A program made the position numbers and the translations under genes. Under the pieces are notes generated by a model. It worked only from the letters and a program-made list of their open reading frames with translations. It was not told the DNA's origin and did not search any database. A stretch of 64,000 nt of DNA from Coriobacteriaceae bacterium EMTCatB1 (lineage in GTDB: Bacteria; Actinomycetota; Coriobacteriia; Anaerosomatales; Anaerosomataceae). Location: assembly GCA_001950395.1 (NCBI GenBank), contig BDLO01000001.1, positions 186,001 to 250,000 on the forward strand, written 5' to 3'. This document shows, one piece after another, positions 1 through 64,000 of the stretch (positions within the stretch are counted from its first letter, which is position 1; each line of letters begins with the position of its first letter).

Positions 1-521
1 ACGTCGTCGCGATCGACGGCATCCGCTCCGTCGAGGACGTGCACCTTGCCGTCGAGGCCGCCGGCATGGGAAAGCTCGTCGTCGCGACGTTCCCGGCCGC
101 CGGCATCGTCTCGGGAGTCCGGCGGCTGCTCGACCTCGGCGCCGAGCCGCACAGTCTCGCGCAGGCGCTCACGCTCGGAGTCGGTCAGCGGCTGGTGCGA
201 TTGAACTGCCCGAACTGCACGCAGGAGGTGCCGAGCGAAGCGCTCGCCGGGCTGCCTGGAGTCACTCCGGATATCGTGAACAAAGCCGGGCTGGGGTGCC
301 CGAACTGCGGGAAGACGGGCTTCCGGGGCGCCATCGGCATCTTCGAGGTCCTGCCGTTCACTGAGCCGATCCGTGCGCGCGTGGCCGCGGCTGCATCGGC
401 CGAAGACCTTGCGGCGGCCGCGTCGGCGGCGGGCATGCGTGCCCTGGCCGAGTCGGGTCTTGCCCGCGTCCGGGCGGGGCAAGTGAGCGCAGATGAGCTC
501 GCCCGAGTGTTGCGCATCTAG
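1..521 (+). CDS. pilB: Type IV pilus assembly / type II secretion ATPase (PilB/GspE family), C-terminal part
   Basis: Only the last 172 residues are present; the frame is open at base 3, so the gene starts before the window. The segment shows the family's late region: an aspartate-rich stretch near VVAIDGIRSVEDVHLAVEA, then ATFPAAGIVSGVRRLLDLG and the arginine-rich ALTLGVGQRLVRL, followed by a zinc tetracysteine module with CPNC and CPNCGK about 35 residues apart, and the tail FRGAIGIFEVLPFTEPIR. PilB/GspE proteins are cytoplasmic hexameric ATPases that power pilus extension or secretion. The zinc module favours PilB/GspE over the retraction ATPase PilT. It lies 15 bases before a chemosensory cluster, which suggests the pilus and that cluster work together. 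Walker A is outside the window. Confidence 0.85.
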   Translation, partial: VVAIDGIRSVEDVHLAVEAAGMGKLVVATFPAAGIVSGVRRLLDLGAEPHSLAQALTLGVGQRLVRLNCPNCTQEVPSEALAGLPGVTPDIVNKAGLGCPNCGKTGFRGAIGIFEVLPFTEPIRARVAAAASAEDLAAAASAAGMRALAESGLARVRAGQVSADELARVLRI

Positions 522-536
522 CGGAGGTCGTGTCAG

Positions 537-1124
537 GTGCCACGGAAGAAGAAGACCGTAGAAGAGGAAAAGCCAGCGCAGGTCGTCACCGAGCCGGTCT
601 TTGACGAGCCCGAGGCAGCCGTGCACGGCGACGTCTGTCACGTGCCGTGGGCGCACGGCGCCCGCGATGTGGATCGCGTGGTCGTGTTCTCGCTCGACGG
701 GCAGCGGTATGCCCTGCCGATCGAGAGCGTCCAGGAGATCCAGCAAGTCGTGGAGTTCGTTCCCGTTCCCGATGCGCATCCAGCGCTGCTCGGCATGGTG
801 GACGTGCGAGGCATCGTGACGCCGGCGGTCGACCTCGGTGTCCTTCTCGGCCTTTCTCGTCGCGCCATCCGTCTCGAGACACCGATGCTGCTGTTCTTGT
901 GCGAAGGCCACCTCGTCGCCGCGGTCGTGGACGAGGTCGACGACGTGTTCGAAGTCCCGCCCGCCTCTCTGCAGGCGCCATCCGAGCTGTACTCGCTCAA
1001 AGACAAGATGATCGGCGTGTGCAAGATCGGCGACGAGCTGGTGATAGTGCTGGATCCGGACCGGCTCGTGCCGAGCAGCATATCTGGCAGCCAAGGAGAC
1101 GAGATCGGAAGGCCGAATCCGTGA
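537..1124 (+). CDS. cheW: CheW-like coupling protein (first copy)
   Basis: 195 residues. A charged tail of about 45 residues (KKKTVEEEK) precedes one CheW domain: DRVVVFSLDGQRYALPIESVQEI, the VPDAHPALLGMVDVRGIVTPAVDL core, and IGDELVIVLDPDRLV at the end. CheW links receptors to the kinase CheA in the cytoplasm. The GTG start is preceded by GGAGGT at 523-528. The end overlaps the next cheW (TGATG). Sequence differs clearly from the second copy, so they are not a recent duplication. Two CheW proteins in one cluster is a known arrangement in pilus-type chemosensory systems. Confidence 0.9.
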   Translation: MPRKKKTVEEEKPAQVVTEPVFDEPEAAVHGDVCHVPWAHGARDVDRVVVFSLDGQRYALPIESVQEIQQVVEFVPVPDAHPALLGMVDVRGIVTPAVDLGVLLGLSRRAIRLETPMLLFLCEGHLVAAVVDEVDDVFEVPPASLQAPSELYSLKDKMIGVCKIGDELVIVLDPDRLVPSSISGSQGDEIGRPNP

Positions 1125-1666
1125 TGCGCGCTCAGCAATACGACGACGCAGACGAGCAGATCCAGAAGATCTTGCGGGAACGCGCAGCGTCCCTCGCGCA
1201 GGCCGAGTCGGAGGAGCAGGCCGTCGAGACCCGCGGGCTGCTTCTGTTCCTGGTGGGCGACGAGACGTACGCCGTCGACGTCGAGCACGTCCGCGAGATC
1301 GTCAACGGGTTCACGGTGACGCGCATCCCGTGCGTCCCTTCTCACGTGCTGGGAGTGATCAACGTCAGAGGCGAGATCGTCTCGGTCGTCGACTTGGCAG
1401 CAGTGCTGGGCTCGGCTTCGTCGCGCACTCTCGAGCAAGAAGAATCGAGCGGCATCATCGTTAGGTTCGACGAGGTCACGGCGATGCTCGTCGTCGACGA
1501 GATCGGCGACATCATCGACGTGCCCACCGCCTCGATCGAGCCGCCGCTCTCGTCGCTCGACCGAGCGCACGCGGAGATGGTGTCTGGCAGCGTGTATCAG
1601 GACGGACGGTTGATAGCAATCGTGAACCTCGGACGTATTCTGCAACCGGTCGGAGAGTCGGCGTGA
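1124..1666 (+). CDS. cheW: CheW-like coupling protein (second copy)
   Basis: 180 residues with one CheW domain from about residue 35: [25 protein letters not shown], then [20 protein letters not shown] and [11 protein letters not shown]. It should couple the downstream receptor to CheA. The ATG at 1124 overlaps the stop of the first cheW and is taken as the start because GGAAGG lies 12 bases before it and the conserved part begins soon after. The N-terminal 30 residues ([20 protein letters not shown]) look helical. The gene ends 25 bases before the receptor gene and is surely in the same operon. Confidence 0.9.
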
Positions 1667-1691
1667 CGCCAGGGCGAAACGGGAGGACCGC

Positions 1692-2918
1692 ATGATCAAG
1701 AACCTGATCGAGAAGGTGCGCACGACCTTCCTGCTGAAGTACTCGCTCGTCAATTTCGCCCTAATCGCCGTGGTGAACACCATCCAGCTCGTGGTCGCGT
1801 GGATCGTGTTCAAGGACGTGCTCGTGACGAGCAAGAACCTCGTCACGCAGGCGGCCATCGTGGTCGGCACGTTCCTCGCGATGCTCGCGGTGTTCATCTA
1901 CCTCTACATCCAGATCGGCAAACGGTTCATGGCGCCGCTCGGGCTTGTGGCATCGAGCGTCAAGGCCGCGTGCGAGGGCGAGATAGGACACAAGGTCGAC
2001 GTGGATTCGCCTGACGAGTTCGGCGTGCTCGCGCGCTCGTACAACCAGATGCTCGACCTCATCATGTACCTGGTCACACAGACGCAGGAGTCCTCGAACC
2101 GTCTCGCCGGCGCGGCGTCAGAGATCATGTCTGCCACCGAACAGCAGGCATCGGGTGCCGCCGAGCAAGCCGCGTCGATAGCGGAGACGACGGCCACGAT
2201 GGAGGAGCTCGCGGCCACCTACCGCCAGATCGCCGAGAACGCCGATCAGGTCGTGCACCTCGCCGAGGCGTCGCTGGGCAGCGCCGAGTCGGGCCAGCAG
2301 GCGGTCGCGAACACCCTCGACGCGATGGAGCAGATCAAGGCGCGGGCGCAGGCCTCCGCCAACAAGATCATGCAACTGGGAGAGCGCAGCCAGCACATCG
2401 GCCAGGTGCTCACCATCATCAACAACATCGCGGACCAGACGAAGATCCTGGCCCTGAACGCGGCCATCGAGGCGGCGCGGGCCGGTGAGGCAGGCAAGGG
2501 CTTCTCGGTGGTCGCCGTCGAGATCCGGAAGCTCGCCATGTCCGTCGTCGACTCCACGCGCGAGATCGAGACGATCATGACGGAGATCCAAAGCGCAGCG
2601 AACGACCTGGTCATGTCCACGGAGCAGGAGCTCAAGCAGGTGAGCCAAGGCGTGGATCTTGCGCAGGTCACGGGCGAGAGCTTCGAGCAGATACTGCAGG
2701 CCATCGAGCAGACTGCCGTCGCAGCGAAGGAGATCTCAGCCGCGACCCAGCAGCAGCGCAGCGCGACGGACCAGGTGGTCAAGGCGATGCGAGAGGTCGC
2801 CGCCGTCGCCCAGCAGACGGCAGCCGGCAGCAAGCAAGTCGCTGCAGCCGCCGAGCAGCTCTCGCAGATCGCACGAGAATCGAGCCAGGTGGGCGCGGCA
2901 TTCCGGCTGGTGCGGTAG
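1692..2918 (+). CDS. Methyl-accepting chemotaxis receptor with minimal extracellular part
   Basis: 408 residues. Two membrane helices (about 14-37 and 48-72) are separated by only about ten residues, so there is no periplasmic or extracellular sensor domain. A HAMP region follows (about 70-125, [20 protein letters not shown]), then a long cytoplasmic coiled coil with the receptor hairpin tip at about 243-281, [20 protein letters not shown] then [15 protein letters not shown]. Alanine- and glutamine-rich helices with EQA repeats flank the tip and could be methylation sites. It probably senses a membrane or cytoplasmic cue, or a partner such as the pilus machine. It lies between cheW and cheA. 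Confidence 0.93.
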
Positions 2919-2950
2919 CGCAGGACGCTGCATAGGAAAGGGCTGCGAAG

Positions 2951-5260
2951 ATGGTCGAGTTCGACCGCTCGGCGTTCATACAGAAGTTCCAAGAGGAGGC
3001 GACCGAGTACCTTCAGCGCCTCAACGAAGGCGTCATCACGCTGGAGGGCGACCCGAAGAACCGCGAGCTCATCGACCAGATGCTCCGGGACGCGCACACC
3101 CTCAAGGGGTCGTCGCGGATGGTGGGGCTTCTCGACATCTCGGACATCGCGCATCGTCTCGAAGACATCATGGTGAAGATCCGAGACGGGGAGATGCAGT
3201 TCGATCCGAGCATGTCTGACTCGTTCTTCGAGGCTCTCGACGCCATCGTCTTCCTCAAAGACAACGCGGGGAAGGACGTTTCCGAGCAGATCGACGTCCC
3301 GTCGCTGCTCGACCGTCTTGCTGCGGTGGCGAGCGGCTCGCCGTCAGAGGTGAGCCAGGTGCCGCCGTCTGCCGAACCGCAGCCCGCACCGTCCGCTGCG
3401 GCCGCCCCCGCTCCGCACGAGAGCCAGGCGCGGCAAACGAGCGAGCCGGAGCCGGCCGCTGCCGCGCCGGGCCCGCAGCAGGCTCCCGCGCAGCCCGCAG
3501 TCGAAGAGAAGCTCCAGACGCGGACCCAGCAGACGGTCCGTATCCGGACCGAGCAGGTCGACCGGCTCCTGAACCTCGTGAGCGAGGTCGTCATCTCGCA
3601 GATAAAGGCGGAGCAGCACGCGCGCGACTTGCGCGTCGCTCAAGCGCTCGCCAACGACTTGTACCAGGCGTGGCGGCGTGTCAATGCATCGCTCGCCTTC
3701 GACGTGCAGCACGTGGGCGCGGCATCAGACGACCTCGGCGTCATCGACGAGATGGTGACCGAGCTCAAGAACCGCATGACTCACATGCTCAAGGAGTACT
3801 CGGACGAGGTCTCCCGGGCATCCACGGTCGTCGCGGACCTCCAAGAGCACAGCATGGCGATCCGCATGCTGCCCGTCTCCACGGTGTTCAACGCGTTCCC
3901 CCGGGCGGTACGGGACCTCGCGCGCCAGTTCAAGAAGGAGGTCGACCTCGTCATCGAGGGCGGGGACACCGAACTCGACAAGAAGGTGCTCGAGGAGATC
4001 AACGACCCGCTCATCCACATCATGCGCAACGCAGTGGACCACGGGATCGAGCCCGTCGAGAAGCGTCGTGAGCTCGGAAAGCCGGAGAAGGGCACCATCC
4101 GGCTCGCGGCGAGGCAGGAAGGCGACCACATCGTCATCGAGATCTCGGACGACGGCGCGGGGATCGATCCTGCCGCCGTCAAGGCCGCCGCGGTCCGCAA
4201 GGGCTACATCACCGAGAGCGAAGCCAAGTCGATGTCCGACCGCGAGGCCACCTACCTCATCTTCGAGGCAGGGTTCTCCACGAGCCCCATCATCACGGAG
4301 ATCTCTGGCAGAGGCGTCGGTATGGACGTCGTGCGCGAGTTCATCGTCGACAAGCTCAAGGGCTCTCTTGACGTCGAGAGCCGACCCGGAGAAGGCACGA
4401 CGTTCCGGCTCACCATCCCGCTCACGCTCGCGATCATCCGTGCGCTGCTCGTGCGAGTGTCCGGACAGGTGTTCGCGATCCCGACGGCGTCGATTGAGGA
4501 GACGCTGCGCATCGACCCAGCAGAAGTCATCAAAGCCGAGGGCCGCGAGGTGATTCGCAGGCAACGCCGGACGATCCCGCTCGTGCACTTGCGAGACGTG
4601 CTGGGGCTGCCCGCTGACGAGGAGGCCGAGACGAGGAAGCTGCCGGTGGTCACCATCGGCTTCTCCGGGCACCGCATGGGCTTCCTCGTGGACGCGTTCG
4701 TCGGCGAGCAGCAGATCGTCATCAAGACGCTCGGCTCTCACCTCAAGCACGTCGACAACGTCGCTGGTGTGACGATCCTGGGCGCTGGTGAGGTGGTGCC
4801 GATCCTCAACGTGCCCGACCTCATGGCGAACGCGAGGCGCATGACCGGAAAGACCGCAGGGACTCGCGTGAAGCCGGCGGAAGAGCGCGGGCCGCGCCGC
4901 GTGCTCATCTGCGAGGACTCGTTCACCACGCGCGAGCTCGAGCGATCGATCTTCGAAGCGGCTGGATACGTGGTCGAGACCGCGACGGACGGCGCTGCCG
5001 GCCTTACGAAGCTGCGCGGAGGGCTCCAGGTAGACGCCGTCGTCACCGACGTGCAGATGCCGAACATGACGGGATTCGAGCTCACCCGTGCCATCAAGAG
5101 CGACGACGCGCTCAAAGACATCCCGGTCATCATCGTGACTTCGCTGGAGCGCGAGGAAGAGAAGGCCGAGGGCATCGACGCAGGCGCGGACGCGTACATC
5201 ACCAAATCGGTTTTCAACCAGGACACGCTGCTCGACACCGTCGAGCGCCTGATCAGGTAG
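2951..5260 (+). CDS. cheA: Chemotaxis histidine kinase CheA fused to a C-terminal receiver domain
   Basis: 769 residues. Domains in order: Hpt with the phospho-accepting His49 in DAHTLKGSSRMVG; a Pro/Ala/Glu-rich linker at about 133-185 with no obvious CheY-binding P2; the dimer helices (RTEQVDRLLNLVSEVV, then a long helical hairpin with an inserted region); the ATPase with the N box IMRNAVDHGIEP near 351, DDGAGID near 400 and GRGVGMDVV near 454; a CheW-like domain (about 495-625); and a receiver domain (about 648-769) with phospho-acceptor Asp700 in VVTDVQMPNMTGF and the late lysine in ITKSVF. This hybrid CheA-receiver order is typical of pilus (Pil-Chp), Frz and other non-flagellar systems, not of standard flagellar chemotaxis. 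Confidence 0.95.
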   Translation: MVEFDRSAFIQKFQEEATEYLQRLNEGVITLEGDPKNRELIDQMLRDAHTLKGSSRMVGLLDISDIAHRLEDIMVKIRDGEMQFDPSMSDSFFEALDAIVFLKDNAGKDVSEQIDVPSLLDRLAAVASGSPSEVSQVPPSAEPQPAPSAAAAPAPHESQARQTSEPEPAAAAPGPQQAPAQPAVEEKLQTRTQQTVRIRTEQVDRLLNLVSEVVISQIKAEQHARDLRVAQALANDLYQAWRRVNASLAFDVQHVGAASDDLGVIDEMVTELKNRMTHMLKEYSDEVSRASTVVADLQEHSMAIRMLPVSTVFNAFPRAVRDLARQFKKEVDLVIEGGDTELDKKVLEEINDPLIHIMRNAVDHGIEPVEKRRELGKPEKGTIRLAARQEGDHIVIEISDDGAGIDPAAVKAAAVRKGYITESEAKSMSDREATYLIFEAGFSTSPIITEISGRGVGMDVVREFIVDKLKGSLDVESRPGEGTTFRLTIPLTLAIIRALLVRVSGQVFAIPTASIEETLRIDPAEVIKAEGREVIRRQRRTIPLVHLRDVLGLPADEEAETRKLPVVTIGFSGHRMGFLVDAFVGEQQIVIKTLGSHLKHVDNVAGVTILGAGEVVPILNVPDLMANARRMTGKTAGTRVKPAEERGPRRVLICEDSFTTRELERSIFEAAGYVVETATDGAAGLTKLRGGLQVDAVVTDVQMPNMTGFELTRAIKSDDALKDIPVIIVTSLEREEEKAEGIDAGADAYITKSVFNQDTLLDTVERLIR

Positions 5261-5278
5261 ACCGAACGAGGGGGGAGC

Positions 5279-6328
5279 ATGACCAAGACGCCCGTCAGGG
5301 TGCTGGTAGTCGACGACTCGCTCGTAGCGCGGGAGATGCTGACGCAGATCCTGCAAAGCGATCCCGAGATCGAGGTCGTCGGGGTTGCCTCGAACGGCGT
5401 CGAGGCGGTTGAAGCCGTGGCGCGGCTGAAGCCGGACCTCGTGACCATGGACATCCACATGCCGAAGATGGACGGCATCTCGGCCGTGGAGCAGATCATG
5501 GCGTACACTCCGACGCCTATACTCGTGGTCTCGTCGTCGGTGCACGGCGAGGGCGTCGGCCGTGCGTTCGATGCCTTGTCCGCTGGCGCGCTCGAGGTGA
5601 TGAAGAAGCCCGAGCCGCGCGATTGGGCCGAGCTCGACCGGATCGCTTCCGAGCTCATACGAAAGGTGAAGCTCCTGTCGCGCGTCCGGGTCATCACGCA
5701 CATCCGTGGACGGCGCGCGACGGGAAGGCCGAGCGCTCCCGCGCCAGCCCCGGTGCGTGAGTCTGGGACGGTCTCGCTCGTGGCCATCGGCTCGTCGACC
5801 GGTGGGCCGTCAGCGCTGATGAGCGTGCTCGCTCCGCTGCCGGCCGACTTCCCGGTCCCCATCGTCATCGCTCAGCACATCGCGGACGGATTCGTCCCCG
5901 GGCTCGTGAGCTGGCTTGACGCTGCGTGCAGAATCGCCGTTCGAGCGGCCGAGGACGGCGAGACGGTGCGGCCAGGAACCGCATACCTGGCGCCCACGGG
6001 TCTGAATCTCACAGTGGAGACGCTCACGATGCGCTTCAAGAAGCCGGGGGAGCGCCAGCTGTACATACCGTCGGCAGACACGCTCTTCGAGTCGGTCGCC
6101 AAGACGCACGGCGCGAGCGCGATCGGCGTGCTCCTCACGGGGATGGGAGATGACGGTGCGCGTGGACTCAAGTCGCTGCACGACGCCGGCGCTCTCACCA
6201 TCGCGCAAGACGAGGCCACATCCACGGTGTTCGGCATGCCGAAGGCGGCGATAGAGATGGGCGCTGCTCGCAAGGTGCTGCCCGTGCAGCAGATCGCGGA
6301 CGCGCTCAAAGCAGCCGTCAAGGCGTGA
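5279..6328 (+). CDS. cheB: Chemotaxis response regulator and protein-glutamate methylesterase/deamidase CheB
   Basis: 349 residues. Receiver domain at 1-125 with phospho-acceptor Asp58 in LVTMDIHMPKMDG; short linker; methylesterase domain from about 165 with the catalytic serine in IGSSTGGPSAL, the histidine in IAQHIADGF and the late aspartate in LTGMGDDGARG. It removes methyl groups from, or deamidates, receptor glutamates and so resets the receptor. No CheR methyltransferase is seen in the window; it may lie elsewhere. The ATG is preceded by GAGGGGGAG. This is the last gene of the chemosensory operon; murI behind it has its own promoter. Confidence 0.95.
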   Translation: MTKTPVRVLVVDDSLVAREMLTQILQSDPEIEVVGVASNGVEAVEAVARLKPDLVTMDIHMPKMDGISAVEQIMAYTPTPILVVSSSVHGEGVGRAFDALSAGALEVMKKPEPRDWAELDRIASELIRKVKLLSRVRVITHIRGRRATGRPSAPAPAPVRESGTVSLVAIGSSTGGPSALMSVLAPLPADFPVPIVIAQHIADGFVPGLVSWLDAACRIAVRAAEDGETVRPGTAYLAPTGLNLTVETLTMRFKKPGERQLYIPSADTLFESVAKTHGASAIGVLLTGMGDDGARGLKSLHDAGALTIAQDEATSTVFGMPKAAIEMGAARKVLPVQQIADALKAAVKA

Positions 6329-6349
6329 GCCGCCGTCGGCGGCCTCGGG

Positions 6350-6355
6350 TATACT
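6350..6355 (+). promoter_or_regulatory. -10 element for murI, giving a leaderless or nearly leaderless mRNA
   Basis: A perfect TATACT ends only seven bases before the murI ATG and there is no Shine-Dalgarno sequence, so transcription should begin at or next to the start codon. No convincing -35 box is visible. Confidence 0.6.
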
Positions 6356-6362
6356 GGCGCTC

Positions 6363-7286
6363 ATGCGCGATGTCCGGGATCGTCCGATCGGGGTGTTCGA
6401 CTCAGGGCTCGGCGGCCTGACGGTCGTCCGCGAGCTCGTTTCAGCGCTCCCGCACGAGTCCATCCTCTACCTCGGAGACACGGCACGATGCCCGTACGGT
6501 CCCCGTGAGCCGGAGGAAGTACGGCGCTTCGTCTTGCAGATAGGCACGTGGCTATCGTCGCACGGGATCAAGCTCGTGGTGATCGCGTGCAACACGGCCA
6601 CTGCGTCTGGTCTCGCGCTCGCGCAGAGGGTCTTCGACGTGCCCGTGATCGGCGTGGTCGAGCCGGGAGCGAGGGCGGCCGTGCAGGCAACTCGGAACCG
6701 TCGCGTGGGTGTCATCGGCACGGTCGGCACCATCAGGTCGGGCGCGTACAGCCAGGCAGTGCGAGCGCTCGACGCGGGAGTGACCGTCTTCTCGGCGCCC
6801 GCTCCGAAGTTCGTCGACATCGTGGAGGCGGGCCTGCGCATGGACGACAGCGCGCTGGAGTCTCTGATGTCGCAGACCTCGGAGGTCTTCGTGAGGCCCA
6901 GCTTCTACGAGTTGGCGCGCGACTACCTCGACCCGCTGAAGCGTGCCGGTATCGACGTGCTGGTTCTCGGGTGCACGCACTTCCCGCTGCTGTCAGCGGC
7001 CATCCAGCAGGTGGTCGGTCCGAACGTGCGGCTCATATCCTCGGCCGCCGAGACTGCTCGCGAAGTTCGCGAGACCCTCGAGGCCCGAGGCCATGCGGCG
7101 CCTGAGAGCGCCAGGCCGAGGCACAGGTTCGTGACGACGGGCGACCCCGGCGAGTTCGAGAGGCTCGGCTCCAGGATCCTCGGGTGGCCTACAGGCCCCG
7201 TGGAGGCCGTCGGGGTGGAGGAATTGGAACGGCTGATCACACCAGAGCTCGCGGCGCTGGCATCGACGCGCTCAGAGGGGCCCTGA
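6363..7286 (+). CDS. murI: Glutamate racemase MurI
   Basis: 307 residues. It interconverts L- and D-glutamate for peptidoglycan synthesis. Both catalytic cysteines are seen: ACNTATASG in the first half and VLGCTHFPLL in the second. The N-terminal IGVFDSGLGGLTVVREL and YLGDTARCPYG are family signatures. There is a C-terminal extension of about 40 residues rich in arginine and glutamate. The start is fixed by the -10 box seven bases upstream. The stop overlaps the next start (TGATG), so murI, the MBL gene, rph and rdgB form one transcript. Confidence 0.96.
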   Translation: MRDVRDRPIGVFDSGLGGLTVVRELVSALPHESILYLGDTARCPYGPREPEEVRRFVLQIGTWLSSHGIKLVVIACNTATASGLALAQRVFDVPVIGVVEPGARAAVQATRNRRVGVIGTVGTIRSGAYSQAVRALDAGVTVFSAPAPKFVDIVEAGLRMDDSALESLMSQTSEVFVRPSFYELARDYLDPLKRAGIDVLVLGCTHFPLLSAAIQQVVGPNVRLISSAAETAREVRETLEARGHAAPESARPRHRFVTTGDPGEFERLGSRILGWPTGPVEAVGVEELERLITPELAALASTRSEGP

Positions 7287-8032
7287 TGCACCTCACCGTT
7301 CTTGGCTCAGGGGCGTCGTATCCTGGCGCTGGACGCGCGTGCGCTGGCTACCTCGTGACCACCGGCGCGGCCCGATTGCTTCTCGACTGCGGCAATGGCA
7401 GCGTCTCGAATCTGGCGCGCGTCGTCGCTCCCGAGGATCTGTCTGCGGTGTTCGTCACCCACGGGCACCTCGATCATTTCGCGGATCTCTACGTGCTCCA
7501 AGCGGCGTTGCGTTACGCGCCGCAAGCTCCCGCGCCGGCGCTTGACCTTTTCGCCCCACCAGGAGTTATGGAAGCCGTGCTTGCTCCGCTCTCCGAGCGT
7601 GGGCGACAAGAGATGCGGGATGCTTTCAGGGAGCACGAGCTGTCAGACGGAGTGAGCCGCAGCGTCTCAGACGCCGTCGTGACCCCCGTCTCCGTGAAAC
7701 ACGCAGGGCAGACGTATGCGCTTGTGGTCGAGAGCGGAGGGAGACGGCTCGTCTACACGTCAGACTCCGTCTTGGACGATCGGCTCGTGGAGGCCGCTCG
7801 AGGGGCTCACGTGCTTCTGGCAGACGCGACGCTCCCAGACGAGTATGCCGGCCGAGCCCCGCACATGACGCCGAGCGAGGCAGGCCGGCTGGCTGCTCTC
7901 GCTGGGGTCGGCACGCTCGTGCTGACGCACCTGTGGCCGAGCGTGGACCGTGTCGCAGCCGCTCGTGACGCTGCCCGCGCGTTCGGCGGGCGTATCATGG
8001 TGGCCAGCGAGATGCTCGCGGTGGACGTCTAG
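7286..8032 (+). CDS. Metallo-beta-lactamase-fold hydrolase, ribonuclease Z-like
   Basis: 248 residues. The metal-binding motif THGHLDHFADL is present near residue 60, with a second histidine in VSVKHAGQTYA, an aspartate in LLADATLP and a late histidine in VLTHLWPSVD, giving a full set for two metal ions. The N-terminal LTVLGSGASYPG is typical of the RNase Z / ElaC superfamily branch. Length is shorter than true RNase Z (about 300), so the exact substrate is open. It sits between murI and the tRNA-processing gene rph, and four tRNA genes follow, which fits an RNA-linked role but does not prove it. Confidence 0.85.
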   Translation: MHLTVLGSGASYPGAGRACAGYLVTTGAARLLLDCGNGSVSNLARVVAPEDLSAVFVTHGHLDHFADLYVLQAALRYAPQAPAPALDLFAPPGVMEAVLAPLSERGRQEMRDAFREHELSDGVSRSVSDAVVTPVSVKHAGQTYALVVESGGRRLVYTSDSVLDDRLVEAARGAHVLLADATLPDEYAGRAPHMTPSEAGRLAALAGVGTLVLTHLWPSVDRVAAARDAARAFGGRIMVASEMLAVDV

Positions 8033-8042
8033 AGGAGGACGT

Positions 8043-8795
8043 ATGGATCGCTCGCACGGGCGCGGACCGAAAGACTTGCGACCGCTGCACGTGGTGCGGC
8101 GCTACCTCAAGCACGCGCACGGGTCGTGCCTGATCGAGCTTGGCGACACGCGCGTTCTGTGCGCCGCTTCGATGGCGGACTCGGTCGCGCAGTGGCGCCG
8201 AGGGTCCGGGCTCGGCTGGGTGACGGCCGAGTATTCGCTGCTGCCTGCTTCGACGCACACCCGGTCCAAGCGCGAGGTCGGGCCGGGAAGCCCCAGTGGT
8301 AGGACGCACGAGATCCAACGGCTCATCGGCCGAGCGCTCCGCTCGGTGATCGACTTGGGCGGACTCGGTGGCGAGGTCACGATGACGGTCGACTGCGACG
8401 TCATCCAGGCCGACGGCGGCACGCGCACGGCGGCGGTGACGGGCGCGTTCTTGGCCGCGTACGATGCGCTCACCACGTGGAAGGAGGCAGGACGCATAGC
8501 CTCGATCCCTATCCACGAGGCGCTCGCCGCGATTTCGGTCGGCATCGTAGACGGGGTTGCGATGCTCGACCTGGACTACTCCGAGGACAGCGTGGCAGAG
8601 GTCGACATGAACGTTGTTGTCGACGAGCGAGGGAGGCTCGTGGAGGTCCAAGGAACGGCCGAGCAGGCGCCTTTGGATCGACGCCGTTTCGACGAGCTGC
8701 TCGACTTAGCGGTGGACGGCGCGCTCAGGTTGACGAAGGTGCAGCGCCGCATGATCGATGAAGGTCTCTACGAGCTCACGGAGTCGTGGGCGTGA
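8043..8795 (+). CDS. rph: Ribonuclease PH
   Basis: 250 residues. A phosphorolytic 3'-to-5' exoribonuclease that trims tRNA 3' ends and takes part in rRNA processing. The N-terminal GRGPKDLRPLHVVRRYLKHA, the LGDTRVLCAASM strand and the RSVIDLGGLG plus TVDCDVIQADGGTRTA region are diagnostic, with the metal-site aspartates in MLDLDYSEDS. The ATG at 8043 is chosen because GAGGAGG lies just upstream and the conserved part begins at residue 2. Because the nearby tRNAs already encode CCA, RNase PH would have to stop at an encoded CCA end. Confidence 0.96.
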   Translation: MDRSHGRGPKDLRPLHVVRRYLKHAHGSCLIELGDTRVLCAASMADSVAQWRRGSGLGWVTAEYSLLPASTHTRSKREVGPGSPSGRTHEIQRLIGRALRSVIDLGGLGGEVTMTVDCDVIQADGGTRTAAVTGAFLAAYDALTTWKEAGRIASIPIHEALAAISVGIVDGVAMLDLDYSEDSVAEVDMNVVVDERGRLVEVQGTAEQAPLDRRRFDELLDLAVDGALRLTKVQRRMIDEGLYELTESWA

Positions 8796-9403
8796 TGCGG
8801 GTCGTCGTTGCGTCCAACAACGAAGGCAAACTGCGCGAGATACGGCACGTGCTCGAGCCGCTCGGCTGGGAGGTGCTGCGCGCATCCGACGTCGGCGGCG
8901 CGGCTCCCGACGTCGAGGAGACCGGCGCCACCTTCCTCGAGAACGCCTTGCTCAAAGCACGTGCGTATGCGGAGACGTTCGATTGCGTGGCCCTTGCAGA
9001 CGACAGCGGACTCGAGGTGGACGCGCTTGGCGGCGCGCCTGGCGTGAGGTCGGCGCGGTACGCAGGGGAGCCGAGCGACGATGCGGCCAACAATGCGAAG
9101 CTGCTCGCGGAGCTCGCAGACGTCCCCGCGGGCGAGCGCACCGCGCGTTTCCGGTGCGTGATTGCGCTCGTGTGGCCGGACGGGCGGGTGCTCGCGGCGG
9201 ACGGCGTGTGCGAGGGATCGATCGGCTTCGAGCCGCGGGGGTCGGGCGGGTTCGGTTACGACCCGCTCTTCCTGCCCGACGCCACGCCTGGACGGACGAT
9301 GGGGGAGCTCTCTCCCGACGAGAAGAGCGCGATCAGCCACCGTGGTTCGGCGCTCCGGGCGTTGCGCGAAGCTCTCGAGCAGACAGGGCTCACGGACTGC
9401 TAG
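8795..9403 (+). CDS. rdgB: Non-canonical purine NTP pyrophosphatase (dITP/XTP, RdgB/HAM1)
   Basis: 202 residues. It hydrolyses dITP, ITP and XTP to the monophosphates and keeps deaminated purines out of nucleic acids. Signatures: VVVASNNEGKLREI at the start, ALADDSGLEVDALGGAPGV in the middle, and FGYDPLFLP with ISHRGSALRAL late. The ATG at 8795 overlaps the rph stop as TGATG and puts the start in the usual place; GTG codons at 8786 and 8792 are less likely. rph-rdgB is a common pair, and the two are fused in some bacteria. Confidence 0.96.
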   Translation: MRVVVASNNEGKLREIRHVLEPLGWEVLRASDVGGAAPDVEETGATFLENALLKARAYAETFDCVALADDSGLEVDALGGAPGVRSARYAGEPSDDAANNAKLLAELADVPAGERTARFRCVIALVWPDGRVLAADGVCEGSIGFEPRGSGGFGYDPLFLPDATPGRTMGELSPDEKSAISHRGSALRALREALEQTGLTDC

Positions 9404-9423
9404 CGCGCTTGGCCCCAGCCGAA

Positions 9424-9429
9424 TATACT
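9424..9429 (+). promoter_or_regulatory. -10 element upstream of the tRNA cluster
   Basis: TATACT about 50 bases before the first tRNA. The gap then holds a G+C-rich stretch but no open frame. No clear -35 box. Confidence 0.45.
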
Positions 9430-9480
9430 GTGACATGCCCTCGGGGCAGGTGGCCCGCAGGCGCCTCCCCGGCGCGAGGT

Positions 9481-9557
9481 CGGGCCGTAGCGCAGCTTGG
9501 TAGCGCACCTGCTTTGGGAGCAGGGGGCCGCCGGTTCGAATCCGGCCGGCCCGACCA
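9481..9557 (+). tRNA. tRNA-Pro (anticodon TGG)
   Basis: Seven-base acceptor stem CGGGCCG/CGGCCCG, D arm with GCGCAGCTTGGTAGCGC, anticodon loop CTTTGGGAG giving TGG, and T loop GGTTCGAATCC. The CCA end is encoded in the genome. Confidence 0.97.
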
Positions 9558-9562
9558 GATAG

Positions 9563-9638
<76 letters not shown>

Positions 9639-9668
9639 TTGACAACGCACGGCCGGCACGGGTACCGT
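9639..9668 (+). promoter_or_regulatory. Internal promoter before tRNA-Arg and tRNA-His
   Basis: A perfect -35 TTGACA at 9639-9644 directly after the CCA of tRNA-Gly, 18 bases, then TACCGT at 9663-9668, about 30 bases before tRNA-Arg. It would let the last two tRNAs be made independently of the first two. Confidence 0.55.
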
Positions 9669-9698
9669 ATGCCCTCGGCGCCCGGGCCGGTTCGATAC

Positions 9699-9775
9699 GC
9701 GCCCGTAGCTCAGCTGGATAGAGCGGGAGACTTCTAATCTCTAGGTCGGGGGTTCGAGTCCCTCCGGGCGTGCCA
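9699..9775 (+). tRNA. tRNA-Arg (anticodon TCT)
   Basis: Acceptor stem GCGCCCG/CGGGCGT with a G-T first pair, D arm AGCTCAGCTGGATAGAGC, anticodon loop CTTCTAA giving TCT, T loop GGTTCGAGTCC, encoded CCA. It reads the AGA/AGG codons, which are rare in the genes here. Confidence 0.96.
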
Positions 9776-9785
9776 ATGCGAACAC

Positions 9786-9863
9786 GGTGGGCGTAGCTCA
9801 GTTGGTCAGAGCGTCGGACTGTGGCTCCGAAGGTCGCGGGTTCGAGTCCCGTTGCCCACCCCA
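9786..9863 (+). tRNA. tRNA-His (anticodon GTG)
   Basis: Acceptor stem GTGGGCG/TGCCCAC with the extra G at position -1 facing the C discriminator, as histidine tRNAs require. Anticodon loop TGTGGCT gives GTG. CCA is encoded. Confidence 0.97.
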
Positions 9864-9872
9864 GACATCGTC

Positions 9873-9901
9873 GAGGCCCCGGTGACGGGGCCTCTGCATT
9901 T
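9873..9901 (+). terminator. Rho-independent terminator after the tRNA cluster
   Basis: Perfect eight-base-pair stem GAGGCCCC/GGGGCCTC with a six-base loop, followed by TGCATTT, ten bases after tRNA-His. Confidence 0.8.
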
Positions 9902-9958
9902 CGGCGGTCGTTTCGCGGTCGTGTACCATTGGCTCGACGACTCGTCGGAGGCGAACGC

Positions 9959-10942
9959 ATGGCGGACATCCGGACTCGCGGCGTCAGGCCGCGCACGATC
10001 TTGATCGCAGGAGCGGCGATTGTGACGCTCGGTCTTGTCGTCACGGCCTTGAGCGTGCTCGTCACGCGGTGCAGCGAGCCGGCGGTCCTGAAGGAGCCGG
10101 ACCGCACGGCGAAGGCGCCCGTGCTGGCAGGCGTCTTGCCGAGCGGCTCAGGAAAGCTCGTGAACCCCGCCGGGCTGGCGTGGGACGGCACGCGGCTCTA
10201 CGTGTGCGAATCAGATGCCGGCCAACTCGCCGTGTTCGACGCCCGAGGCCGCCGTCGGGGATCGATGCACATACCGGCTGCGGCCGGAGCGGCGACTGCG
10301 TATCCGGCTTCAGTGTGCGCACTTGGTGGCGGCGAGCTTGCGATCGTGGATACGGCAGCATCGCGCGTCGTCGTCGTACGTGCGAGCGACGATGGCACGG
10401 CGCGCGTCGTGCGGGCGATCGCTTCACCCCAGGTCTCGCAGCCTACCGCCGTGGCGTGCGAAGGCACACGCCTGTTCGTGGCCGATGCTGCGGACGGAAC
10501 GATCAAGGTCTTCGACGCCGCGTCTTCTCAGGTCGCGACGCTGGGGGCAGACTTGAACCCGCGGCTCACGTTCGTCACTGGCATGGCGATCGACGAGTCC
10601 GAGCTCGTCGTTGCCGACTCCAACGCTGGGCGCGTCGTCGTGCTCGACGGCAAGACTGGAGCGATGCTCGGGACGCTGCAAGCGAGGTTCGGGCTCCCGC
10701 GCGACGTGGTCGCGCTTGGCAGCGGGCGAATCGCCGTGGCTGACGCGTTCGAGCGGCGCATCGCGGTCTTCGTCGACGGCAAGGAGACGGGCGTGATCGA
10801 CCAGACGAGCGTGCCAGGAGCAGGCATGGCTGCCGTGCGTGCGCTCGCGTGGGATGCCGGGCGGGGTCGTCTGTTCGCTGCGGACTCTCGCACCGGGACC
10901 GTGCTCGCCATCGACGTACCTGCGGACTGGGGGATGCGATGA
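9959..10942 (+). CDS. Membrane-anchored six-bladed beta-propeller protein (NHL-like)
   Basis: 327 residues. One membrane helix near the N-terminus (about 13-35, TILIAGAAIVTLGLVVTALS) is followed by an exported part made of about six similar blades. Each has a variation of LYVxExDAGQLAVFD, for example LAIVDTAASRVVVV, LFVADAADGTIKVFD, LVVADSNAGRVVVLD, IAVADAFERRIAVF and LFAADSRTGTVLAID. Such propellers usually bind proteins or glycans; no catalytic residues are evident. The ATG is preceded by GGAGG at a good distance. The stop overlaps the start of the following lipoprotein gene, which suggests the two act together at the cell surface. Exact function unknown. Confidence 0.8.
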   Translation: MADIRTRGVRPRTILIAGAAIVTLGLVVTALSVLVTRCSEPAVLKEPDRTAKAPVLAGVLPSGSGKLVNPAGLAWDGTRLYVCESDAGQLAVFDARGRRRGSMHIPAAAGAATAYPASVCALGGGELAIVDTAASRVVVVRASDDGTARVVRAIASPQVSQPTAVACEGTRLFVADAADGTIKVFDAASSQVATLGADLNPRLTFVTGMAIDESELVVADSNAGRVVVLDGKTGAMLGTLQARFGLPRDVVALGSGRIAVADAFERRIAVFVDGKETGVIDQTSVPGAGMAAVRALAWDAGRGRLFAADSRTGTVLAIDVPADWGMR

Positions 10943-11394
10943 GCGGACGTCCGGTGCGGATCGCGCGTGGCCGTTTCGCCGCTATGGCGCTCCTGTGCGC
11001 CCTCGCCGCTTTCGCTGCAGGGTGCGGTATCGTCGAGAGAAACCCGAAGCACCCTGCCGTGCAGGCTATCGAGTCCTTGCTTGAGCTGCGCCGTGACGAC
11101 GTACGAGATGCCAAGGCGTACACGCGCTTCTTCGAGGATTCGGCGATTGCAACCGCGCTCGTCGAGCCCGGCTTCGTTCCGACTGGCACCCCGAGGGTTC
11201 CTCGGTGGCGCGACCTGTACGTCTCGAAGGAGTCCTCGTCCACGGCGGAAGTGGCGGTCTTGTGGGAACCCGACGACGCGTTCAAGGAGTGGCCGAAGGC
11301 CACGGTGTTCTCGCTTGCGCTGGTGGACGGGCGGTGGGTCGTCGTGGACGCGCGCGAGGAGACGCAAGCGCCGGAACCGGCGCCGTCACGCTAA
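10939..11394 (+). CDS. Small lipoprotein of unknown function
   Basis: 151 residues. An arginine-rich start, a hydrophobic stretch (AAMALLCALAAFAAGC) and a lipobox ending in Cys at about residue 28 mark a lipoprotein signal peptide. The rest has conserved-looking segments such as KHPAVQAIESLLELRRDDV and LALVDGRWVVVDARE; the second resembles the last strands of small NTF2-like or DUF4878-type folds, a loose similarity only. Overlaps the propeller gene by four bases (ATGA). No function is assigned. Confidence 0.75.
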   Translation: MSGRPVRIARGRFAAMALLCALAAFAAGCGIVERNPKHPAVQAIESLLELRRDDVRDAKAYTRFFEDSAIATALVEPGFVPTGTPRVPRWRDLYVSKESSSTAEVAVLWEPDDAFKEWPKATVFSLALVDGRWVVVDAREETQAPEPAPSR

Positions 11395-11403
11395 GGACCC
11401 TGA

Positions 11404-11432
11404 TTGCCACTCGGCGCGGCAGGTGCTATCCT
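11404..11432 (+). promoter_or_regulatory. Promoter of rpmE
   Basis: TTGCCA at 11404-11409, a 17-base spacer, and TATCCT at 11427-11432, placing the transcript start near 11439. Confidence 0.6.
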
Positions 11433-11438
11433 GTGCCG

Positions 11439-11489
11439 GCTGTCCGTGCGCCTGCTTGGAAACCAGGCGCTTCGTGGAGGTGAACCGAG
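11439..11489 (+). promoter_or_regulatory. Structured leader of rpmE, candidate L31 ribosomal-protein leader
   Basis: The roughly 50-nt leader holds a perfect seven-base-pair hairpin, GCGCCTG/CAGGCGC, at 11448-11470 with a nine-base loop, then GGAGG at 11476-11480 and a GTG start. L31 leader motifs (autoregulatory RNAs upstream of rpmE, with separate actinobacterial and coriobacterial classes) are known; I see the position and a hairpin but cannot match the published consensus from memory. Confidence 0.4.
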
Positions 11490-11894
11490 GTGCGGAAGGG
11501 TATCCATCCCGACTACGTCGAGTGCCGCGTCGTGTGCTCGTGCGGCAACACGTTCGTCACGCGTTCTACGAAGCCTGAGCTTCACGTCGAGCTGTGCAAC
11601 CAGTGCCACCCGTTCTACACGGGCCAGCAGAAGTTCGTCGACAGCGGCGGTCGCGTGCAGCGGTTCGCCGACAAGTTCGGCAACGCTGCGGCTGCGGTGA
11701 TGGAGCGCGAGGCCGCTGAGCGCGAGGCTCGTCGCAAGGCCGCCGAGGAAGCCGCCGCGAAGCTCAAGGCGGAGCGGGAGGCCAAGGCCGCTGAGAAGGC
11801 GAGCCGTGCGGCCCGCTTCGAGGTCAAGCAAGCCGTCGAGAGCGGCGAAGCCGCCGCGGACGGTTCCGCTGAGGCTGCTGAGTCCGCCGAGTAG
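11490..11894 (+). CDS. rpmE: Ribosomal protein bL31 with a long charged C-terminal tail
   Basis: 134 residues; usual bL31 is about 70. Residues 1-68 are the normal protein, starting [20 protein letters not shown], with the zinc cysteines in CSCG and CNQCHPFY, so this is the zinc-binding form. Residues about 69-134 are an Ala/Glu/Lys/Arg-rich helix ([20 protein letters not shown]), probably a coiled coil or a long single helix. The normal stop site has simply been passed; there is no second known domain. The GTG is set by the GGAGGTGA ribosome site. bL31 bridges the two ribosomal subunits, so the tail would project from the intersubunit or surface region. Confidence 0.93.
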
Positions 11895-11907
11895 CACGCT
11901 CGGCTGG

Positions 11908-11947
11908 TATCATCGGGAGGCGAGCGTGATGCTCGCCTCTTTGCTTT
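11908..11947 (+). terminator. rpmE terminator overlapped by the thyX promoter
   Basis: Perfect nine-base-pair stem GAGGCGAGC/GCTCGCCTC (11917-11939, loop GTGAT) followed by TTTGCTTT: a good terminator for rpmE. A -10 box TATCAT (11908-11913) lies just before it, so the thyX transcript should start inside the left arm of the stem. Confidence 0.65.
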
Positions 11948-11963
11948 GAGGGAAGGATCCGTC

Positions 11964-12647
11964 GTGGACGTCAGGCTGCTGTATCACACCCCCGACCCTG
12001 AGCGGGCGATCGCTGCGGCCGCGCGGCTGTGCTACTCGCCGGTGGGCGCTGCCGAGCTCGTGGAGGACCTGAGCGACGAGGCCGTTCGGCGCGTGCTCAA
12101 GACGATCATCTCCTCCGGCCACCTGTCGGCTCTCGAGCACGCGTCGTATACCTTCGCCGTCGAAGGGGTGTCGCGCGCGCTCACGCACCAGCTCGTGCGG
12201 CACAGGCTCGCCTCGTACAACCAGCAGTCCCAGCGGTACGTCCGCTACGACCTGCCCCCCGAGTTCATCGAGCCGCCTGCGATAGAGTCGGACGGGCAGG
12301 CGCACGAGCTGTTCGTGCTCGCGACGGAAGCGGCGTTCGAGGCGTACCGGAAGCTGCTCGATCTGGGGATTCCTGCCGAAGACGCGCGATACGTGCTTCC
12401 GAACGCGATGGAGACGAAGATCGTCGTGACGATGAACGTTCGCGAACTGCTGCACTTCTTCGAGCTCAGGTGCTGCAAGCGTGCGCAGTGGGAGATCCGC
12501 GGTCTGGCGCTCGCCATGCTCGACCTCGTGACGCCGACTGCGCCGTACATCTTCTTCGACGCCGGGGCGTCGTGCAGACGCGGTCCGTGCAAGGAGGGGC
12601 CGATGACGTGCGGCGATCCGTATCCGAGGGCTGAGCGCCGTGACTGA
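11964..12647 (+). CDS. thyX: Flavin-dependent thymidylate synthase ThyX
   Basis: 227 residues. It makes dTMP from dUMP using FAD, methylene-tetrahydrofolate and NADPH. The ThyX motif is clear in THQLVRHRLASYNQQSQRYV, and the C-terminal RAQWEIRGLA region fits. The protein ends with a cysteine-bearing tail, ASCRRGPCKEGPMTCGD, that matches the long tails seen in actinobacterial and clostridial ThyX. The GTG at 11964 is preceded by GGAAGGA at the right distance; a TTG at 11946 falls in the terminator and is rejected. The end overlaps the next gene by eight bases. Confidence 0.96.
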   Translation: MDVRLLYHTPDPERAIAAAARLCYSPVGAAELVEDLSDEAVRRVLKTIISSGHLSALEHASYTFAVEGVSRALTHQLVRHRLASYNQQSQRYVRYDLPPEFIEPPAIESDGQAHELFVLATEAAFEAYRKLLDLGIPAEDARYVLPNAMETKIVVTMNVRELLHFFELRCCKRAQWEIRGLALAMLDLVTPTAPYIFFDAGASCRRGPCKEGPMTCGDPYPRAERRD

Positions 12648-13632
12648 GCCGAAACGAGTCGAGCACACGCACATCGGTGGTCAGGCCGTCATAGAGGGCG
12701 TCATGATGCGCGGCGCCCGGAACTGGGCCGTCGCCGTGCGCGAGCCGTCCGGCAACATCTACCTCGAGTCGCATGATCTTCCGGACCCGGCGACGCGGCC
12801 GAAGTGGTCGAAGCGCCCCATCGTCCGCGGCGTGTACGCCTTCGTCGAGACGATGAAGCTCGCGATGAAGGCCTTCTCCATCGCTGCGTCGCACGCAGGC
12901 GAGACCGAGGAGGACCGTCTTTCAAGCAAGGAAGTCGGATTCACGATGGTGGCGGGCGTGGCGTTGGCGGTCGGGCTGTTCGTCGTCGTGCCGGCCGTGG
13001 TGACCGACTGGATCGTGGGTCCTCAGACTGCCCGGCCGTTCGTGTGGAACGCCGTCGACGGGGTGTTGCGTCTGCTCGTCTTCTTCGCGTACATCGTCGC
13101 CATCAGCCGCATGGGAGAGATACGGCGCGTGTTCGCGTACCACGGGGCGGAGCACAAGACCATCCACGCCTACGAGCACGGAGTGCCGCTCGAGCCGGAG
13201 GCGGTGCAGCGCTTCGGCACCCTGCACGTCCGCTGCGGCACGGCGTTCCTCCTCATGGTGATGATCATCGCGATCCTCGTGTTCTCGCTCGTGCCAGGCA
13301 AGGCCATCCTCGCGGCTGCAGGCGTCTCCGGACGCGGGTGGACGCTCCTGTTCAACATCGGCGTTCGGATCGTCCTCATACCGCTCATCGCCGGGTTGGC
13401 GTACGAGGTCTCGGTGAAGTGGGCGGGCACGCACGCGGGAAGCCCGCTGGTGGCCGTCGTGACGTGGCCTGGCATGCAGCTGCAGCGGCTGACGACGGCG
13501 GAACCGGACGACGGCATGGTCGAAGTCGCCATCGCAGCCATGAACGCGGTGCTCGAGCGGGAGCGGGACGAGGCGCTCGTCGCGGACGCGCAACAGGGCT
13601 CGCCTGCGGACCAGCCGCCTGCCATCGACTGA
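12640..13632 (+). CDS. DUF1385 membrane protein (YqhQ family)
   Basis: 330 residues. The family signature HIGGQAVIEGVMMRG stands at the start. Multiple membrane helices follow (about 100-125, 145-165, 200-225, 235-255). The conserved loop RMGEIRRVFAYHGAEHKTIHAYEHG holds several histidines and glutamates that look like a metal site. The C-terminal tail is acidic and disordered. Homologues (Bacillus YqhQ) are very often next to rpmE and prfA, as here; their biochemical role is not established. The GTG start overlaps thyX by eight bases. Confidence 0.92.
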   Translation: MTEPKRVEHTHIGGQAVIEGVMMRGARNWAVAVREPSGNIYLESHDLPDPATRPKWSKRPIVRGVYAFVETMKLAMKAFSIAASHAGETEEDRLSSKEVGFTMVAGVALAVGLFVVVPAVVTDWIVGPQTARPFVWNAVDGVLRLLVFFAYIVAISRMGEIRRVFAYHGAEHKTIHAYEHGVPLEPEAVQRFGTLHVRCGTAFLLMVMIIAILVFSLVPGKAILAAAGVSGRGWTLLFNIGVRIVLIPLIAGLAYEVSVKWAGTHAGSPLVAVVTWPGMQLQRLTTAEPDDGMVEVAIAAMNAVLERERDEALVADAQQGSPADQPPAID

Positions 13633-13652
13633 GGACGCGAGCCAGCGCGTGG

Positions 13653-13658
13653 TATAGT
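13653..13658 (+). promoter_or_regulatory. -10 element for the prfA operon
   Basis: TATAGT 35 bases before the prfA ATG, in the short gap after the DUF1385 gene. No strong -35 box. Confidence 0.5.
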
Positions 13659-13693
13659 GCTACGCTGGACTTCGCCCAGGAGGATCGTCTCGC

Positions 13694-14764
13694 ATGAGAG
13701 AGAAGCTCGAACAGATCGTCGCTGCCTTCGACGAGCTCACCGCCCGCCTCGGGGACCCCGAGGTGCTCGCGGACCAGAAGACCTACGCGCGGCTCGCGAA
13801 GGAGCATCGCTCCCAGGAGCCGCTTGCCGCCAAGGCGCGGGAGTACCTCGCCGCGCTCGACGAGCTCGACGGCGCGAAGGAGATCCTCAAGACAGAGAGC
13901 GACCCCGAGTTGAAGGAGCTTGCCGCCGAGGAGGTCCGCCGGATCGAGGCGCGCCTCCCGGAGCTTGAGGACGAGCTCAAAGTCATGCTGCTGCCCGGCG
14001 ACCCGAACGACGAGAAGGACATCATCGTCGAGATCCGAGCGGGCGCCGGCGGTGACGAGGCGGCCATCTTCGCCGGCGACCTCTACCGCATGTACACGCG
14101 CTACGCCGAGTCGCAGGGCTGGAAGGTGGAGGAGATCGACGCAAGCCCGAGCGAGGCCGGCGGCTTCAAGGAGGTCTCGTTCCGCGTCCGGGGCGACCGC
14201 GTGTACTCGAAGATGAAGTTCGAGTCCGGGGTGCACCGTGTCCAGCGCGTGCCCGTCACGGAGTCGCAGGGCCGCATCCACACGTCGACCGCCACCGTGG
14301 CGGTGCTGCCGGAGGCCGACGAGATCGAGGTCGAGATCGACCCGAACGACCTCAGGATCGACGTCTTCCGTTCGAGCGGCCCCGGCGGCCAGTCGGTGAA
14401 CACGACCGACTCCGCCGTGCGGATCACCCACCTGCCGACCGGCCTCGTGGTGCAGTCGCAGAACCAGAAGTCGCAGCTCCAGAACAAAGAAGAGGCGCTG
14501 CGGGTGCTGCGGGCGCGCCTGTACGAGATGGAGCTCGAGAAGCAGCAAGCCGAGCTGGGGCAGCAACGCCGAAGCCAGATCGGATCAGGCGACCGCTCCG
14601 AGAAGATCCGCACGTACAACTTCCCCCAGGACCGCGTGACGGACCACCGGATAGGGCTCACTGTCCACAACTTGCCGGCGATCATGATGGGGGAGATCGA
14701 CGAGATCATCGAGGCGTTGGCCGCGGCGGACCGCGCCGAGAAGCTGGCAGCGGCGGTGGACTGA
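13694..14764 (+). CDS. prfA: Peptide chain release factor 1
   Basis: 356 residues, normal length. RF1 reads UAA and UAG and triggers peptidyl-tRNA hydrolysis. The catalytic GGQ is in [17 protein letters not shown]. The anticodon-recognition tripeptide is read as PVT within [15 protein letters not shown], the RF1 type rather than RF2. The N-terminal helical domain is about residues 1-110. Followed directly by prmC, the methyltransferase that modifies this GGQ glutamine, one base apart. Ribosome site AGGAGG. Confidence 0.97.
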
Positions 14765-14765
14765 G

Positions 14766-15653
14766 ATGGCCGAGCGCGTCTGGACTGTGCGCGACGCGCT
14801 CGACTGGATCGTCGGCTACCTCGCGTCCAAAGGAGACGAGCACCCTCGTCGTTCCGCTGAGTGGCTGTTGAGCGCGGCCACGGGGCTCTCCCGCGTCGAG
14901 GTGTACGCGTACCACGACCGGCCTCTGTCCGCTGAGGAGCGCGGGTACCTGCGCTCGGCGGTCGCGCGGCGGGCAGCCGGAGAGCCGCTGCAGCTGGTCA
15001 CCGGCGAGATGCCCTTCCGCCACCTCGTGATCCGCGTGCGACCCGGGGTGTTCATCCCTCGCCCCGAGACAGAGGTGCTCGTGGACGCGGCGATTCGGGC
15101 ACTGCGCGGAGTCGAGGAGCCGGTTGTCGCCGAACCGTGCACCGGCTCCGGATGCGTGGCGGTTTCGATCGCGCACGAGATCCCCGGTGCGCGGGTGTGG
15201 GCCACGGACGTGAGCGAGATCGCCGTAGAGACCGCTCGTCAGAACGCTCTGTACGCGAAGGTCTCCGACAGGGTACAAGTGTTGCATGGAGACCTACTCG
15301 AGCCGCTACTCGATCAGCCGACCCAGCGCGGCGTCTTCGATGCGGTCGTCTCGAATCCCCCGTACGTCCCGCGCGGCCAACTCGCTGGGCTGCCGCCCGA
15401 AGTCATCGACCACGAGCCTCGAGCGGCTCTGGATGGAGGCGAAGACGGCTGCGACGTCGCACGCCGCATCGTCGAGCAGGCGCTGGAACTGCTCAAGCCG
15501 GGAGGCACGATCGCCCTCGAGCTGGCTGAGGACAGGGCATCGGCATTCGCCGAGGAGGTCTCGGCGGTGCTTCGCGAAGTCGCGGTCGTGAAGGACCTGA
15601 GCGGGCGCGATAGGATCGTCGTCGGGAAGAAACAGGAGGCGAGCGAACGATGA
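14766..15653 (+). CDS. prmC: Release factor glutamine methyltransferase
   Basis: 295 residues. It methylates the glutamine of the GGQ motif in release factors using SAM. N-terminal helical substrate domain to about residue 80, then FRHLVIRVRPGVFIPRPETE, the SAM site CTGSGCVAVSIAHE and the catalytic SNPPYVP motif. It starts one base after the prfA stop and overlaps the next gene by four bases (ATGA). Confidence 0.97.
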   Translation: MAERVWTVRDALDWIVGYLASKGDEHPRRSAEWLLSAATGLSRVEVYAYHDRPLSAEERGYLRSAVARRAAGEPLQLVTGEMPFRHLVIRVRPGVFIPRPETEVLVDAAIRALRGVEEPVVAEPCTGSGCVAVSIAHEIPGARVWATDVSEIAVETARQNALYAKVSDRVQVLHGDLLEPLLDQPTQRGVFDAVVSNPPYVPRGQLAGLPPEVIDHEPRAALDGGEDGCDVARRIVEQALELLKPGGTIALELAEDRASAFAEEVSAVLREVAVVKDLSGRDRIVVGKKQEASER

Positions 15654-16294
15654 GCAAGGTGATCAGGATCGACCCCGACAATCCGTCAGCGGAAGCGGTG
15701 AATCTCGCTGCGACGGTCTTGCGGGACGGCGGCATCGTCGTCTTCCCGACTGAGACCGTCTACGGGATCGGCGCTTCCGCTTCGTCGTGCATCGGGCCGC
15801 AAGAGATCATCGACATCAAGATGCGGCCCAAGAACAAGCCGCTGCCGTGGCTCGTGGAGGACGCGGACGCGCTCGACACGTACGGCGTCGACGTGCCGGA
15901 CTACGCCCGCAGGCTCGCCCGGGCATTCTGGCCAGGGGCGCTGACCATCGTCGTGAAGGCTGCTCCCGTCGTTGCGCCTGAGTTCCGTGACGAGCGCGGC
16001 ACTGTAGCGCTCAGGTGCCCCGATCACGAGCTCGTCCAGGAGCTCATCCGCGCCACCGGAAGCGCGCTCATCGCCACGTCGGCGAACACCTCAGGCCACG
16101 CGCCTGCGGCGTCGTTCGAGGAGCTCGAGGAGCGCATCATCGCTGCTGCCGACCTCACGCTGGACGGAGGCGAGACGCGTCACGGCGTCGCCTCGACGGT
16201 GGTCGACTGCACGGGTCCAGAGCCGGTCATCCTGCGGGAAGGCGCCATCCCTGCCGAGCAGGTTCTGGCGGCTGCATCAGCGCAGGACGCCTGA
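15650..16294 (+). CDS. tsaC: Threonylcarbamoyl-AMP synthase (Sua5/YwlC/TsaC family)
   Basis: 214 residues. It makes threonylcarbamoyl-AMP from threonine, bicarbonate and ATP, the first step of t6A formation at position 37 of ANN-decoding tRNAs. Signatures: GGIVVFPTETVYGIGASA, KMRPKNKPLPWLV, FWPGALTIVVKA and LIATSANTSGHAPA, with VASTVVDCTG at the end. Length matches the short TsaC form with only a brief C-terminal part, not full Sua5. The position after prmC is the standard one in Gram-positive bacteria. Confidence 0.95.
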   Translation: MSKVIRIDPDNPSAEAVNLAATVLRDGGIVVFPTETVYGIGASASSCIGPQEIIDIKMRPKNKPLPWLVEDADALDTYGVDVPDYARRLARAFWPGALTIVVKAAPVVAPEFRDERGTVALRCPDHELVQELIRATGSALIATSANTSGHAPAASFEELEERIIAAADLTLDGGETRHGVASTVVDCTGPEPVILREGAIPAEQVLAAASAQDA

Positions 16295-16326
16295 GGCGCG
16301 AACCTTACGCGCGCGCCCATCACTGG

Positions 16327-16359
16327 TACAATGCGGGAGGCGCGTCATGCGCCTCCCGC
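16327..16359 (+). promoter_or_regulatory. rpiB promoter with a perfect stem-loop at the transcript start
   Basis: TACAAT at 16327-16332 is followed at once by an 11-base-pair perfect stem GCGGGAGGCGC/GCGCCTCCCGC (16333-16359, loop GTCAT). It has no T-tract, so it is a poor terminator. The arrangement copies that before thyX. Confidence 0.6.
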
Positions 16360-16384
16360 AATCGCGTCCAGAAGGGGTCCGTCC

Positions 16385-16858
16385 ATGCGCATCTTCGTCG
16401 GGAGCGACCACGCCGGCTTCTCCCTCAAGGAGCACGTGAAGTCGTACCTCGAGCGAGCCGGTCACGATGTGGTCGACGTCGGCACGCACTCCGAGGACTC
16501 GGTGGATTACCCGGACTATGCGCTGAAGGTCGCGCGGGCCGTCGCGTCCGGTGAGGCCGACACGGGCGTCCTCGTGTGCGGGACCGGGCTCGGCATGCAG
16601 ATAGCCGCCAACAAGGTGCGCGGCGTCCGCGCCGTGCAGATCATGGATCCCGAGCTTGCGGTCATGGCTCGCAAGCACAACAACGCCAACCTTCTCACGC
16701 TCGCGGGCAGGTACACGGATCCGCAGACTGCCGAACGCATCGTCGACGCCTTCCTGAGCACGGCGTTCGAGGGAGGCCGTCACGAGAGACGCGTCGAGAA
16801 GATCGCCGCTATCGAGCAGGAATACCGTCCCGGCATCACCCAGGGAAAGGAATCGTGA
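16385..16858 (+). CDS. rpiB: Ribose-5-phosphate isomerase B
   Basis: 157 residues. It interconverts ribose 5-phosphate and ribulose 5-phosphate. [18 protein letters not shown], the catalytic cysteine in [17 protein letters not shown], and the histidine-asparagine segment [16 protein letters not shown] are all present. The start at 16385 is preceded by AGAAGGGG. glyA begins two bases after its stop. Confidence 0.95.
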
Positions 16859-16859
16859 C

Positions 16860-18778
<1,919 letters not shown>

Positions 18779-18788
18779 CGGAGCTGCG

Positions 18789-19244
18789 GTGTCGCGCCCG
18801 TCGTGGGACGAGTACTTCATGTCGATCGCACGGCACGTAGCCGAGCGATCGACGTGTCTGCGACGGCGCACCGGCGCGGTCTTGGTGAAGGGCAAGCAGA
18901 TACTGTCGACCGGGTACAACGGCGTGCCCTCAGGTCTCGCGCATTGCGAGGACGTCGGATGCGTCAGAGAGCGCTTGTCTGTGCCGTCGGGCGCCAACCA
19001 CGAACTGTGCCGCGGCATCCACGCCGAGCAGAACGCAGTCGTGCAGGCGGCGCGGCACGGCATCGCGATCGACGGGTCGACGATATACAGCACACATCAG
19101 CCGTGCGTGCTGTGCGCGAAGATCCTCATCAACGCGGGCGTAGCGGAGATCGTGTACGCGGAGCCGTACCCGGATGCGCTTGCCGCTGAGATGCTGGCCG
19201 AAAGCGGCGTCGTCGTGCGAGCTCTCGAGGAGCCGAGCAGGTGA
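18789..19244 (+). CDS. dCMP deaminase family protein (ComEB-like)
   Basis: 151 residues. A zinc cytidine/deoxycytidylate deaminase; in the known family dCMP becomes dUMP, the substrate of ThyX. The zinc motifs are HAEQNAV and PCVLCAK. WDEYFMSIARHVAERSTC near the start is typical of ComEB-like members. The GTG at 18789 is preceded by GGAG. The end overlaps wecA (GTGA). Confidence 0.93.
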   Translation: MSRPSWDEYFMSIARHVAERSTCLRRRTGAVLVKGKQILSTGYNGVPSGLAHCEDVGCVRERLSVPSGANHELCRGIHAEQNAVVQAARHGIAIDGSTIYSTHQPCVLCAKILINAGVAEIVYAEPYPDALAAEMLAESGVVVRALEEPSR

Positions 19245-20329
19245 GAGGGGTCGTCATCTCACTCGTGATCGACGCCCTTGCCGCGGCGGTCGTCACGCTC
19301 GCGCTCACGCCGGTGGTGCGAACGGTGGGGATCCGTCTTGGGATCGTCGCCCACCCCGGGGGGAGGCACGTTCATTCCGGCGTCATCCCTCGGATCGGCG
19401 GAGTGTCCATGTTCTTCGGCATCGTGGCGGGCGTGCTTCTGCAGCTTGCAGGTGAGCGTCTGCTCGGATGGCGGCCTGTGCTGGCGGCTTCGCCCCGACA
19501 GGTGCTCGCGATGGCCGCGGGAGCTGTCGTCATATTCGGGGTCGGGGTCATCGACGACGTGATCGAGATGAATCCGGGCGCAAAGTTCCTCGGCCAGATC
19601 GTCGCTGCCCTGGTCGTGGCGCTTGGAGGGCTGCGCATCGGGTACGTCGGCAATCCGTTCGGCGGCGGAGTCATCGTTCTGGGAGCGCTGTCCGTGCCTC
19701 TCACCGTCGTTTGGATCGTGAGCTTCGCGAACGTCATCAACCTCATCGACGGTCTTGACGGTCTGGCGGCGGGGGTCTCTGCGATCGCCGGTCTGTCGCT
19801 GTTCGCGCTCGCGGTCCAGGGAAACACGCTGGTGGCTGCCTTGGTTGCTGGTGTTCTCGTCGGCGCGTGCGTCGGCTTCCTTCGGTACAACTTCCATCCC
19901 GCGAGCATCTTCATGGGAGATTCAGGGGCGCTCACGCTCGGTTATCTCCTCGCGTGCATCTCGCTCCTGGGCGTCATGAAGTCGCTCGCGACTATCGCCC
20001 TCGTCGTCCCCATCGTCATCGTCGGCGTGCCGGTGTTCGACACCTTCTCAGCGATCATCCGCCGGAAGATCAGCGGCAAGCCGATTCAGGCGGCGGACAA
20101 GGGCCACATCCATCACAGGCTCCTCCATCGCGGGTTCAGCCACACCCAGACCGTTCTGATCATCTATGTGTGGTCCGCGGCGCTTGCGATCGGGGGATAC
20201 GCCGTGCGCTGGGCGCCGCCGGCGTATCGGCTCGTGACGCTTCTGGTTCTCGGTGCCGTCTCGGCCTACATGGCTCAGTGGCTCGGGCTTTTCGAGGTCG
20301 TGCAGCACGACGAGGACGCTGAGAAGTAA
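19241..20329 (+). CDS. Polyprenyl-phosphate sugar-1-phosphate transferase (WecA/TagO family)
   Basis: 362 residues with about ten membrane helices. It transfers a GlcNAc-1-phosphate-type unit from a UDP-sugar to undecaprenyl phosphate and so starts cell-wall glycopolymers. Signatures: IDDVIEMNPGAKF (the aspartate pair), the NLIDGLDGLAAG loop, FLRYNFHPASIFMGDSGA, and the histidine-rich KGHIHHRLLHRGFSH. This enzyme probably provides the lipid-linked first sugar for the polysaccharide locus at 29293-52200. Position between the dCMP deaminase and atp genes is the usual Gram-positive order. No wecB epimerase is next to it. Confidence 0.94.
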   Translation: MRGVVISLVIDALAAAVVTLALTPVVRTVGIRLGIVAHPGGRHVHSGVIPRIGGVSMFFGIVAGVLLQLAGERLLGWRPVLAASPRQVLAMAAGAVVIFGVGVIDDVIEMNPGAKFLGQIVAALVVALGGLRIGYVGNPFGGGVIVLGALSVPLTVVWIVSFANVINLIDGLDGLAAGVSAIAGLSLFALAVQGNTLVAALVAGVLVGACVGFLRYNFHPASIFMGDSGALTLGYLLACISLLGVMKSLATIALVVPIVIVGVPVFDTFSAIIRRKISGKPIQAADKGHIHHRLLHRGFSHTQTVLIIYVWSAALAIGGYAVRWAPPAYRLVTLLVLGAVSAYMAQWLGLFEVVQHDEDAEK

Positions 20330-20332
20330 TCC

Positions 20333-20396
20333 TTGTTGCGCTTGTGAACGTTGGTGTATAGTGAGCACGCTTTCGGGTCCCCCCGGCCGGAAGCGT
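20333..20396 (+). promoter_or_regulatory. Promoter and 5' stem-loop of the ATP synthase operon
   Basis: TTGTTG at 20333-20338, 18 bases, TATAGT at 20357-20362; then a ten-base-pair stem (one G-T pair) ACGCTTTCGG/CCGGAAGCGT at 20367-20396 that begins almost at the expected transcript start. About 105 bases of leader follow before the first candidate start codon, with no clear open frame. Confidence 0.55.
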
Positions 20397-20503
20397 TCAG
20401 CCATGCGTCATGCGCGGTGCCGCCAGCGGCTTCGCGTCGTGGCGCGTCCGGGGCGCATCCACGCAAGCCGTCGGGTGAGAGGGGCTGCAAGCTGGGATCG
20501 GCC

Positions 20504-20824
20504 GTGCTCGATAGCGCGCTTGCCGCAGGACGCGCAGTCGGCGCGTGCGCTTGCGGCTTGACGCTCGGCGTCGGTTTCGCTGTGCTCTCTCGCATCGGAG
20601 TGGCCTTCGTCCGGCCTGGCACGCCCTATCTGGGTCTTGCCGTCGTCTCGTCGCTCACGTTCGTGCGCCTCTTGGTGTACGCCGCCATGCTGGCAGTCTG
20701 CTCGGCGGTGGCTCCGGGCGCCCTCGCACCATTCGGCATCAGCCTCGTCGTGGCCTTCCTCGCATCGACGGTGGTGGAAGGTCTTCGCGAGATCCGGTCC
20801 GTATCGTCAGGCATCATCGCGTAG
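20504..20824 (+). CDS. atpI: AtpI-like small membrane protein of the ATP synthase operon
   Basis: About 106 residues from the GTG at 20504. Three or four membrane helices (VGACACGLTLGVGFAVLS, FVRLLVYAAMLAVCSA, FGISLVVAFLASTVVEGL) and position before atpB suggest the AtpI/ATP synthase I protein, which helps assemble the c ring. Sequence conservation in this family is low, so the call rests on topology and context. The start is uncertain: the nearest ribosome site (GAGGGG at 20478-20483) is too far from this GTG, and a non-standard CTG at 20492 would fit its spacing better. Confidence 0.65.
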   Translation: MLDSALAAGRAVGACACGLTLGVGFAVLSRIGVAFVRPGTPYLGLAVVSSLTFVRLLVYAAMLAVCSAVAPGALAPFGISLVVAFLASTVVEGLREIRSVSSGIIA

Positions 20825-20839
20825 GAGGGAGAGCTGCAG

Positions 20840-21658
20840 GTGTCAGCGCCAACCGCATCGGCAGACCCGTTGAACGCCGGCATAGAGAAGCTTGTCCACG
20901 AGCTGTCGGTCTTGCCGCTCAAGGGGGAGCATCTCGGCATCGCAGAGAGTTACAACCCAGCTCACTTCACCTTGACGAACTACACGTTCTGGATGTTGAT
21001 CGCTCTTGTCTTGACGACGCTGTTCTTCGTGGTCGCGTCGCGCAAGCCCAAGCTTGTGCCGAGCGGCATCTACAACCTCGCAGAGGCGGGCGTCGCGTTC
21101 GTCCGCGACAGCCTGTGCGCAGAGGTCATGGGGCCCGAGGGCCGGAAGTACTTCCCATTCATCGGCACCGTGTTCTTCTTCGTGCTATTCAACAACCTTC
21201 TTGGCAACATCCCGCCTGCGCTGCCTGGCACGGGCACGCTCGGCACCACGTTCATGTGGGGCCTCATCGTGTTCACTGTGTACAACGGCATCGGCATCAA
21301 GAAGAACGGGCTCGGACGGTACATCAAGAGCTTCATTCCGTCCGGGACGCCCGTGTGGCTCGCGCCGTTCATCTTCGTGCTCGAGATCATCTCGCACTTC
21401 CTGAGGCCGATCACGCTGGGCATCCGTCTGTACGCCAACATGTACGCGGGGCACATCATGCTCGGCGTATTCGCGATCTTCATGGCTATAGCGATCGAGC
21501 ACGTCGCGGCGACCAGCTTCGTGGTGCTTCCGCTGTCGTTCATCATGCAGGTCGTCCTGCGCGGCTTCGAGCTCTTCGTGGCCGTGTTGCAGGCGTACAT
21601 CTTCGCGATTCTGACTGCCGTGTACATCAACGGAGCGCTCCACGCTTCGGAGCACTAG
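20840..21658 (+). CDS. atpB: ATP synthase F0 subunit a
   Basis: 272 residues. The proton-channel subunit with five or six membrane helices. The essential arginine is in FLRPITLGIRLYANMYAG, and the last helices carry FVAVLQAYIFAILTAVYI. The first 50 residues are soluble. GTG start after GGAGGGAGAGC. It opens the F0 block and is 15 bases after atpI. Confidence 0.96.
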   Translation: MSAPTASADPLNAGIEKLVHELSVLPLKGEHLGIAESYNPAHFTLTNYTFWMLIALVLTTLFFVVASRKPKLVPSGIYNLAEAGVAFVRDSLCAEVMGPEGRKYFPFIGTVFFFVLFNNLLGNIPPALPGTGTLGTTFMWGLIVFTVYNGIGIKKNGLGRYIKSFIPSGTPVWLAPFIFVLEIISHFLRPITLGIRLYANMYAGHIMLGVFAIFMAIAIEHVAATSFVVLPLSFIMQVVLRGFELFVAVLQAYIFAILTAVYINGALHASEH

Positions 21659-21670
21659 GGAAGGTATCAC

Positions 21671-21731
21671 CGTCGCTTTGGTGCGACGTGAGGACGATGG
21701 GAGCAGACACCGCCGGAAGGACCGGTCGGTG
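21671..21731 (+). promoter_or_regulatory. Two hairpins in the atpB-atpE gap
   Basis: The 94-base gap contains CGTCGC/GCGACG (21671-21688) and a stronger bulged stem CACCGCCGG/CCGGtCGGTG (21708-21731), just before the AGGAGG site of atpE. The c subunit is needed in many more copies than a or b, and such intergenic structures often act by protecting the downstream mRNA or raising its translation. Function here is inferred. Confidence 0.45.
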
Positions 21732-21752
21732 CACGATCAGGAGGAGGAAGTC

Positions 21753-21980
21753 GTGATCGGTTCGCTGTCAGTCTTGGGTGCAGGCCTCGCCTTCGGTCTG
21801 GGCGGCATCGGCGCCGCGCTCGGCATCGGCATGATCGGCTCGAAGACGATCGAGTCCATGGCGCGTCAGCCGGAGATGGCCGGTCGCCTGCAGACCACCA
21901 TGTTCATCGCTCTGGGCATGACCGAGGCCATCGGCCTGCTCGGCTTCGTTCTCGCTTTCGTCCTGCAGGGCGTCAAGTAG
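21753..21980 (+). CDS. atpE: ATP synthase F0 subunit c
   Basis: 75 residues, two membrane helices joined by the polar loop ESMARQPEM. The ion-binding glutamate is in GMTEAIGLLGFVLAF. It is followed by Ala-Ile rather than Ser/Thr, and helix 1 has GIGMIG where sodium-type rings carry glutamine, so proton coupling is likely. GTG at 21753 follows AGGAGGAAG. Confidence 0.96.
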   Translation: MIGSLSVLGAGLAFGLGGIGAALGIGMIGSKTIESMARQPEMAGRLQTTMFIALGMTEAIGLLGFVLAFVLQGVK

Positions 21981-22010
21981 CCGACGCGCCGACTTCGGGA
22001 GGTAGAACGC

Positions 22011-22511
22011 GTGGAGAAGATCATCCCGCTTGGCGTAGAGCTCTACGTCAACCTCGCCGCGTTCGTCGTGCTGTTCGTGCTGCTGGCGAAGTTCGCGTTC
22101 CCGCCGATCACGAAGATGCTCGACGAGCGAGCCGAGAAGATCCGCGAATCGCTCGAGAAGGCCGAGGACACGCGCATCGAGGCCGAGCGTCTGCTGGAGG
22201 AGTACCGGCAGCAGATGGCCGAGGCGCGCACGGAGGCTGCGAAGATCATCGAGCAGGGGCGCACCGTCGCCGAGAACATGAAGGCCGAGATTGTCGCCAA
22301 GGCGAAGGAGGAGGCCGAGGCCGAGAAGGCGAAGGCGCTCGAGGCCATCAAGGCGGAGCGCGCAGCAGCGCTCGCAGAGCTCCAAGCGAAGGTCGCGGAG
22401 CTGTCCGTGGCCGTCGCCGGCAAGATCTTGGGCGAGCAGCTCTCGCCGGCAGAGCACGAAGCGCTCATCGAGCGGTACATCGCAGAGGTGGGCAGCCTGG
22501 ATGAGCGCTAG
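22011..22511 (+). CDS. atpF: ATP synthase F0 subunit b
   Basis: 166 residues. One N-terminal membrane helix (about 6-26, LYVNLAAFVVLFVLLAKFAF) and a long charged right-handed coiled coil (about 35-140), the peripheral stalk. Starts at a GTG after GGGAGG; its 3' end overlaps atpH by 11 bases, so the two are translationally coupled. Confidence 0.95.
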   Translation: MEKIIPLGVELYVNLAAFVVLFVLLAKFAFPPITKMLDERAEKIRESLEKAEDTRIEAERLLEEYRQQMAEARTEAAKIIEQGRTVAENMKAEIVAKAKEEAEAEKAKALEAIKAERAAALAELQAKVAELSVAVAGKILGEQLSPAEHEALIERYIAEVGSLDER

Positions 22512-23058
22512 CGAGACGGTCAGCACCTACGCGCGGGCCCTGTACGACCTGGCCACGGTGTCTGACGCGTTCGACGCCGTAGACGAGGGGCTCAAGGCCG
22601 TCGTGAGGGCCGTCCGCGGCAACGTGGACCTGCGCGAGGCGTTTCTGGACACGAGCGTTCCTGGCGAGAAGAAGCGCGAGATCATGCGCGCGATCTTCGG
22701 GGACGCCGTCGTGCCGGAGGTCGTCGCCGTGGCCGGGCTCATGGTGGAGCGCGGGCACACCGACCTGCTGGGCCAGGTCGCGAGCGAGTACGGGCGTCTC
22801 CTGGAGGAGAAGCGGGGCGTGGTGGTCGCCGAGGTGACCACCGCAGTGCCGCTGTCCGACGCGCTGCGTGCTCGGCTCGTAGAGAAGCTTGCTGCCGCCA
22901 CAGGGCGCACGGTCTCGCTGCAAGAGCGGGTCGACCCCTCGATACTCGGCGGCATCGTCATCAAGGTGGCCGGCCGCGTGCTCGATGGCAGCGTGAACAC
23001 GCAGCTGCGCGAGCTCCGGCAGGCCCTTTCAACAGCACGCCAGGGAGGTGACGCATAG
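22501..23058 (+). CDS. atpH: ATP synthase F1 subunit delta
   Basis: 185 residues. The stalk-to-head connector. N-terminal helical bundle ([20 protein letters not shown]) and a C-terminal alpha/beta part ending [20 protein letters not shown], the OSCP/delta signature. Start ATG at 22501 lies inside the end of atpF. Ends two bases before the preferred atpA start. Confidence 0.95.
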
Positions 23059-23059
23059 C

Positions 23060-24634
23060 GTGGTCGAGATCACCGCATCACGCATCGACGAGGTCTTGAA
23101 GGCGCAGCTCGCCTCCTTCAAGCCGTCGGTCGACGTACGCGAGGTCGGCACGGTCATCCAGGTCGGCGACGGCATCGCTCGCGTCGAGGGACTGAAAGGC
23201 GCCATGGCAGGCGAGCTGCTCGAGTTCGTGTCGAGCAGCACCGGTCGCGTCGTCATGGGCATGGCGCTCAACCTCGACCGTGACGAGATCGGCGCCGTGC
23301 TCATGGGCGAGACCTCGCTCATCAAGGAGAACGACACGGTCCGCACCACGGGCCGCATCATCGAGGTCCCCTCCGGCCGCGGCTTCCTGGGTCGCATCGT
23401 GAACCCGCTCGGCGAGCCACTGGATGGCAAGGGGCCCATCGAGGCCGAGGGTTACCGCCCGGTCGAGTTCAAAGCCCCGGGCGTGGTCGAGCGCAAGGGC
23501 GTGCACGAGCCGCTGCAGACGGGCATCATGGCCATCGACGCCATGATCCCGATCGGTCGCGGCCAGCGTGAGCTCATCATCGGCGACCGGCAGACCGGCA
23601 AGACCGCGGTCGCGATCGACACCATCATCAACCAGAAGGGCAAGGGCGTCATCTGCGTGTACGTCGCCATCGGTCAGAAGGCTTCGACCGTCGCTGGCGT
23701 CGTGGAGACGCTTGAGCAGTACGGCGCGATGGACTACACGATCGTAGTGGCTGCCAACGCATCCGACCCTGCGCCGCTACAGTACATCGCGCCGCTCGCT
23801 GGCTGCGCGATGGGCGAGTACTTCATGTACACCGGAGAGGACGGCAAGCCGGCGAGCGCAGACAACCCCGGACGCCACGTCTTGTGCGTGTACGACGACC
23901 TCTCGAAGCAGGCCGTCGCATACCGGCAGATGTCGCTCACGCTCCGTCGTCCCCCGGGACGCGAGGCGTACCCTGGCGACATCTTCTACCTGCACAGCCG
24001 TCTTCTCGAGCGTGCCGTGAAGCTGAACGACGCCAACGGCGCCGGCTCGCTCACGGCCTTGCCGATCATCGAGACCCAGGCTGGCGACGTCTCGGCGTAC
24101 ATCCCGACGAACGTCATCTCGATCACCGACGGCCAGATCTTCCTGCAGACGGACCTCTTCTATCAGGGCGTCCGTCCGGCCATCAACGTCGGCATCTCGG
24201 TGTCGCGCGTCGGCGGCAACGCTCAGATCAAGGCGATGAAACAAGTCGCGGGTTCGTTGCGCCTCGACCTCGCGCAGTACCGCGAGCTGCAGGCGTTCGC
24301 GCAGTTCGGCTCTGACCTTGACAAGGCCACGCAGGCGACGCTCGCTCGCGGCTCGCGGCTGGTGGAGCTGCTCAAGCAGGGCCGCTACGTACCGATGGCA
24401 GTCGAGGACCAGGTCATGGCGATCTTCGCAGGCACCAAGGGCTTCCTCGATCGCGTGGACGTGAGCGAGGTCCAGCGGTTCCGCGCAGAGTTCCTGCAGT
24501 TCGTCCACAGCGCGTATCCCGAGATCCCTCAGGCGATCGCGAGCGAGAAGGTCATCTCCGACGAGGTCGCGGAGAAGCTCTCCGCAGCCCTGGAGGAGTT
24601 CACGGCGCAGTTCACCGGCGCACAGGAGAGCTAG
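23060..24634 (+). CDS. atpA: ATP synthase F1 subunit alpha
   Basis: 524 residues. Non-catalytic nucleotide-binding subunit. Walker [14 protein letters not shown], the [16 protein letters not shown] strand and the arginine-finger region [14 protein letters not shown] are present. The GTG at 23060 is preferred because GGGAGG stands 11 bases before it; a GTG at 23048 would overlap that site and the end of atpH. Confidence 0.97.
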
Positions 24635-26955
<2,321 letters not shown>

Positions 26956-26961
26956 TCCGGG

Positions 26962-27390
26962 ATGGCCAAGACCCTCCTGTGCGAGATCGTCACGCCGGAG
27001 CGCATCTTGTACACCAACGAGGTGGAGATGGTGATCGCTCCGACTCCGGACGGCGAGAGCGGCATCCTTCCGCTGCACGCGCCGCTGGTCACTCTGCTTG
27101 CCCCGGGCGAGCTGCGCGTGCGGTACAACGACGGCAAGGACGTCGAGTGGTTCGCGGTGTCCGGCGGCTACCTGCAGGTGCACGAGGACAAGGTCATCGT
27201 GCTCGCCGACGCCGCCGCCGCCTCGTCGCAGATCGACGTGGAGCGCGCTCGCCGCGCCAAAGCGTTGATCGAGGAGCGGATGAAAGAGCTCAAAGAACGG
27301 CCCGCGGACGTCGCAGAGGAGATCGCGTCGTGCGTCGCCGACCTCAAGTGGTGCGAGGTCCAGATCAAGGTGGCTGAGCGACGAGCGTGA
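26962..27390 (+). CDS. atpC: ATP synthase F1 subunit epsilon
   Basis: 142 residues. Beta-sandwich (LCEIVTPERILYTNEVEMV, GESGILPLHAPLVTLL) and a C-terminal helical pair (IDVERARRAKALIEERMKEL) that can inhibit ATP hydrolysis. Last gene of the operon; a terminator-like hairpin follows. Confidence 0.95.
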   Translation: MAKTLLCEIVTPERILYTNEVEMVIAPTPDGESGILPLHAPLVTLLAPGELRVRYNDGKDVEWFAVSGGYLQVHEDKVIVLADAAAASSQIDVERARRAKALIEERMKELKERPADVAEEIASCVADLKWCEVQIKVAERRA

Positions 27391-27408
27391 CGCTGCACGG
27401 TCCAAGAC

Positions 27409-27428
27409 GGGGCGTCTTCGGACGCCCC
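27409..27428 (+). terminator. Terminator-like hairpin after atpC
   Basis: Perfect eight-base-pair stem GGGGCGTC/GACGCCCC closed by a TTCG tetraloop, 18 bases after the atpC stop. Only a weak T-run (GTTCG) follows. The next 120 bases carry a possible promoter (TTGCGG, 18 bases, TACGCT near 27480) for murA. Confidence 0.65.
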
Positions 27429-27551
27429 GTTCGCGTTACGGGGGCGGAGGCCGGTTCGTTGCGGGAACGCAACCAGAACCTGTACGCTTCTTTAGGTTCG
27501 TCTACGGGTATGTCGTCCTGTACGCCCGTCGATTCCGAGGAGTCTTGGCGA

Positions 27552-28838
27552 ATGTCTCGCGCAATCCGCATAGAAGGCGGCAAGGCCCTTCGCGGAACGG
27601 TCACTGTGAGCGGCGCGAAGAACGCCGTCTTGAAGCACATGGCAGCCGCCATCCTTGCCGAGGGCGTGTCGACGTTCCATCGCGTCCCGCGCATCGCGGA
27701 CGTCGAGGTGATGGCCGAAGTGCTTCGCAGGCTCGGGGCGGACGTGCGCTTCGAGGGCGACACGGCCTTCATCGACACTACCTCGATGGACTCGTTCGAG
27801 GCGCCGTACGACCTCGTGGCGACCATGCGCGCCTCGATCCTCGTCCTCGGGCCGCTCGTCGCGCGCTTCGGCACGGCGCGAGTCGCGATGCCTGGCGGCT
27901 GCAACATCGGCTCCCGGAAGATCGACTTGCACCTCAAAGGCCTCCAACAGCTCGGCGCTTCCATCTCGAGCGAGCACGGCTACATCGAGGCGAGCGCACC
28001 AGCAGGGCTTTCCGGAGCGCACATCTTCTTGGACTTCCCGAGCGTCGGCGCGACCGAGAATCTTCTGATGGCGGCAGTCAAGGCGCGCGGCACGACCACG
28101 ATAGAGAACGCAGCTCGCGAGCCGGAGATCCAGGACCTCGTCGCGCTTCTCGGGGCCATGGGCGCTCGCATCGAAGGCGCAGGCACCTCGACGCTCGTCG
28201 TCGAGGGCGTGTCCGAGCTTCGGCCAGCGGAGCACACCGTGGTCGGGGACCGCATCGAGGCGGGAACGATGCTGGTGGCAGGCGCGCTCGCCGCTGAGTC
28301 CTTGACGGTCGAGGGCGCAGATCCGGCGCACCTCGAGCTCGTGCTCAGCAAGCTCGCGGACGCTGGTGTTGCGGTGTCCGTGGACGGGACGCGGATGACG
28401 GTGGCAGGCCCGGGCCGTTTCGCGCCCGTCGACGTCGCCACGCTGCCGTATCCCGGTTTTCCGACCGACATGCAGCCGCAGTTCATGACGCTGCTGTCGC
28501 TTGCCGACGGCGACAGCGTCATCACCGAGAACGTGTTCGAGAGCAGGTTCATGTTCGCTGACGAGCTGCGCAGGATGGGCGCCGACATCACGATCGACGG
28601 GCACCGGGCGATCGTTCGGGGCGTGAAGCGGCTCTCGGGGGCCCCGGTCAAGGCGCCGGACTTGCGCGGGGGTGCTGCGCTGGTGCTCGCGGGGCTTGTG
28701 GCCGAGGGGGAGACCGTGGTGGGCGACACCTACCACATCGAGCGTGGATACGAGGACCTGGTCGGGAAGCTGGCCGCAGTGGGCGCTGCCATCGAGTGGG
28801 TCGAGACCGAGGGAGGAGACGCTGGTGCTCACGCGTGA
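27552..28838 (+). CDS. murA: UDP-N-acetylglucosamine 1-carboxyvinyltransferase
   Basis: 428 residues. First committed step of peptidoglycan synthesis, adding enolpyruvate to UDP-GlcNAc. The active-loop cysteine Cys117 is present in MPGGCNIGSRKIDLHLKGL, so fosfomycin sensitivity is expected. N-terminal GGKALRGTVTVSGAKNAVL and the two alpha/beta halves fit. The ATG at 27552 is preceded by GAGGAG; earlier in-frame codons precede the conserved start without support. fabZ overlaps its end. Confidence 0.97.
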   Translation: MSRAIRIEGGKALRGTVTVSGAKNAVLKHMAAAILAEGVSTFHRVPRIADVEVMAEVLRRLGADVRFEGDTAFIDTTSMDSFEAPYDLVATMRASILVLGPLVARFGTARVAMPGGCNIGSRKIDLHLKGLQQLGASISSEHGYIEASAPAGLSGAHIFLDFPSVGATENLLMAAVKARGTTTIENAAREPEIQDLVALLGAMGARIEGAGTSTLVVEGVSELRPAEHTVVGDRIEAGTMLVAGALAAESLTVEGADPAHLELVLSKLADAGVAVSVDGTRMTVAGPGRFAPVDVATLPYPGFPTDMQPQFMTLLSLADGDSVITENVFESRFMFADELRRMGADITIDGHRAIVRGVKRLSGAPVKAPDLRGGAALVLAGLVAEGETVVGDTYHIERGYEDLVGKLAAVGAAIEWVETEGGDAGAHA

Positions 28839-29250
28839 AGAGGTCGCGTGCATCCTACCGCACAGGGACCCGTTCTTGCTCGTCGACCGTGCCGAGGACG
28901 TCGTGCCGGGCGAGAGCGCGACCGGGTACCTCGACGTGCGCGAGGACGCCTTCTGGGTGCCGGGGCACTTCCCCGGGTACGCGGTGATGCCCGGTGTGCT
29001 CATCGTCGAGGCGATGGCGCAGGTCGGTGCTCTGGCGCTCCTCTCGCTGCCGGAGAACCGCGGCCGGATCGCGCTGTTCGCAGGCATCGACGGCGTGCGC
29101 TTCAAGCGCCAGGTGCGCCCCGGCGACACGCTCCGCATGGAGGTCCGCATCACGAGGTCGCGCGGAGCGCTCGGGTTCGGTGAGGGGCGCGCCTACGTCG
29201 GCGAGGAGCTCGCCTGCAGCGGCAAGCTCATGTTTGCGATAAAATCCTAA
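28825..29250 (+). CDS. fabZ: 3-hydroxyacyl-ACP dehydratase FabZ
   Basis: 141 residues. Dehydrates 3-hydroxyacyl-ACP in fatty acid elongation. The ILPHRDPFLLVDR start, the catalytic histidine in VPGHFPGYAVMPGVLIVEA with the following glutamate, and GVRFKRQVRPGDTL are diagnostic. GTG at 28825 follows GGGAGGAGA. murA-fabZ neighbourhood is common in actinobacteria. Confidence 0.95.
   Translation: MLTREEVACILPHRDPFLLVDRAEDVVPGESATGYLDVREDAFWVPGHFPGYAVMPGVLIVEAMAQVGALALLSLPENRGRIALFAGIDGVRFKRQVRPGDTLRMEVRITRSRGALGFGEGRAYVGEELACSGKLMFAIKS
29240..29245 (+). promoter_or_regulatory. -10 element for the polysaccharide locus
   Basis: TAAAAT within the last codons of fabZ, 47 bases before the first sugar dehydrogenase gene. 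It lies in the most A/T-rich few bases of the region; no clear -35 box. Confidence 0.45.
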
Positions 29251-29292
29251 GGTTCGCGTCGTCTGCAGCTCCACTCGACGGAAGGGAACACG

Positions 29293-30591
29293 ATGGGGCT
29301 TCTTGAGCGTCTACAGGACGGTTCGGCCGTGCTCGGCGTGGTCGGCCTGGGGTACGTCGGCCTGCCGCTTGCCGTGGAGATGGCGAGCGCCGGCCACACG
29401 GTCATCGGGTTCGACGTCTCCGCGGAGAAGGCGGGCTCGGTGAATGCGGGCGTGAGCTACATCCCCGACGTCTTGAGCGAGCGGCTCGCTCCGCTCGTGA
29501 ACGACGGCCTCGTCCGTGCGACGACCGACTTCTCAGACGTCTCGCAGTGCGACGCCATCGCGATCTGCGTGCCCACGCCGCTCGACGAGATGAAGGAGCC
29601 CGACACGTCGTTCATGGAGGCGGCCGCGCGGTCGGTGGCTCCGCACCTGAAGCCGGGCACGCTCGTGACGCTCGAGTCGACGACGTACCCTGGAACGACC
29701 GAAGAGGTCATCCAGCCGATCTTGGAATCGGGCGGCCTGAAGGTGGGAGAGACGCTGTTCTTGGCGTTCTCGCCTGAGCGCGTCGATCCGGGCAATCCCG
29801 TGTACCAGACCAAGAACACGCCGAAGGTCGTGGGCGGCGTCACGCCGGCGTGCACTGAGCGGGCCGTGGCGATGTACTCACGGTTCATCGACACCGTCGT
29901 GCCCGTCTCGACGACACGCGCAGCGGAGATGACGAAGCTTCTCGAGAACATCTTCCGCAGCGTGAACATCGCGCTCGTCAACGAGCTCCTGCAGCTGTGC
30001 GAGCGGATGGGCATCGATCTGTGGGAGGTCATCGACGCGGCCAAGACCAAGCCGTTCGGCTTCATGCCGTTCTACCCCGGTCCGGGTCTCGGCGGGCACT
30101 GCATCCCCATCGACCCCTTCTACCTCTCGTGGAAGGCGCGGCAGTACGACTTCCATACGGAGTTCATCGAGCTTTCCGGCAAGGTGAACGAGTCGATGCC
30201 GTACTACGTCGTGCGCCGGCTCATGGACGCCATGAACGAGCACCTTCGGATGCCGCTCAACGGCAGCCGCGTGCTCGTCGTCGGAGTCGCGTACAAGGCG
30301 GACATCGACGACATGCGCGAATCCCCGGCTATCAAGGTCATCGAGCTTCTGCGCGCGAAGGGAGCGGACGTGGTGTACCACGACCCGTACGTGCCCGAGC
30401 TCGTCGTAGACGGCCTCGCCGTTCCGCACGTGGCTCTCGACGCAGGGACGGTGAGCTCGGCAGATGCGCTCGTCGTCGTCACCAACCACTCCAACGTGGA
30501 CTACGGGCTTATAGCCGAGCATGCGCGCCTGGTGCTCGACACCCGCAACGCCATGCGCGATCACCGCACCGAGCGGGTGGTGCTGCTGTGA
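29293..30591 (+). CDS. UDP-N-acetyl-hexosamine 6-dehydrogenase (WbpA/WecC type)
   Basis: 432 residues. NAD-dependent two-step oxidation of a UDP-HexNAc to the uronic acid. N-terminal Rossmann motif GVVGLGYVGLPLAVEMA; middle helical part with KLLENIFRSVNIALVNEL; the catalytic cysteine in PGLGGHCIPIDPFYLSWKA; C-terminal VLVVGVAYKADIDDMRESP. The features match the WbpA/WecC branch rather than UDP-glucose dehydrogenase, which is encoded separately at 36274-37581. With the next three genes it forms a WbpA-B-D-E-like set. Confidence 0.9.
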   Translation: MGLLERLQDGSAVLGVVGLGYVGLPLAVEMASAGHTVIGFDVSAEKAGSVNAGVSYIPDVLSERLAPLVNDGLVRATTDFSDVSQCDAIAICVPTPLDEMKEPDTSFMEAAARSVAPHLKPGTLVTLESTTYPGTTEEVIQPILESGGLKVGETLFLAFSPERVDPGNPVYQTKNTPKVVGGVTPACTERAVAMYSRFIDTVVPVSTTRAAEMTKLLENIFRSVNIALVNELLQLCERMGIDLWEVIDAAKTKPFGFMPFYPGPGLGGHCIPIDPFYLSWKARQYDFHTEFIELSGKVNESMPYYVVRRLMDAMNEHLRMPLNGSRVLVVGVAYKADIDDMRESPAIKVIELLRAKGADVVYHDPYVPELVVDGLAVPHVALDAGTVSSADALVVVTNHSNVDYGLIAEHARLVLDTRNAMRDHRTERVVLL

Positions 30592-31613
30592 GCGCCGCGC
30601 CGCTCCGCATCGGCATGGTCGGCTACGGGTACTGGGGGCCGAACATCGTCCGCAACCTCGCGCGGCTCGCCTCGGCGGAGCTCGTCGCGCTGTGCGATGC
30701 CTCCGAGAAGAACCGCGCGCGGTTCGAGGCCGCATACCCCGGCGTCCCCACGGTGGCGTCCATCGAGCAGCTGCTGGCCGGGCACGAGGTGGACGCCGTC
30801 GTGATCGCGACCTCGGCGCCGACCCATCACGCGATCGCACGCGCGGCGATCGATGCAGGCAAGCACTGCTTCGTCGAGAAGCCGCTCACGCTGACGTCCT
30901 CGGACGCGGAGGACCTCGTCCGGGCGGCGGACGCTGCAGGCGTGGTGCTGATGGTGGGGCACCTGATGGAGTACCACTCCGCCATCGGCTGGATCAAAGA
31001 CTACATCGCCTCCGGCAACCTCGGCGACGTGCTGTACCTGTACATGCAGCGGCTCAACCTCGGCAAGGTGCGCACGCAGGAGAACGCGTTTTGGTCTCTC
31101 GCGCCGCACGATGTCTCGATTGCGCTGTACCTGCTCGGTGAGATGCCGGAATCGGTGAGCGCGAGCGGTGCGGCGTTCGTGACACCCGGCGTGCACGACA
31201 CGGTGTTCGCCAACCTGCGGTTCAGAAGCGGCCGGATGGCCAACATCCACGTGTCGTGGCTGGACCCGCACAAAGTGCGGCGGCTGACGGTCGTCGGAAG
31301 CAAGCAGATGCTCGTGTTCGATGACATGCAGGCGACGGAGAAGATCTGGGTGTACGACCGCGGCGTCGAGCCGCCCGAAGCGTTGCCGTACGGAGCCGAC
31401 GTGCAGCTCAGGTTCGGCGACATCCACGTGCCCTGGGTCCCGCTCAAAGAGCCGCTGCAGGAGGAGATGGAGCACTTCATCTCGTGCTGCCAGAGCGGCG
31501 CCACACCCAGGAGCGACGGGCGTGACGGCCTTCGGGTGGTGCGCGTGCTTGAGGCAGTCGACGAGTCGATCGCCGCAGGCGGCGCTCCGGTGCCGACGCG
31601 CGTGGAGGTGTGA
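30588..31613 (+). CDS. Gfo/Idh/MocA sugar-nucleotide oxidoreductase (WbpB-like)
   Basis: 341 residues. N-terminal NAD fold with GMVGYGYWGPNIVRNLARL, then CFVEKPLTLTSSDAEDL with the catalytic-site Glu-Lys-Pro and MVGHLMEYHSA. WbpB oxidises C3 of UDP-GlcNAc-uronate. Overlaps the preceding gene by four bases (GTGA). Members without this context are hard to assign; the neighbours make the C3-oxidation role likely. Confidence 0.87.
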   Translation: MSAAPLRIGMVGYGYWGPNIVRNLARLASAELVALCDASEKNRARFEAAYPGVPTVASIEQLLAGHEVDAVVIATSAPTHHAIARAAIDAGKHCFVEKPLTLTSSDAEDLVRAADAAGVVLMVGHLMEYHSAIGWIKDYIASGNLGDVLYLYMQRLNLGKVRTQENAFWSLAPHDVSIALYLLGEMPESVSASGAAFVTPGVHDTVFANLRFRSGRMANIHVSWLDPHKVRRLTVVGSKQMLVFDDMQATEKIWVYDRGVEPPEALPYGADVQLRFGDIHVPWVPLKEPLQEEMEHFISCCQSGATPRSDGRDGLRVVRVLEAVDESIAAGGAPVPTRVEV

Positions 31614-31616
31614 ACC

Positions 31617-32411
31617 GTGGAGGCGTCCGTTCATCCGGAAGCGACTCTTGGCGCCGGGGCGGTTCTCGGACCGGGCGTCGTCATCGATCAAGGCGCGAGG
31701 GTCGGCGAGGGGGCCGTCATCGGCAGCTTCGTCCACCTGTGCGAAGGCGTCGTCATCGGGGCAGGGTGCGTCATCGGGGACCACGTCACCGTCCATCCAG
31801 GCACGGTGCTCGAAGAGCGGTGCACCGTCGCGGACTTCGCCGTCTTGGGCAAGCGTCCCAAGCTCGGACCGCGCTCGACCGCGAAGGGCGGCGAACTTGC
31901 GCCGCTCGTGCTCGGCGCGGGCTGCTCGGTCGGCAGCCACACGGTGCTCATGGCAGGGACGACCTTCGGCCCAGGGTGCATCGTCGGCGATAACGCGGGC
32001 GTGAGAGAGCGCTGCCGCATCGGCGAGAACGTCGTGATCGGCCGCTCTGTCACGGTCGAGAACGACACGACGATCGGCTCGCGCACCAAGATCCAAAGCG
32101 GCGCGTACGTCACCGCCTACGTGACCATCGAAGACGACGTCTTCATCGCGCCCATGGTCGTGACCACCAACGACAACTTCATGGGGCGGACGGAGAAGCG
32201 CTTCGCATCGCTCAAGGGGTGCACTATCCGACGCGGCGCGCGCGTCGGCGGAGGTGCGCACATCCTTCCCGGCATCGAGATCGGGGAAGAGGCGTTCGTC
32301 GCGACCGGCGCGGTGGTGACGCGAGACGTTGCTCCGAAGACCGTCGTGATGGGCGTGCCGGCACGCGCTGTGCGCTCGGTGCCGGACGAAGAGCTGTTGG
32401 AGAACCAGTAA
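31617..32411 (+). CDS. Left-handed beta-helix N-acetyltransferase (WbpD-like)
   Basis: 264 residues. Many hexapeptide repeats (IGAGCVIGDH, VEERCTVADF, IGENVVIGRS, IEDDVFIAPM) build a left-handed beta helix, with the acetyl-CoA site region VVTTNDNF and the late GAVVTRDVAPKTVVMGVPA. It would acetylate the 3-amino group made by the aminotransferase. Longer than WbpD proteins (about 190), with an extra set of N-terminal repeats. Starts three bases after the oxidoreductase. Confidence 0.87.
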   Translation: MEASVHPEATLGAGAVLGPGVVIDQGARVGEGAVIGSFVHLCEGVVIGAGCVIGDHVTVHPGTVLEERCTVADFAVLGKRPKLGPRSTAKGGELAPLVLGAGCSVGSHTVLMAGTTFGPGCIVGDNAGVRERCRIGENVVIGRSVTVENDTTIGSRTKIQSGAYVTAYVTIEDDVFIAPMVVTTNDNFMGRTEKRFASLKGCTIRRGARVGGGAHILPGIEIGEEAFVATGAVVTRDVAPKTVVMGVPARAVRSVPDEELLENQ

Positions 32412-32493
32412 CGCGACCGTGACGCCTTGTCGCCCGCGGGCGGCGGCGTGCGACAATGACGTGTCCCGAACGGTGCGTAAGGAGCGTGAAGAC

Positions 32494-33612
32494 GTGGGTG
32501 TCCCCCTGCTCGACTTGAAGGGCCAGTACCGCGAGCTCAAGACGGAGCTCGACGCAGCCATCGCTGAGGTGATGGAGAACGCCGCGTTCATCGGCGGCCC
32601 GAAGGTGAAGGCGCTGGAAGACGCCATCGCGGCGTACGTCGGCACCGCGCACGCAGTGGCGTGCGGCAACGGCACCGATGCGCTGTTCTTGATCATGGCT
32701 GCGCTCGGCATCGGCAAAGGCGACGAGGTCATCACCACGCCGTTCACGTTCTTCGCGACCGTGGAAGCGATCGTGCACACCGGCGCGACGCCGGTGTTCG
32801 TCGACATCGAGCCCGGCACCTACAACATGGACGTGGCGCAGGTCGAAGCGGCCATCACGCCGCGGACGAAGGCGATCCTGCCGGTGCACATCTTCGGTCA
32901 GTGCGTCGACATGGACCCGCTGCTCGAGATCGCCGATCGCCACGGCCTCATCGTCGTCGAAGACGCGTGCCAGGCCATCGGAGCGACTTACAAGGGCAAG
33001 AAGGCGGGCTCGCTCGCTCGTGCCGCTGCCTTCTCGTTCTTCCCGAGCAAGAACCTCGGTTGCGCGGGAGACGGCGGCATCATCACCACCGACGACGAGG
33101 CGCTTGCCGCCGCATGCCGCAAGATGGCGCAGCACGGGACCACGAAGAAGTACTTCCACGACTCGTTCGGCGTGAACTCGCGCCTCGACGCGCTGCAGGC
33201 CGCGATCCTGCTCGTCAAGCTCCCGCACCTGGACGCGTGGAACGCCGAGCGTCGTGCGGCAGCTGCTTTCTACAACGAGCTGCTGGCGGACGTCTCTGGC
33301 CTTGAGCTTCCGGTCGTGCGCGAATACGGCGATGCGGTGTTCCACCTGTACATCGTCAAGGCGGCCGATACCGAAACGGCGGAGCGCGTGATGCACGCGC
33401 TCAACGAGGCCGGCATCGGGACGGCGCTGTACTATCCGCTCGCGCTGCACGAGCAGGAGGCGCTGGCCAAGCTTCCCGGCTTCCAGCGGCCGTCCCTCAC
33501 GGTGGCCGAGTCGTGCGACGGGAGGACGTTCGCGCTGCCGTGCTTCCCGGGCATCACCGCAGAGCAGCAGCGCGAGGTCGTGCGCGTGGTGAAAGAGGCG
33601 CTCGGAGCGTGA
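32494..33612 (+). CDS. DegT/DnrJ/EryC1 sugar aminotransferase (WbpE-like)
   Basis: 372 residues. PLP enzyme that would aminate the 3-keto sugar nucleotide using glutamate. VPLLDLKGQYRELKTELDAA start, ACGNGTDALFLIMAALG, VEDACQAIGATYKGKKAG, and the PLP lysine Lys186 in FSFFPSKNLGCAGDGG are all seen. The GTG at 32494 follows AAGGAG; the preceding 80 bases hold no gene. With the three genes before it, this gives the WbpA/B/D/E route to a UDP-2,3-diacetamido-2,3-dideoxy-uronic acid. Confidence 0.92.
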   Translation: MGVPLLDLKGQYRELKTELDAAIAEVMENAAFIGGPKVKALEDAIAAYVGTAHAVACGNGTDALFLIMAALGIGKGDEVITTPFTFFATVEAIVHTGATPVFVDIEPGTYNMDVAQVEAAITPRTKAILPVHIFGQCVDMDPLLEIADRHGLIVVEDACQAIGATYKGKKAGSLARAAAFSFFPSKNLGCAGDGGIITTDDEALAAACRKMAQHGTTKKYFHDSFGVNSRLDALQAAILLVKLPHLDAWNAERRAAAAFYNELLADVSGLELPVVREYGDAVFHLYIVKAADTETAERVMHALNEAGIGTALYYPLALHEQEALAKLPGFQRPSLTVAESCDGRTFALPCFPGITAEQQREVVRVVKEALGA

Positions 33613-33654
33613 GAGAGACGGCGGCACACGGAGCAGCGAGGAGTCAGGGGCATC

Positions 33655-35049
33655 GTGCCAGCTGAAGGATACAGGCGGTCGGATCGGCACAAGAAGAAGC
33701 GAGACGCGGCGCTCCGCAGCGGCCGCGCTGCCGTTCCGGCTCGACCCATCGTCGAGCCAGCGCCGCGGATGCGCGTGCACGAGGTGCAGCGCAAGCGCGC
33801 TCTCAAGCGACGGCTTGCGATAGCGGCTGGCGTGCTCGCGCTCATCGTGCTCGGCGTTGCGGCCTACGGGCTGATTTGGTTCCGGAGCCTCGACCGGCGT
33901 ATCAGCAAGGCAGCGCTCGCTGACACCAAGCTGCAGCAGGCGCTCGACAAGCCGAAGCAGGATCACCTCGAGCCGTTCACGGTGCTGATCACGGGCAGCG
34001 ACGCGAGGCCCCGCGATACTGCGTCGCGTGCGGACACGATCATCGTCGCGCGCATCGACCCGAAGGCCAAGAAGGTCTGGCTGTTGTCCATCCCGCGAGA
34101 CATGCGCGCTGAGATCCCTGGCCACGGTGTCGGGAAGATCAACGCCGCCAAGTTCTACGGCGGAGACGCGCTGCTCGTGGAGACGATCAAGAACGAGACC
34201 GGTCTGGAGGTCAACCACTACGTCGACATCGGGTTCAAAGGGTTCGTGAAGGCCGTCGACGCCATCGGCGGAGTGTGGGTGGACGTCGATAGGCCCATCG
34301 ACGACTGGAAAGCGGACATCTCGCCGTTCAAGACGGCCAAGAAGATCGAGCCAGGTTACCAGCTCCTGGACGGATACCACGCGCTCGTGTACGTGCGAAG
34401 CCGCGCCTTCCCGGACGCGGACTTCACCCGCATGCGCCACCAGCAGACGTTCTTCAAGGCGCTCGCCAAGCAGCTCGCCAACCCGAGCGGCATCGTGAAG
34501 CTGCCGGCTGCGATCACGGCGATATCCGAGTACATGACCTCGACCTTGCCCGCTGGCGAGATCGTGCGCATCGCCCGATCGCTGCAAGGCATCTCGCCTG
34601 ACGACATCGACGCGGCGACCATCCCTGGTACGTGGAAGAGCCCGTACGTCTACCCTGACAAAGAGAAGATGCGGCAGCTCGTCGAGGCGATGAATGCGGG
34701 CAGGCCGTTCGAGAGCACGCCCACGGCAGAGCCGGTCGTCCCGAGCCAGGTGAGCGTGACGGTGCGAAACGGCGCCGGCATGTCAGGCGTGGCAGCCTCT
34801 GCCGCCGACGTCCTCAAACGCGCGGGCTTCAACGTCGTCGAAGTCGGGAACGCGAACCAGTTCGTGTACGACCGGACGCTCGTGGTCTACGCGACGGAGG
34901 CCGCGAAAGCCAAGGCGGAGGCGGTTGCAGCAGCGCTGCCCGTGGCGGACTTGGTGCCGTCTCGCGGGATGTACTCCTACAAGACCGACGTGCTCGTCGT
35001 GGTCGGTAAGGACTGGGCGTCCGCTGCCGCGACGTCGACCGCCCGCTAG
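33655..35049 (+). CDS. LytR-CpsA-Psr (LCP) family glycopolymer ligase
   Basis: 464 residues. A basic cytoplasmic start, one membrane helix (about 58-82, LAIAAGVLALIVLGVAAYGL), the LCP domain (about 100-290: TVLITGSDARP, RADTIIVARIDPKAKK, IPRDMRAEIPGHG, KINAAKFYGG, DGYHALVYVRSR), and a C-terminal LytR_C domain (about 360-464, SVTVRNGAGMSGVAAS). LCP proteins move polymers from undecaprenyl pyrophosphate to peptidoglycan. It is well placed to attach the polysaccharide made by this locus. Its stop overlaps the stop of the opposite-strand glycosyltransferase by four bases. Confidence 0.94.
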   Translation: MPAEGYRRSDRHKKKRDAALRSGRAAVPARPIVEPAPRMRVHEVQRKRALKRRLAIAAGVLALIVLGVAAYGLIWFRSLDRRISKAALADTKLQQALDKPKQDHLEPFTVLITGSDARPRDTASRADTIIVARIDPKAKKVWLLSIPRDMRAEIPGHGVGKINAAKFYGGDALLVETIKNETGLEVNHYVDIGFKGFVKAVDAIGGVWVDVDRPIDDWKADISPFKTAKKIEPGYQLLDGYHALVYVRSRAFPDADFTRMRHQQTFFKALAKQLANPSGIVKLPAAITAISEYMTSTLPAGEIVRIARSLQGISPDDIDAATIPGTWKSPYVYPDKEKMRQLVEAMNAGRPFESTPTAEPVVPSQVSVTVRNGAGMSGVAASAADVLKRAGFNVVEVGNANQFVYDRTLVVYATEAAKAKAEAVAAALPVADLVPSRGMYSYKTDVLVVVGKDWASAAATSTAR

Positions 35050-36269
35050 CGGCTTCCAGCGGCGTCTTCCAAGACGGCCAGCACCTGGTCGGCCAGGTCG
35101 TCGCGCGAGAATCGCTCCTCGGCAAGCCGCCGTGCGTTGCGGCCCATCTCTTCGAGGCGATCGCGGTCTGACGCAAGCTTCTCGAGGGCGTCGGCCAGAG
35201 CGACGCCGTCACCCGCAGGCACGTACACGCCGCAGTCGTGCTCCTCGACCAGAGCGCGTGTCCAGCCGTTCGAGTTGACGATCATCGGGCGTCCGGAGGC
35301 AAGCCCATCGAAGAACTTGTTGGGCGAGTTCGTCGCAAGGATCGGCACGTCGGCGAACAGCGTCATCAGCACGTCGGCGGACCGCGTGAGAACCGGGACG
35401 TCTTTCTTAGGCAGCGAGCCGACGAGGCGCACGTTCGGAAGCCCGTCGGTCAGCTCCTTGAGCTTCGGCAAGCACTTGCCGTCGCCCGCGATGACGAACA
35501 CGATGTCGTCGCGGCCCCGCTCGTGCAAGGCGCGCGCCGCTTCCGGCACCTGCGCCTCGACGGCGTTGGACGGTCCGATGGCGCCTGCGTACCCGACCAC
35601 GAAGGCGTCCTCGGGAACGCCGAGCGAGGCCAAGAACCCGTGGTCTTTCGGGGCAGGGTAGAACAGGTCCAGGTCCGAGGAGTTGGGGACCATGTGGACG
35701 CGCTCCGGCGGCACGCCTTCAGCGAGGACGCCGTCTGCCATGCCGGGAGACAAGGCGATGACGTGCTTTGCGTGACGGTACAAAAAGCGCTCGAGATGCT
35801 TGGCTGCGCGTGCAAGGAGGCCGTTGCGCTTGAGCGCTCCCATCTGGATGGCCGCTTCAGGCCACAGGTCTCTCACCTCGAAGACGAACGGCGTTCGGGT
35901 GAGCGCGGACGCGACCCAGCCCGGGATGCCGACGGTGAGCGGCGTGGAGGTCGCGAACACGACGTCGTGCTTGCCGGACGTCACGGCGAGGAACGTCGCG
36001 CCGATCGTGAACAGCGCGAACGACCACATGCGGCGCGCGTACCCCATGTAGTTCGAGTAGCGCACGCGCACGGACCGGACGCGGATGCCGTCGATGACGC
36101 CCTCGCACAGGAGGCGCTTGTCGAACTCGTCAGGCAGGCGAGAGGAGCTCGTGATGACGGTGAGCTCGTGTCCTTCGGCGGTCCATCTCCGGGCGAACTC
36201 GTACGAGCGGATGAGTCCGAGCGAGGACTCGCGGGTGGCGAAGAACTGGTGGATGTACAGTATCCGCAT
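35046..36269 (-). CDS. Glycosyltransferase family 4 (WbuB-like)
   Basis: 407 residues. GT4 fold: RILYIHQFFATRESSLGLIR start, EGHELTVITSSSRLPDEF, and the late nucleotide-sugar loop with GLASGRPMIVNSNGW. The opening is close to that of WbuB-type transferases acting on N-acetyl-fucosamine-like sugars, but the substrate cannot be read here. The ATG at 36269 follows the ugd stop by four bases, so it is the last gene of the minus-strand operon. Convergent with the LCP gene. Confidence 0.88.
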   Translation of the reverse strand: MRILYIHQFFATRESSLGLIRSYEFARRWTAEGHELTVITSSSRLPDEFDKRLLCEGVIDGIRVRSVRVRYSNYMGYARRMWSFALFTIGATFLAVTSGKHDVVFATSTPLTVGIPGWVASALTRTPFVFEVRDLWPEAAIQMGALKRNGLLARAAKHLERFLYRHAKHVIALSPGMADGVLAEGVPPERVHMVPNSSDLDLFYPAPKDHGFLASLGVPEDAFVVGYAGAIGPSNAVEAQVPEAARALHERGRDDIVFVIAGDGKCLPKLKELTDGLPNVRLVGSLPKKDVPVLTRSADVLMTLFADVPILATNSPNKFFDGLASGRPMIVNSNGWTRALVEEHDCGVYVPAGDGVALADALEKLASDRDRLEEMGRNARRLAEERFSRDDLADQVLAVLEDAAGSR

Positions 36270-36273
36270 CGCC

Positions 36274-37581
36274 CTACGCTCCGCGATGCGCTCCAGGACG
36301 GCCCACGGCCATGTACGTGAGTCCCGCTTCGGTGACGCGCGCCGAGTCGAGGCAGTTGCGTCCATCGAAGACGATGGCCGGGTCGCGCATGAGCTCGCGT
36401 ACGCGCGTCCAGTCGAGGTCCACGAACTCCTGCCACTCGGTGACGACCACGGCGGCGGACGCCCCGTCGAGCGCATCCCACACGGTCTCGGTGCGTCGAG
36501 CGCCCGCCGGCAGCAGCACGGACGCCGCGATCGGGTCGTACACGCGCACGTCAGCTCCCTCCTCGACGAGAAGCGGCACGATGTCGAGAGCCGGAGACTC
36601 GCGTACGTCGTCGGTGTTCGGCTTGAAGGAGAGACCGAGCACCGCGACCGAGCGATCGTGCATGTCGCGCATCGCACGCGTCAGGTGGACCACCGGCAGC
36701 AGCCGCTGTCTGTTGTTCACCTCGATGACGGACTTGAGCAAGGTGAACTGGTAGCCGTTCAGCGTCGAGATGAAGTCGAGCGCCCGCGTGTCTTTCGGGA
36801 AGCACGACCCGCCGTAGCCGATGCCGGCCTTCAGGAACTGCGCACCGATGCGCGCGTCGAGACCCAGGCCGTGGGCCACGGCGTCGACGTCTGCGCCGAT
36901 GCAGTCGCAGAGGTTGGCAATCTCGTTGATGAACGAGATCTTCGTGGACAAAAACGCGTTGCTCGCGTACTTGATCGTCTCGGCGCTGGTGACATCGGTG
37001 GCCAGCACCGGCGCGTCGATGTCGGCGTACAGCGCTCGCATGGTCTCGAGCGCAGCCGCGTCGTCGCTGCCGAGCACGATGCGGTCGGTGTGGAACCAGT
37101 CGTGGATCGCGTGGCCCTCCCGGAGGAACTCCGGGTTCGAGACGTAGGCGATCGGCGTGGCGGCGTGTTGTACGTAGCGCTCCGTGAGCGCCGCACCGGT
37201 GCCGGGAGGCACCGTCGACTTCATGACGAGCACGAATGGCCGGTCGGCCTCGCGAGCGAGCGACGAGACCACCGCACGCACCGCAGAAAGGTCGGCCGAG
37301 CCGTTGGGCGCCATCGGGGTGCCCACCGCAACGAAGGTGACGTCGCTCACGAGATCGCGCCAGCCGTCGGCGGGCGTCTCGAAACGAAGCGTTCCTGCGG
37401 CGACGCCCTCCGCGAGCAGCTCCTCTATGCCGGGCTCGAATATCGGGCTCACGCCTAAGCGCAGCGAGTCGATCTTCTTCGGGTCGATGTCGACGCACGT
37501 GACGGTGTGACCGGACTTCGAGAGGCAGACGCCGGTCACGAGGCCGACGTATCCGGTGCCGATGACAGTGACATTGCTCAT
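36274..37581 (-). CDS. ugd: UDP-glucose 6-dehydrogenase
   Basis: 435 residues. NAD-dependent oxidation of UDP-glucose to UDP-glucuronate. NVTVIGTGYVGLVTGVCLSK start, the FEPGIEELL segment typical of UDP-glucose dehydrogenases, the catalytic cysteine in GIGYGGSCFPKDTRAL and C-terminal VAVLGLSFKPNTDDVRESP. A separate, second sugar dehydrogenase in the locus means the polymer probably holds glucuronate as well as the amino-uronate. The 70-base gap upstream could hold its promoter (TAACCT on the minus strand). Confidence 0.95.
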   Translation of the reverse strand: MSNVTVIGTGYVGLVTGVCLSKSGHTVTCVDIDPKKIDSLRLGVSPIFEPGIEELLAEGVAAGTLRFETPADGWRDLVSDVTFVAVGTPMAPNGSADLSAVRAVVSSLAREADRPFVLVMKSTVPPGTGAALTERYVQHAATPIAYVSNPEFLREGHAIHDWFHTDRIVLGSDDAAALETMRALYADIDAPVLATDVTSAETIKYASNAFLSTKISFINEIANLCDCIGADVDAVAHGLGLDARIGAQFLKAGIGYGGSCFPKDTRALDFISTLNGYQFTLLKSVIEVNNRQRLLPVVHLTRAMRDMHDRSVAVLGLSFKPNTDDVRESPALDIVPLLVEEGADVRVYDPIAASVLLPAGARRTETVWDALDGASAAVVVTEWQEFVDLDWTRVRELMRDPAIVFDGRNCLDSARVTEAGLTYMAVGRPGAHRGA

Positions 37582-37651
37582 GGGGGTCCTTTGCAGTCGA
37601 GCCGGGTGGCTTTAGAACCCGCGCTAGGTTAGCACAGGGTCTAGGCGGGCG

Positions 37652-38821
37652 TCAGCATCGCAGCAGCGTATCGTAGGTGTTCGCGAATGCCGCCGCGGTC
37701 GCTGCCCACGTGTAGGCCGACGCCGCTTTACGCGCCGCGGCCTCTGCCGCGCCTCTCGCGTCGGGGTCTCTGAGCATCGCCGTGATGGCCTCCTCGAGGG
37801 CAGCGATGTCACGGGGCGCGACAAGCACGCCGGCGGCTGCGGGGACTACTTCGGGCAGTCCGCCGACCGCACACGCAACGACCGCGCGGCCGCACGCCAT
37901 CGCCTCGAGCGCAACAAGTCCGAAGCCCTCGTAGCGGCTCGGAACCGCCACGACATCGGCAGCGGCATACCACCAGGAGAGCGTGTCCGGGTCGACTGCG
38001 CCGGGCGCGATAGCGCCGTGGACGCCGCTGATGTCGGCATCGCCCGCCGGGCCGACGAACGCCACTCGCGCGCGCGGGAGCGCGCGGCGGACGCCCGCCC
38101 ACGCGATCGCGAGGTCGCCCGCGCCTTTGTGCACCGTGACGCGTCCTGCGAACACCACGAGCGGGACGTCGGGATCCAGCCCGAGCCGCTCGCGCGCCAG
38201 TGCGCGCTCACGCGGGTAGAAGCGCACGTGATCCACCCCGTTCGGAATCACCTTGATGCGCCCCGGCTCGATGCCGAGTGCGGCGACTTCGCGCGCAAGC
38301 GCGCGGGAGGGGGTGGTGATCAACGCTGCCGCCTCGAGGTTCGCGGGGACGGCATCGGCCAGTCCTGGATACTCACGCGTTTCGAGCGCGCCGAGGCCGT
38401 GAACAGCGATCACCCGCGGCATGTCGAGGCCGGCGGCATCAGCGAACAGCGGGCGGAAGTCGGCCTGCTGCACGTGGAGTACCTGCGGGTTGAACGCCCG
38501 GCACGCGCTCGCGAGCAGCAAGCTCCGGGCGCGCGCTGTGGCGCGCGGCACGCCGAGCGCATCGAGCGTCTCGAACGCCGTGACGCGCCCGGTGGTGCGT
38601 GTGCGGGCGGCGAGTGCGAGGCGAAGCCGCACGGCCGCGGACGCGCCACGGACACCATCAGCGCCAGCCGGTGTCGCGCCGCGGGCGTGGGCGTCGTCCA
38701 GGACGCGGACCGCGACTCCGCTATCGCGGAGCGCCGAGGCGAGCGAGGCTGTGTGGGTGGCGACACCGCCGACGGCGCCGGGGGAGGGCAGCGGGCCGAA
38801 GATAGCGACGCGCACGCTCAT
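37652..38821 (-). CDS. Glycosyltransferase family 4
   Basis: 389 residues. GT4: RVAIFGPLPSPGAVGGVATH start, VIPNGVDHVRFYPRER linker, VFAGRVTVHKGAGDLAIA and the C-terminal PSRYEGFGLVALEAMACG with the E-x7-E motif. Unusually alanine-rich. Overlaps the flippase gene upstream by four bases. Substrate unknown. Confidence 0.9.
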   Translation of the reverse strand: MSVRVAIFGPLPSPGAVGGVATHTASLASALRDSGVAVRVLDDAHARGATPAGADGVRGASAAVRLRLALAARTRTTGRVTAFETLDALGVPRATARARSLLLASACRAFNPQVLHVQQADFRPLFADAAGLDMPRVIAVHGLGALETREYPGLADAVPANLEAAALITTPSRALAREVAALGIEPGRIKVIPNGVDHVRFYPRERALARERLGLDPDVPLVVFAGRVTVHKGAGDLAIAWAGVRRALPRARVAFVGPAGDADISGVHGAIAPGAVDPDTLSWWYAAADVVAVPSRYEGFGLVALEAMACGRAVVACAVGGLPEVVPAAAGVLVAPRDIAALEEAITAMLRDPDARGAAEAAARKAASAYTWAATAAAFANTYDTLLRC

Positions 38822-40314
38822 CGGCGGCCCTTCAGGCGGGTCCCCACCCGGGCAGCGACCTCGGTCAAGAACGCTCTCTCATCGGCACGCACGGCGCCGA
38901 CGACCACGAGCAGGGCGATGTAGAGCACGGCGCCCGCCAGCGCCTCAACGAGCAGTGTCACGAACGACGTGCCGATGAAGCGAGAAATGCCCCAGACCGA
39001 AGCCCCCATGAGGATTGCGGCAAGAGCGGTGCGGGCGATGTCGGCCCATGGGATCCTCCACGCCATGAACGGGCGGCTCCGTATCCACGTGAGAGAGAGC
39101 AAGACGATGTAGGAGCCAAGCGTCGTCCACGCTGCGACTGGGTATCCGAAGCGAGGCACGAGCACAAGGTTGGCCGCGACCTGCGCGATTGCAGCAATCA
39201 TAGTGTTGGTCATGATGATGGTCGTCTTCTTGTGGAGTGCGGCACCGTTGCCAGCGATCTGCACGAGTCCGTTGCACAGCACGCCCGCTGAGACGATCGG
39301 CAAGATCCCGTACGCCGCGCGATACTGCTCCCCTGTGAAGACGGCCAAGAAATCCTGCGACACCGCGATCATCCCCGCGAGCAGTGGCAACGTCGCCATC
39401 ATGAAGTAGCGCGTGAACTGCGTCTGCACCTGCTGCGCCAGTTCCTGGCCATGCTTCTCGAAGGTCTGCACCATCACTGGGCCCATGGTCATCAGCAGCG
39501 GTAGCACGATCAGGTTCATGATCTTGTCGCCGAGCCCGTACGCGACCGAGTAGACGCCGACTTCGCCGGCGTTCCGGGTGAGACCGATGATGTACCGGTC
39601 CGAGAGGATGAGCATCCAGCTCGAGATTGCTGACGGCACCATCGGGAAGCCGAACCGGGCGAACTCGTACAGTGCATCTCGCGAGTAATGGACAGGAGAC
39701 AGCGACCCCTCGCTGCGCGCGTTCCTCAGGCCGAATGGCACTAGCAGCGCGTTGCCGATGACCACGCCGAGCAGGATGCCGAACGCGCCCATCTTGGCTC
39801 CGGCCACGAAGTACACGCCGAACACGGTCGCCAGGATGTTCGAGGCGACGGCGAGGGTCGCGTATGCTGAGGAGCGATTCGCCGCCCTCATGATCTGCTG
39901 GAGCACCTGCACGAGGTAGTTGACGCCGAGTCCCGCGAATGCGATAGGCAACAGTCGCTGCACACCGTCGGAGAAGGCCCCCGGGAAGGCGAACACCGCG
40001 ATGGCCGCCAGCGCGGATACCGCTGCGATGGATCCAATCGTCGACCATAGGATGGTCGAGATGTATGTGTCGCGCTCGCCTTTGCGCTCGTAGACCCAGT
40101 AGAAGCGCACCACCGATGAAGTGATCCAGGCGGTCGCCAGGGTGGCGGCAAGCGACGTCATCGAGTTGACTAGGTAGAAGTTGCCATAATCGGCCTTATC
40201 CACCATGCGCGTGAACACCGGCACGGTCACAAGCGAGGTCAGCGCCGGAACCAGCCGCACCGGGAAATACTTGAGTGCGTCACCGCCCGCGCCGCGGAGT
40301 ATCTTCTTGAGCAC
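38818..40314 (-). CDS. Polysaccharide flippase (Wzx/MATE-type, multi-pass)
   Basis: 498 residues with about 14 hydrophobic segments. Start KKILRGAGGDALKYFPVRL, then LVTVPVFTRMVDKADYGNFY, both typical of the PST/Wzx family, which flips undecaprenyl-linked repeat units across the membrane. The GTG at 40314 is preferred because GGAGGTG is spaced correctly; a GTG at 40320 would overlap that site. First gene of the minus-strand block. Confidence 0.9.
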   Translation of the reverse strand: MLKKILRGAGGDALKYFPVRLVPALTSLVTVPVFTRMVDKADYGNFYLVNSMTSLAATLATAWITSSVVRFYWVYERKGERDTYISTILWSTIGSIAAVSALAAIAVFAFPGAFSDGVQRLLPIAFAGLGVNYLVQVLQQIMRAANRSSAYATLAVASNILATVFGVYFVAGAKMGAFGILLGVVIGNALLVPFGLRNARSEGSLSPVHYSRDALYEFARFGFPMVPSAISSWMLILSDRYIIGLTRNAGEVGVYSVAYGLGDKIMNLIVLPLLMTMGPVMVQTFEKHGQELAQQVQTQFTRYFMMATLPLLAGMIAVSQDFLAVFTGEQYRAAYGILPIVSAGVLCNGLVQIAGNGAALHKKTTIIMTNTMIAAIAQVAANLVLVPRFGYPVAAWTTLGSYIVLLSLTWIRSRPFMAWRIPWADIARTALAAILMGASVWGISRFIGTSFVTLLVEALAGAVLYIALLVVVGAVRADERAFLTEVAARVGTRLKGRR

Positions 40315-40514
40315 CCGCACCTCCGCCGGGTCGTGAACATGGCATCGGGCGATTCTAGTCCAACCCGTTGCCTCACGTAAGAATGTCGTCGAACGTCATC
40401 TTCGTTGACTCATCATAGATGTCGTCGAAATCGGGTGCCTGCACCTCTTGCCCGTGTCTCACCCTTCGCCTACAGTGTACGTCAACGTCTTGTCGACTTC
40501 TCCGGTGCGGTGGC

Positions 40515-42869
40515 ATGAGGAACAGGCTCTGGTTCACATTCGTTGGTGCGCTGGCCGTCGGGGCCCTACTTACCGCTCCCGCCGGGGCATGGGTCGCGGA
40601 CTTCTTCGAGAAGTCAGCGTCTGGGAACGCCATCTACGAGTCGATGGTCATCCATCCCGAGGCGGTCTATGACGCAGTGTCTGACAGTACCTACCTCGCC
40701 TACCAGGGGTACGGGCTGGATCCGTATGTGACCGGCTACAACCACGGGGAGAGCTCCTGGGGGTCCGCAAGCGTCGTCGGCACGAACACGCTCGGGGATG
40801 ACGCGCACGGCGGTCCTGCGCTCATCATCGACGGCGACGGGTACCTGAACGTCTTCTATGGCTCACATGGCACCGCTCTGCGGCATGCGCGGTCGCGCTA
40901 TCCGCACTCCGATGACGAGTGGGTCGACCTGGGACCCATCATCGCAGGCGGCAGGACGCTTGTGAGCACGTACTGTCAGCCTCATGTGGAGACCTCGGGG
41001 ACCATCCGCCTGTTCGTACGGAGCGACTGGGGCGCCACCAAGGGCGATTGGGTTTCTGTCGCGTCGTCGCGGACGGCGGACGGCGGGGTGGAGTGGAGCG
41101 CACCGGAAATCCTCCTTGACGGCTCCACGTATGACTCGACGCAACCTACGTCCACCGGGGACTACTGGTATATCAACACGGCCGTCGACTCGTCCGGCGG
41201 CTACCATGTTGCGGCTGTGTGGCGGAACATGCGCATCTCCACCAACCAGTTTCTGCGTCAGGACGTCTACTACTTCAACTGGCAACCGGGCGTCGGGGCC
41301 TTCGCCGCCAACGGAGAGTCGGTGACCGCGACGCTCACGATGGCTTCGCGCAGGTCGCTTGAGACGACTGGCATCGTCGTGGACACGGGCGATGAGTACA
41401 GCGACCAGGTGGTCGTGCGCGAGAACGCCTCGGGCGACCCGATGCTGTTGTACCTCGTTGGCACGAACGATCCCCCGGCCTACACGTGGCGCTGTGCGCG
41501 GTGGGACGGATCCGCCTGGGTTGAGAGTGTCATCACCGGCACAGACAACCTTTTCGACGCCGGTACGTTCGAGATCACCCCCCAGGGCATCGATGCCTTC
41601 CTCGTGACTGGCGGCATGCCGGACGACCAGGCGCTCCCTGCAGAACAGCCCCTTGCCACCCGAGGCGGCGACATCACGCTGTGGCACTCTGATGACGGTA
41701 CCGACTGGAGTCTGAAGGCCACGGTCATCGCCTCGCGCGACGCCTCGACCCGCTACAACGATCCGCAGATAGTGTCCGGACATGCCGACGGCGCGCGACT
41801 CCTGTTCTGCGAGTGGGACAACGACGAGTCCAACTACATCCGCAAGGTCTTCTTGTGGAACGATGACGGCTTCGTCGGTCGCGAGTTCACGCCCGAAATC
41901 CATCGGCTCGCCGGTTCCAACCGGATCGAGACGTCAGTCGAGGTATCCAAGCAGGGGTTTCCAGCCGGCGCCTCTACCGTCGTCGTCGCGTCGGCGTGGG
42001 ACTATCCCGACGTGCTCTGCGGTGTGCCGCTCGCCCAGTCGTACCGTGCCCCAGTGCTGCAGACCGACTCCCAGACCGCCGCGGGTGCTGTCTGCGACGA
42101 GATCCGCCGCCTTCGTGCCACGAATGCAATCGTCCTCGGCGGACTCGCCAGCGTCTCGTCCACGGCGTACGCAGAGATTGGAGCGGCTATCTCGAAAAAC
42201 GCGTTCGAGATATCGAAGGAGAAGGGCAAGACAGTACTCGCCAGCATCGACCGTATCGGCGGCTCAAACCGCTACGAGACCTCCGCACTCATCGCCGAAG
42301 CGCTCGCCAAGCGTCGCGGCCTGCCCAGGAGGGCGATTCTCGCATCGGGTGCGTCCTTCGCGGACGCGCTGAGCGTCTCGCCCTACGCCGCCAGGCACGG
42401 GTATCCCATACTTCTGACGTCGCCGTCGGTGCCTGTCACGGCCACCATCGGTGCGATCAAGTCTCTCGAGCCGTCCAGTATCGTGGTTGTCGGTGGGAAG
42501 GACGCAGTGAGCGCCGAGGTCGTGAACGCTTATGGTGGGTATACGGGAGCTACGGAGCGATGGGCCGGCCAAGACCGCTATCAGACAGCGCGCACGGTTG
42601 CCGAACACTCATTGGCCGAGGGGCAGAAGATGGAGCGATTCGTGCTCGCCTCGGGCCAGGCGTTCCCTGATGCCGTGAGCGGTGGACTCCTGGCAGCGCG
42701 CTACAACGGTGTGATGCTGCTCACGCCGTCAGGCTGGCTGCACCCAGCGACGCAGTCGCTCATCGTAGCCCAGGGCGGTCGTGTCCTTGACGTGTACGTG
42801 CTCGGTGGCGGCAACGCGGTGTCGCCGGACGTGGAGAACGTGCTCGCGCACTCGCTCTACGAGCACTAG
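40515..42869 (+). CDS. Secreted protein: N-terminal propeller-like part plus three cell-wall-binding repeats (PF04122)
   Basis: 784 residues. Signal peptide (about 1-25, LWFTFVGALAVGALLTAPAG). Residues about 40-450 are all-beta, with sialidase/BNR-like wording such as LIIDGDGYLNVFYGSHG, GTIRLFVRSDWGATKGD and ITLWHSDDGTDWSLKATV, so a five- or six-bladed propeller is likely. From about 465 come three CWB2 repeats, beginning RLAGSNRIETSVEVS, RIGGSNRYETSALIAEAL and RWAGQDRYQTARTVAEH, each with a VVGG/VLGG core. CWB2 triplets hold proteins to secondary cell-wall polymers. Ribosome site is weak. Its stop overlaps the convergent glycosyltransferase. Confidence 0.88.
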   Translation: MRNRLWFTFVGALAVGALLTAPAGAWVADFFEKSASGNAIYESMVIHPEAVYDAVSDSTYLAYQGYGLDPYVTGYNHGESSWGSASVVGTNTLGDDAHGGPALIIDGDGYLNVFYGSHGTALRHARSRYPHSDDEWVDLGPIIAGGRTLVSTYCQPHVETSGTIRLFVRSDWGATKGDWVSVASSRTADGGVEWSAPEILLDGSTYDSTQPTSTGDYWYINTAVDSSGGYHVAAVWRNMRISTNQFLRQDVYYFNWQPGVGAFAANGESVTATLTMASRRSLETTGIVVDTGDEYSDQVVVRENASGDPMLLYLVGTNDPPAYTWRCARWDGSAWVESVITGTDNLFDAGTFEITPQGIDAFLVTGGMPDDQALPAEQPLATRGGDITLWHSDDGTDWSLKATVIASRDASTRYNDPQIVSGHADGARLLFCEWDNDESNYIRKVFLWNDDGFVGREFTPEIHRLAGSNRIETSVEVSKQGFPAGASTVVVASAWDYPDVLCGVPLAQSYRAPVLQTDSQTAAGAVCDEIRRLRATNAIVLGGLASVSSTAYAEIGAAISKNAFEISKEKGKTVLASIDRIGGSNRYETSALIAEALAKRRGLPRRAILASGASFADALSVSPYAARHGYPILLTSPSVPVTATIGAIKSLEPSSIVVVGGKDAVSAEVVNAYGGYTGATERWAGQDRYQTARTVAEHSLAEGQKMERFVLASGQAFPDAVSGGLLAARYNGVMLLTPSGWLHPATQSLIVAQGGRVLDVYVLGGGNAVSPDVENVLAHSLYEH

Positions 42870-44038
42870 CCTAGCGAGTCGTACAGTCTCACCAGCGCCG
42901 GCGCCTCCGCCTCGAGGTTCCATCGGTCGAGCACGGCTTTCCGCCCCGAGGCCGCCATCTCTGCCGCCGTGCGCGGATCGGCAAGTTCGATCACCTTCTC
43001 TGCGAGATTGCGCTCGTCGCCTGAGCGGAACACCATCCCGGCCCCGGTAGCGCCGACGATGCGCGCGAGCGGCGCACAGTCACTCACGAGCACTGGGCGG
43101 CCGAGAGCCATGTACTGGAAGAGCTTGTGAGGAATGGTGGCATCGGTGTGCGGTGAGCGGTGGTGCGGCACGAGCGCGATGTTCGCCTCGGCTATGTAGG
43201 CCATCGCCTCGTCCTTTCCGAGCCAGCCGGTGAAGCGAACGCTCTCACCCAGATTCAGCTCGGTCGCGAGCGCTCGCAATTCCGGCATCGCGGCGCCGTC
43301 ACCCACGATGGTGAGCACCGCGCGCGGTTCGCGTTCCAGCAGGTGCGGCATGGCCTTCAAAGCGGTATCCAGCCCGCGGTGCGCGGCTACGCCACCAACG
43401 TAGACGAGGCGCGGCCCGGCCGAGAAATCCAGGGGAAGAGGTTCGGCCGGGACAAGGTTCACTGACTCGGTATTGCCGAAGATGGTGACCTTGGCGGGGT
43501 CCGTCCCGAGTCCCACCACACGGTCGCGGGCCTCGTCGACCACGACCACCACTCGATCGACACGCCTGAGCGCCCACTTCTCCAGTCGCGCCGCGCGCGC
43601 AGGTGAGAAAAAGAGCGTTCGCATGCTGCGGCCCCAGAGCGCGAGAGCTGCAGAGTAGTTCTCGTGGAGGTCCAAGATCACCGGCACGCCGTGCGCACGC
43701 GCGGCCTTGAGCGCGGAGGGGATGTAGGGCAAGTCATGCAGGTGGAGCGCCTCACAACCGTGCTCGGTGATAAGGGACTCCATCCCGGCGCGCCACGACG
43801 GGGAGTCCATTGTCAGCAGGTATCTGAGCGAGTCGGCCTTGCGCATCACCGTGCTCTCAGGATGCACGCTATGGCGGATGGCGCGGACGGGGCCGACCTG
43901 CTCTTCTGCAGGCTGGTCCGCATCGCGCCTGCACAGTACGAACACCTCGTGACCTGCGCCCGCGAGCACCTGCGCCTCTTTCTCCACGCGGATGTCCGGA
44001 GGGAAGCGGTGGTTTGGGAGCAGCATGCCGATGCGCAC
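42866..44038 (-). CDS. Glycosyltransferase family 4
   Basis: 390 residues. RIGMLLPNHRFPPDIRVEKE start, HLHDLPYIPSALKAARA, LDLHENYSAALALWG, RLVYVGGVAAHRGLDTALKA and IPHKLFQYMALGRPVLVSD. The opening PPDIRVEKEAQVL is shared with the transferase at 48784 (SDPRVEKEARVL), so the two are paralogues. GTG start after GGAGGGAGA. Divergent from the next transferase across a 102-base gap. Confidence 0.9.
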   Translation of the reverse strand: MRIGMLLPNHRFPPDIRVEKEAQVLAGAGHEVFVLCRRDADQPAEEQVGPVRAIRHSVHPESTVMRKADSLRYLLTMDSPSWRAGMESLITEHGCEALHLHDLPYIPSALKAARAHGVPVILDLHENYSAALALWGRSMRTLFFSPARAARLEKWALRRVDRVVVVVDEARDRVVGLGTDPAKVTIFGNTESVNLVPAEPLPLDFSAGPRLVYVGGVAAHRGLDTALKAMPHLLEREPRAVLTIVGDGAAMPELRALATELNLGESVRFTGWLGKDEAMAYIAEANIALVPHHRSPHTDATIPHKLFQYMALGRPVLVSDCAPLARIVGATGAGMVFRSGDERNLAEKVIELADPRTAAEMAASGRKAVLDRWNLEAEAPALVRLYDSLG

Positions 44039-44101
44039 GGTATCTCCCTCCTGTCTTGGTCTGTCCCAGTGACGCACAGGTGACGGCTGGCCGCTGCGCG
44101 G

Positions 44102-44131
44102 TTGTGGCTGACTTGAGCGTGCCCGTATAGT
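44102..44131 (+). promoter_or_regulatory. Promoter of the second polysaccharide operon
   Basis: TTGTGG at 44102-44107, 18 bases, TATAGT at 44126-44131. The ATG of the next gene lies nine bases on with no Shine-Dalgarno sequence, so the mRNA is leaderless or nearly so. Confidence 0.6.
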
Positions 44132-44140
44132 ATTGGGCTG

Positions 44141-45451
44141 ATGAATCCGACCCGTATCAAGAACCTGCTCATTATAGCGTACGAGTTCCCGCCCTCTGCC
44201 GGCGGCGGCGTGCAACGAGTCGCCAAACTCGCACGCTATCTGCCCGAATCGGGCTGGCAGCCGTACGTGCTTACGGCGACACCCATCTGGGGCAGGCCCA
44301 CTGATGAGAGCCTTCTCGACCAGCTCATCGGGGTGCAGGTCCGTCGTCTCCCGAACCGCAACCCGTCCGCGGCGCTCGCCCGGCTGTTCGCACCCGTGAA
44401 GGCACTGCGCCCTTCGGGCGAGCATGCTGGGAGTGCGGGTTCCGCGCCTGGTGCCACTGGGATGCCTCTCAGCACACGTGTCGTCCGACGCTTCTGGCTC
44501 GATTCGGCGGCGCTTTGGGCGAGACGGGTACCCACCGCCGCGTGCGAGATGCACAGGGGGGTGGGATTCAGCGCGGTACTCGCATCGGGGCCGCCGCATT
44601 CTACGCTCATCGCCGGCGCTCGCGCGGCGAAGGTCCTCGGCGTGCCGTTCATCGCGGATATGCGCGATCCGTGGGCGGGGAACCCGGGCTACCGGTGGCC
44701 CGGTTCGCCTGTGCGTGACCGCCGTTCGCTGTCGCTCGAACGAGACGTGATGTCTTCGGCCGCGGTCGCAGTAACAGTGTCCGATCCGATTACTGCCGAA
44801 GCGCTCGAGTATGGCGCACCTCGTGCGATCACGATACCCAATGGCTTCGATCGGGCCGATCTGCCGTCGTGGCGGCCTCGTCCGGGACCCCTGAGAATCG
44901 CATTCATGGGGCGCTTCTACGGCAGTACGGACCCGACGCCGTTCTTAGACGGTGTCGCACTGGCCGTCCGACGCGGGGGCGCTGCGGCGAACCTGGTGAT
45001 CGACATGCTGGGCCAGATGTCTGAGTTCGTGACAGGGGCTGTCGAGTCGCGCGGTCTCAAGGAACATGTGATCTACCACGGGTTCCTGCCGCATCGTGCG
45101 GCGCTCGAGATCGTGTCAGGCGCGGATGCGGGGCTGGTGGCGCTCACGGATCGTCCGGGCGCCGAGGCCAACTACACAGGGAAACTCTTTGAGTACCTCG
45201 GCATGGGCTTGCCCGTGCTGCTGGTTGGGCCGGCGAACGGCGTCGCCGCCAAACTGGTGCGGGAAGCGAAGGCCGGGCTCGCGGTCCCATACTCTGACGT
45301 CGAGGGAGTTGCAAAGGCGCTCCAGGACATGGCCGCCGCGAAGGCGGCGGGCGAGCATCGACACGCACCGGTCGAGTCTGTTATCGCCCGCTTCGATCGG
45401 AGAGAGCAGGCCCGACTCGTCGCCGGGCTGCTCGACGAGGTCGTGTCGTAG
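44141..45451 (+). CDS. Glycosyltransferase family 4
   Basis: 436 residues. LLIIAYEFPPSAGGGVQRVA start, FIADMRDPWAGNPGYRW, ITIPNGFDRADLPSW, IAFMGRFYGSTDPTPFL, and the sugar-nucleotide loop LFEYLGMGLPVLLVGP. Resembles the GT4 members that begin YEFPP and act in exopolysaccharide loci. The start is fixed by the promoter nine bases upstream. First gene of a five-gene plus-strand operon. Confidence 0.9.
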   Translation: MNPTRIKNLLIIAYEFPPSAGGGVQRVAKLARYLPESGWQPYVLTATPIWGRPTDESLLDQLIGVQVRRLPNRNPSAALARLFAPVKALRPSGEHAGSAGSAPGATGMPLSTRVVRRFWLDSAALWARRVPTAACEMHRGVGFSAVLASGPPHSTLIAGARAAKVLGVPFIADMRDPWAGNPGYRWPGSPVRDRRSLSLERDVMSSAAVAVTVSDPITAEALEYGAPRAITIPNGFDRADLPSWRPRPGPLRIAFMGRFYGSTDPTPFLDGVALAVRRGGAAANLVIDMLGQMSEFVTGAVESRGLKEHVIYHGFLPHRAALEIVSGADAGLVALTDRPGAEANYTGKLFEYLGMGLPVLLVGPANGVAAKLVREAKAGLAVPYSDVEGVAKALQDMAAAKAAGEHRHAPVESVIARFDRREQARLVAGLLDEVVS

Positions 45452-45452
45452 A

Positions 45453-46832
45453 GTGGTTGCGACTGCGACACGCTCGTACCTTCCCTGGGCGCTGGCCGCG
45501 ACCGCTGTGGGCGTGGCCAGCGCGCTTGTCCCGTCAAGTTACGCCATGAGCATTGTGCTCGGCGCTTTCTCCCTGGTGGTGCTGACGGTCGCAGTATACG
45601 CGGTGTTCGACCGCCCCGGCCGGGGAGTGCTGCTCATGCTGGCTGTGCTGCCGCTCGATATCGCTGGCCGGCTCATCGCGGAGCCGGTGGCGGTAACCGC
45701 GTTCCACGTCTCGCTCTTGCTGACGCTTGCCGCCTGGGCCTGGACGTGGCTTCGCGATCCCGAGGACGGTCGGCCACGGTTCTCCGCACTGGATGTGGGC
45801 ATCGCAGCGCTCATCGGCGCCGCGATCTGGTCACTCCCCGGGTCGCTCGACCGAGCGACCACCGCTGTCGCCATCGTTCGACTCGTGTTCCTGTGGCTCT
45901 TCTCGCTGTCGGTGGTGACGTTCGTTCGGGACGAACGCATGGCGGACAGCGTGGTTGCGGTGATCGTCGGCACGGCGGCGCTGTCATCGCTGCTCGCACT
46001 CGCGCAATACGCGATTCCCGGGTTTCCCATCGGAAGCACGCACGTGGATTTGGACACAGGAGGTGTGGTGCAGCTTCGCCCGAGCGCCTTCTTCGAGGAC
46101 CCCAACCTGCTCGCAACCTTCCTGTCTGTCGCAGTCATCGCGGCGCTTGCCAAGGCGATCCATGCCCGTCGCTGGACGCACGCTGCGAAGTGGCTCGTTC
46201 TGGCCGGCACCTGCGCTACGGGGCTGCTCGTGACGCTTTCCAGGACGGGCATGGTCGGGGTCATGCTCGGCGCGATCGTGCTTCTGCTCACGGCTCCCAG
46301 GCGCCGCCGACCGTGGCTGGCGGGTGCGGCGCTCGCGCTAGGGCTTGCGGTGGCCGTGGTTGCACCGGGACAGATCGTGTCTCGGCTGGCGTCGGTCGTG
46401 GACATCGAAGCTGATAGCTCCATCCGAACCCGCTACCTCATGCTCGGCTCCACCGTTGAGATGATTCGGGACGATTGGGTTTTCGGGACGGGGCTCGGTG
46501 CCTACGATCGCGCTTACCCCGCGTACCGCAAGCCGGGCGCGCTCATCTCGATCACCAAGCCGCATCAGCTGCCGCTTGCCATTTGGGCTGAGACGGGCAT
46601 TGCGGGACTGCTCGCCGAGTTCATCATCGCTGGTGGGCTCACGTGGCTGATACGCGGACGCCGTCATCGGGGATGGAACGTGTACGAAGCGCTTGGTGTC
46701 GCAGGGCTTGTCTCCGTGCTACTCCAATCACTCTTCCAGTACTATCTTTACTTCGAGTACCTGTGGCTGTTCCTTGCTTTCACTGTCGCCGCCACAAGGT
46801 TCACTCGGGATGTCGAGGAGGTGCCCTTATGA
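45453..46832 (+). CDS. O-antigen ligase/polymerase-like membrane protein (Wzy type)
   Basis: 459 residues, ten to twelve membrane helices. The large extracellular loop with SSIRTRYLMLGSTVEMIRDD, VFGTGLGAYDRAYPAYRKP and PHQLPLAIWAETGIAGLLAE is the O-antigen ligase/polymerase (PF04932-type) signature, including the conserved glycines and histidine. Next to a Wzz-like gene and a flippase, the Wzy polymerase role is the best reading. GTG at 45453, one base after the preceding stop. Confidence 0.87.
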   Translation: MVATATRSYLPWALAATAVGVASALVPSSYAMSIVLGAFSLVVLTVAVYAVFDRPGRGVLLMLAVLPLDIAGRLIAEPVAVTAFHVSLLLTLAAWAWTWLRDPEDGRPRFSALDVGIAALIGAAIWSLPGSLDRATTAVAIVRLVFLWLFSLSVVTFVRDERMADSVVAVIVGTAALSSLLALAQYAIPGFPIGSTHVDLDTGGVVQLRPSAFFEDPNLLATFLSVAVIAALAKAIHARRWTHAAKWLVLAGTCATGLLVTLSRTGMVGVMLGAIVLLLTAPRRRRPWLAGAALALGLAVAVVAPGQIVSRLASVVDIEADSSIRTRYLMLGSTVEMIRDDWVFGTGLGAYDRAYPAYRKPGALISITKPHQLPLAIWAETGIAGLLAEFIIAGGLTWLIRGRRHRGWNVYEALGVAGLVSVLLQSLFQYYLYFEYLWLFLAFTVAATRFTRDVEEVPL

Positions 46833-47575
46833 CACTCAGGAGCGTCGCCACAGCCGCAGTGAGCGCAGTGCAGCGCCAGTGGTGGATTGTCGCGGTCGTT
46901 GTGCTTGCGGCGGCGATTGCCGGCTACGTGCTTGCGATGGACGAGGAGACCACGTACTCGGCCCGGGCGACGCTACAGGTCGACTCCTCGATTCTCGCGC
47001 GGGTGAGTGGCCTGCCGGGTCCCGAGCGTCTGCTCAAGGCCGTCGGAGCCAGGGACTTCCGCTCCGAAATCGCCTCGCGGACCGGCGTCGATGAAGCCAC
47101 GCTCGAGACAGCGATGCGAGCGTATATCGTGGGCTCGCCTGCAGAGTCATTCGTAGTGGAGTTCTCCGGCACGGATGAGACTGTAGCGCGTCAGGTGGCT
47201 GACGCGGCGGCAATTGCAACGGTAGAAGAGGTCAAGAGGCTCGGTGCGACCGAGCTAGAGCGCCAGGCGCTGAACATCTCCGAGACCAAGGCGCTTCTGC
47301 AGAGCCTGGAATCGCTCAGGGTCACGACCGATTGGGAGCGCGCGGACATCGAGTTCCGCAGATGGCAGGCACGGCGTGATCTCGCGGATCTCGAGGCGTT
47401 GAACTCGATGTACTCACGCGCCTACGTGTACGAGGGCAACGTCGTGGTTTCGAAGAAGTCTGCATCCAGCAAGCAGCTCGAAGCGGTGACTGGTGCGGCT
47501 CTCATCGGCATGGTCTCCGGTCTCGCGCTGGCCGCGCTCCGGGAACACCAGTATCTCCGGGGTGTTCATGGATAA
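46829..47575 (+). CDS. Wzz-like chain-length determinant, short form
   Basis: 248 residues. N-terminal helix (about 19-40, QWWIVAVVVLAAAIAGYVLA), an exported alpha/beta part (TTYSARATLQVDSSILARV, then a helical region) and a C-terminal helix (AVTGAALIGMVSGLALAAL). This topology is that of polysaccharide co-polymerases that set chain length. It lacks the usual proline-rich motif and any kinase domain. Overlaps the polymerase gene by four bases (ATGA). Confidence 0.82.
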   Translation: MTLRSVATAAVSAVQRQWWIVAVVVLAAAIAGYVLAMDEETTYSARATLQVDSSILARVSGLPGPERLLKAVGARDFRSEIASRTGVDEATLETAMRAYIVGSPAESFVVEFSGTDETVARQVADAAAIATVEEVKRLGATELERQALNISETKALLQSLESLRVTTDWERADIEFRRWQARRDLADLEALNSMYSRAYVYEGNVVVSKKSASSKQLEAVTGAALIGMVSGLALAALREHQYLRGVHG

Positions 47576-48791
47576 CGCTGGCGGCATGCCGTCAACCGGG
47601 CGGCTTCGCGGGCTGATGTTCGCGAAGCAGTTCCCCAACGATGCCGAGCCGTTCCGCGGCCTGTTCACGCTGCAGCAACTGCGAGCCACAAGCGACGATG
47701 TTGAGTGGCAAGTGATCGCGCCGCTACCGTGGATGCCGCGCTGGCTTGCGGCGGTCCTGCGTCGCCAGTACGTCACCGGCGCTCCGGTGGTCGATGGCGT
47801 CACGGTCGAGCGGCCCCGATACCCCGTGCTTCCGAAGCGCACACTCTACACCACCGTTGCTCCGTTGATGGCAGCAGCCTCGCGCGGCGCGTTCGACAGG
47901 ATCCGCTTGTCGCACAGGCCTCAGTTCGTGCATGCCCACGCGATCTACCCGGCCGCGTCGGCCGCTCGAAAGTTGATAGGATCGGATCCCGTTCCACTCA
48001 TCGTCTCGGTGCACGGCTCCGATCTGCATACCAATCTCGTTCGGCCGGCGTGGGCGCGCGAGGTGCGAAGAACCCTGGCGTCGGCCGCGGCGGTCATCTG
48101 CGTGAGCAATGCTCTTGCAGATGAGGTGCGAGAGCTCGACTGCGTGGACTCCGGCCGCGTGGTGGTCATACCGAATGCCGTCGACGTGTCGCGGTTCGCA
48201 TACATTCCTCGGGATCCCCATGACGGTCCCGTTCGGCTGGTGAGCGTGGGCAACCTCGTTCCCGTCAAAGGACATGACATTCTCTTGCGTGGACTTGCCG
48301 TGGCCGTGAGAGAAGGGCTCGACGCGACCCTGGACCTCGTCGGAGGTGGACCGCAACTCGACTGGCTTCGGTCGATCGCGGCGTCCGAAGGCATTGCAGA
48401 CCGCGTTACATTCCTGGGTCCGCTCTGCGGTGATGATCTCGTGGCGGCCCTCGCTCGGGCGGACGCATTCGTGCTTGCGTCACGACGGGAGGGCTTCGGG
48501 GTGGCGATCGTCGAGGCGCTTGCCACCGGACTGCCGGTTCTTGCGACGCGTTCGGGCGGTCCGGAGGACATCGTGGGTGACGCCGATGGCATACTTGTCG
48601 CTCCGAACGACCCCAGGGAAATCGCAAGAGGCCTGATGCAGTTGGTTCGCAATCTGGCGGGCTTCGACGTTCGGGCGATTGCGGAGCGGGCAGCCGAACG
48701 ATACTCCCCCGATCGGGTCGGAGCCATGCTCGTCTCGGTCTACTGTTCGGTCGTCAACGCAGCTTCAGAAACAGGTAGGCACCATGGGTGA
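47568..48791 (+). CDS. Glycosyltransferase family 4
   Basis: 407 residues. GLMFAKQFPNDAEPFRGLFT opening, FVHAHAIYPAASAARKLI, VPLIVSVHGSDLHTN, VIPNAVDVSRFAYIPR, LVSVGNLVPVKGHDILLRGL and the E-x7-E region SRREGFGVAIVEALATGLPV. Complete GT4. ATG at 47568 overlaps the Wzz-like gene by eight bases; GTG 47562 is an alternative. Confidence 0.91.
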   Translation: MDNAGGMPSTGRLRGLMFAKQFPNDAEPFRGLFTLQQLRATSDDVEWQVIAPLPWMPRWLAAVLRRQYVTGAPVVDGVTVERPRYPVLPKRTLYTTVAPLMAAASRGAFDRIRLSHRPQFVHAHAIYPAASAARKLIGSDPVPLIVSVHGSDLHTNLVRPAWAREVRRTLASAAAVICVSNALADEVRELDCVDSGRVVVIPNAVDVSRFAYIPRDPHDGPVRLVSVGNLVPVKGHDILLRGLAVAVREGLDATLDLVGGGPQLDWLRSIAASEGIADRVTFLGPLCGDDLVAALARADAFVLASRREGFGVAIVEALATGLPVLATRSGGPEDIVGDADGILVAPNDPREIARGLMQLVRNLAGFDVRAIAERAAERYSPDRVGAMLVSVYCSVVNAASETGRHHG

Positions 48792-49929
48792 TCGTGTCGT
48801 CATGATCCTGTCAAACGACTGCATCTCCGACCCTCGGGTCGAGAAAGAGGCGCGGGTCCTCGTGGAGACCGGTCGCGACGTGACCATCATTGCGTGGGAC
48901 CGCTCCAGTACCGCGCCGGTTCGGGAGGAGCGGCAGGGCTTCGTGATAGAACGCCTCGGTCCTCGTGCGGCGTACGGGGCCGGGCTTAAGAGCCTGCCCC
49001 TGTTCAGGCAGTTCTGGAAAAACGCTGCGAAGCGGGCACTCGAGATGGCTCCGGATGTCGTCCACTGTCACGACCTCGATACCGCTCCTGCTGGCATGCG
49101 CGTGGTTCGCGAAAGGCCGAGCACGCACCTCGTGCTCGACTTGCATGAAGTGTACCGGGACTCCAGCGCCGTCCCGCAGAAGGGCCTCATCGGTGCCATA
49201 GCGCGCGCGTACGTGGACATCCTCGAGCGCCGGGCCATGAAGGTCGCGACGCTCGTCTTCGTCGCGCCACGCGGCGCGTTCGAGCGCTACAAGCGGCTGG
49301 TGGGAGAGCGCGCGGTGCTCATCGAGAATGCACCTGATGCGAACATGTTCCGGCCCCGCACGACGCCGCGTCCTGATCGGCCGTTCACGGTCGGCTACAT
49401 CGGCTCCAAACGTTACTTGCCAGGACTGCTGATGCTCATCGACATCGTCAAGCGGAACGACGACCTCTGCGCGCTGCTCGTTGGTGGCGGCATTGCAGCG
49501 GACGCAGTGGAGAAGGCCGCGGCGGGCTGCGAGCGTATCACCACGGTCGGCCGCGTGCTGTATGAGGATATCGCCTCGTACTACGACGACATCGACGTGA
49601 GCTGGGTGCTGTACGACCCGCACCTCGGCAACGCGCAAATCGCGTTTCCGGTGAAGGTCATGGAGTCCATGGCCTGCGGGATTCCGATGATCGTATATGG
49701 CAAGACCTGGATTGGCGAGTTCGTGGAGTCCAACGGCATCGGCATCGCAATCGACCCGGAGAACGCCGAATCTGAGGGGGAGGCGGCTCTCAAGCGTCTT
49801 GCCGCAGACCATGATTTGGCGGTCGCCATGGGCGCGCGCGGGCGGGCAATCGTGGAGGAAGGTCTGTCATGGCAGGCGGTCACTGAACGCATCATCAACG
49901 CCTACGCAACGCTCGGCCGAAAGGTCTGA
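48784..49929 (+). CDS. Glycosyltransferase family 4
   Basis: 381 residues. MILSNDCISDPRVEKEARVL start, VVHCHDLDTAPAGMRVV, LDLHEVYRDSSAVPQKG, VLIENAPDANMFRPR, and IAFPVKVMESMACGIPMIVY near the end. Paralogue of the minus-strand transferase at 42866. The usual E-x7-E is reduced in this group. Overlaps the preceding gene by eight bases and ends the operon. Confidence 0.9.
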   Translation: MGDRVVMILSNDCISDPRVEKEARVLVETGRDVTIIAWDRSSTAPVREERQGFVIERLGPRAAYGAGLKSLPLFRQFWKNAAKRALEMAPDVVHCHDLDTAPAGMRVVRERPSTHLVLDLHEVYRDSSAVPQKGLIGAIARAYVDILERRAMKVATLVFVAPRGAFERYKRLVGERAVLIENAPDANMFRPRTTPRPDRPFTVGYIGSKRYLPGLLMLIDIVKRNDDLCALLVGGGIAADAVEKAAAGCERITTVGRVLYEDIASYYDDIDVSWVLYDPHLGNAQIAFPVKVMESMACGIPMIVYGKTWIGEFVESNGIGIAIDPENAESEGEAALKRLAADHDLAVAMGARGRAIVEEGLSWQAVTERIINAYATLGRKV

Positions 49930-50004
49930 CCGGACGGCCGTATGGCGTGGGTATGCTAGGATGTGTTGCTGGACGACATCGCAGCACACGGAGGACCCCC
50001 GCCC

Positions 50005-52200
50005 GTGAACCACACCAAACTCATCCAATTCATCGCGTCCGTGTGCACAATCGCGCTCACCGCATCGATTGGATCCTACGCGGCGTTCGCCATAGAGCCG
50101 CTTGCAATCCCTGATTTCACCATCCACGGCGGTGGCTGGGGGCACGGCATCGGGCTCTCGCAGTACGGGAGCCAGGGATTCGCGCTCCACGGCTACTCGT
50201 ACGACGCCATCATCAAGCATTACTTCCGAGGTGTGAGCATCGAAAAGGCCTCGACGGCGGTGCAGGCGCGCGTCAACCTCGACAAGAGCAGCGCGTCCCG
50301 CACGTCGTGGACAGTGAGGTCGGTCGACGCCACGATGACCGTGTACGACGGCTCTGCGTCCGTGAAGCTGCCGAGGAACACGTACTACACGTTCGCGAAC
50401 AGCGCCTCTGGCGTCGTCATCAAGAAGTACGACACGGGGTCGGTCGTCGCCACCTTCACGGGCTCGTCGGTCAAGGCGGACCCTGACGGCGAGGCGCTCT
50501 TCGAGGTGAAGGACCCTTCAGGCCCGCCTTTGAACTCCAGCTATCCGTCCGGGTACCCATACGTCCGGTGGCGCGGGCGGTTCGAGGTCACGCGGGACGG
50601 GACGTCGAAGCTCTTCGCGTGGAACCTCGTTGCGCTCGAGCAGTATCTGTACGGCGTCGTGCCGCGGGAGAGCCCGGCCAGTTGGAAACAGGAGGCGCTC
50701 AAAGCGCAGGCGGTCGCCGCCCGCTCGTACGCGAAGGCGAAAATCGACCCCGACGATGACGGCGTGCGCCAGAGCAACCTCGCGTGCACGACCGCCGATC
50801 AGGTCTACGCCGGGCACTCGCGGCTCTCGAACGGCTCGGTGGTGATGCACGAGGCGTCGAGCACGAACGCTGCTGTTGACGCGACGCGCGACCTCGTCGT
50901 GAAGTACGACTCGACGATCGTCACGACGTTCTTCCACTCCTCCTCGGGCGGGAGCACGGCGAACATCGAGGACGTGTGGCCGTCTGCGTCTGCGAAGCCG
51001 TACTACACCGGCGTCGACTCTCCGTACGAGGCCGATGCTGGAAACCCCAACCAGAGCTGGACGGTGACGATGGACGGCCTGGCGATGGCAGGCAAGCTCG
51101 GCGCGCCGTCCGGACTCTACGTCCGGCGCGTCTCCATCGAACGGGGCGTGAGCGGCTACCCGAAGTGGACGACGTTCTACTTCAGCAACGGCACGAGCAC
51201 GACGCTCGGCGCCGATTCGGTGCGCATCAAGCTCGGTCTGAAGTCCCCGAACTTCTCGTTCTTCGGTTTCCCGATGCAGCGCATCGCAGGCGCGGACAGG
51301 TATGCGACGGCGGTCGAGGTCTCGAAGAAGGCGTTCCCGACCACGAGCACGGCCGTGGTGCTGGCCTCGGGCGAGCAGTACCCGGATGCGCTGTCCGGCT
51401 CTGCGCTCGCTGGGACGGCGAAGGGCCCGCTCTTGCTCACGCGGCCGAACGAGCTGCCGGACGCCGTGCGGATCGAGGTGACGCGCCTGAAGCCCGCGAA
51501 GGTGTACGTGCTGGGCGGCGCCGGCGCGGTGAGCGATGACGTGCTCAAGGCTCTCAAGAGCGCGCTGCCCTCTGCCGAGGTGACGCGCGTCGGCGGTGTC
51601 GACCGCTACGATACCGCCGCCAGGGTCGCGGAGCTGACCCGATCCATGAAGCCCACCGGGAAGGCGTTCGTGGTGAGCGGCGAGTCGTGGGCAGATGCCG
51701 CCGCCGTGTCGCCTGTCGCGTACCGCAAGGGCTACCCGGTGCTCCTCGTACGCCGTTCCAGCGTGCCGAGCGCGACCGCCGCGTTCCTTGCCGCTGCGAA
51801 GCCCGCGGAAGCACAGGTGGCGGGCGGACCGAGCGTCGTCGACGAATCGGTTGCAGCGTCTGTCACCGTGCTCACTGGTGGGACGGTCGAACGGCTCGCG
51901 GGCGACGACCGCTACGAAACGGCCGCCGCGGTCGCGCGCTGGGCGCTCGGCGAGGGGTTCACCGCGACGGAGCCGTACCTCGCCACAGGCCTCGCATATC
52001 CCGACGCGCTTTCGGCGAGCGCGCTCGCGGGCACGCGCGGCTTCCCGCTGCTGCTCACGAAGCGCGACTCGGTGCCCGACGGCACTGCGGGGTTCCTCCG
52101 TGAACACACGCTTGCGATCAGCACGCTGTGGCTTCTCGGCGGTACCGGCGCGATCAGCGACGCCGGCACTGCGGCGCTCTCGACCGTGATGGCGCAATAG
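50005..52200 (+). CDS. SpoIID/LytB-domain protein with three cell-wall-binding repeats (PF04122)
   Basis: 731 residues. Signal peptide from the GTG at 50005 (LIQFIASVCTIALTASIGSY). Residues about 35-400 are a SpoIID domain: HGGGWGHGIGLSQYGSQGFA, LYGVVPRESPASWKQEALKA, AVAARSYAKAK and VTTFFHSSSGGSTANIEDVW. In SpoIID these regions form a lytic transglycosylase that cuts denuded glycan strands. Residues about 425-731 are three CWB2 repeats (RIAGADRYATAVEVS, RVGGVDRYDTAARVAEL, RLAGDDRYETAAAVARW). The enzyme is thus targeted to the wall. GGAGG precedes the GTG; a GTG at 49963 is rejected because it lacks a signal peptide in phase with its start. TATGCT at about 49951 could be the -10 box. Confidence 0.92.
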   Translation: MNHTKLIQFIASVCTIALTASIGSYAAFAIEPLAIPDFTIHGGGWGHGIGLSQYGSQGFALHGYSYDAIIKHYFRGVSIEKASTAVQARVNLDKSSASRTSWTVRSVDATMTVYDGSASVKLPRNTYYTFANSASGVVIKKYDTGSVVATFTGSSVKADPDGEALFEVKDPSGPPLNSSYPSGYPYVRWRGRFEVTRDGTSKLFAWNLVALEQYLYGVVPRESPASWKQEALKAQAVAARSYAKAKIDPDDDGVRQSNLACTTADQVYAGHSRLSNGSVVMHEASSTNAAVDATRDLVVKYDSTIVTTFFHSSSGGSTANIEDVWPSASAKPYYTGVDSPYEADAGNPNQSWTVTMDGLAMAGKLGAPSGLYVRRVSIERGVSGYPKWTTFYFSNGTSTTLGADSVRIKLGLKSPNFSFFGFPMQRIAGADRYATAVEVSKKAFPTTSTAVVLASGEQYPDALSGSALAGTAKGPLLLTRPNELPDAVRIEVTRLKPAKVYVLGGAGAVSDDVLKALKSALPSAEVTRVGGVDRYDTAARVAELTRSMKPTGKAFVVSGESWADAAAVSPVAYRKGYPVLLVRRSSVPSATAAFLAAAKPAEAQVAGGPSVVDESVAASVTVLTGGTVERLAGDDRYETAAAVARWALGEGFTATEPYLATGLAYPDALSASALAGTRGFPLLLTKRDSVPDGTAGFLREHTLAISTLWLLGGTGAISDAGTAALSTVMAQ

Positions 52201-52223
52201 GCGCACGGGAAGGAGACGTGAGC

Positions 52224-53057
52224 ATGGTGGGGGCTGTCACCTTGGATGTGCCCGAGCAGGACGCGCGTCGCACGCGTGAGGCCCTCGGCGCGCCTGCGCG
52301 GATCGCGGTGGTGCTCGGCTCCGGGCTGTCAGGCCTTGCCGACGACGCTGCCGACGCGATCGCGATCCCGTACTCCGAGCTCGACGGCTTCCCGAAGGTC
52401 GGTGCTGTCGCTGGCCACGCTGGCAGGCTGGTCGCGGGCACGATCGCCGGCGAGCGGGTGCTCCTCTTCCAAGGCCGCGCGCACCAGTACCAAGGCGTGA
52501 CGGCGCTCGACGCAGCGTACCCTGTGCGGCTCGCGGCCGCGGTGGGATGCGAGACGCTTGTCGTGACGAACGCAGCAGGCGGTGTGCGCGAGGACCTGAG
52601 GCCTGGCGACCTGGTGCTGATCTCCGACCACATCAACCTCATGGGCACCAACCCGCTCATCGGCTGGCCTGGATCCCAGGGCGGCTTCCCCTTCGTGCCC
52701 ATGCGCGACGCGTACGACCCGGAGCTGCGGGCGCTCATGCGCGCGACAGCGGAGCGGATCGGCGTGACGCTGCACGACGGCGTGTACGCCGGGTTGCTCG
52801 GACCGTCGTACGAGACGCCTGCGGAGGTACGGATGCTGCGCACGCTCGGCGCGGACGTGGTCGGCATGTCCACGGTCCCCGAGGTGATCGCGGGCCGAGC
52901 GCTCGGGCTGCGCGTGGTCGGGCTGTCGCTCGTGACGAACGCGGCCGCAGGCGTGGGTCTGTCGCACGAGGAGGTCCTCGAGGCAGGGAAGCGGGCGGCC
53001 GAGCGCATGAAGCTGCTCGCCACCGCCTTCATCGAGGGTTTCGCGCGCATCGCCTGA
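52224..53057 (+). CDS. Purine nucleoside phosphorylase, trimeric (PNP-I) type
   Basis: 277 residues. Phosphorolysis of purine nucleosides to base and (deoxy)ribose 1-phosphate. Signatures: VVLGSGLSGLADD, VLLFQGRAHQYQG, VVTNAAGGVREDL, SDHINLMGTNPLIG, and VGMSTVPEVIAGRALGL. The asparagine in SLVTNAAAGVGLS marks specificity for 6-oxopurines (inosine, guanosine) in this family; MTA phosphorylases carry an aspartate there. ATG at 52224 follows GGAAGGAGA. ahcY and mtnA follow, see findings. Confidence 0.93.
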   Translation: MVGAVTLDVPEQDARRTREALGAPARIAVVLGSGLSGLADDAADAIAIPYSELDGFPKVGAVAGHAGRLVAGTIAGERVLLFQGRAHQYQGVTALDAAYPVRLAAAVGCETLVVTNAAGGVREDLRPGDLVLISDHINLMGTNPLIGWPGSQGGFPFVPMRDAYDPELRALMRATAERIGVTLHDGVYAGLLGPSYETPAEVRMLRTLGADVVGMSTVPEVIAGRALGLRVVGLSLVTNAAAGVGLSHEEVLEAGKRAAERMKLLATAFIEGFARIA

Positions 53058-54389
<1,332 letters not shown>

Positions 54390-54395
54390 GGCGCG

Positions 54396-55622
54396 ATGCC
54401 TTCGCTCGACGACATCCCTCGCACTATCTGGTGGCAAGACGGGCGCGTGATGCTCGTCGATCAGTCGCGGCTGCCGCTGCAAGGCGACTTGCTCGCGTGC
54501 AACACCTACGAAGGCGTCTGCCAAGCGATCAAGGGCATGGCGGTGCGAGGCGCGCCAGCTCTCGGAGTGGCGGCTGCTCTCGGCGTGGCGCTGTGGGCGA
54601 CCACCGAAGGCGCCGAGATCGACGACGTCGATGGGTTCCTCGCGCGGCTGGACGAAGTCGCCGCAGAGATCGCGGCCACACGTCCGACCGCGGTGAACCT
54701 CGCATGGGGCGCCGAGCGCATGCGTCGCTTCGCGCACGACAACGCGGATGCCGGGTTGCCGGAGCTGCGCGACCTGCTCGTGCAGGAAGCGCTCCGGATC
54801 CGTGCCGAGGACGAGGAGCGCAATCGCGCCATCGGCGCGCACGGGGCGGAGCTCATCCAGCCGGGCAGCCGGATCCTCACGCACTGCAATGCCGGCTCGC
54901 TCGCGACGGCCTACTACGGCACGGCGCTCGGCGTGATCTTCGCCGCGCACGCGCAAGGCAAGGTCGAGGGTGTGTGGGTCGACGAGACGCGGCCGGTGCT
55001 GCAGGGCGCTCGGCTCACGGCGTGGGAGCTCAAGCTCGCGGGCGTGCCCTTCAAGCTGATCACCGACAACATGGCGGCGAGCATCATGAGAGCGGGCCTC
55101 GTCGACGCGGTGGTCGTCGGCGCCGACCGCATCGCCGCTAACGGCGACGTCGCCAACAAGATCGGCACCTATGGGCTCGCCGTGCTTGCCAGAGCGCACG
55201 GGATCCCGTTCTATGTCGCGGCGCCGACCTCGACCGTCGATCTGACGCTCTCGAGCGGCGACGAGATCGTCATCGAGGAGCGCGACCCCCGTGAGGTCCT
55301 GGGGGTGACTGCCTCCGGCGTCATCGAGCCCGACTCGCCGGCAGCGCAGCGCGCGTTCGACCTGCTCACGGAGAACGGCCCGTACGTCGTGCCGATCCAG
55401 AAGGGCCACCAGATGGTCATCGAGCGCAAGGGGGCGGCGTATCGCTTCGACGGATGGTTCCGCGTCGCGCCGCCGAACGTGGAGGTCTACAACCCAGCAT
55501 TCGACGTGACACCGGCGGAGTACGTCACGGCGATCGTCACCGAGCGCGGCGTGGCGCGCGCCCCGTACGAAGAGTCGCTCGCCGGCGTGTGCTGCGGGTC
55601 CGGCGCCATCCACGAGCTGTAG
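54396..55622 (+). CDS. mtnA: Methylthioribose-1-phosphate isomerase MtnA
   Basis: 408 residues. It converts 5-methylthioribose 1-phosphate to the ribulose form in methionine salvage. IRWQDGRVMLVDQ-like start, IKGMAVRGAPALGVAAALG, catalytic cysteine in LTHCNAGSLATAYYGTALG, catalytic aspartate in VVGADRIAANGDVANKIGTY. About 40 residues longer than typical MtnA at the C-terminus, with a CC-containing end (VCCGSGAIHEL). It starts six bases after ahcY and is in the same operon. No mtnP, mtnK or mtnB is seen near it. Confidence 0.93.
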   Translation: MPSLDDIPRTIWWQDGRVMLVDQSRLPLQGDLLACNTYEGVCQAIKGMAVRGAPALGVAAALGVALWATTEGAEIDDVDGFLARLDEVAAEIAATRPTAVNLAWGAERMRRFAHDNADAGLPELRDLLVQEALRIRAEDEERNRAIGAHGAELIQPGSRILTHCNAGSLATAYYGTALGVIFAAHAQGKVEGVWVDETRPVLQGARLTAWELKLAGVPFKLITDNMAASIMRAGLVDAVVVGADRIAANGDVANKIGTYGLAVLARAHGIPFYVAAPTSTVDLTLSSGDEIVIEERDPREVLGVTASGVIEPDSPAAQRAFDLLTENGPYVVPIQKGHQMVIERKGAAYRFDGWFRVAPPNVEVYNPAFDVTPAEYVTAIVTERGVARAPYEESLAGVCCGSGAIHEL

Positions 55623-55632
55623 GGGAGAGAGG

Positions 55633-56541
55633 GTGGCTCTCGGCGAGCTCCTCGGCGTGATCGTTGCTATCCTCGGGTACGTCGCGATCGGCGTCGCGCT
55701 CAGGGTCGCGCGGGTCCTGCGCCCCGAGGATGCGAAGCCGCTCAATGCGGTGCTGCTGAACGTCGGGCTTCCGGCGCTCGTCTTCACGTCCGTCCACAGC
55801 GCGCAGGTCGACGCGTCGCTCGCGCTGGTGCCCGCGCTCGCGTGGGTCGCAGTTCTCGTCGGGCTGGCTGCTGCCGTGCTGCTCGCTCGGGCTCTCAGGT
55901 TGCCGCCGGCTGCGAGCGGGGCGTTCGTGCTCGCGGCGGTGTTCGGCAACACCGGGTACATCGGGTACCCGGTGGCGCACGCGCTTCTCGGTGAGCCCGG
56001 GCTCGTGCGGGCCATCTTCTCTGACATCTTCGGGAACACCCTCGCGATGATCGCGCTGGGCACGCTCGTCGCTGCGCGCCTCTCGCAGCACCAGGCGGAC
56101 GTCCATCCGCTCAAAGAGATCGCTGCCTTCCCGCCGTTCATCGCGCTCGCGCTCGCGCTCGCGACGCGCGGCATACACGTTCCGGCTCCGTTCATGGATT
56201 GGTTAGGGGCGCTCGGCAAGATCGTGGTGCCGTTGATCATGATCTCGGTGGGTCTGTCGCTCAGGCCGCGGAAGCTGAAGGACCATGCGGGGGTGGTTGC
56301 CGCTGCTGCCGTCGTGAAGCTGGTGTTGCTGCCGCTGATCGGGTTGCTTCTGGCCCGACTGGTCTTGCACGACGAGGCGTCTGCGCGGGTAGTGGTGCTC
56401 GAAGCGAGCGTGCCGACGATGATGATGGCCGTGATCGTCGGTGATCGCTTCGACCTCGACACCGACCTCGTCGCTTCTACCGTGCTCGTTACGACCATCG
56501 CATCGGTTGCCGCGATTCCTCTGTGGCAGCTGCTGGTCTGA
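55633..56541 (+). CDS. AEC (auxin efflux carrier) family transporter
   Basis: 302 residues, about ten membrane helices. The central GNTGYIGYPVAHALLGEPG and the N-terminal LNAVLLNVGLPALVFTS match the AEC/MdcF family, which move organic anions such as malate or malonate; substrate here unknown. GTG start after GGGGAGAGAGGG, ten bases after mtnA, so it may export or import an intermediate of the salvage pathway or be a chance neighbour. Confidence 0.87.
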   Translation: MALGELLGVIVAILGYVAIGVALRVARVLRPEDAKPLNAVLLNVGLPALVFTSVHSAQVDASLALVPALAWVAVLVGLAAAVLLARALRLPPAASGAFVLAAVFGNTGYIGYPVAHALLGEPGLVRAIFSDIFGNTLAMIALGTLVAARLSQHQADVHPLKEIAAFPPFIALALALATRGIHVPAPFMDWLGALGKIVVPLIMISVGLSLRPRKLKDHAGVVAAAAVVKLVLLPLIGLLLARLVLHDEASARVVVLEASVPTMMMAVIVGDRFDLDTDLVASTVLVTTIASVAAIPLWQLLV

Positions 56542-56575
56542 CCGCCGCGCGGCGCTCGCGGGGGAGTGTGGGGGG

Positions 56576-57262
56576 ATGCTCGATCTCGTCCTGGAGCTCG
56601 TGGCTCCACTCAAGTGTGCTGGCTGCGACGAACCCGGCGCCGCGCTGTGCGAGGCGTGCTGGAGCGCGGTCGTGCGGATCGACCCGCTGCGTGCGTGCCC
56701 TCGGTGTGGCGAGCCGCGGCGGCCGGGTGGTCGGCACGCGTGCGCGTGCTCGGATGCTGCGTTCGAGGCTGTCCGATGCTTCGGCGAACTTGCGCCTCCG
56801 CTCTCGTCGGCGATCTCCTTGCACAAGGATCCCGGCGAGCGACGATACGGTCCCATGCTCGGTGCCCTGGCTGCCACGGCGTGCGCGGACTGGGCGGGCT
56901 GGCCGGACGCCGTGGTGCCGGTGCCTCCGACGCGGAGCGCTCGCTTGCGTCGCGGCTACGACCACACCGCGCCGTTGGCGCGTGCTGTCGCCGATCGCCT
57001 CGGGTCGCAGGCAGCGGGGCTCCTCGTGGCGCGCGACCGTGCAGACCAGCGTGCGCTCGACCGGCGTGGCCGTCGCGAGAACGTACGAGACGCTTTCGCC
57101 GTGCGGGTCGGCGTGAGCGTGCCGGCTCGCGTGCTCCTCGTGGACGACGTGATGACGACGGGCGCGACGCTCGACGCCGCTGCGCGGGCGCTCAAGGACA
57201 GCGGCGCGCGTGAGGTTCGAGCTGTCGCCGTAGCGCGAGCGTGCGGGGGTGCTGCCGGCTGA
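56576..57262 (+). CDS. comF: ComF family phosphoribosyltransferase-like protein
   Basis: 228 residues. An N-terminal zinc part with CAGCDEPGAALCEACW and CPRCGEP, then a type I PRTase domain with DAVVPVPPTRSARLRRGYDH and the PRPP loop VLLVDDVMTTGATLDAAA. ComFC proteins support DNA uptake in competent bacteria; their exact reaction is unsettled. A type IV pilus gene at the window start would fit transformation machinery. comFC next to raiA is a conserved pair; here they are split by an RNA gene and a transporter. Confidence 0.93.
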   Translation: MLDLVLELVAPLKCAGCDEPGAALCEACWSAVVRIDPLRACPRCGEPRRPGGRHACACSDAAFEAVRCFGELAPPLSSAISLHKDPGERRYGPMLGALAATACADWAGWPDAVVPVPPTRSARLRRGYDHTAPLARAVADRLGSQAAGLLVARDRADQRALDRRGRRENVRDAFAVRVGVSVPARVLLVDDVMTTGATLDAAARALKDSGAREVRAVAVARACGGAAG

Positions 57263-57274
57263 GCGCTCACCTGG

Positions 57275-57280
57275 TACACT
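57275..57280 (+). promoter_or_regulatory. -10 element for the structured RNA
   Basis: TACACT, ending four bases before the first paired base of the RNA (57285). That distance puts the expected transcript start on the RNA's 5' end. Confidence 0.55.
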
Positions 57281-57284
57281 TCGT

Positions 57285-57521
57285 GGTGCTTCCATCCGGG
57301 TCTGTGGTTGCGGGCGCTTCGGCGCCCTAGTCCAGGGTAGGCGCGGCCGAAAGGACCCACGTAAGCCGGAGGCCATGCCTCCGTGTGAGCATGGCGCGCC
57401 TTAGGGGTAAGTCGCACCGTCCGCTTCGGCGGGCGAGAGGGCCGGTAGTGAGATAGCATCAAGCGGAAGCCCCAGTGCGCGAGTGTGGGGCCAAAGACCA
57501 GGTCAGCCGGATGGAAGCACC
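57285..57521 (+). ncRNA. Large structured non-coding RNA, candidate raiA-motif RNA
   Basis: About 237 nt with no credible open frame. The ends form a perfect 15-base-pair stem: GGTGCTTCCATCCGG (57285-57299) with CCGGATGGAAGCACC (57507-57521). Inside are at least four more hairpins: GGGCGC/GCGCCC with TTCG loop (57312-57327), CGGAGGC/GCCTCCG (57367-57383), CGTCCGC/GCGGGCG with TTCG loop (57418-57435), and GCCCCA/TGGGGC (57469-57491). GGGTC (57298) can also pair with GACCC (57354). The raiA-motif RNA is a known class in Bacillota and Actinomycetota whose gene usually lies between comFC and raiA; size, complexity and place fit. I cannot compare with the published consensus here. Alternative: a long leader of the binding-protein gene that starts 30 bases later. 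Confidence 0.7.
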
Positions 57522-57551
57522 GTTGATCCACGATCACCGGAGGTGCCTCGG

Positions 57552-58430
57552 ATGAAGAGACACGGCATGCGGTTGCGAGCGGTCGTGGCGGTGGCGGCTG
57601 CCGCGCTGTTGGTCGCGAGCGTCGGTTGCCAGAAGCAACAGGCGGGCCCGGCTCTGAACCCGAAGATCGCACCTCCCGCAATCAAGGAAGCAGGGGTGCT
57701 CAAAGCGGCGGTCGACCCGACGCAGCCCCCGTTCGCCGGCACCGTGGACGGCCAGGTGGTCGGCATGGACGTCGACGTGGCGGCTGCGCTCGCGGAGCGT
57801 CTCGGCTTGAAGCTCGAGCTCGTCAAGATGTCGTGGAGCGACGTCGCTGCTGCGGTGGCGAAGGGCACTGTCGACGTCGGTTTCGCGGCGATTCCGATCA
57901 CGGATGCAGTGCTCGCCAACATATCTGTCGCGGGTTCGTATGCGACCGACGGCATCGGGCTGTTCGGCGTTGTGGCCACGGGCACCGTCGAGGCGACCGG
58001 CACCGTCGGCCCAGAAGAAGCGGCTGCTCTCATGAGCGGGGAACGCGTCGCGTGCCAGAAAGGGTCGGCCGCGCAGTGGTACCTGGAGTCAGAGTACTGG
58101 GAGGGGTTTGCCACGACCTACGAGACGCTTCGCGAGGCGTTCGACGCTCTTGCTGCTGGCGAGGTGGACTACGTGGCGTGCGACGCATTCGTAGGCGCGT
58201 ACCTCGCGCGTGACTACGGCAACGTGCGCTTCGTGGCACCCGTGGGGGAAGCGATGCCGCTCGGCGTGCTCGTCGCGAAAGACTCTACCGAGCTCGCAGC
58301 AAAGGTCCGAGAGACGTTGGACGGGATGGCAACGGACGGCACGCTTGCGACCATCCGGACGAAGTGGGTAGGCGATCTGCCTGAGCTGCGTGTGTACGGA
58401 AGCACGGAGCCGACGGAAGCCGCTCAGTAA
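57552..58430 (+). CDS. Solute-binding lipoprotein, family 3, canonical order but atypical ligand site
   Basis: 292 residues. Signal peptide with lipobox ending in Cys26. The fold order is normal: lobe 1 start GVLKAAVDPTQPPFAG, MDVDVAAALAERLGL, then lobe 2 with ERVACQKGSAAQWYLES, the aspartate Asp211 in VDYVACDAFVG, and the closing helix MATDGTLATIRTKWVG. The arginine that normally binds the amino acid carboxylate (the T-x-E-R motif) is replaced: the site reads ITDAVLANIS with Val120. So it belongs to the polar amino acid family but may bind something else. ATG at 57552 follows GGAGGTG, 30 bases after the RNA. Confidence 0.88.
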   Translation: MKRHGMRLRAVVAVAAAALLVASVGCQKQQAGPALNPKIAPPAIKEAGVLKAAVDPTQPPFAGTVDGQVVGMDVDVAAALAERLGLKLELVKMSWSDVAAAVAKGTVDVGFAAIPITDAVLANISVAGSYATDGIGLFGVVATGTVEATGTVGPEEAAALMSGERVACQKGSAAQWYLESEYWEGFATTYETLREAFDALAAGEVDYVACDAFVGAYLARDYGNVRFVAPVGEAMPLGVLVAKDSTELAAKVRETLDGMATDGTLATIRTKWVGDLPELRVYGSTEPTEAAQ

Positions 58431-58435
58431 AGCCG

Positions 58436-58514
58436 CTGCATACAAGACGCGCATAGTTGCATACTCAGGCAACCTCTTCCACAGCAGGTACACTCTTGCG
58501 CTATAGTTATGCGC
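58436..58514 (+). promoter_or_regulatory. Operator-like CATA repeats and promoter before the second binding-protein gene
   Basis: TGCATA at 58437, GCGCATAGTTGCATA at 58449-58463, and GCGCTATAGTTATGCGC at 58498-58514 share GCGCATA (the last on the opposite strand). Two possible -10 boxes lie here: TACACT (58489-58494) and TATAGT (58502-58507), the second inside the last repeat. The layout suits repressor binding; the motif is loosely like ArgR-type boxes, but that is a guess. Confidence 0.4.
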
Positions 58515-58565
58515 AGGTTGTGGGCCGGGCGGCTCAGGCACCCGGGTGGATGACAGGAGGAGCTC

Positions 58566-59435
58566 ATGGGCACGTTCCGCAAGGCGCTCGCACTGCTGGT
58601 TGTGTGCGCGCTGGCGTTGGGCGCTCTCGCGCTCGGCGGTTGCGCGAAGAAGGAGAGCACTGACACCGGCGGCCAGACGGGCGCGCGCGTCATCAAGAGC
58701 GTCGACGACCTCAAGGAAGGCGACAAGGTCGGCGTGCAGTCCGGAACGACGGGTGAGGCTTGGGCGAAGAAGAACCTCGAGCCCAAGGGCGTCCAGGTCG
58801 TTCCGTACGACGACATCTTGCTTGCTTTCCAGGCGCTTCAGGCAGGAGATGTCGTGGGTGTTATCAACGACCTGCCGATCTCGCAGGACATCGTGAAGGA
58901 TGAGGCGCGCGGGCTGGAGATCGTGCAGGAGATCCAGACCGACGAGACCTACGGGTTCGCCTTCAACAAGAACAATCCGACGCTGCGCGATGCGGTGAAC
59001 TGGGCTCTCGCCGAGGTCATCAAGGACGGCACCTATAACGAGATCTACACGAAGTGGTTCGGCTCCGAGCCGATGTCGATGCCGGAAGCCACGAGCGGTG
59101 TGACTGAGAAGCCAGCCGGCGAGATCAAGACCCTCACTCCTGGCAAGATCATCGTCGGTTCCGACACTGCGTTCCCGCCCTTCGAGAACGTCGAGAACGG
59201 CGAAGTCGTGGGCTTCGACGTCGACCTCATGAAGGCGATCGGCGAGAAGCTCGGCATGACCGTCGAGTTCAAGAGCTACAAGTTCGACGCGCTCATCACC
59301 GGTCTGCAGGCCGGCACCGAGTTCGACATGGTCGCATCAGCCATGACCATCACAGACGAGCGCAAGCAGTCCGTGGACTTCTCCGATCCGTACATCAATT
59401 CCAACCAGTCTCTTGCGGTTCGCAAGGCACAGTAG
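58566..59435 (+). CDS. Circularly permuted polar amino acid-binding lipoprotein (SBP family 3)
   Basis: 289 residues. Signal peptide with lipobox ending in Cys26. The family's second half comes first: DDLKEGDKVGVQSGTTGEAW (47-66), ALQAGDVVGVINDLPIS with Asp102, and the terminal helix DGTYNEIYTKWFG (154-166). A linker of about 25 residues follows, and then the family's first half: GKIIVGSDTAFPPFE (193-207), VVGFDVDLMKAIGEKLGM, ALITGLQAGTEFDMVA, MTITDERKQSVDFSDPY (260-276, Arg266 intact) and NQSLAVRKA, ending at 289. All ligand residues seem present. The order is a circular permutation with new ends at the hinge between lobes. GGAGG precedes the ATG. Confidence 0.93.
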   Translation: MGTFRKALALLVVCALALGALALGGCAKKESTDTGGQTGARVIKSVDDLKEGDKVGVQSGTTGEAWAKKNLEPKGVQVVPYDDILLAFQALQAGDVVGVINDLPISQDIVKDEARGLEIVQEIQTDETYGFAFNKNNPTLRDAVNWALAEVIKDGTYNEIYTKWFGSEPMSMPEATSGVTEKPAGEIKTLTPGKIIVGSDTAFPPFENVENGEVVGFDVDLMKAIGEKLGMTVEFKSYKFDALITGLQAGTEFDMVASAMTITDERKQSVDFSDPYINSNQSLAVRKAQ

Positions 59436-59536
59436 CGCTGCAACGGGAAGATCGACCGTGGTCGCAGGGTCGGCGAGCGTACCTCGCCGGCCCTGCGGTA
59501 TGATGCGGCGCAAGGCTCTGCGTGAGGAGGACGTCT

Positions 59537-60790
59537 GTGCGGCGGGAAGTGCGTAATCGCATCGTCCAGGTGGTGTATGCGGCGCTGGGCATAGCACTGC
59601 TGGCTGCATTGCTCACGATGACCGGGCCTGATCGGCTGGTCTACGACCACCCGGCTCCTCGGGGCCAGAAGGGCATGGTTCACGACACCTTCCCGATCCC
59701 GCCCGTGCTCGACACAGTCACCATCGCGAAGCAGAACGCGAATGTGGTCTTGCCGCAGGCGGAGCTCGCTCCTGGCAGCGTCGTTCGATTGAAGAGGCAA
59801 CCCGCGGGGGGCGGTATGGCCTCCTCATCGTGGGTAGTCGAGTCAGCTGAGACGTCGCCCTCACCCGTGTTGCTCAACGGGCAGCCTGTGTCGGGAACGC
59901 CAACGCTCTCTGACGGGGACGTGCTGACGATCGGCGGCGTGCCCGTCACGTTCGAGTCTGGGCGCCGCGGCATCCTCGGCGCTCTCGACTGGTGGGAGAC
60001 CGGCAAGGTGTCGCACCTGTTCGCGTCACCGAAAGTCGTCGCTCAGGCCTTCCCTCACGTTCTCAAGGCATTTCCGGTCTCACTCTTGTGCGTCCTGGTG
60101 GCGTACTCGCTCGCGATACCCGGGGGCCTGACGCTCGCGTTCATGAAGATGGCGCGCTCAGCGTGGTTCCGCTGGCCGTCGACCGCGTACATCGACTTCA
60201 TCCGTGGAACGCCGCTGTTTCTGCAGATCCTGATCGTCTTCTTCGGGCTGCCGCTGCTCCCGCCGTGGCAGGCCCTGCTGGCTGCGTTTCCGGGGCTCAA
60301 TGAGCCCGGTCCCTTCGGCCCGACGTACTCGCTGTACCTGCGCGCCTTCGTGGTGCTGTCGTTCAACTCGGCTGCGTACATGGCGGAGATCTTCCGTGCC
60401 GGCATCCAGTCGATCAGCAAGGGGCAGATGGAGGCGGCGCGCTCGCTCGGCATGACGACTGCGCAAGCGATGACCTTCGTCATCATCCCGCAGACGGTTC
60501 GACGCATCCTGCCGACGATGATGTCCGAGTTCATCCTGCTGTTCAAAGACACGTCGCTCTTCGCGGCGGTCGGCATGGGCGAGATGGTCATGCGAGCGCG
60601 CGAAGTCGCTGCTTCGAGCTACAACGTGTCGCCGTACCTGCTCGCGGCCGTCTTCTACCTCGTGGTGACCATCCCGCTCGGTCGCGTGGTGCACCGGCTC
60701 GAGAACCGGCTGGCGCAATCTGAGGGCGGCGCGATCTCGGTCTCGGAGGCGCGGCCGACCATCGATTCTGAGCACGCGATCGCGGTGTGA
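59537..60790 (+). CDS. Amino acid ABC transporter permease with an extra FHA-like extracytoplasmic domain
   Basis: 417 residues; usual HisM/GlnP permeases have about 220. One helix (about 8-28) is followed by about 145 exported residues. In these, about 58-142 look like a beta-sandwich of FHA type, ending VLLNGQPVSG, LSDGDVLTIGGVPVTFE. The FHA phosphothreonine residues (G-R and S-x-x-H) are missing. The normal permease part starts near 170 (VLKAFPVSLLCVLVAYSLA), with YIDFIRGTPLFLQILIVFFG and the EAA loop AARSLGMTTAQAMTFVIIPQ. GTG at 59537 follows GGAGG; an upstream GTG at 59522 is weaker. Confidence 0.9.
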   Translation: MRREVRNRIVQVVYAALGIALLAALLTMTGPDRLVYDHPAPRGQKGMVHDTFPIPPVLDTVTIAKQNANVVLPQAELAPGSVVRLKRQPAGGGMASSSWVVESAETSPSPVLLNGQPVSGTPTLSDGDVLTIGGVPVTFESGRRGILGALDWWETGKVSHLFASPKVVAQAFPHVLKAFPVSLLCVLVAYSLAIPGGLTLAFMKMARSAWFRWPSTAYIDFIRGTPLFLQILIVFFGLPLLPPWQALLAAFPGLNEPGPFGPTYSLYLRAFVVLSFNSAAYMAEIFRAGIQSISKGQMEAARSLGMTTAQAMTFVIIPQTVRRILPTMMSEFILLFKDTSLFAAVGMGEMVMRAREVAASSYNVSPYLLAAVFYLVVTIPLGRVVHRLENRLAQSEGGAISVSEARPTIDSEHAIAV

Positions 60791-60802
60791 GAAGGAGAGG
60801 AC

Positions 60803-61546
60803 ATGGACAGCAACAGCGAGCCGATCGTCCGCATCAAAGGGCTGCGCAAGCGTTTCGGCGACCTCGAGGTCCTGCGCGGCGTGGACATGGACGTGCGCAA
60901 GGGCGAGGTCGTGGTGATCCTGGGGCCGTCCGGTTCGGGCAAGTCGACGCTCCTGCGGTGCGTGAACCGGCTTGAGGAGCCCACGGGCGGCGAGGTGTGG
61001 TTCGAGGACACGCTCGTCAACAGCCCCAAGACGGACATCAACGCTGTGCGCGAGAAGATCGGGATGGTATTCCAGAGCTTCAACCTCTTCCCGCACCTCA
61101 CCGCAAGGGGAAACGTGATGCTCGCGCAGCGCAAGGTGCTTAAGCGCTCGAAAGAGGAGGCCGAGCGTATCGCGATCGAGCAGCTGACGCGCGTCGGGCT
61201 CGCCGACCGCATCGACTACTACCCCGCTCAGCTTTCGGGCGGCCAGCAGCAGCGCGTCGCGATCGCGCGAGCGCTCGCGATGGATCCGCACGTCATGCTG
61301 TTCGACGAAGTCACCTCGGCGCTGGATCCCGAGCTCGTGCGCGGCGTGCTCGACGTCATGAAGCAGCTGGCTCTCGGCGGCATGACGATGCTCGTCGTGA
61401 CGCACGAGATGGGCTTCGCCCGCGACGTCGCCGACCGCGTCGTGTTCATGGACGGCGGCGTGATCGTCGAAGAGGGGCTGCCGGAAGAGGTGTTCGACAA
61501 CCCCAAGCACGAGCGGACCAAGGACTTCTTGGGGCACATCAGCTAG
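60803..61546 (+). CDS. Polar amino acid ABC transporter ATP-binding protein (GlnQ/HisP family)
   Basis: 247 residues. Walker [17 protein letters not shown] loop [12 protein letters not shown], signature [17 protein letters not shown], Walker [15 protein letters not shown] and switch histidine [11 protein letters not shown], all intact. N-terminal [19 protein letters not shown]. It would drive the permease before it, 12 bases away, as a homodimer. Last gene of the transporter operon. Confidence 0.96.
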
Positions 61547-61649
61547 GGGCTTCGGTCCGCCCAGGTTCAGCGATCCGTTTCTCCCGCGTCGCGGCAAGAC
61601 CGCACGAGTGGGTATCTTCAGAGTGTCCGACCACGTGAGGAGGTCAGCG

Positions 61650-62186
61650 ATGAGCACAGTCGTGAAGGGTCGCCACATGGACGTCACGCCGGCTCTCCGC
61701 GAGTACGCGGAGGAGAAGATCGGCAAGGTCGCGAAGCTCCTGAACGATCACATGGTGACCAGCGTAGAGATCGAGCTGAGCGCCGAGCGCAACCCGGCTA
61801 TCGAGAAGAAGCATGTGGCAGAGGTCACGATGCACACGAAGGGTCACGTCATCCGCGCCAAGGAGGCGGCGACGGACATGTACGCCGCCATCGACCTGGT
61901 CTCCGAGAAGCTCGAACGGCAGGTGCAGAAGCTGAGGACCAAGCTGCAGAACCGCCACAAGGCCGCTGCGCCGGTTGCGGCGGAGCCCGAACCTGCAGAG
62001 GAGCGCGAGCCGAGCATCGTGAAGCGGAAGGTCATCGAGGTCAAGCCGATGGCACCCGAAGAGGCGGCGCTTCAGATGGAGTTGCTCGGGCACGACTTCT
62101 TCGTGTTCGCCTCGGCGGAAAGCGAGACCATCAACGTGCTGTACCGCAGGAGCGACGGGGACTACGGCCTGATCATCCCGCGGTAG
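61650..62186 (+). CDS. raiA: Ribosome hibernation promoting factor, long form (RaiA/HPF)
   Basis: 178 residues. N-terminal domain (1-100: VKGRHMDVTPALREYAEEKI, VEIELSAERNP, ATDMYAAIDLVSEKLERQVQ) binds the 30S subunit at the mRNA/tRNA path; a charged linker; C-terminal domain (about 125-178, KPMAPEEAALQMELLGHDFF, INVLYRRSDGDYGLIIPR) that pairs ribosomes into 100S dimers. ATG at 61650 follows AGGAGGT. TATCTT near 61613 may be its own promoter. A terminator follows, and secA, the usual next gene, is not here. Confidence 0.96.
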   Translation: MSTVVKGRHMDVTPALREYAEEKIGKVAKLLNDHMVTSVEIELSAERNPAIEKKHVAEVTMHTKGHVIRAKEAATDMYAAIDLVSEKLERQVQKLRTKLQNRHKAAAPVAAEPEPAEEREPSIVKRKVIEVKPMAPEEAALQMELLGHDFFVFASAESETINVLYRRSDGDYGLIIPR

Positions 62187-62204
62187 GGCAACAGGCATCG
62201 AAGG

Positions 62205-62236
62205 CGAAGGGCGGCGCAAGCCGTCCTTCGTTTGTT
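62205..62236 (+). terminator. Rho-independent terminator after raiA
   Basis: Eleven-base-pair stem with one G-T pair, CGAAGGGCGGC/GCCGTCCTTCG, GCAA tetraloop, then TTTGTTG, 19 bases after the raiA stop. Confidence 0.88.
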
Positions 62237-62265
62237 GCTGTGAGTTACATTCAGTGTTGTGATTG

Positions 62266-62294
62266 TTGACACAGTAAGGTTGCTGGGATTACAT
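62266..62294 (+). promoter_or_regulatory. Strong promoter before the unknown gene
   Basis: Perfect -35 TTGACA (62266-62271), 17 bases, TTACAT (62289-62294; TACATA one base on is equally possible). The leader to the gene start at 62367 is about 65 bases and contains a run of CAGCAG/GTGCAG repeats. Confidence 0.75.
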
Positions 62295-62366
62295 AGTCAC
62301 CAGCGGGCCGACGCACACATGTTCGCAGATCTGCACGTGCAGCACAGCAGCAGTAGGAGGTCCGGC

Positions 62367-63026
62367 GTGGAGCGCAGCATCTCTGCAACCACGATCGCCG
62401 AGATCGAAGAGGCGCTGTCACAGGTCTCCGAGATAAAGGCGGCTCGCGTCGTGGCCTCGTCTGATGGCCGCATCGAGGAGATTCACGTCCTCGCGCTTCC
62501 AACGAAGTCGCCCAAGCAGCTCGTGCGCGACATCGAGTCGACGATCATGGCGACTTTCGGCATCCCAGTCGACCACAAGAAGATCTCGATCGCTCAGCTG
62601 GGCCAGGACGCCGTCCCGAGGACGTCTCCGTACGATCATCCGCGCGCACTCATCCGCTCAGTCAGCGCCGAAACCGCTGGCTTGGAGGTCAGGGTCTCCG
62701 TGGCGCTGGAGATCGGGGGGGAGCTCTACATCGGCAACGCCTCCGGTCCGGGGAGCCAGACGACCAGGCAACGGCTCGTGGCGCAGGCGGCTCTGAACGC
62801 GGTGGAGGAGTACCTTCAGGGCTCCATGGCCTTCGCGCTGGAGGACGTGCAAGTCGTGAGGCTTGGCCAGCAGACGGTCGCGGTGGCGTGCATCGCACTC
62901 GTGACCTCTCTCGGAGAACAACCGCTGACTGGCGCAGCACTCGTGCGCCAGAGCGAGAAGGATTCGATCGTCAAGGCGACGCTGGATGCCATCAACAGAC
63001 GTCTGGGATTCTTGACAACGACATAG
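62367..63026 (+). CDS. Conserved-looking protein of unknown function, two alpha/beta parts
   Basis: 219 residues from a GTG that follows AGGAGG. A start at 62259 is excluded because the promoter lies inside it. The first part (about 1-75) has TIAEIEEALSQVSEIKAARV, DGRIEEIHVLALPTKSPKQL, VRDIESTIMATFGIPVDHK, a small alpha/beta domain. The second (about 90-215) reads LEVRVSVALEIGGELYIGNA, RLVAQAALNAVEEYLQ and ALVTSLGEQPLTGAALV; its glycine-alanine pattern recalls the regulatory domain of isopropylmalate synthase (LeuA dimer fold). No catalytic motif, signal peptide or membrane helix. Function not assigned. Confidence 0.8.
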   Translation: MERSISATTIAEIEEALSQVSEIKAARVVASSDGRIEEIHVLALPTKSPKQLVRDIESTIMATFGIPVDHKKISIAQLGQDAVPRTSPYDHPRALIRSVSAETAGLEVRVSVALEIGGELYIGNASGPGSQTTRQRLVAQAALNAVEEYLQGSMAFALEDVQVVRLGQQTVAVACIALVTSLGEQPLTGAALVRQSEKDSIVKATLDAINRRLGFLTTT

Positions 63027-63123
63027 ACGACAGATTTGGGCCAACGCCGTGCCGATGTGCGTGAACACTGTCAGCATTCGATCGAGCGGAGCGGACAGGG
63101 TTCTTCCATTGCTAGCGGGATGG

Positions 63124-63155
63124 GAGAAGACACCACTGGAAAAGGGGGTCTTCTC
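63124..63155 (+). promoter_or_regulatory. Hairpin holding the ribosome site of the small peptide gene
   Basis: Perfect eight-base-pair stem GAGAAGAC/GTCTTCTC (63124-63131 with 63148-63155). The loop contains GGAAAAGGGG, the only ribosome-site-like sequence before the ATG at 63158. It lacks a T-tract, so it is not a normal terminator. The 130 bases upstream (63027-63157) show no other gene. Confidence 0.45.
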
Positions 63156-63157
63156 AA

Positions 63158-63232
63158 ATGAAGCGGATTGCTTTCCTTCTCGCGTCTCTCGCCGCTCTCG
63201 TCCTTGGTGGCGGGGCTTTCACGAAGATGTAA
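63158..63232 (+). CDS. 24-residue hydrophobic peptide
   Basis: A complete short frame: positively charged start (MKR), about 16 hydrophobic residues (IAFLLASLAALVLGGG), end AFTKM. This is the pattern of a single-span membrane peptide or a bare signal peptide. Its stop is in the same frame as the next gene, 45 bases ahead. It could be a small regulatory membrane peptide, a secreted signal, or a former signal sequence cut off by a stop codon. No homologue recognised. Confidence 0.5.
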   Translation: MKRIAFLLASLAALVLGGGAFTKM

Positions 63233-63277
63233 TGGTCTCGCGGCGTTGGCCCAGACTGCTTGGGAACGGGCAAGAAG

Positions 63278-64000
63278 GTGACTAGGCGCTACAAAGTGTA
63301 TGTGCTGGCCATGCTCTGCTGTGCCGGCGCCTCAATTTCTTGGCTTTGGTCGATGCATCGACCTTGGCTTCCCGCCGGGACTCTGATCTCTCTCATTGCT
63401 GTGACGATTCTCTCGGAAAGCCTCGCGGTCCGTCTACCAAAGGGGGGCTCAACTTCGCTGGCATTCGCCTCTGACTTCGCTGCTGTAGTCCTCACCGGTG
63501 GCGTTCCGGCTGCATTAGTGGCGGTCGCTGGGGCGGTCACATGGGAGGAGATTCGAGAACATAAGTCCCCGTGGATAATGATGTTCAATGTCTCTCAAGC
63601 AGTTGTGTGCTCTGCCGCCGCCGTTGCCGTTCTGCAGATACTCGGAGTCGAGCCGATTGCCATATCATGGCCAAACCTCGTTGTGACTCCTCATATTGCG
63701 GCATCTTGGGCGTTGTCGGCCCTTGCCTTTGAAGCGACTAACCTACTAGCGGTCACCGTTGGTATCTCATTGGCTTATGACATGCCAGTTGGCCAGGTTG
63801 TACGCGTACAGAGGCTACCCATCGTGCTGTTCAACATCCTGGTATTAGCTCCACTTGGTGTCCTTCTCGCCTTAGTGGCATTGAAGGGCAGATGGTTGAC
63901 CGGCTTAGTCCTTGCGGTGCCGTTCATGCTGGAGCGAAGGGTTCTGCACGCATATGTCCGCTTGTATGAGTCCTTCACCGAAACGTTGCGTCTTCTTGTG
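63278..64000 (+). CDS. Multi-pass membrane sensor protein, N-terminal part (likely HD-GYP or GGDEF receptor)
   Basis: The frame is open for 241 codons to the window end. About eight hydrophobic helices, with VRLPKGGSTSLAFASDFAAV, GAVTWEEIREHKSPWIMMFN and VSQAVVCSAAAVAVL. This resembles the membrane input domains found before HD-GYP or GGDEF output domains in Gram-positive bacteria, and the final AYVRLYESFTETLRLLV looks like the helix leading into an output domain, which lies outside. GTG 63278 with AAGAAG before it is the likeliest start; TTG 63260 is possible. Codon use is unlike the neighbours: TTA, ATA and CTA codons appear several times and G+C is lower. Confidence 0.72.
   Translation, partial: MTRRYKVYVLAMLCCAGASISWLWSMHRPWLPAGTLISLIAVTILSESLAVRLPKGGSTSLAFASDFAAVVLTGGVPAALVAVAGAVTWEEIREHKSPWIMMFNVSQAVVCSAAAVAVLQILGVEPIAISWPNLVVTPHIAASWALSALAFEATNLLAVTVGISLAYDMPVGQVVRVQRLPIVLFNILVLAPLGVLLALVALKGRWLTGLVLAVPFMLERRVLHAYVRLYESFTETLRLLV

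Follow-up and report, generated by a model that had tools for sequence, protein, structure and literature searches.

A complete raiA/ModT RNA and its solute-binding-protein neighbour in the Coriobacteriia

The 64-kb window (the whole stretch of DNA that we analysed) carries a noncoding RNA of the known raiA/ModT family, and this copy is both genuine and complete. The Rfam covariance model for raiA, RF03072, matches positions 57291–57515 of the plus strand over its full length (model positions 1–209 of 209) with an E value of 6.6e-41 and a score of 162.7 bits, exceeding the gathering score of 101.3 bits by 61 bits. The RNA lies in a 237-nt region that had been described as free of genes, and indeed no separate gene is apparent in it: comFC stops at 57262, and the nearest downstream start codon with a ribosome-binding site is at 57552. 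It occurs once in the whole 1,838,614-bp genome and, in an alignment of 188 sequences, deviates at none of the 75 columns that are conserved at 95% or more (75/75). A literature search found no publication on raiA RNA in the Coriobacteriia, and we regard the RNA as a new, well-supported member of the family. Its host, as anticipated, belongs to a deep actinobacterial lineage (Anaerosomatales, class Coriobacteriia).

Identity and structure of the RNA

The original prediction had proposed a raiA-motif RNA as the probable identity of this region, and the full-length Rfam match together with compensatory changes in the stems and in the pseudoknot pk1 bears this out. Long terminal stems also occur in SRP, 6S, RNase P and tmRNA, but besides four tRNAs raiA was the sole Rfam match in a scan of the window, the models of those four RNAs gave no match there, and pk1 and the P1–P7 architecture are those of raiA. 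The Rfam scan and the 188-sequence structure comparison thus refute another structured RNA of this kind or a mere structured untranslated region, and we give such an identity next to no credence. The four tRNA genes are clustered on the plus strand at 9481–9860.

The predicted fold has the P1–P8 core with pk1 and pk2 (Table 1). Folding of the 237-nt strand gave −118.7 kcal/mol against −103.1 kcal/mol for dinucleotide shuffles (z = −3.2), and none of the 200 shuffles folded as well. For a covariation test, 188 distinct RNAs of the phylum were aligned without structure information. In this set P1, P2, P3, P6, P7 and pk1 covary well above shuffled alignments. P1a was paired in 94.6% of cells, with changes on both sides in 10 of its 12 pairs; such two-sided cells numbered 524 in P1a (at most 194 in shuffles) and 219 in pk1 (at most 76), where the shuffle controls ignore the kinship of the sequences and the counts are to be read as support, not as a probability. 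The seven pairs of pk1 were formed in 96.2% of cells versus 80.3% in shuffles, four of them with two-sided changes. Pairing reached 99.1% in P3a (two-sided changes in 4/4 pairs), 100% in P3b (1/3), 100% in P6 (3/4) and 85.3% in P7 (7/7). When the partner strand was slid by one or two columns, pairing in P1a, P2, P3, pk1, P6 and P7 fell to 4–60%. The 2-bp pk2 (UG/CA in the window) is 95.7% paired overall and is nearly invariant, so that covariation is uninformative for it. P5 could not be aligned across the whole set (56.8% paired); within the Anaerosomatales it was paired in 89% of cells, compared with 70% after shuffling.

Several hairpins had been recognized correctly from the letters alone. 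The perfect 15-bp terminal stem is present (57285–57299 with 57507–57521), and the two hairpins with TTCG loops, at 57312–57327 and 57418–57435, are P2 and P7 with UUCG loops. Within the 15-bp stem P1a covaries, and the outer 6 bp differ from one family member to another (67.6% paired versus 47.4% in shuffles). Because of this variability, we read the length of the stem as a local lengthening of P1 that is nothing out of the ordinary; runs of 12–17 bp are typical among genomes of the window's family.

Table 1. Positions of the RNA, its helices and the neighbouring genes in the window
Feature	Position	Strand	Basis or remarks
comFC (phosphoribosyltransferase), upstream neighbour	56576–57262	+	PF00156, PF18912
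Extended −10 element TGG-TACACT, TGGTACACT	57272–57280	+	Transcription start expected at about 57286–57288
raiA motif (ModT) RNA, including outer extension of P1	57285–57521	+	RF03072; Rfam core 57291–57515
P1, 5′ strand	57285–57309	+	Outer 57285–57290; P1a 57291–57304; P1b 57305–57309
P2 hairpin, UUCG loop	57312–57327	+	96.0% paired versus 55% shuffled; two-sided changes in 6/6 pairs
P3	57330–57356	+	P3a 57330–57333/57353–57356; P3b 57336–57338/57346–57348; loop carries 5′ half of pk1
pk1, 5′ half, AGGCGCG	57339–57345	+	Partner CGCGCCU at 57395–57401
P5 hairpin, variable stem	57368–57382	+	Covaries within Anaerosomatales
pk1, 3′ half, CGCGCCU	57395–57401	+	In pk-loop between P5 and P6
P6	57414–57478	+	Strands 57414–57417/57475–57478; encloses P7 (57418–57435) and P8
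P1b, P1a and outer extension, 3′ strands	57496–57521	+	188-sequence alignment
Family-3 solute-binding lipoprotein	57552–58430	+	PF00497, E 3.5e-25; start 30 nt after 3′ end of P1
Second, circularly permuted solute-binding protein	58566–59435	+	Pfam; permutation by alignment
Permease	59522–60790	+	Pfam
ATPase	60803–61546	+	Pfam
raiA/hpf gene (long ribosome hibernation factor)	61653–62186	+	PF02482, PF16321

Like the raiA/ModT RNAs of Clostridium acetobutylicum and Clostridioides difficile, the RNA of the window matches the complete model, with the same helices and all conserved positions, and has comFC upstream and a putative promoter of its own at the 5′ edge. In the C. acetobutylicum cryo-EM structure (PMC11751092) pk1 has a counterpart and pk2 a candidate one, both matched by sequence position and not by structure coordinates. 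Unlike C. difficile ModT, which is without P2, it has this hairpin.

Promoter, downstream end and gene neighbourhood

A −10 box had been noted at the 5′ edge, and TACACT indeed lies at 57275–57280, 4 nt ahead of 57285. Comparison of loci shows that this extended −10 element at the base of P1 is conserved class-wide. Across 187 loci, TAnnnT boxes peak at 14–18 nt ahead of the RNA and are nearly missing from a control region, and the form TGnTA[CT]ACT is found in 18 of 18 genomes of the window's family. A scan of the window with the sigma-70 consensus found no promoter, because the −35 element is poor, and it took the comparison of loci to reveal the extended −10. In the Coriobacteriia the outermost nucleotide of P1 is mostly 10–13 nt past the first base of the −10, so that P1 begins at the expected transcription start. 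The conserved −10 and its spacing to P1 thus point to an RNA with its own promoter and a 5′ end that begins at P1.

At the other end, unlike the clostridial RNA, the RNA of the window lacks an intrinsic terminator after P1: no U-tract terminator follows it, and a terminator-like site within 160 nt of the RNA was found at only 4 of 106 Coriobacteriia loci. P1 ends 17 nt ahead of the ribosome-binding site of the next gene and does not cover it, and no obvious riboswitch expression platform (a terminator, or P1 over the ribosome-binding site) was seen in the window. With a promoter of its own, a solute-binding-protein (SBP) gene within about 35 nt and almost no terminators, the SBP mRNA made from this promoter would contain the RNA. 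Judged from these arrangements, the SBP mRNA probably starts with raiA RNA, the two sharing one transcript. The original prediction had named a leader that continues into the binding-protein mRNA as its alternative, and a shared transcript leaves room for it. We infer that a discrete, free RNA would be released by 3′ processing or by non-intrinsic termination near the base of P1; RNase III cleavage at P1 was considered as a candidate processing step.

The original prediction had placed the RNA after comF and before raiA. Its first half stands, with comFC directly upstream; its second half needs correcting, as hpf, the raiA gene, starts 4.1 kb downstream (61653) behind a four-gene ABC-transporter operon. 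The order assigned with Pfam is comFC, RNA, SBP, permuted SBP, permease, ATPase and hpf/raiA, so that the synteny typical of raiA RNAs, which is usual but not defining, is kept in having comFC directly upstream, with hpf behind the ABC operon. In clostridia, by contrast, the downstream gene is raiA/hpf or a PTS antiterminator. The actinobacterial loci outside the Coriobacteriia (83) carry the same RNA, always in single copy, with comFC upstream in 67/83 and hpf within 700 nt downstream in 52/83. At none of them (0/83) does a family-3 SBP gene follow the RNA directly, whereas an SBP_bac_3-like gene does so at 99 of 106 Coriobacteriia loci. With start codons assigned by a simple rule based on ribosome sites, the median distance from the RNA to the start of this gene is 35 nt there, and in 79 of 99 cases the distance is no more than 50 nt. 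RNA without an SBP was found in four genomes of one Coriobacteriia family (f2). Within the class, hpf lies less than 2.2 kb from the RNA only in f2 and one other family (f4), and comFC is inverted at 19 of 106 loci while the SBP stays beside the RNA. That the motif often precedes genes for periplasmic binding proteins has been reviewed (PMC11477304); the association is therefore known in kind, and the class-wide counts and spacing are new here.

The SBP that follows the RNA in the window is nearest to amino-acid SBPs (AncQR, 4zv1, E = 6e-22). In amino-acid SBPs an Arg holds the ligand carboxylate and an Asp holds the amino group. Of the 99 RNA-adjacent SBPs, 89 lack the Arg in the aligned region and 86 keep the Asp, a pattern that suggests a ligand outside the standard amino acids. 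The second SBP gene of the window encodes a circular permutant of SBP_bac_3, its residues 193–288 corresponding to AncQR 10–105 and its residues 41–166 to AncQR 107–232; a single-sequence AlphaFold model of it had a pLDDT of 44. At the same place in other Anaerosomatales, permuted and normal orders both occur, and a single family can contain the two. Near the RNA-adjacent SBPs examined outside the Anaerosomatales, no permease homologous to that of the window was detected.

Distribution and probable role

The RNA is present in 149 of 159 Coriobacteriia genomes and in 129 of the 132 of good quality. Only one genome (G387) has two matches (C201:4141–4380 and C208:1641–1884); it shows 5% contamination in about 260 contigs and is probably a mixed assembly. 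The link to sporulation in Clostridium, which the original prediction had mentioned, does not carry over to this class. In C. difficile, ModT is abundant and trans-acting, and cells that have lost it contain more c-di-GMP and sporulate less (PMC11706538). Unlike in clostridia, no Spo0A was found in any of the 159 Coriobacteriia genomes, and cultivated members of the host's order are described as non-spore-forming, Parvivirga hydrogeniphila among them (PMC9686372). GGDEF domains are absent from 32 of the 132 good genomes, and all 32 carry the RNA, because the three good genomes without it (G326, G367 and G369) all have GGDEF domains. The window's own 1.84-Mb genome has 12 such domains, in a class that ranges from 0 to over 20. 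Since the RNA is kept without Spo0A and in every GGDEF-free genome, sporulation and c-di-GMP cannot, on gene content, be its conserved target. The clostridial effects more likely follow, locally, from a broader role of the RNA in the exit from growth.

We consider it probable that raiA/ModT is a trans-acting housekeeping RNA with its own promoter that, in this lineage, is co-transcribed with a transport operon. Its transcription would start from the extended −10 promoter where comFC ends, and in the Coriobacteriia the same transcription would continue into the binding-protein/ABC operon. The abundant RNA would most likely act in trans and help cells out of fast growth, probably by way of a protein that binds it. 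The clostridial homologues have been shown to be highly abundant and to act in trans (PMC11706538). Its single copy and its presence in 129 of the 132 good genomes resemble a housekeeping gene, and its retention where comFC is inverted (19/106) or hpf is not nearby is as expected of an independent RNA gene. Against this reading stands the SBP gene that follows at about 35 nt in 99 of the 106 loci, an arrangement that a cis-acting leader would show as well.

How the SBP came to be tied to the RNA admits several readings. The linkage may be passive, the SBP using the strong promoter of the RNA by read-through without a regulatory link, which is compatible with a trans-acting RNA and which we slightly favour. 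The promoter ahead of the RNA is conserved and the 30 nt between RNA and SBP leave no room for a separate SBP promoter, yet the pair is conserved across orders while other neighbours were rearranged, which suggests selection on the linkage. It is unlikely, in our judgement, that the RNA of the Coriobacteriia retains or has recovered a function in cis as a riboswitch-like or stabilizing 5′ leader of the SBP (ABC) operon, perhaps in addition to action in trans. Rfam does list RF03072 under the type 'Cis-reg; riboswitch', and the direct linkage to the SBP, seen within this class and not at the 83 other loci, at a short median distance and with few terminator-like sites, outlasts both the loss of a nearby hpf and the inversion of comFC. 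In other taxa, however, the genes that follow the RNA are unrelated ones, many of them hundreds of nucleotides away or in opposite orientation (PMC11477304); complementation in trans works in clostridia (PMC11706538); the four f2 genomes keep the RNA without the SBP; and in the window P1 stops short of the ribosome-binding site with no obvious expression platform. A dual function, in which one RNA both acts in trans and forms the obligate 5′ leader of a specialized SBP whose ligand or expression is tied to the RNA, we hold to be quite unlikely; if true, the SBP would be a lead to the signal or partner that has long been sought for the raiA family.

To our knowledge, few bacterial RNAs that lack a known biochemical function are as widespread as raiA/ModT. 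The window holds an ordinary copy, whose relatives constrain what the function of the family can be. The class-wide pairing with a lipoprotein SBP singles out a specific neighbouring gene for experiments, and the core function of raiA RNA may be studied in hosts among the GGDEF-free species.

Follow-up and report, generated by a model that had tools for sequence, protein, structure and literature searches.

What does a solute-binding protein do once the arginine with which its family holds the ligand carboxylate has gone? This question is raised at positions 57552 to 58430 (forward strand) of the 64,000-nucleotide stretch of DNA analyzed here (the window), where a gene that we call SBP1 encodes a canonical-order family 3 solute-binding lipoprotein, an assignment made from sequence, profile, and structural model. 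Its open reading frame of 292 residues begins with an ATG at 57552 and ends at 58430, and it is preceded by a good ribosome-binding site, GGAGGTG (57539 to 57545, +), and by a raiA (ModT) structured RNA (57291 to 57515, +). The predicted lipobox cysteine, Cys26, is encoded at 57627 to 57629 (+). The Pfam profile SBP_bac_3 (PF00497) matched SBP1 at 88.7 bits (cut-off, 26.4). Eleven models of named amino acid receptors in NCBIfam also matched it, none at its cut-off, the best being TIGR01096 with 92.7 of 256.35 bits. An AF2 model (pLDDT 92.1) has the two-lobed type II binding protein fold, with fold matches that include 1ggg_A (E value of 4.8e-19) and 8vi8_A (Z 22.3, rmsd 2.7, 222 aligned). In structure comparison the model lay nearest to open, ligand-free binding proteins, although a predictor may simply open empty clefts. 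A control model of the downstream binding protein, SBP2 (pLDDT 89.8), gave poor whole-chain matches, probably owing to its permuted chain order, and the openness of the SBP1 model therefore carries little weight.

A sequence-only reading of this locus had proposed that SBP1 lost the carboxylate-binding arginine and has Val120 at that site, that the permuted neighbor SBP2 keeps its own (Arg266), and that the lobe 2 loop of SBP1 is altered. All three observations held. Where the family has T-x-x-x-x-R, SBP1 reads P-I-T-D-A-V, with ITDAVLANIS starting at residue 116 and Val120 encoded at 57909 to 57911 (+). Alignment to structurally known members, as that reading had advised, gave EERKK, PERKK, PERKK, DERKE, and DERKK opposite the window's DAVLA in the five PDB chains listed, all of which have arginine where SBP1 has Val120. 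The wider alignment comprised 55 same-order SBP1 orthologues, the window's included, and 41 relatives from the wider class, at least one of which (L194) looks same-order from its neighboring genes. None of these 96 rows has arginine in the column, which is filled by Val, Ala, Ser, Asp, Thr, Glu, Ile, Asn, Leu, Phe, Tyr, Gln, or a gap; two rows (G035_L127 and L194) have an arginine one residue early, and none has one at the correct spacing. The motif threonine is also lost, with proline in 43 of the 55 same-order rows and in the window (Pro115; 57894 to 57896, +), and the lobe 2 loop reads QKGSAAQWY versus QSGTTGE in SBP2. By contrast, SBP2 (family 3, circularly permuted; 58566 to 59435, +; Arg266 codon at 59361 to 59363) has T-x4-R in 55 of 57 order-level copies and GTTG in all 57; the remaining two copies carry a three-residue insertion, with ER still present. 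Since arginine is absent from all SBP1 relatives and kept by SBP2 from the same loci, its loss is, on these alignments, a fixed trait of the SBP1 family and far older than one genome. A search of the alignment for a substitute arginine found none in place. One candidate, Arg220 (mature 195), was judged not to be a replacement: it is invariant in the order, occurs in only 2 of the 41 wider-class rows, and closes a helix of lobe 2 in the model.

Cleft columns are named here after the GlnBP residues (T118, D157, D10, and F50) that we take to be their counterparts in number and role. In lobe 2, Ser occupies the T118-like column in 93 of 96 SBP1 rows, and 85 of 96 have Asp in the D157-like one. Trp176 (mature 151; 58077 to 58079, +), which falls early in a lobe 2 helix (148 to 156 in the model), is matched by tryptophan in 90 of 96 rows (55/55 same-order and 35/41 wider-class); it is missing from 15 of 16 further SBP1-like rows that were picked by their RNA and is therefore no class-wide signature. 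Asp55, at the D10-like column, is present in 55/55 rows in the order and 17/41 outside it, and the F50-like column holds mostly Pro, Ala, Ser, or Gly. The alignments show that the predicted SBP1 protein lacks the lobe 1 carboxylate clamp (Thr plus Arg) and keeps several lobe 2 cleft positions.

The evolutionary rates of the two binding proteins, a comparison that the earlier reading had suggested, differ in the same direction by two measures, SBP1 being the faster. Mean identity over 1,431 genome pairs was 49.4% for SBP1 versus 59.7% for SBP2, with SBP1 the lower in 1,180 pairs, and dN/dS in six within-genus pairs was 0.11 to 0.21 versus 0.06 to 0.09, rough values given that SBP1 dS was above 1. 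This faster evolution, the loss of the lobe 1 Thr and Arg, and the residues found at the F50-like column would all suit a ligand-free scaffold or regulator that has given up small-molecule binding. We consider such a role rather unlikely, since the lobe 2 cleft Ser and Asp are conserved class-wide and would be needless in a dead cleft.

Downstream of SBP1 and SBP2 lie the genes for an ABC importer permease that carries an additional domain at its N terminus (59537 to 60790, +) and an ABC importer ATPase (60803 to 61546, +). The order SBP1-SBP2-permease-ATPase is found in most genomes of the window's order, as would be expected of a working pair. Together with the lobe 2 cleft positions that have been kept, this arrangement would fit a further receptor that has changed its specificity and delivers another substrate to the permease of the same importer. 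Against such a role, SBP1 and the importer are found apart in both directions. Among the 41 wider-class SBP1 loci, SBP2 lies downstream in 13 and is lacking in 25 that all extend at least 2.5 kb past SBP1, while 3 are too short; joint retention with the permease and ATPase is thus common within the order and not a rule in the class. Eggerthella, Adlercreutzia, and Gordonibacter have SBP1 and are missing the importer. Conversely, the importer occurs without SBP1 in 7 of 9 loci of families f20 and f21 (L330, L332 to L336, and L338), where the next binding protein after the raiA RNA is of the SBP2 type, with its arginine or T-x4-R.

The importer genes also appear to have been exchanged without SBP1. 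Genome G026 is 95% identical to its congener G010 in MtnA, 74% in SBP1, and 90% in RaiA, versus 56/58% in SBP2 and 54% in the permease; its identities to G013, of another genus, are 63% in SBP1, 91/89% in SBP2, 83% in the permease, and 95% in the ATPase. MtnA, the AEC permease, SBP1, and RaiA of G026 are thus congener-like, whereas SBP2, the permease, and the ATPase resemble those of another genus and form a foreign-looking cassette. The same pattern was seen in two further genera (g3 and g9). G048 has SBP1 next to the RNA and SBP2 ~7.8 kb off, and G038 has the SBP2-permease-ATPase cassette without SBP1 within the stretch examined. Because SBP1 persists without the importer and stays when the cassette is exchanged, it is probably not the importer's receptor, and we regard supply of a second substrate through this permease as unlikely. 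The suggestion that SBP1 is a partner of the permuted SBP2 fares no better in the face of these exchanges, the 25 loci without SBP2 or importer, and the f20/f21 loci that keep the importer and lack SBP1; moreover, canonical as well as permuted SBP2 proteins adjoin SBP1.

The position of SBP1 is tied instead to the raiA RNA, which the sequence-only reading had not mentioned. In the window, the RNA matched RF03072 over its full length (1 to 209) at 162.7 bits (gathering cut-off, 101.3), and the SBP1 start codon lies 36 nt past its end. SBP1 follows the RNA in all 54 same-order loci having both, at a median of 32 nt from RNA end to start codon (range, -5 to 98 nt, with start codons chosen by script and the extremes probably misassigned). 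When distant Coriobacteriia loci were chosen by SBP1, the RNA was just upstream in 20 of 20; when loci were chosen by the RNA alone, SBP1 came next in 16 of 19, an intact SBP2 in one, and RaiA directly in two (L244 and L248). In all 21 class genomes listed with both positions, the SBP1 profile match lies 102 to 238 nt from the RNA end. The RNA is present in 284 of 296 class genomes, and 293 of 296 have an SBP1-profile match at an E value of ≤1e-10, with a profile that also finds ordinary paralogues. Elsewhere in the phylum, outside the class, an SBP1-like open reading frame was found at 0 of 28 raiA RNA loci, and RaiA lay within 1.5 kb at 26 of the 28. The simplest history is that SBP1, often with an importer, was inserted between the RNA and raiA in Coriobacteriia; the window's gene for the RaiA/HPF ribosome hibernation factor (PF02482 and PF16321) is at 61653 to 62186 (+).

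An extended -10 promoter-like element, TGGTACACT (57272 to 57280, +), can be seen by eye just upstream of the RNA, and a TGnTAnnnT-like element stands in the same place in nearly all 54 same-order loci, also as judged by eye. The promoter scan of the window, which required a -35 box, did not call this element. Promoter and terminator scans together returned one promoter-like and four terminator-like sites, near the shuffled expectation; none lies between the RNA and SBP1, and no terminator-like hairpin was found there in the window. Because a promoter-like element precedes the RNA, the start codon follows ~32 nt past its end, and the window has no terminator-like hairpin between them, SBP1 would be translated from a transcript that starts with the raiA RNA.

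That SBP1 is a decaying duplicate riding behind a strong RNA promoter, as its fast evolution and absence from several lineages might suggest, is very unlikely given dN/dS well below 1, its retention in most of the class, and the lipobox Cys and 20 invariant columns in 55/55 same-order rows. As far as its sequence can tell, SBP1 is intact, predicted to be lipidated, and under purifying selection, and it is therefore not debris. It forms a single clade (n = 71; support, 0.999) that separates cleanly from SBP2 in an unrooted tree. Descent of SBP1 from an SBP2 duplication was considered and set aside, as this tree splits the two and does not show them to be sisters.

We favor the reading, to which we give a probability of roughly 55%, that SBP1 is a stand-alone lipoprotein, led by the raiA RNA, for something besides an ordinary amino acid. 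SBP1 would have derived from amino acid-binding family 3 proteins and, in Coriobacteriia, have settled between the RNA and raiA, where it was mostly kept. At the cell surface it may serve as a stand-alone receptor or as a ligand-holding or structural lipoprotein, presumably within the starvation or stationary-phase module of RaiA and the raiA RNA. Its ligand, if it has one, would not be an ordinary alpha-amino acid gripped through a carboxylate-arginine pair; binding of another ligand or a sensor role, both raised by the sequence-only reading, are possible. SBP1 is not universal: besides the two loci in which RaiA directly follows the RNA, it is absent from the seven f20/f21 loci.

More tentatively, the raiA RNA and SBP1 might form one functional unit in Coriobacteriia, in which the RNA is a 5′ leader that sets SBP1 levels or SBP1 reports an outside signal acting on the growth-to-stationary transition attributed to the RNA. 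A gene may lie next to an RNA that has a strong promoter without sharing its function. If the two do form a unit, SBP1 would be a protein clue to the job of an RNA that is abundant and structurally solved and whose molecular role is still not known. A class-wide neighbor that stays with the RNA while the importer comes and goes offers a concrete lead on that role. The findings are also a warning that such lipoproteins should not be annotated as amino acid receptors.

In BvgS and EvgS, the periplasmic Venus flytrap domains also belong to family 3 and serve sensing, not transport. BvgS ranked fifth among the PDB matches of the SBP1 profile; each of its two domains keeps arginine in the aligned column, whereas SBP1 lacks it and, unlike BvgS and EvgS, is a free-standing lipoprotein with no kinase. 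With the GlnH-type glutamine-binding protein (PDB 1GGG) and the ancestral AncQR (4ZV1), SBP1 shares the fold, lobe order, GxDVD motif, and lobe 2 Ser/Asp positions. It differs from them in lacking the lobe 1 Thr/Arg clamp, in having the lobe 2 helix Trp in this order, and in that an importer neighbor is not obligatory. Nothing useful on arginine mutants of binding proteins was found in the literature searched.

The RNA at this locus belongs to the same family as other raiA motif (ModT) RNAs, whose structure has been described in PMC11751092 and PMC12286853. According to PMC11706538, the commonest neighbors are comFC upstream (74%) and raiA downstream (66%), and gene neighborhood is rated a poor guide; a text search of that paper found no mention of "solute-binding" or "Coriobacter." Coriobacteriia depart from the usual locus in having a gene for a binding-protein-like lipoprotein, often with an importer, between the RNA and raiA. 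No earlier report of a link between raiA RNA and SBP1 was found in the literature searched, a scope that did not include the main synteny study (Soares 2024), which could hold one.

Several further observations concern the neighboring genes. On the SBP2 tree, the circular permutation maps to one change. It is present in 22 of 57 order-level copies, and permuted and canonical forms both occur within one genus, apparently via cassette exchange. In a Coriobacteriales MAG (L198, 4771 to 5502), the SBP2 halves are also permuted, at ~40% identity, perhaps representing a second, separate permutation. The N-terminal domain of the importer permease (59606 to 60016) has no Pfam match and looks FHA-like by eye. 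Upstream, positions 52200 to 56541 hold genes named by eye as those for adenosylhomocysteinase, methylthioribose-1-phosphate isomerase, and purine nucleoside phosphorylase, and mtnA and an AEC-type permease gene accompany the SBP1 locus through most of the order.

Follow-up and report, generated by a model that had tools for sequence, protein, structure and literature searches.

A family 3 SBP lipoprotein with its halves in reversed order, very probably a natural circular permutant, in a putative amino acid importer operon

The window, a 64,000-nucleotide stretch of DNA from Coriobacteriaceae bacterium EMTCatB1, contains a single open reading frame (P0001) in which the two halves of the SBP family 3 fold are reversed and the old termini are joined by a linker. 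By synteny and trees, this gene is orthologous to the canonical form. The encoded protein is very probably a functional substrate-binding lipoprotein of a polar-amino-acid ABC importer and a natural circular permutant of its own family; binding and transport are predicted from the sequence. The features of the locus are collected in Table 1.

Table 1. Features of the permuted gene and its neighbors
Feature	Residues	Position	Strand	Basis or remark
Canonical-order SBP family 3 lipoprotein gene (P0002)	292 aa	57552..58430	+	Conserved operon partner
Sigma-70-like promoter match between the two SBP genes		58478..58507	+	Weak; 0.6 expected by chance
Shine-Dalgarno AGGAGGAG		58555..58562	+	Read from sequence
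Circularly permuted SBP family 3 lipoprotein gene	289 aa	58566..59435	+	Stop TAG; kept in 23 genomes
Signal peptide to lipobox	1-25	58566..58640	+	Sequence
Lipidated Cys26, lipobox LGGC26	26	58641-58643	+	Cys26 invariant
Post-lipobox spacer, putative new tether of the small lobe	26-42	58641..58691	+	Alignment
Segment B, canonical second half	43-166	58692..59063	+	Profile and structure alignments; limits from PMC7400645
Linker part 1, SEPMSMP, ancestral C-terminal tail	167-173	59064..59084	+	Sister canonical proteins end ...AEPLSIP
Linker part 2, presumed remnant of ancestral post-lipobox spacer	174-186	59085..59123	+	Inference
Linker part 3, IKTLTPG, ancestral N-terminal flank of mature domain	187-193	59124..59144	+	Alignment
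Segment A, canonical first half	194-289	59145..59432	+	Profile and structure alignments
Polar amino acid ABC permease with N-terminal ectodomain		59537..60790	+	Profile matches
GlnQ-like ATPase		60803..61546	+	Profile matches

Order of the halves, break point and junction

Profile searches placed PF00497 positions 97-131 ahead of positions 1-95 within the single 289-residue frame, both halves being matched in two stretches with a score of 143.5 bits (cut-off 26.4). The NCBIfam GlnH model (121-247) aligned with residues 41-169 and TIGR01096 (22-119) with residues 191-288. In AncQR (4zv1), the best solved relative, chain residues 10-105 correspond to residues 193-288 and 107-232 to residues 41-166. 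The fold runs B-linker-A instead of A-B, the canonical order of PF00497, and on these alignments the product is a permuted descendant of PF00497 and no canonical member. Segment B comprises hinge strand 2 (about residues 125-129), the C-terminal helices of the large lobe and all of the small lobe except its first strand; segment A supplies the large lobe, hinge strand 1 (residues 276-280) and the first small-lobe strand. The preliminary description had proposed this order of halves, a linker of about 25 residues between the old termini and a lipoprotein signal. The reversed profile coordinates, a linker of 25-27 residues and a signal peptide with lipobox bear out all three.

When re-indexed (A + B), the protein was 39.6% identical to Escherichia coli GlnH over 225 residues. 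GlnH D10, F13, F50, T70, R75, D157 and Y185 are unchanged as D200, F203, F240, T261, R266, D102 and Y129, respectively, and GlnH K115, G119, H156 and G68 are replaced by Q58, T62, N101 and A259. The ligand-binding Asp/Thr/Arg/Asp set of amino acid SBPs is present (D200, T261, R266 and D102), including Arg266 and Asp102, whose retention had been claimed from the letters of the window.

In the same alignment, the chain end, Gln289, corresponds to mature residue 98 of GlnH, and segment B starts at 99. GlnH has a large domain of residues 5-84/186-224, a small domain of residues 90-180 and a hinge at 85-89/181-185 (PMC7400645). Given that position 98 falls within the small domain, the alignment puts the break some 9 residues after hinge strand 1, within a loop of the small lobe, and leaves both hinge strands intact. 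The new ends had earlier been assigned to the hinge itself; they do lie near it, but the exact site is in the small lobe. Since the cut is in the small lobe, the lipid tether would have shifted there from the large lobe, which carried the old N-terminus.

A tree of the re-indexed halves (74 rows) recovered the permuted forms as one clade (97/90 support, 98% of bootstrap trees) nested among canonical forms, the nearest of which were L025, L026, L027, L132 and L133. In a 70-row tree to which a second permuted group (see below) was added, the permuted clade appeared in only 54% of bootstraps; a tree holding it together had a slightly better likelihood and was not rejected (p-AU 0.53). In the window's own family, the canonical genes fall on other canonical branches. 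Between permuted and canonical genomes of one genus, the upstream gene is 69-74% alike and the SBP 53-57%. These two results suggest that an SBP-permease block was replaced between lineages.

The origin of the linker can be read by comparison with its canonical sisters. The latter have the layout C-spacer-...TLTEGKIIVGSDTA...NSNQSLAVAADST/IATVDDL...KWFGAEPLSIP-stop, and the permuted proteins read C-spacer-...IKSVDDL...KWFGSEPMSMP-EATSGVTEKPAGE-IKTLTPGKIIVGSDTA...NSNQSLAVRKAQ-stop. The linker is composed of the ancestral C-tail (EPLSIP), ∼13 residues and the ancestral N-terminal flank (TLTPGK), and its length is nearly constant, with 38-40 residues from the W to PPFE. This composition fits the fusion of tandem copies followed by loss of the outer halves. 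The comparisons show that, in the same operon, an ancestor of canonical A-B order gave way to a form in which a 25-27-residue linker joins the old C- and N-termini. The new ends of this form are in the small-lobe loop that connects the first strand to the first helix, just past hinge strand 1. As to the route, an in-frame tandem duplication and fusion of the ancestor would have produced A-B-A-B, from which the first A would have been deleted and the chain truncated after the second A. The permuted protein would then capture an amino acid and pass it to the adjacent permease and ATPase, as canonical orthologues would, the main mechanical change being the transfer of the lipid tether from the large to the small lobe.

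The same route of duplication, fusion and loss had been put forward in the preliminary description. The make-up of the linker is consistent with it, but no A-B-A-B intermediate was found in this lineage, and the gene flanks gave only weak short matches to the lost halves. Both of the latter results would also be expected if the B-coding segment, with its C-tail, had moved between the lipobox spacer and A with no tandem duplication, which would give an identical final arrangement. Such a move is nevertheless rather unlikely, since it requires an in-frame excision as well as an in-frame reinsertion, and tandem SBP-SBP fusions exist both in the class (L135) and among solved structures (6h30), making a duplicated intermediate viable. 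Tandem duplication and fusion is the preferred route. The upstream gene, P0002, which had been proposed as the duplication partner, was ruled out for this role: it is only ∼30% identical, and relatives that have a canonical second SBP carry it at the same position.

Predicted fold

An AlphaFold2 model based on 18 permuted sequences was compact and bilobed (pLDDT 90.1, pTM 0.85). The model of the canonical sister (pLDDT 93.8, pTM 0.87) has matching strands and helices in rotated order. Foldseek aligns sequentially, with TM normalized to the query, and 50 PDB matches were listed for the permuted model. Among these, leaving aside isolated single-lobe constructs scored over their own length, no TM exceeded 0.43, compared with values up to 0.89 among the matches listed for the canonical sister. 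Segment A alone matched 4zv1 at 1.1 Å over 84 columns (Foldseek). The top match of the permuted model was the tandem 6h30, the only solved structure colinear with the permuted order among the PDB matches listed. The permuted protein is thus predicted by modeling to fold intramolecularly into a two-lobed clamp with hinge strands and ligand pocket intact.

A protein that works only as a domain-swapped dimer, with B packing on segment A of another chain, is a very improbable alternative. The long linker could permit swapping, and TmArgBP (4prs), a relative among the structure matches, is known to be domain-swapped. The AlphaFold2 model, however, is a compact monomer with high pTM, the linker fills the whole gap between the old N- and C-termini, and both hinge strands are kept.

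A second permuted gene in another class

In a phylum-wide sample, a 298-residue open reading frame outside the window's class was also found in permuted order (L136/L149/P0004; G519:C100, 1335-2228). L136 is 42% identical to P0001, and the better of its two PF00497 stretches pairs residues 191-295 with profile positions 1-90. Canonical order is found in its nearest relatives (G327, G461 and G352), which share 58-77% identity with it in the A half and 56-68% in the B half. L136 and these relatives occupy the same place, after livG-livF and before the permease, in an operon that differs from that of the Coriobacteriia. The L136 linker carries the tail of its own relatives (FPDQEVPDY / FPEQDLPDYASE), and each half separately joined the canonical relatives L138-L140 in trees. 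By eye, L136 ends at the GlnH-equivalent position 98, as does P0001.

The equivalent break point could be taken to mean that all permuted genes, including that of G519, descend from a single ancient event and that canonical order was restored in the lineages between them. One shared origin was rejected, given that uniting the permuted forms and L136 in a single clade costs 164 log-likelihood units (p-AU 4.4e-5), and the grouping of both halves with canonical genes, the relatives' tail in the linker and the different operon speak against it as well; such a history is exceedingly improbable. L136 apparently arose in another class through a second permutation event, independent of the first, at the equivalent residue, a reading that rests on one MAG of 68% completeness. 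Further cases like that of G519 were found neither in 24 genomes of its class nor in two largely overlapping samples of about 395 phylum genomes. If the same change did occur in both lineages, the loop after hinge strand 1 of family 3 SBPs may be a site where natural permutation recurs, with at least two uses so far, and the change may be adaptive through the shift of the lipid anchor. This proposal is tentative and, in our estimate, somewhat doubtful. Were it correct, anchoring by the small lobe in place of the large one would change the affinity of the protein, its docking or its opening dynamics at the membrane, and new permease ectodomains may have accompanied the change.

A terminator-like GC-rich hairpin followed by a T-run was noted at about 2230-2290 of L149 in G519, between the permuted SBP and the permease.

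Distribution, known systems and transporter context

To define the distribution of the permuted form, a search was run over 69 genomes of the order (Anaerosomatales-like Coriobacteriia), in which a permuted gene gives one continuous match and a canonical gene two reversed matches. Permuted forms were present in 23 genomes and canonical forms only in 40, a split obtained by reading individual search rows; six had no match at the threshold used. The preliminary description had advised looking for the same order of halves in related genomes and had regarded canonical order in relatives as evidence against it; some relatives do have the canonical order, yet the permuted order itself is kept in 23 genomes. 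The permuted forms are spread over seven families (f1, f5, f7, f8, f10, f14 and f16); in f1, f5 and f7, canonical forms occur as well. G146, a MAG with 7% contamination, is the only genome with both forms; its permuted and canonical operons (L049 and L084) are on short contigs. Comparison of 36 loci revealed a P0002-like canonical SBP, a permuted or canonical SBP, a permease and an ATPase wherever the contig was long enough. Permuted and canonical orthologues hold the same operon position, and their halves are 70-82% identical. No permuted relatives were confirmed in viral contigs, and among plasmids the best 40 of 1,429 matching records were all two-piece, the pattern of canonical genes.

Between related permuted genes, dN/dS was mostly 0.02-0.08 in both halves, the outlier being the A half of one gene pair (0.134). 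The permuted gene is neither an assembly error nor a pseudogene. The earlier view of it as functional-looking and not broken agrees with the kept ligand residues, low dN/dS and the order shared by 23 genomes, function itself being a sequence-based prediction. An assembly error or chance join of two broken half-genes has next to no probability and is already refuted for the main, Coriobacteriia case: each half does resemble a truncated SBP and many relatives are MAGs, but order, break points and linker length are alike in 23 separately assembled genomes, that of the window consists of one 1.84-Mb contig, and dN/dS is low. The stop codon is TAG in 22 of the 23 distinct permuted genes and TAA in the other.

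As a rule, natural circular permutations are inferred from comparisons of distant proteins. In the present case, matched permuted and canonical pairs occur at one operon position across one bacterial order, with a linker that still shows which ends were fused. Such pairs could be used to test the effects of permutation on folding, hinge motion, affinity and docking, and they are natural equivalents of the binding proteins that biosensor engineers permute by design. Compared with canonical members of the family (PF00497; GlnH, ArtJ, HisJ and AncQR 4zv1), the permuted protein has homologous halves, retains the ligand residues and both hinge strands, and belongs to the same type of transporter; it differs in being reversed at GlnH 98/99, with the old ends fused by a linker and the tether predicted to be on the small lobe.

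Naturally permuted SBPs are already known. TpMglB-2 (Tp0684) of Treponema pallidum, classed as "Type Ic / Cluster Bc," is a lipid-anchored SBP with a natural circular permutation conserved in relatives; it has a type I sugar-binding fold in which permutation within the N-lobe adds a fourth crossover, and only 13% identity links its permuted end to the corresponding part of EcMglB (PMC4990184). The present protein is likewise a permuted, lipid-anchored SBP kept in relatives but is PF00497/GlnH-like and lacks the type I sugar-binding fold. CPSARST detected permutation relationships among glycine-betaine-binding proteins (2B4L versus 1R9L/1SW1), molybdate-binding proteins and CysB, all from structure, at <24% identity and between different families (PMC2395249). 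These cases also concern SBP-like folds, whereas here orthologues at one locus are compared, with halves 70-82% identical. In the GlnPQ SBD1-SBD2 tandem (6h30) and L135, B is followed by A in one chain (B1-A2), which provides a model for the duplicated intermediate; both hold two complete canonical domains, and the permuted protein has one domain's worth of sequence. No natural family 3 SBP permutant was found in the open-access literature. The novel points are that the permutant belongs to this family, that closely related canonical orthologues share its locus, that the junction can still be read and that the event was apparently repeated at an equivalent residue.

The permuted SBP gene forms an operon with a PAAT permease and a GlnQ-like ATPase, and a permease bearing an ectodomain adjoins most permuted forms. 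No Pfam match was found for this ectodomain (about residues 40-150), which appears FHA-like by eye only. The permease of canonical relatives has a different ectodomain (KVTVDxxTGGxxTRFTF type) or none. A requirement of the permutation for the permease ectodomain was rejected, given that the permease beside permuted L018, L057 and L131 is the short one seen in their canonical sisters.

Two further arrangements were noted. L135 (G160), from the same class as the window, combines a tandem A-B-A-B SBP and a permease in one long open reading frame. Long open reading frames of about 980-1110 residues in Marine Group II archaea (L095, L098, L099, L105, L107, L113, L114, L116, L122 and L123) gave two segment A matches, with the B match ahead of the best A; these are probably tandem SBP domains.
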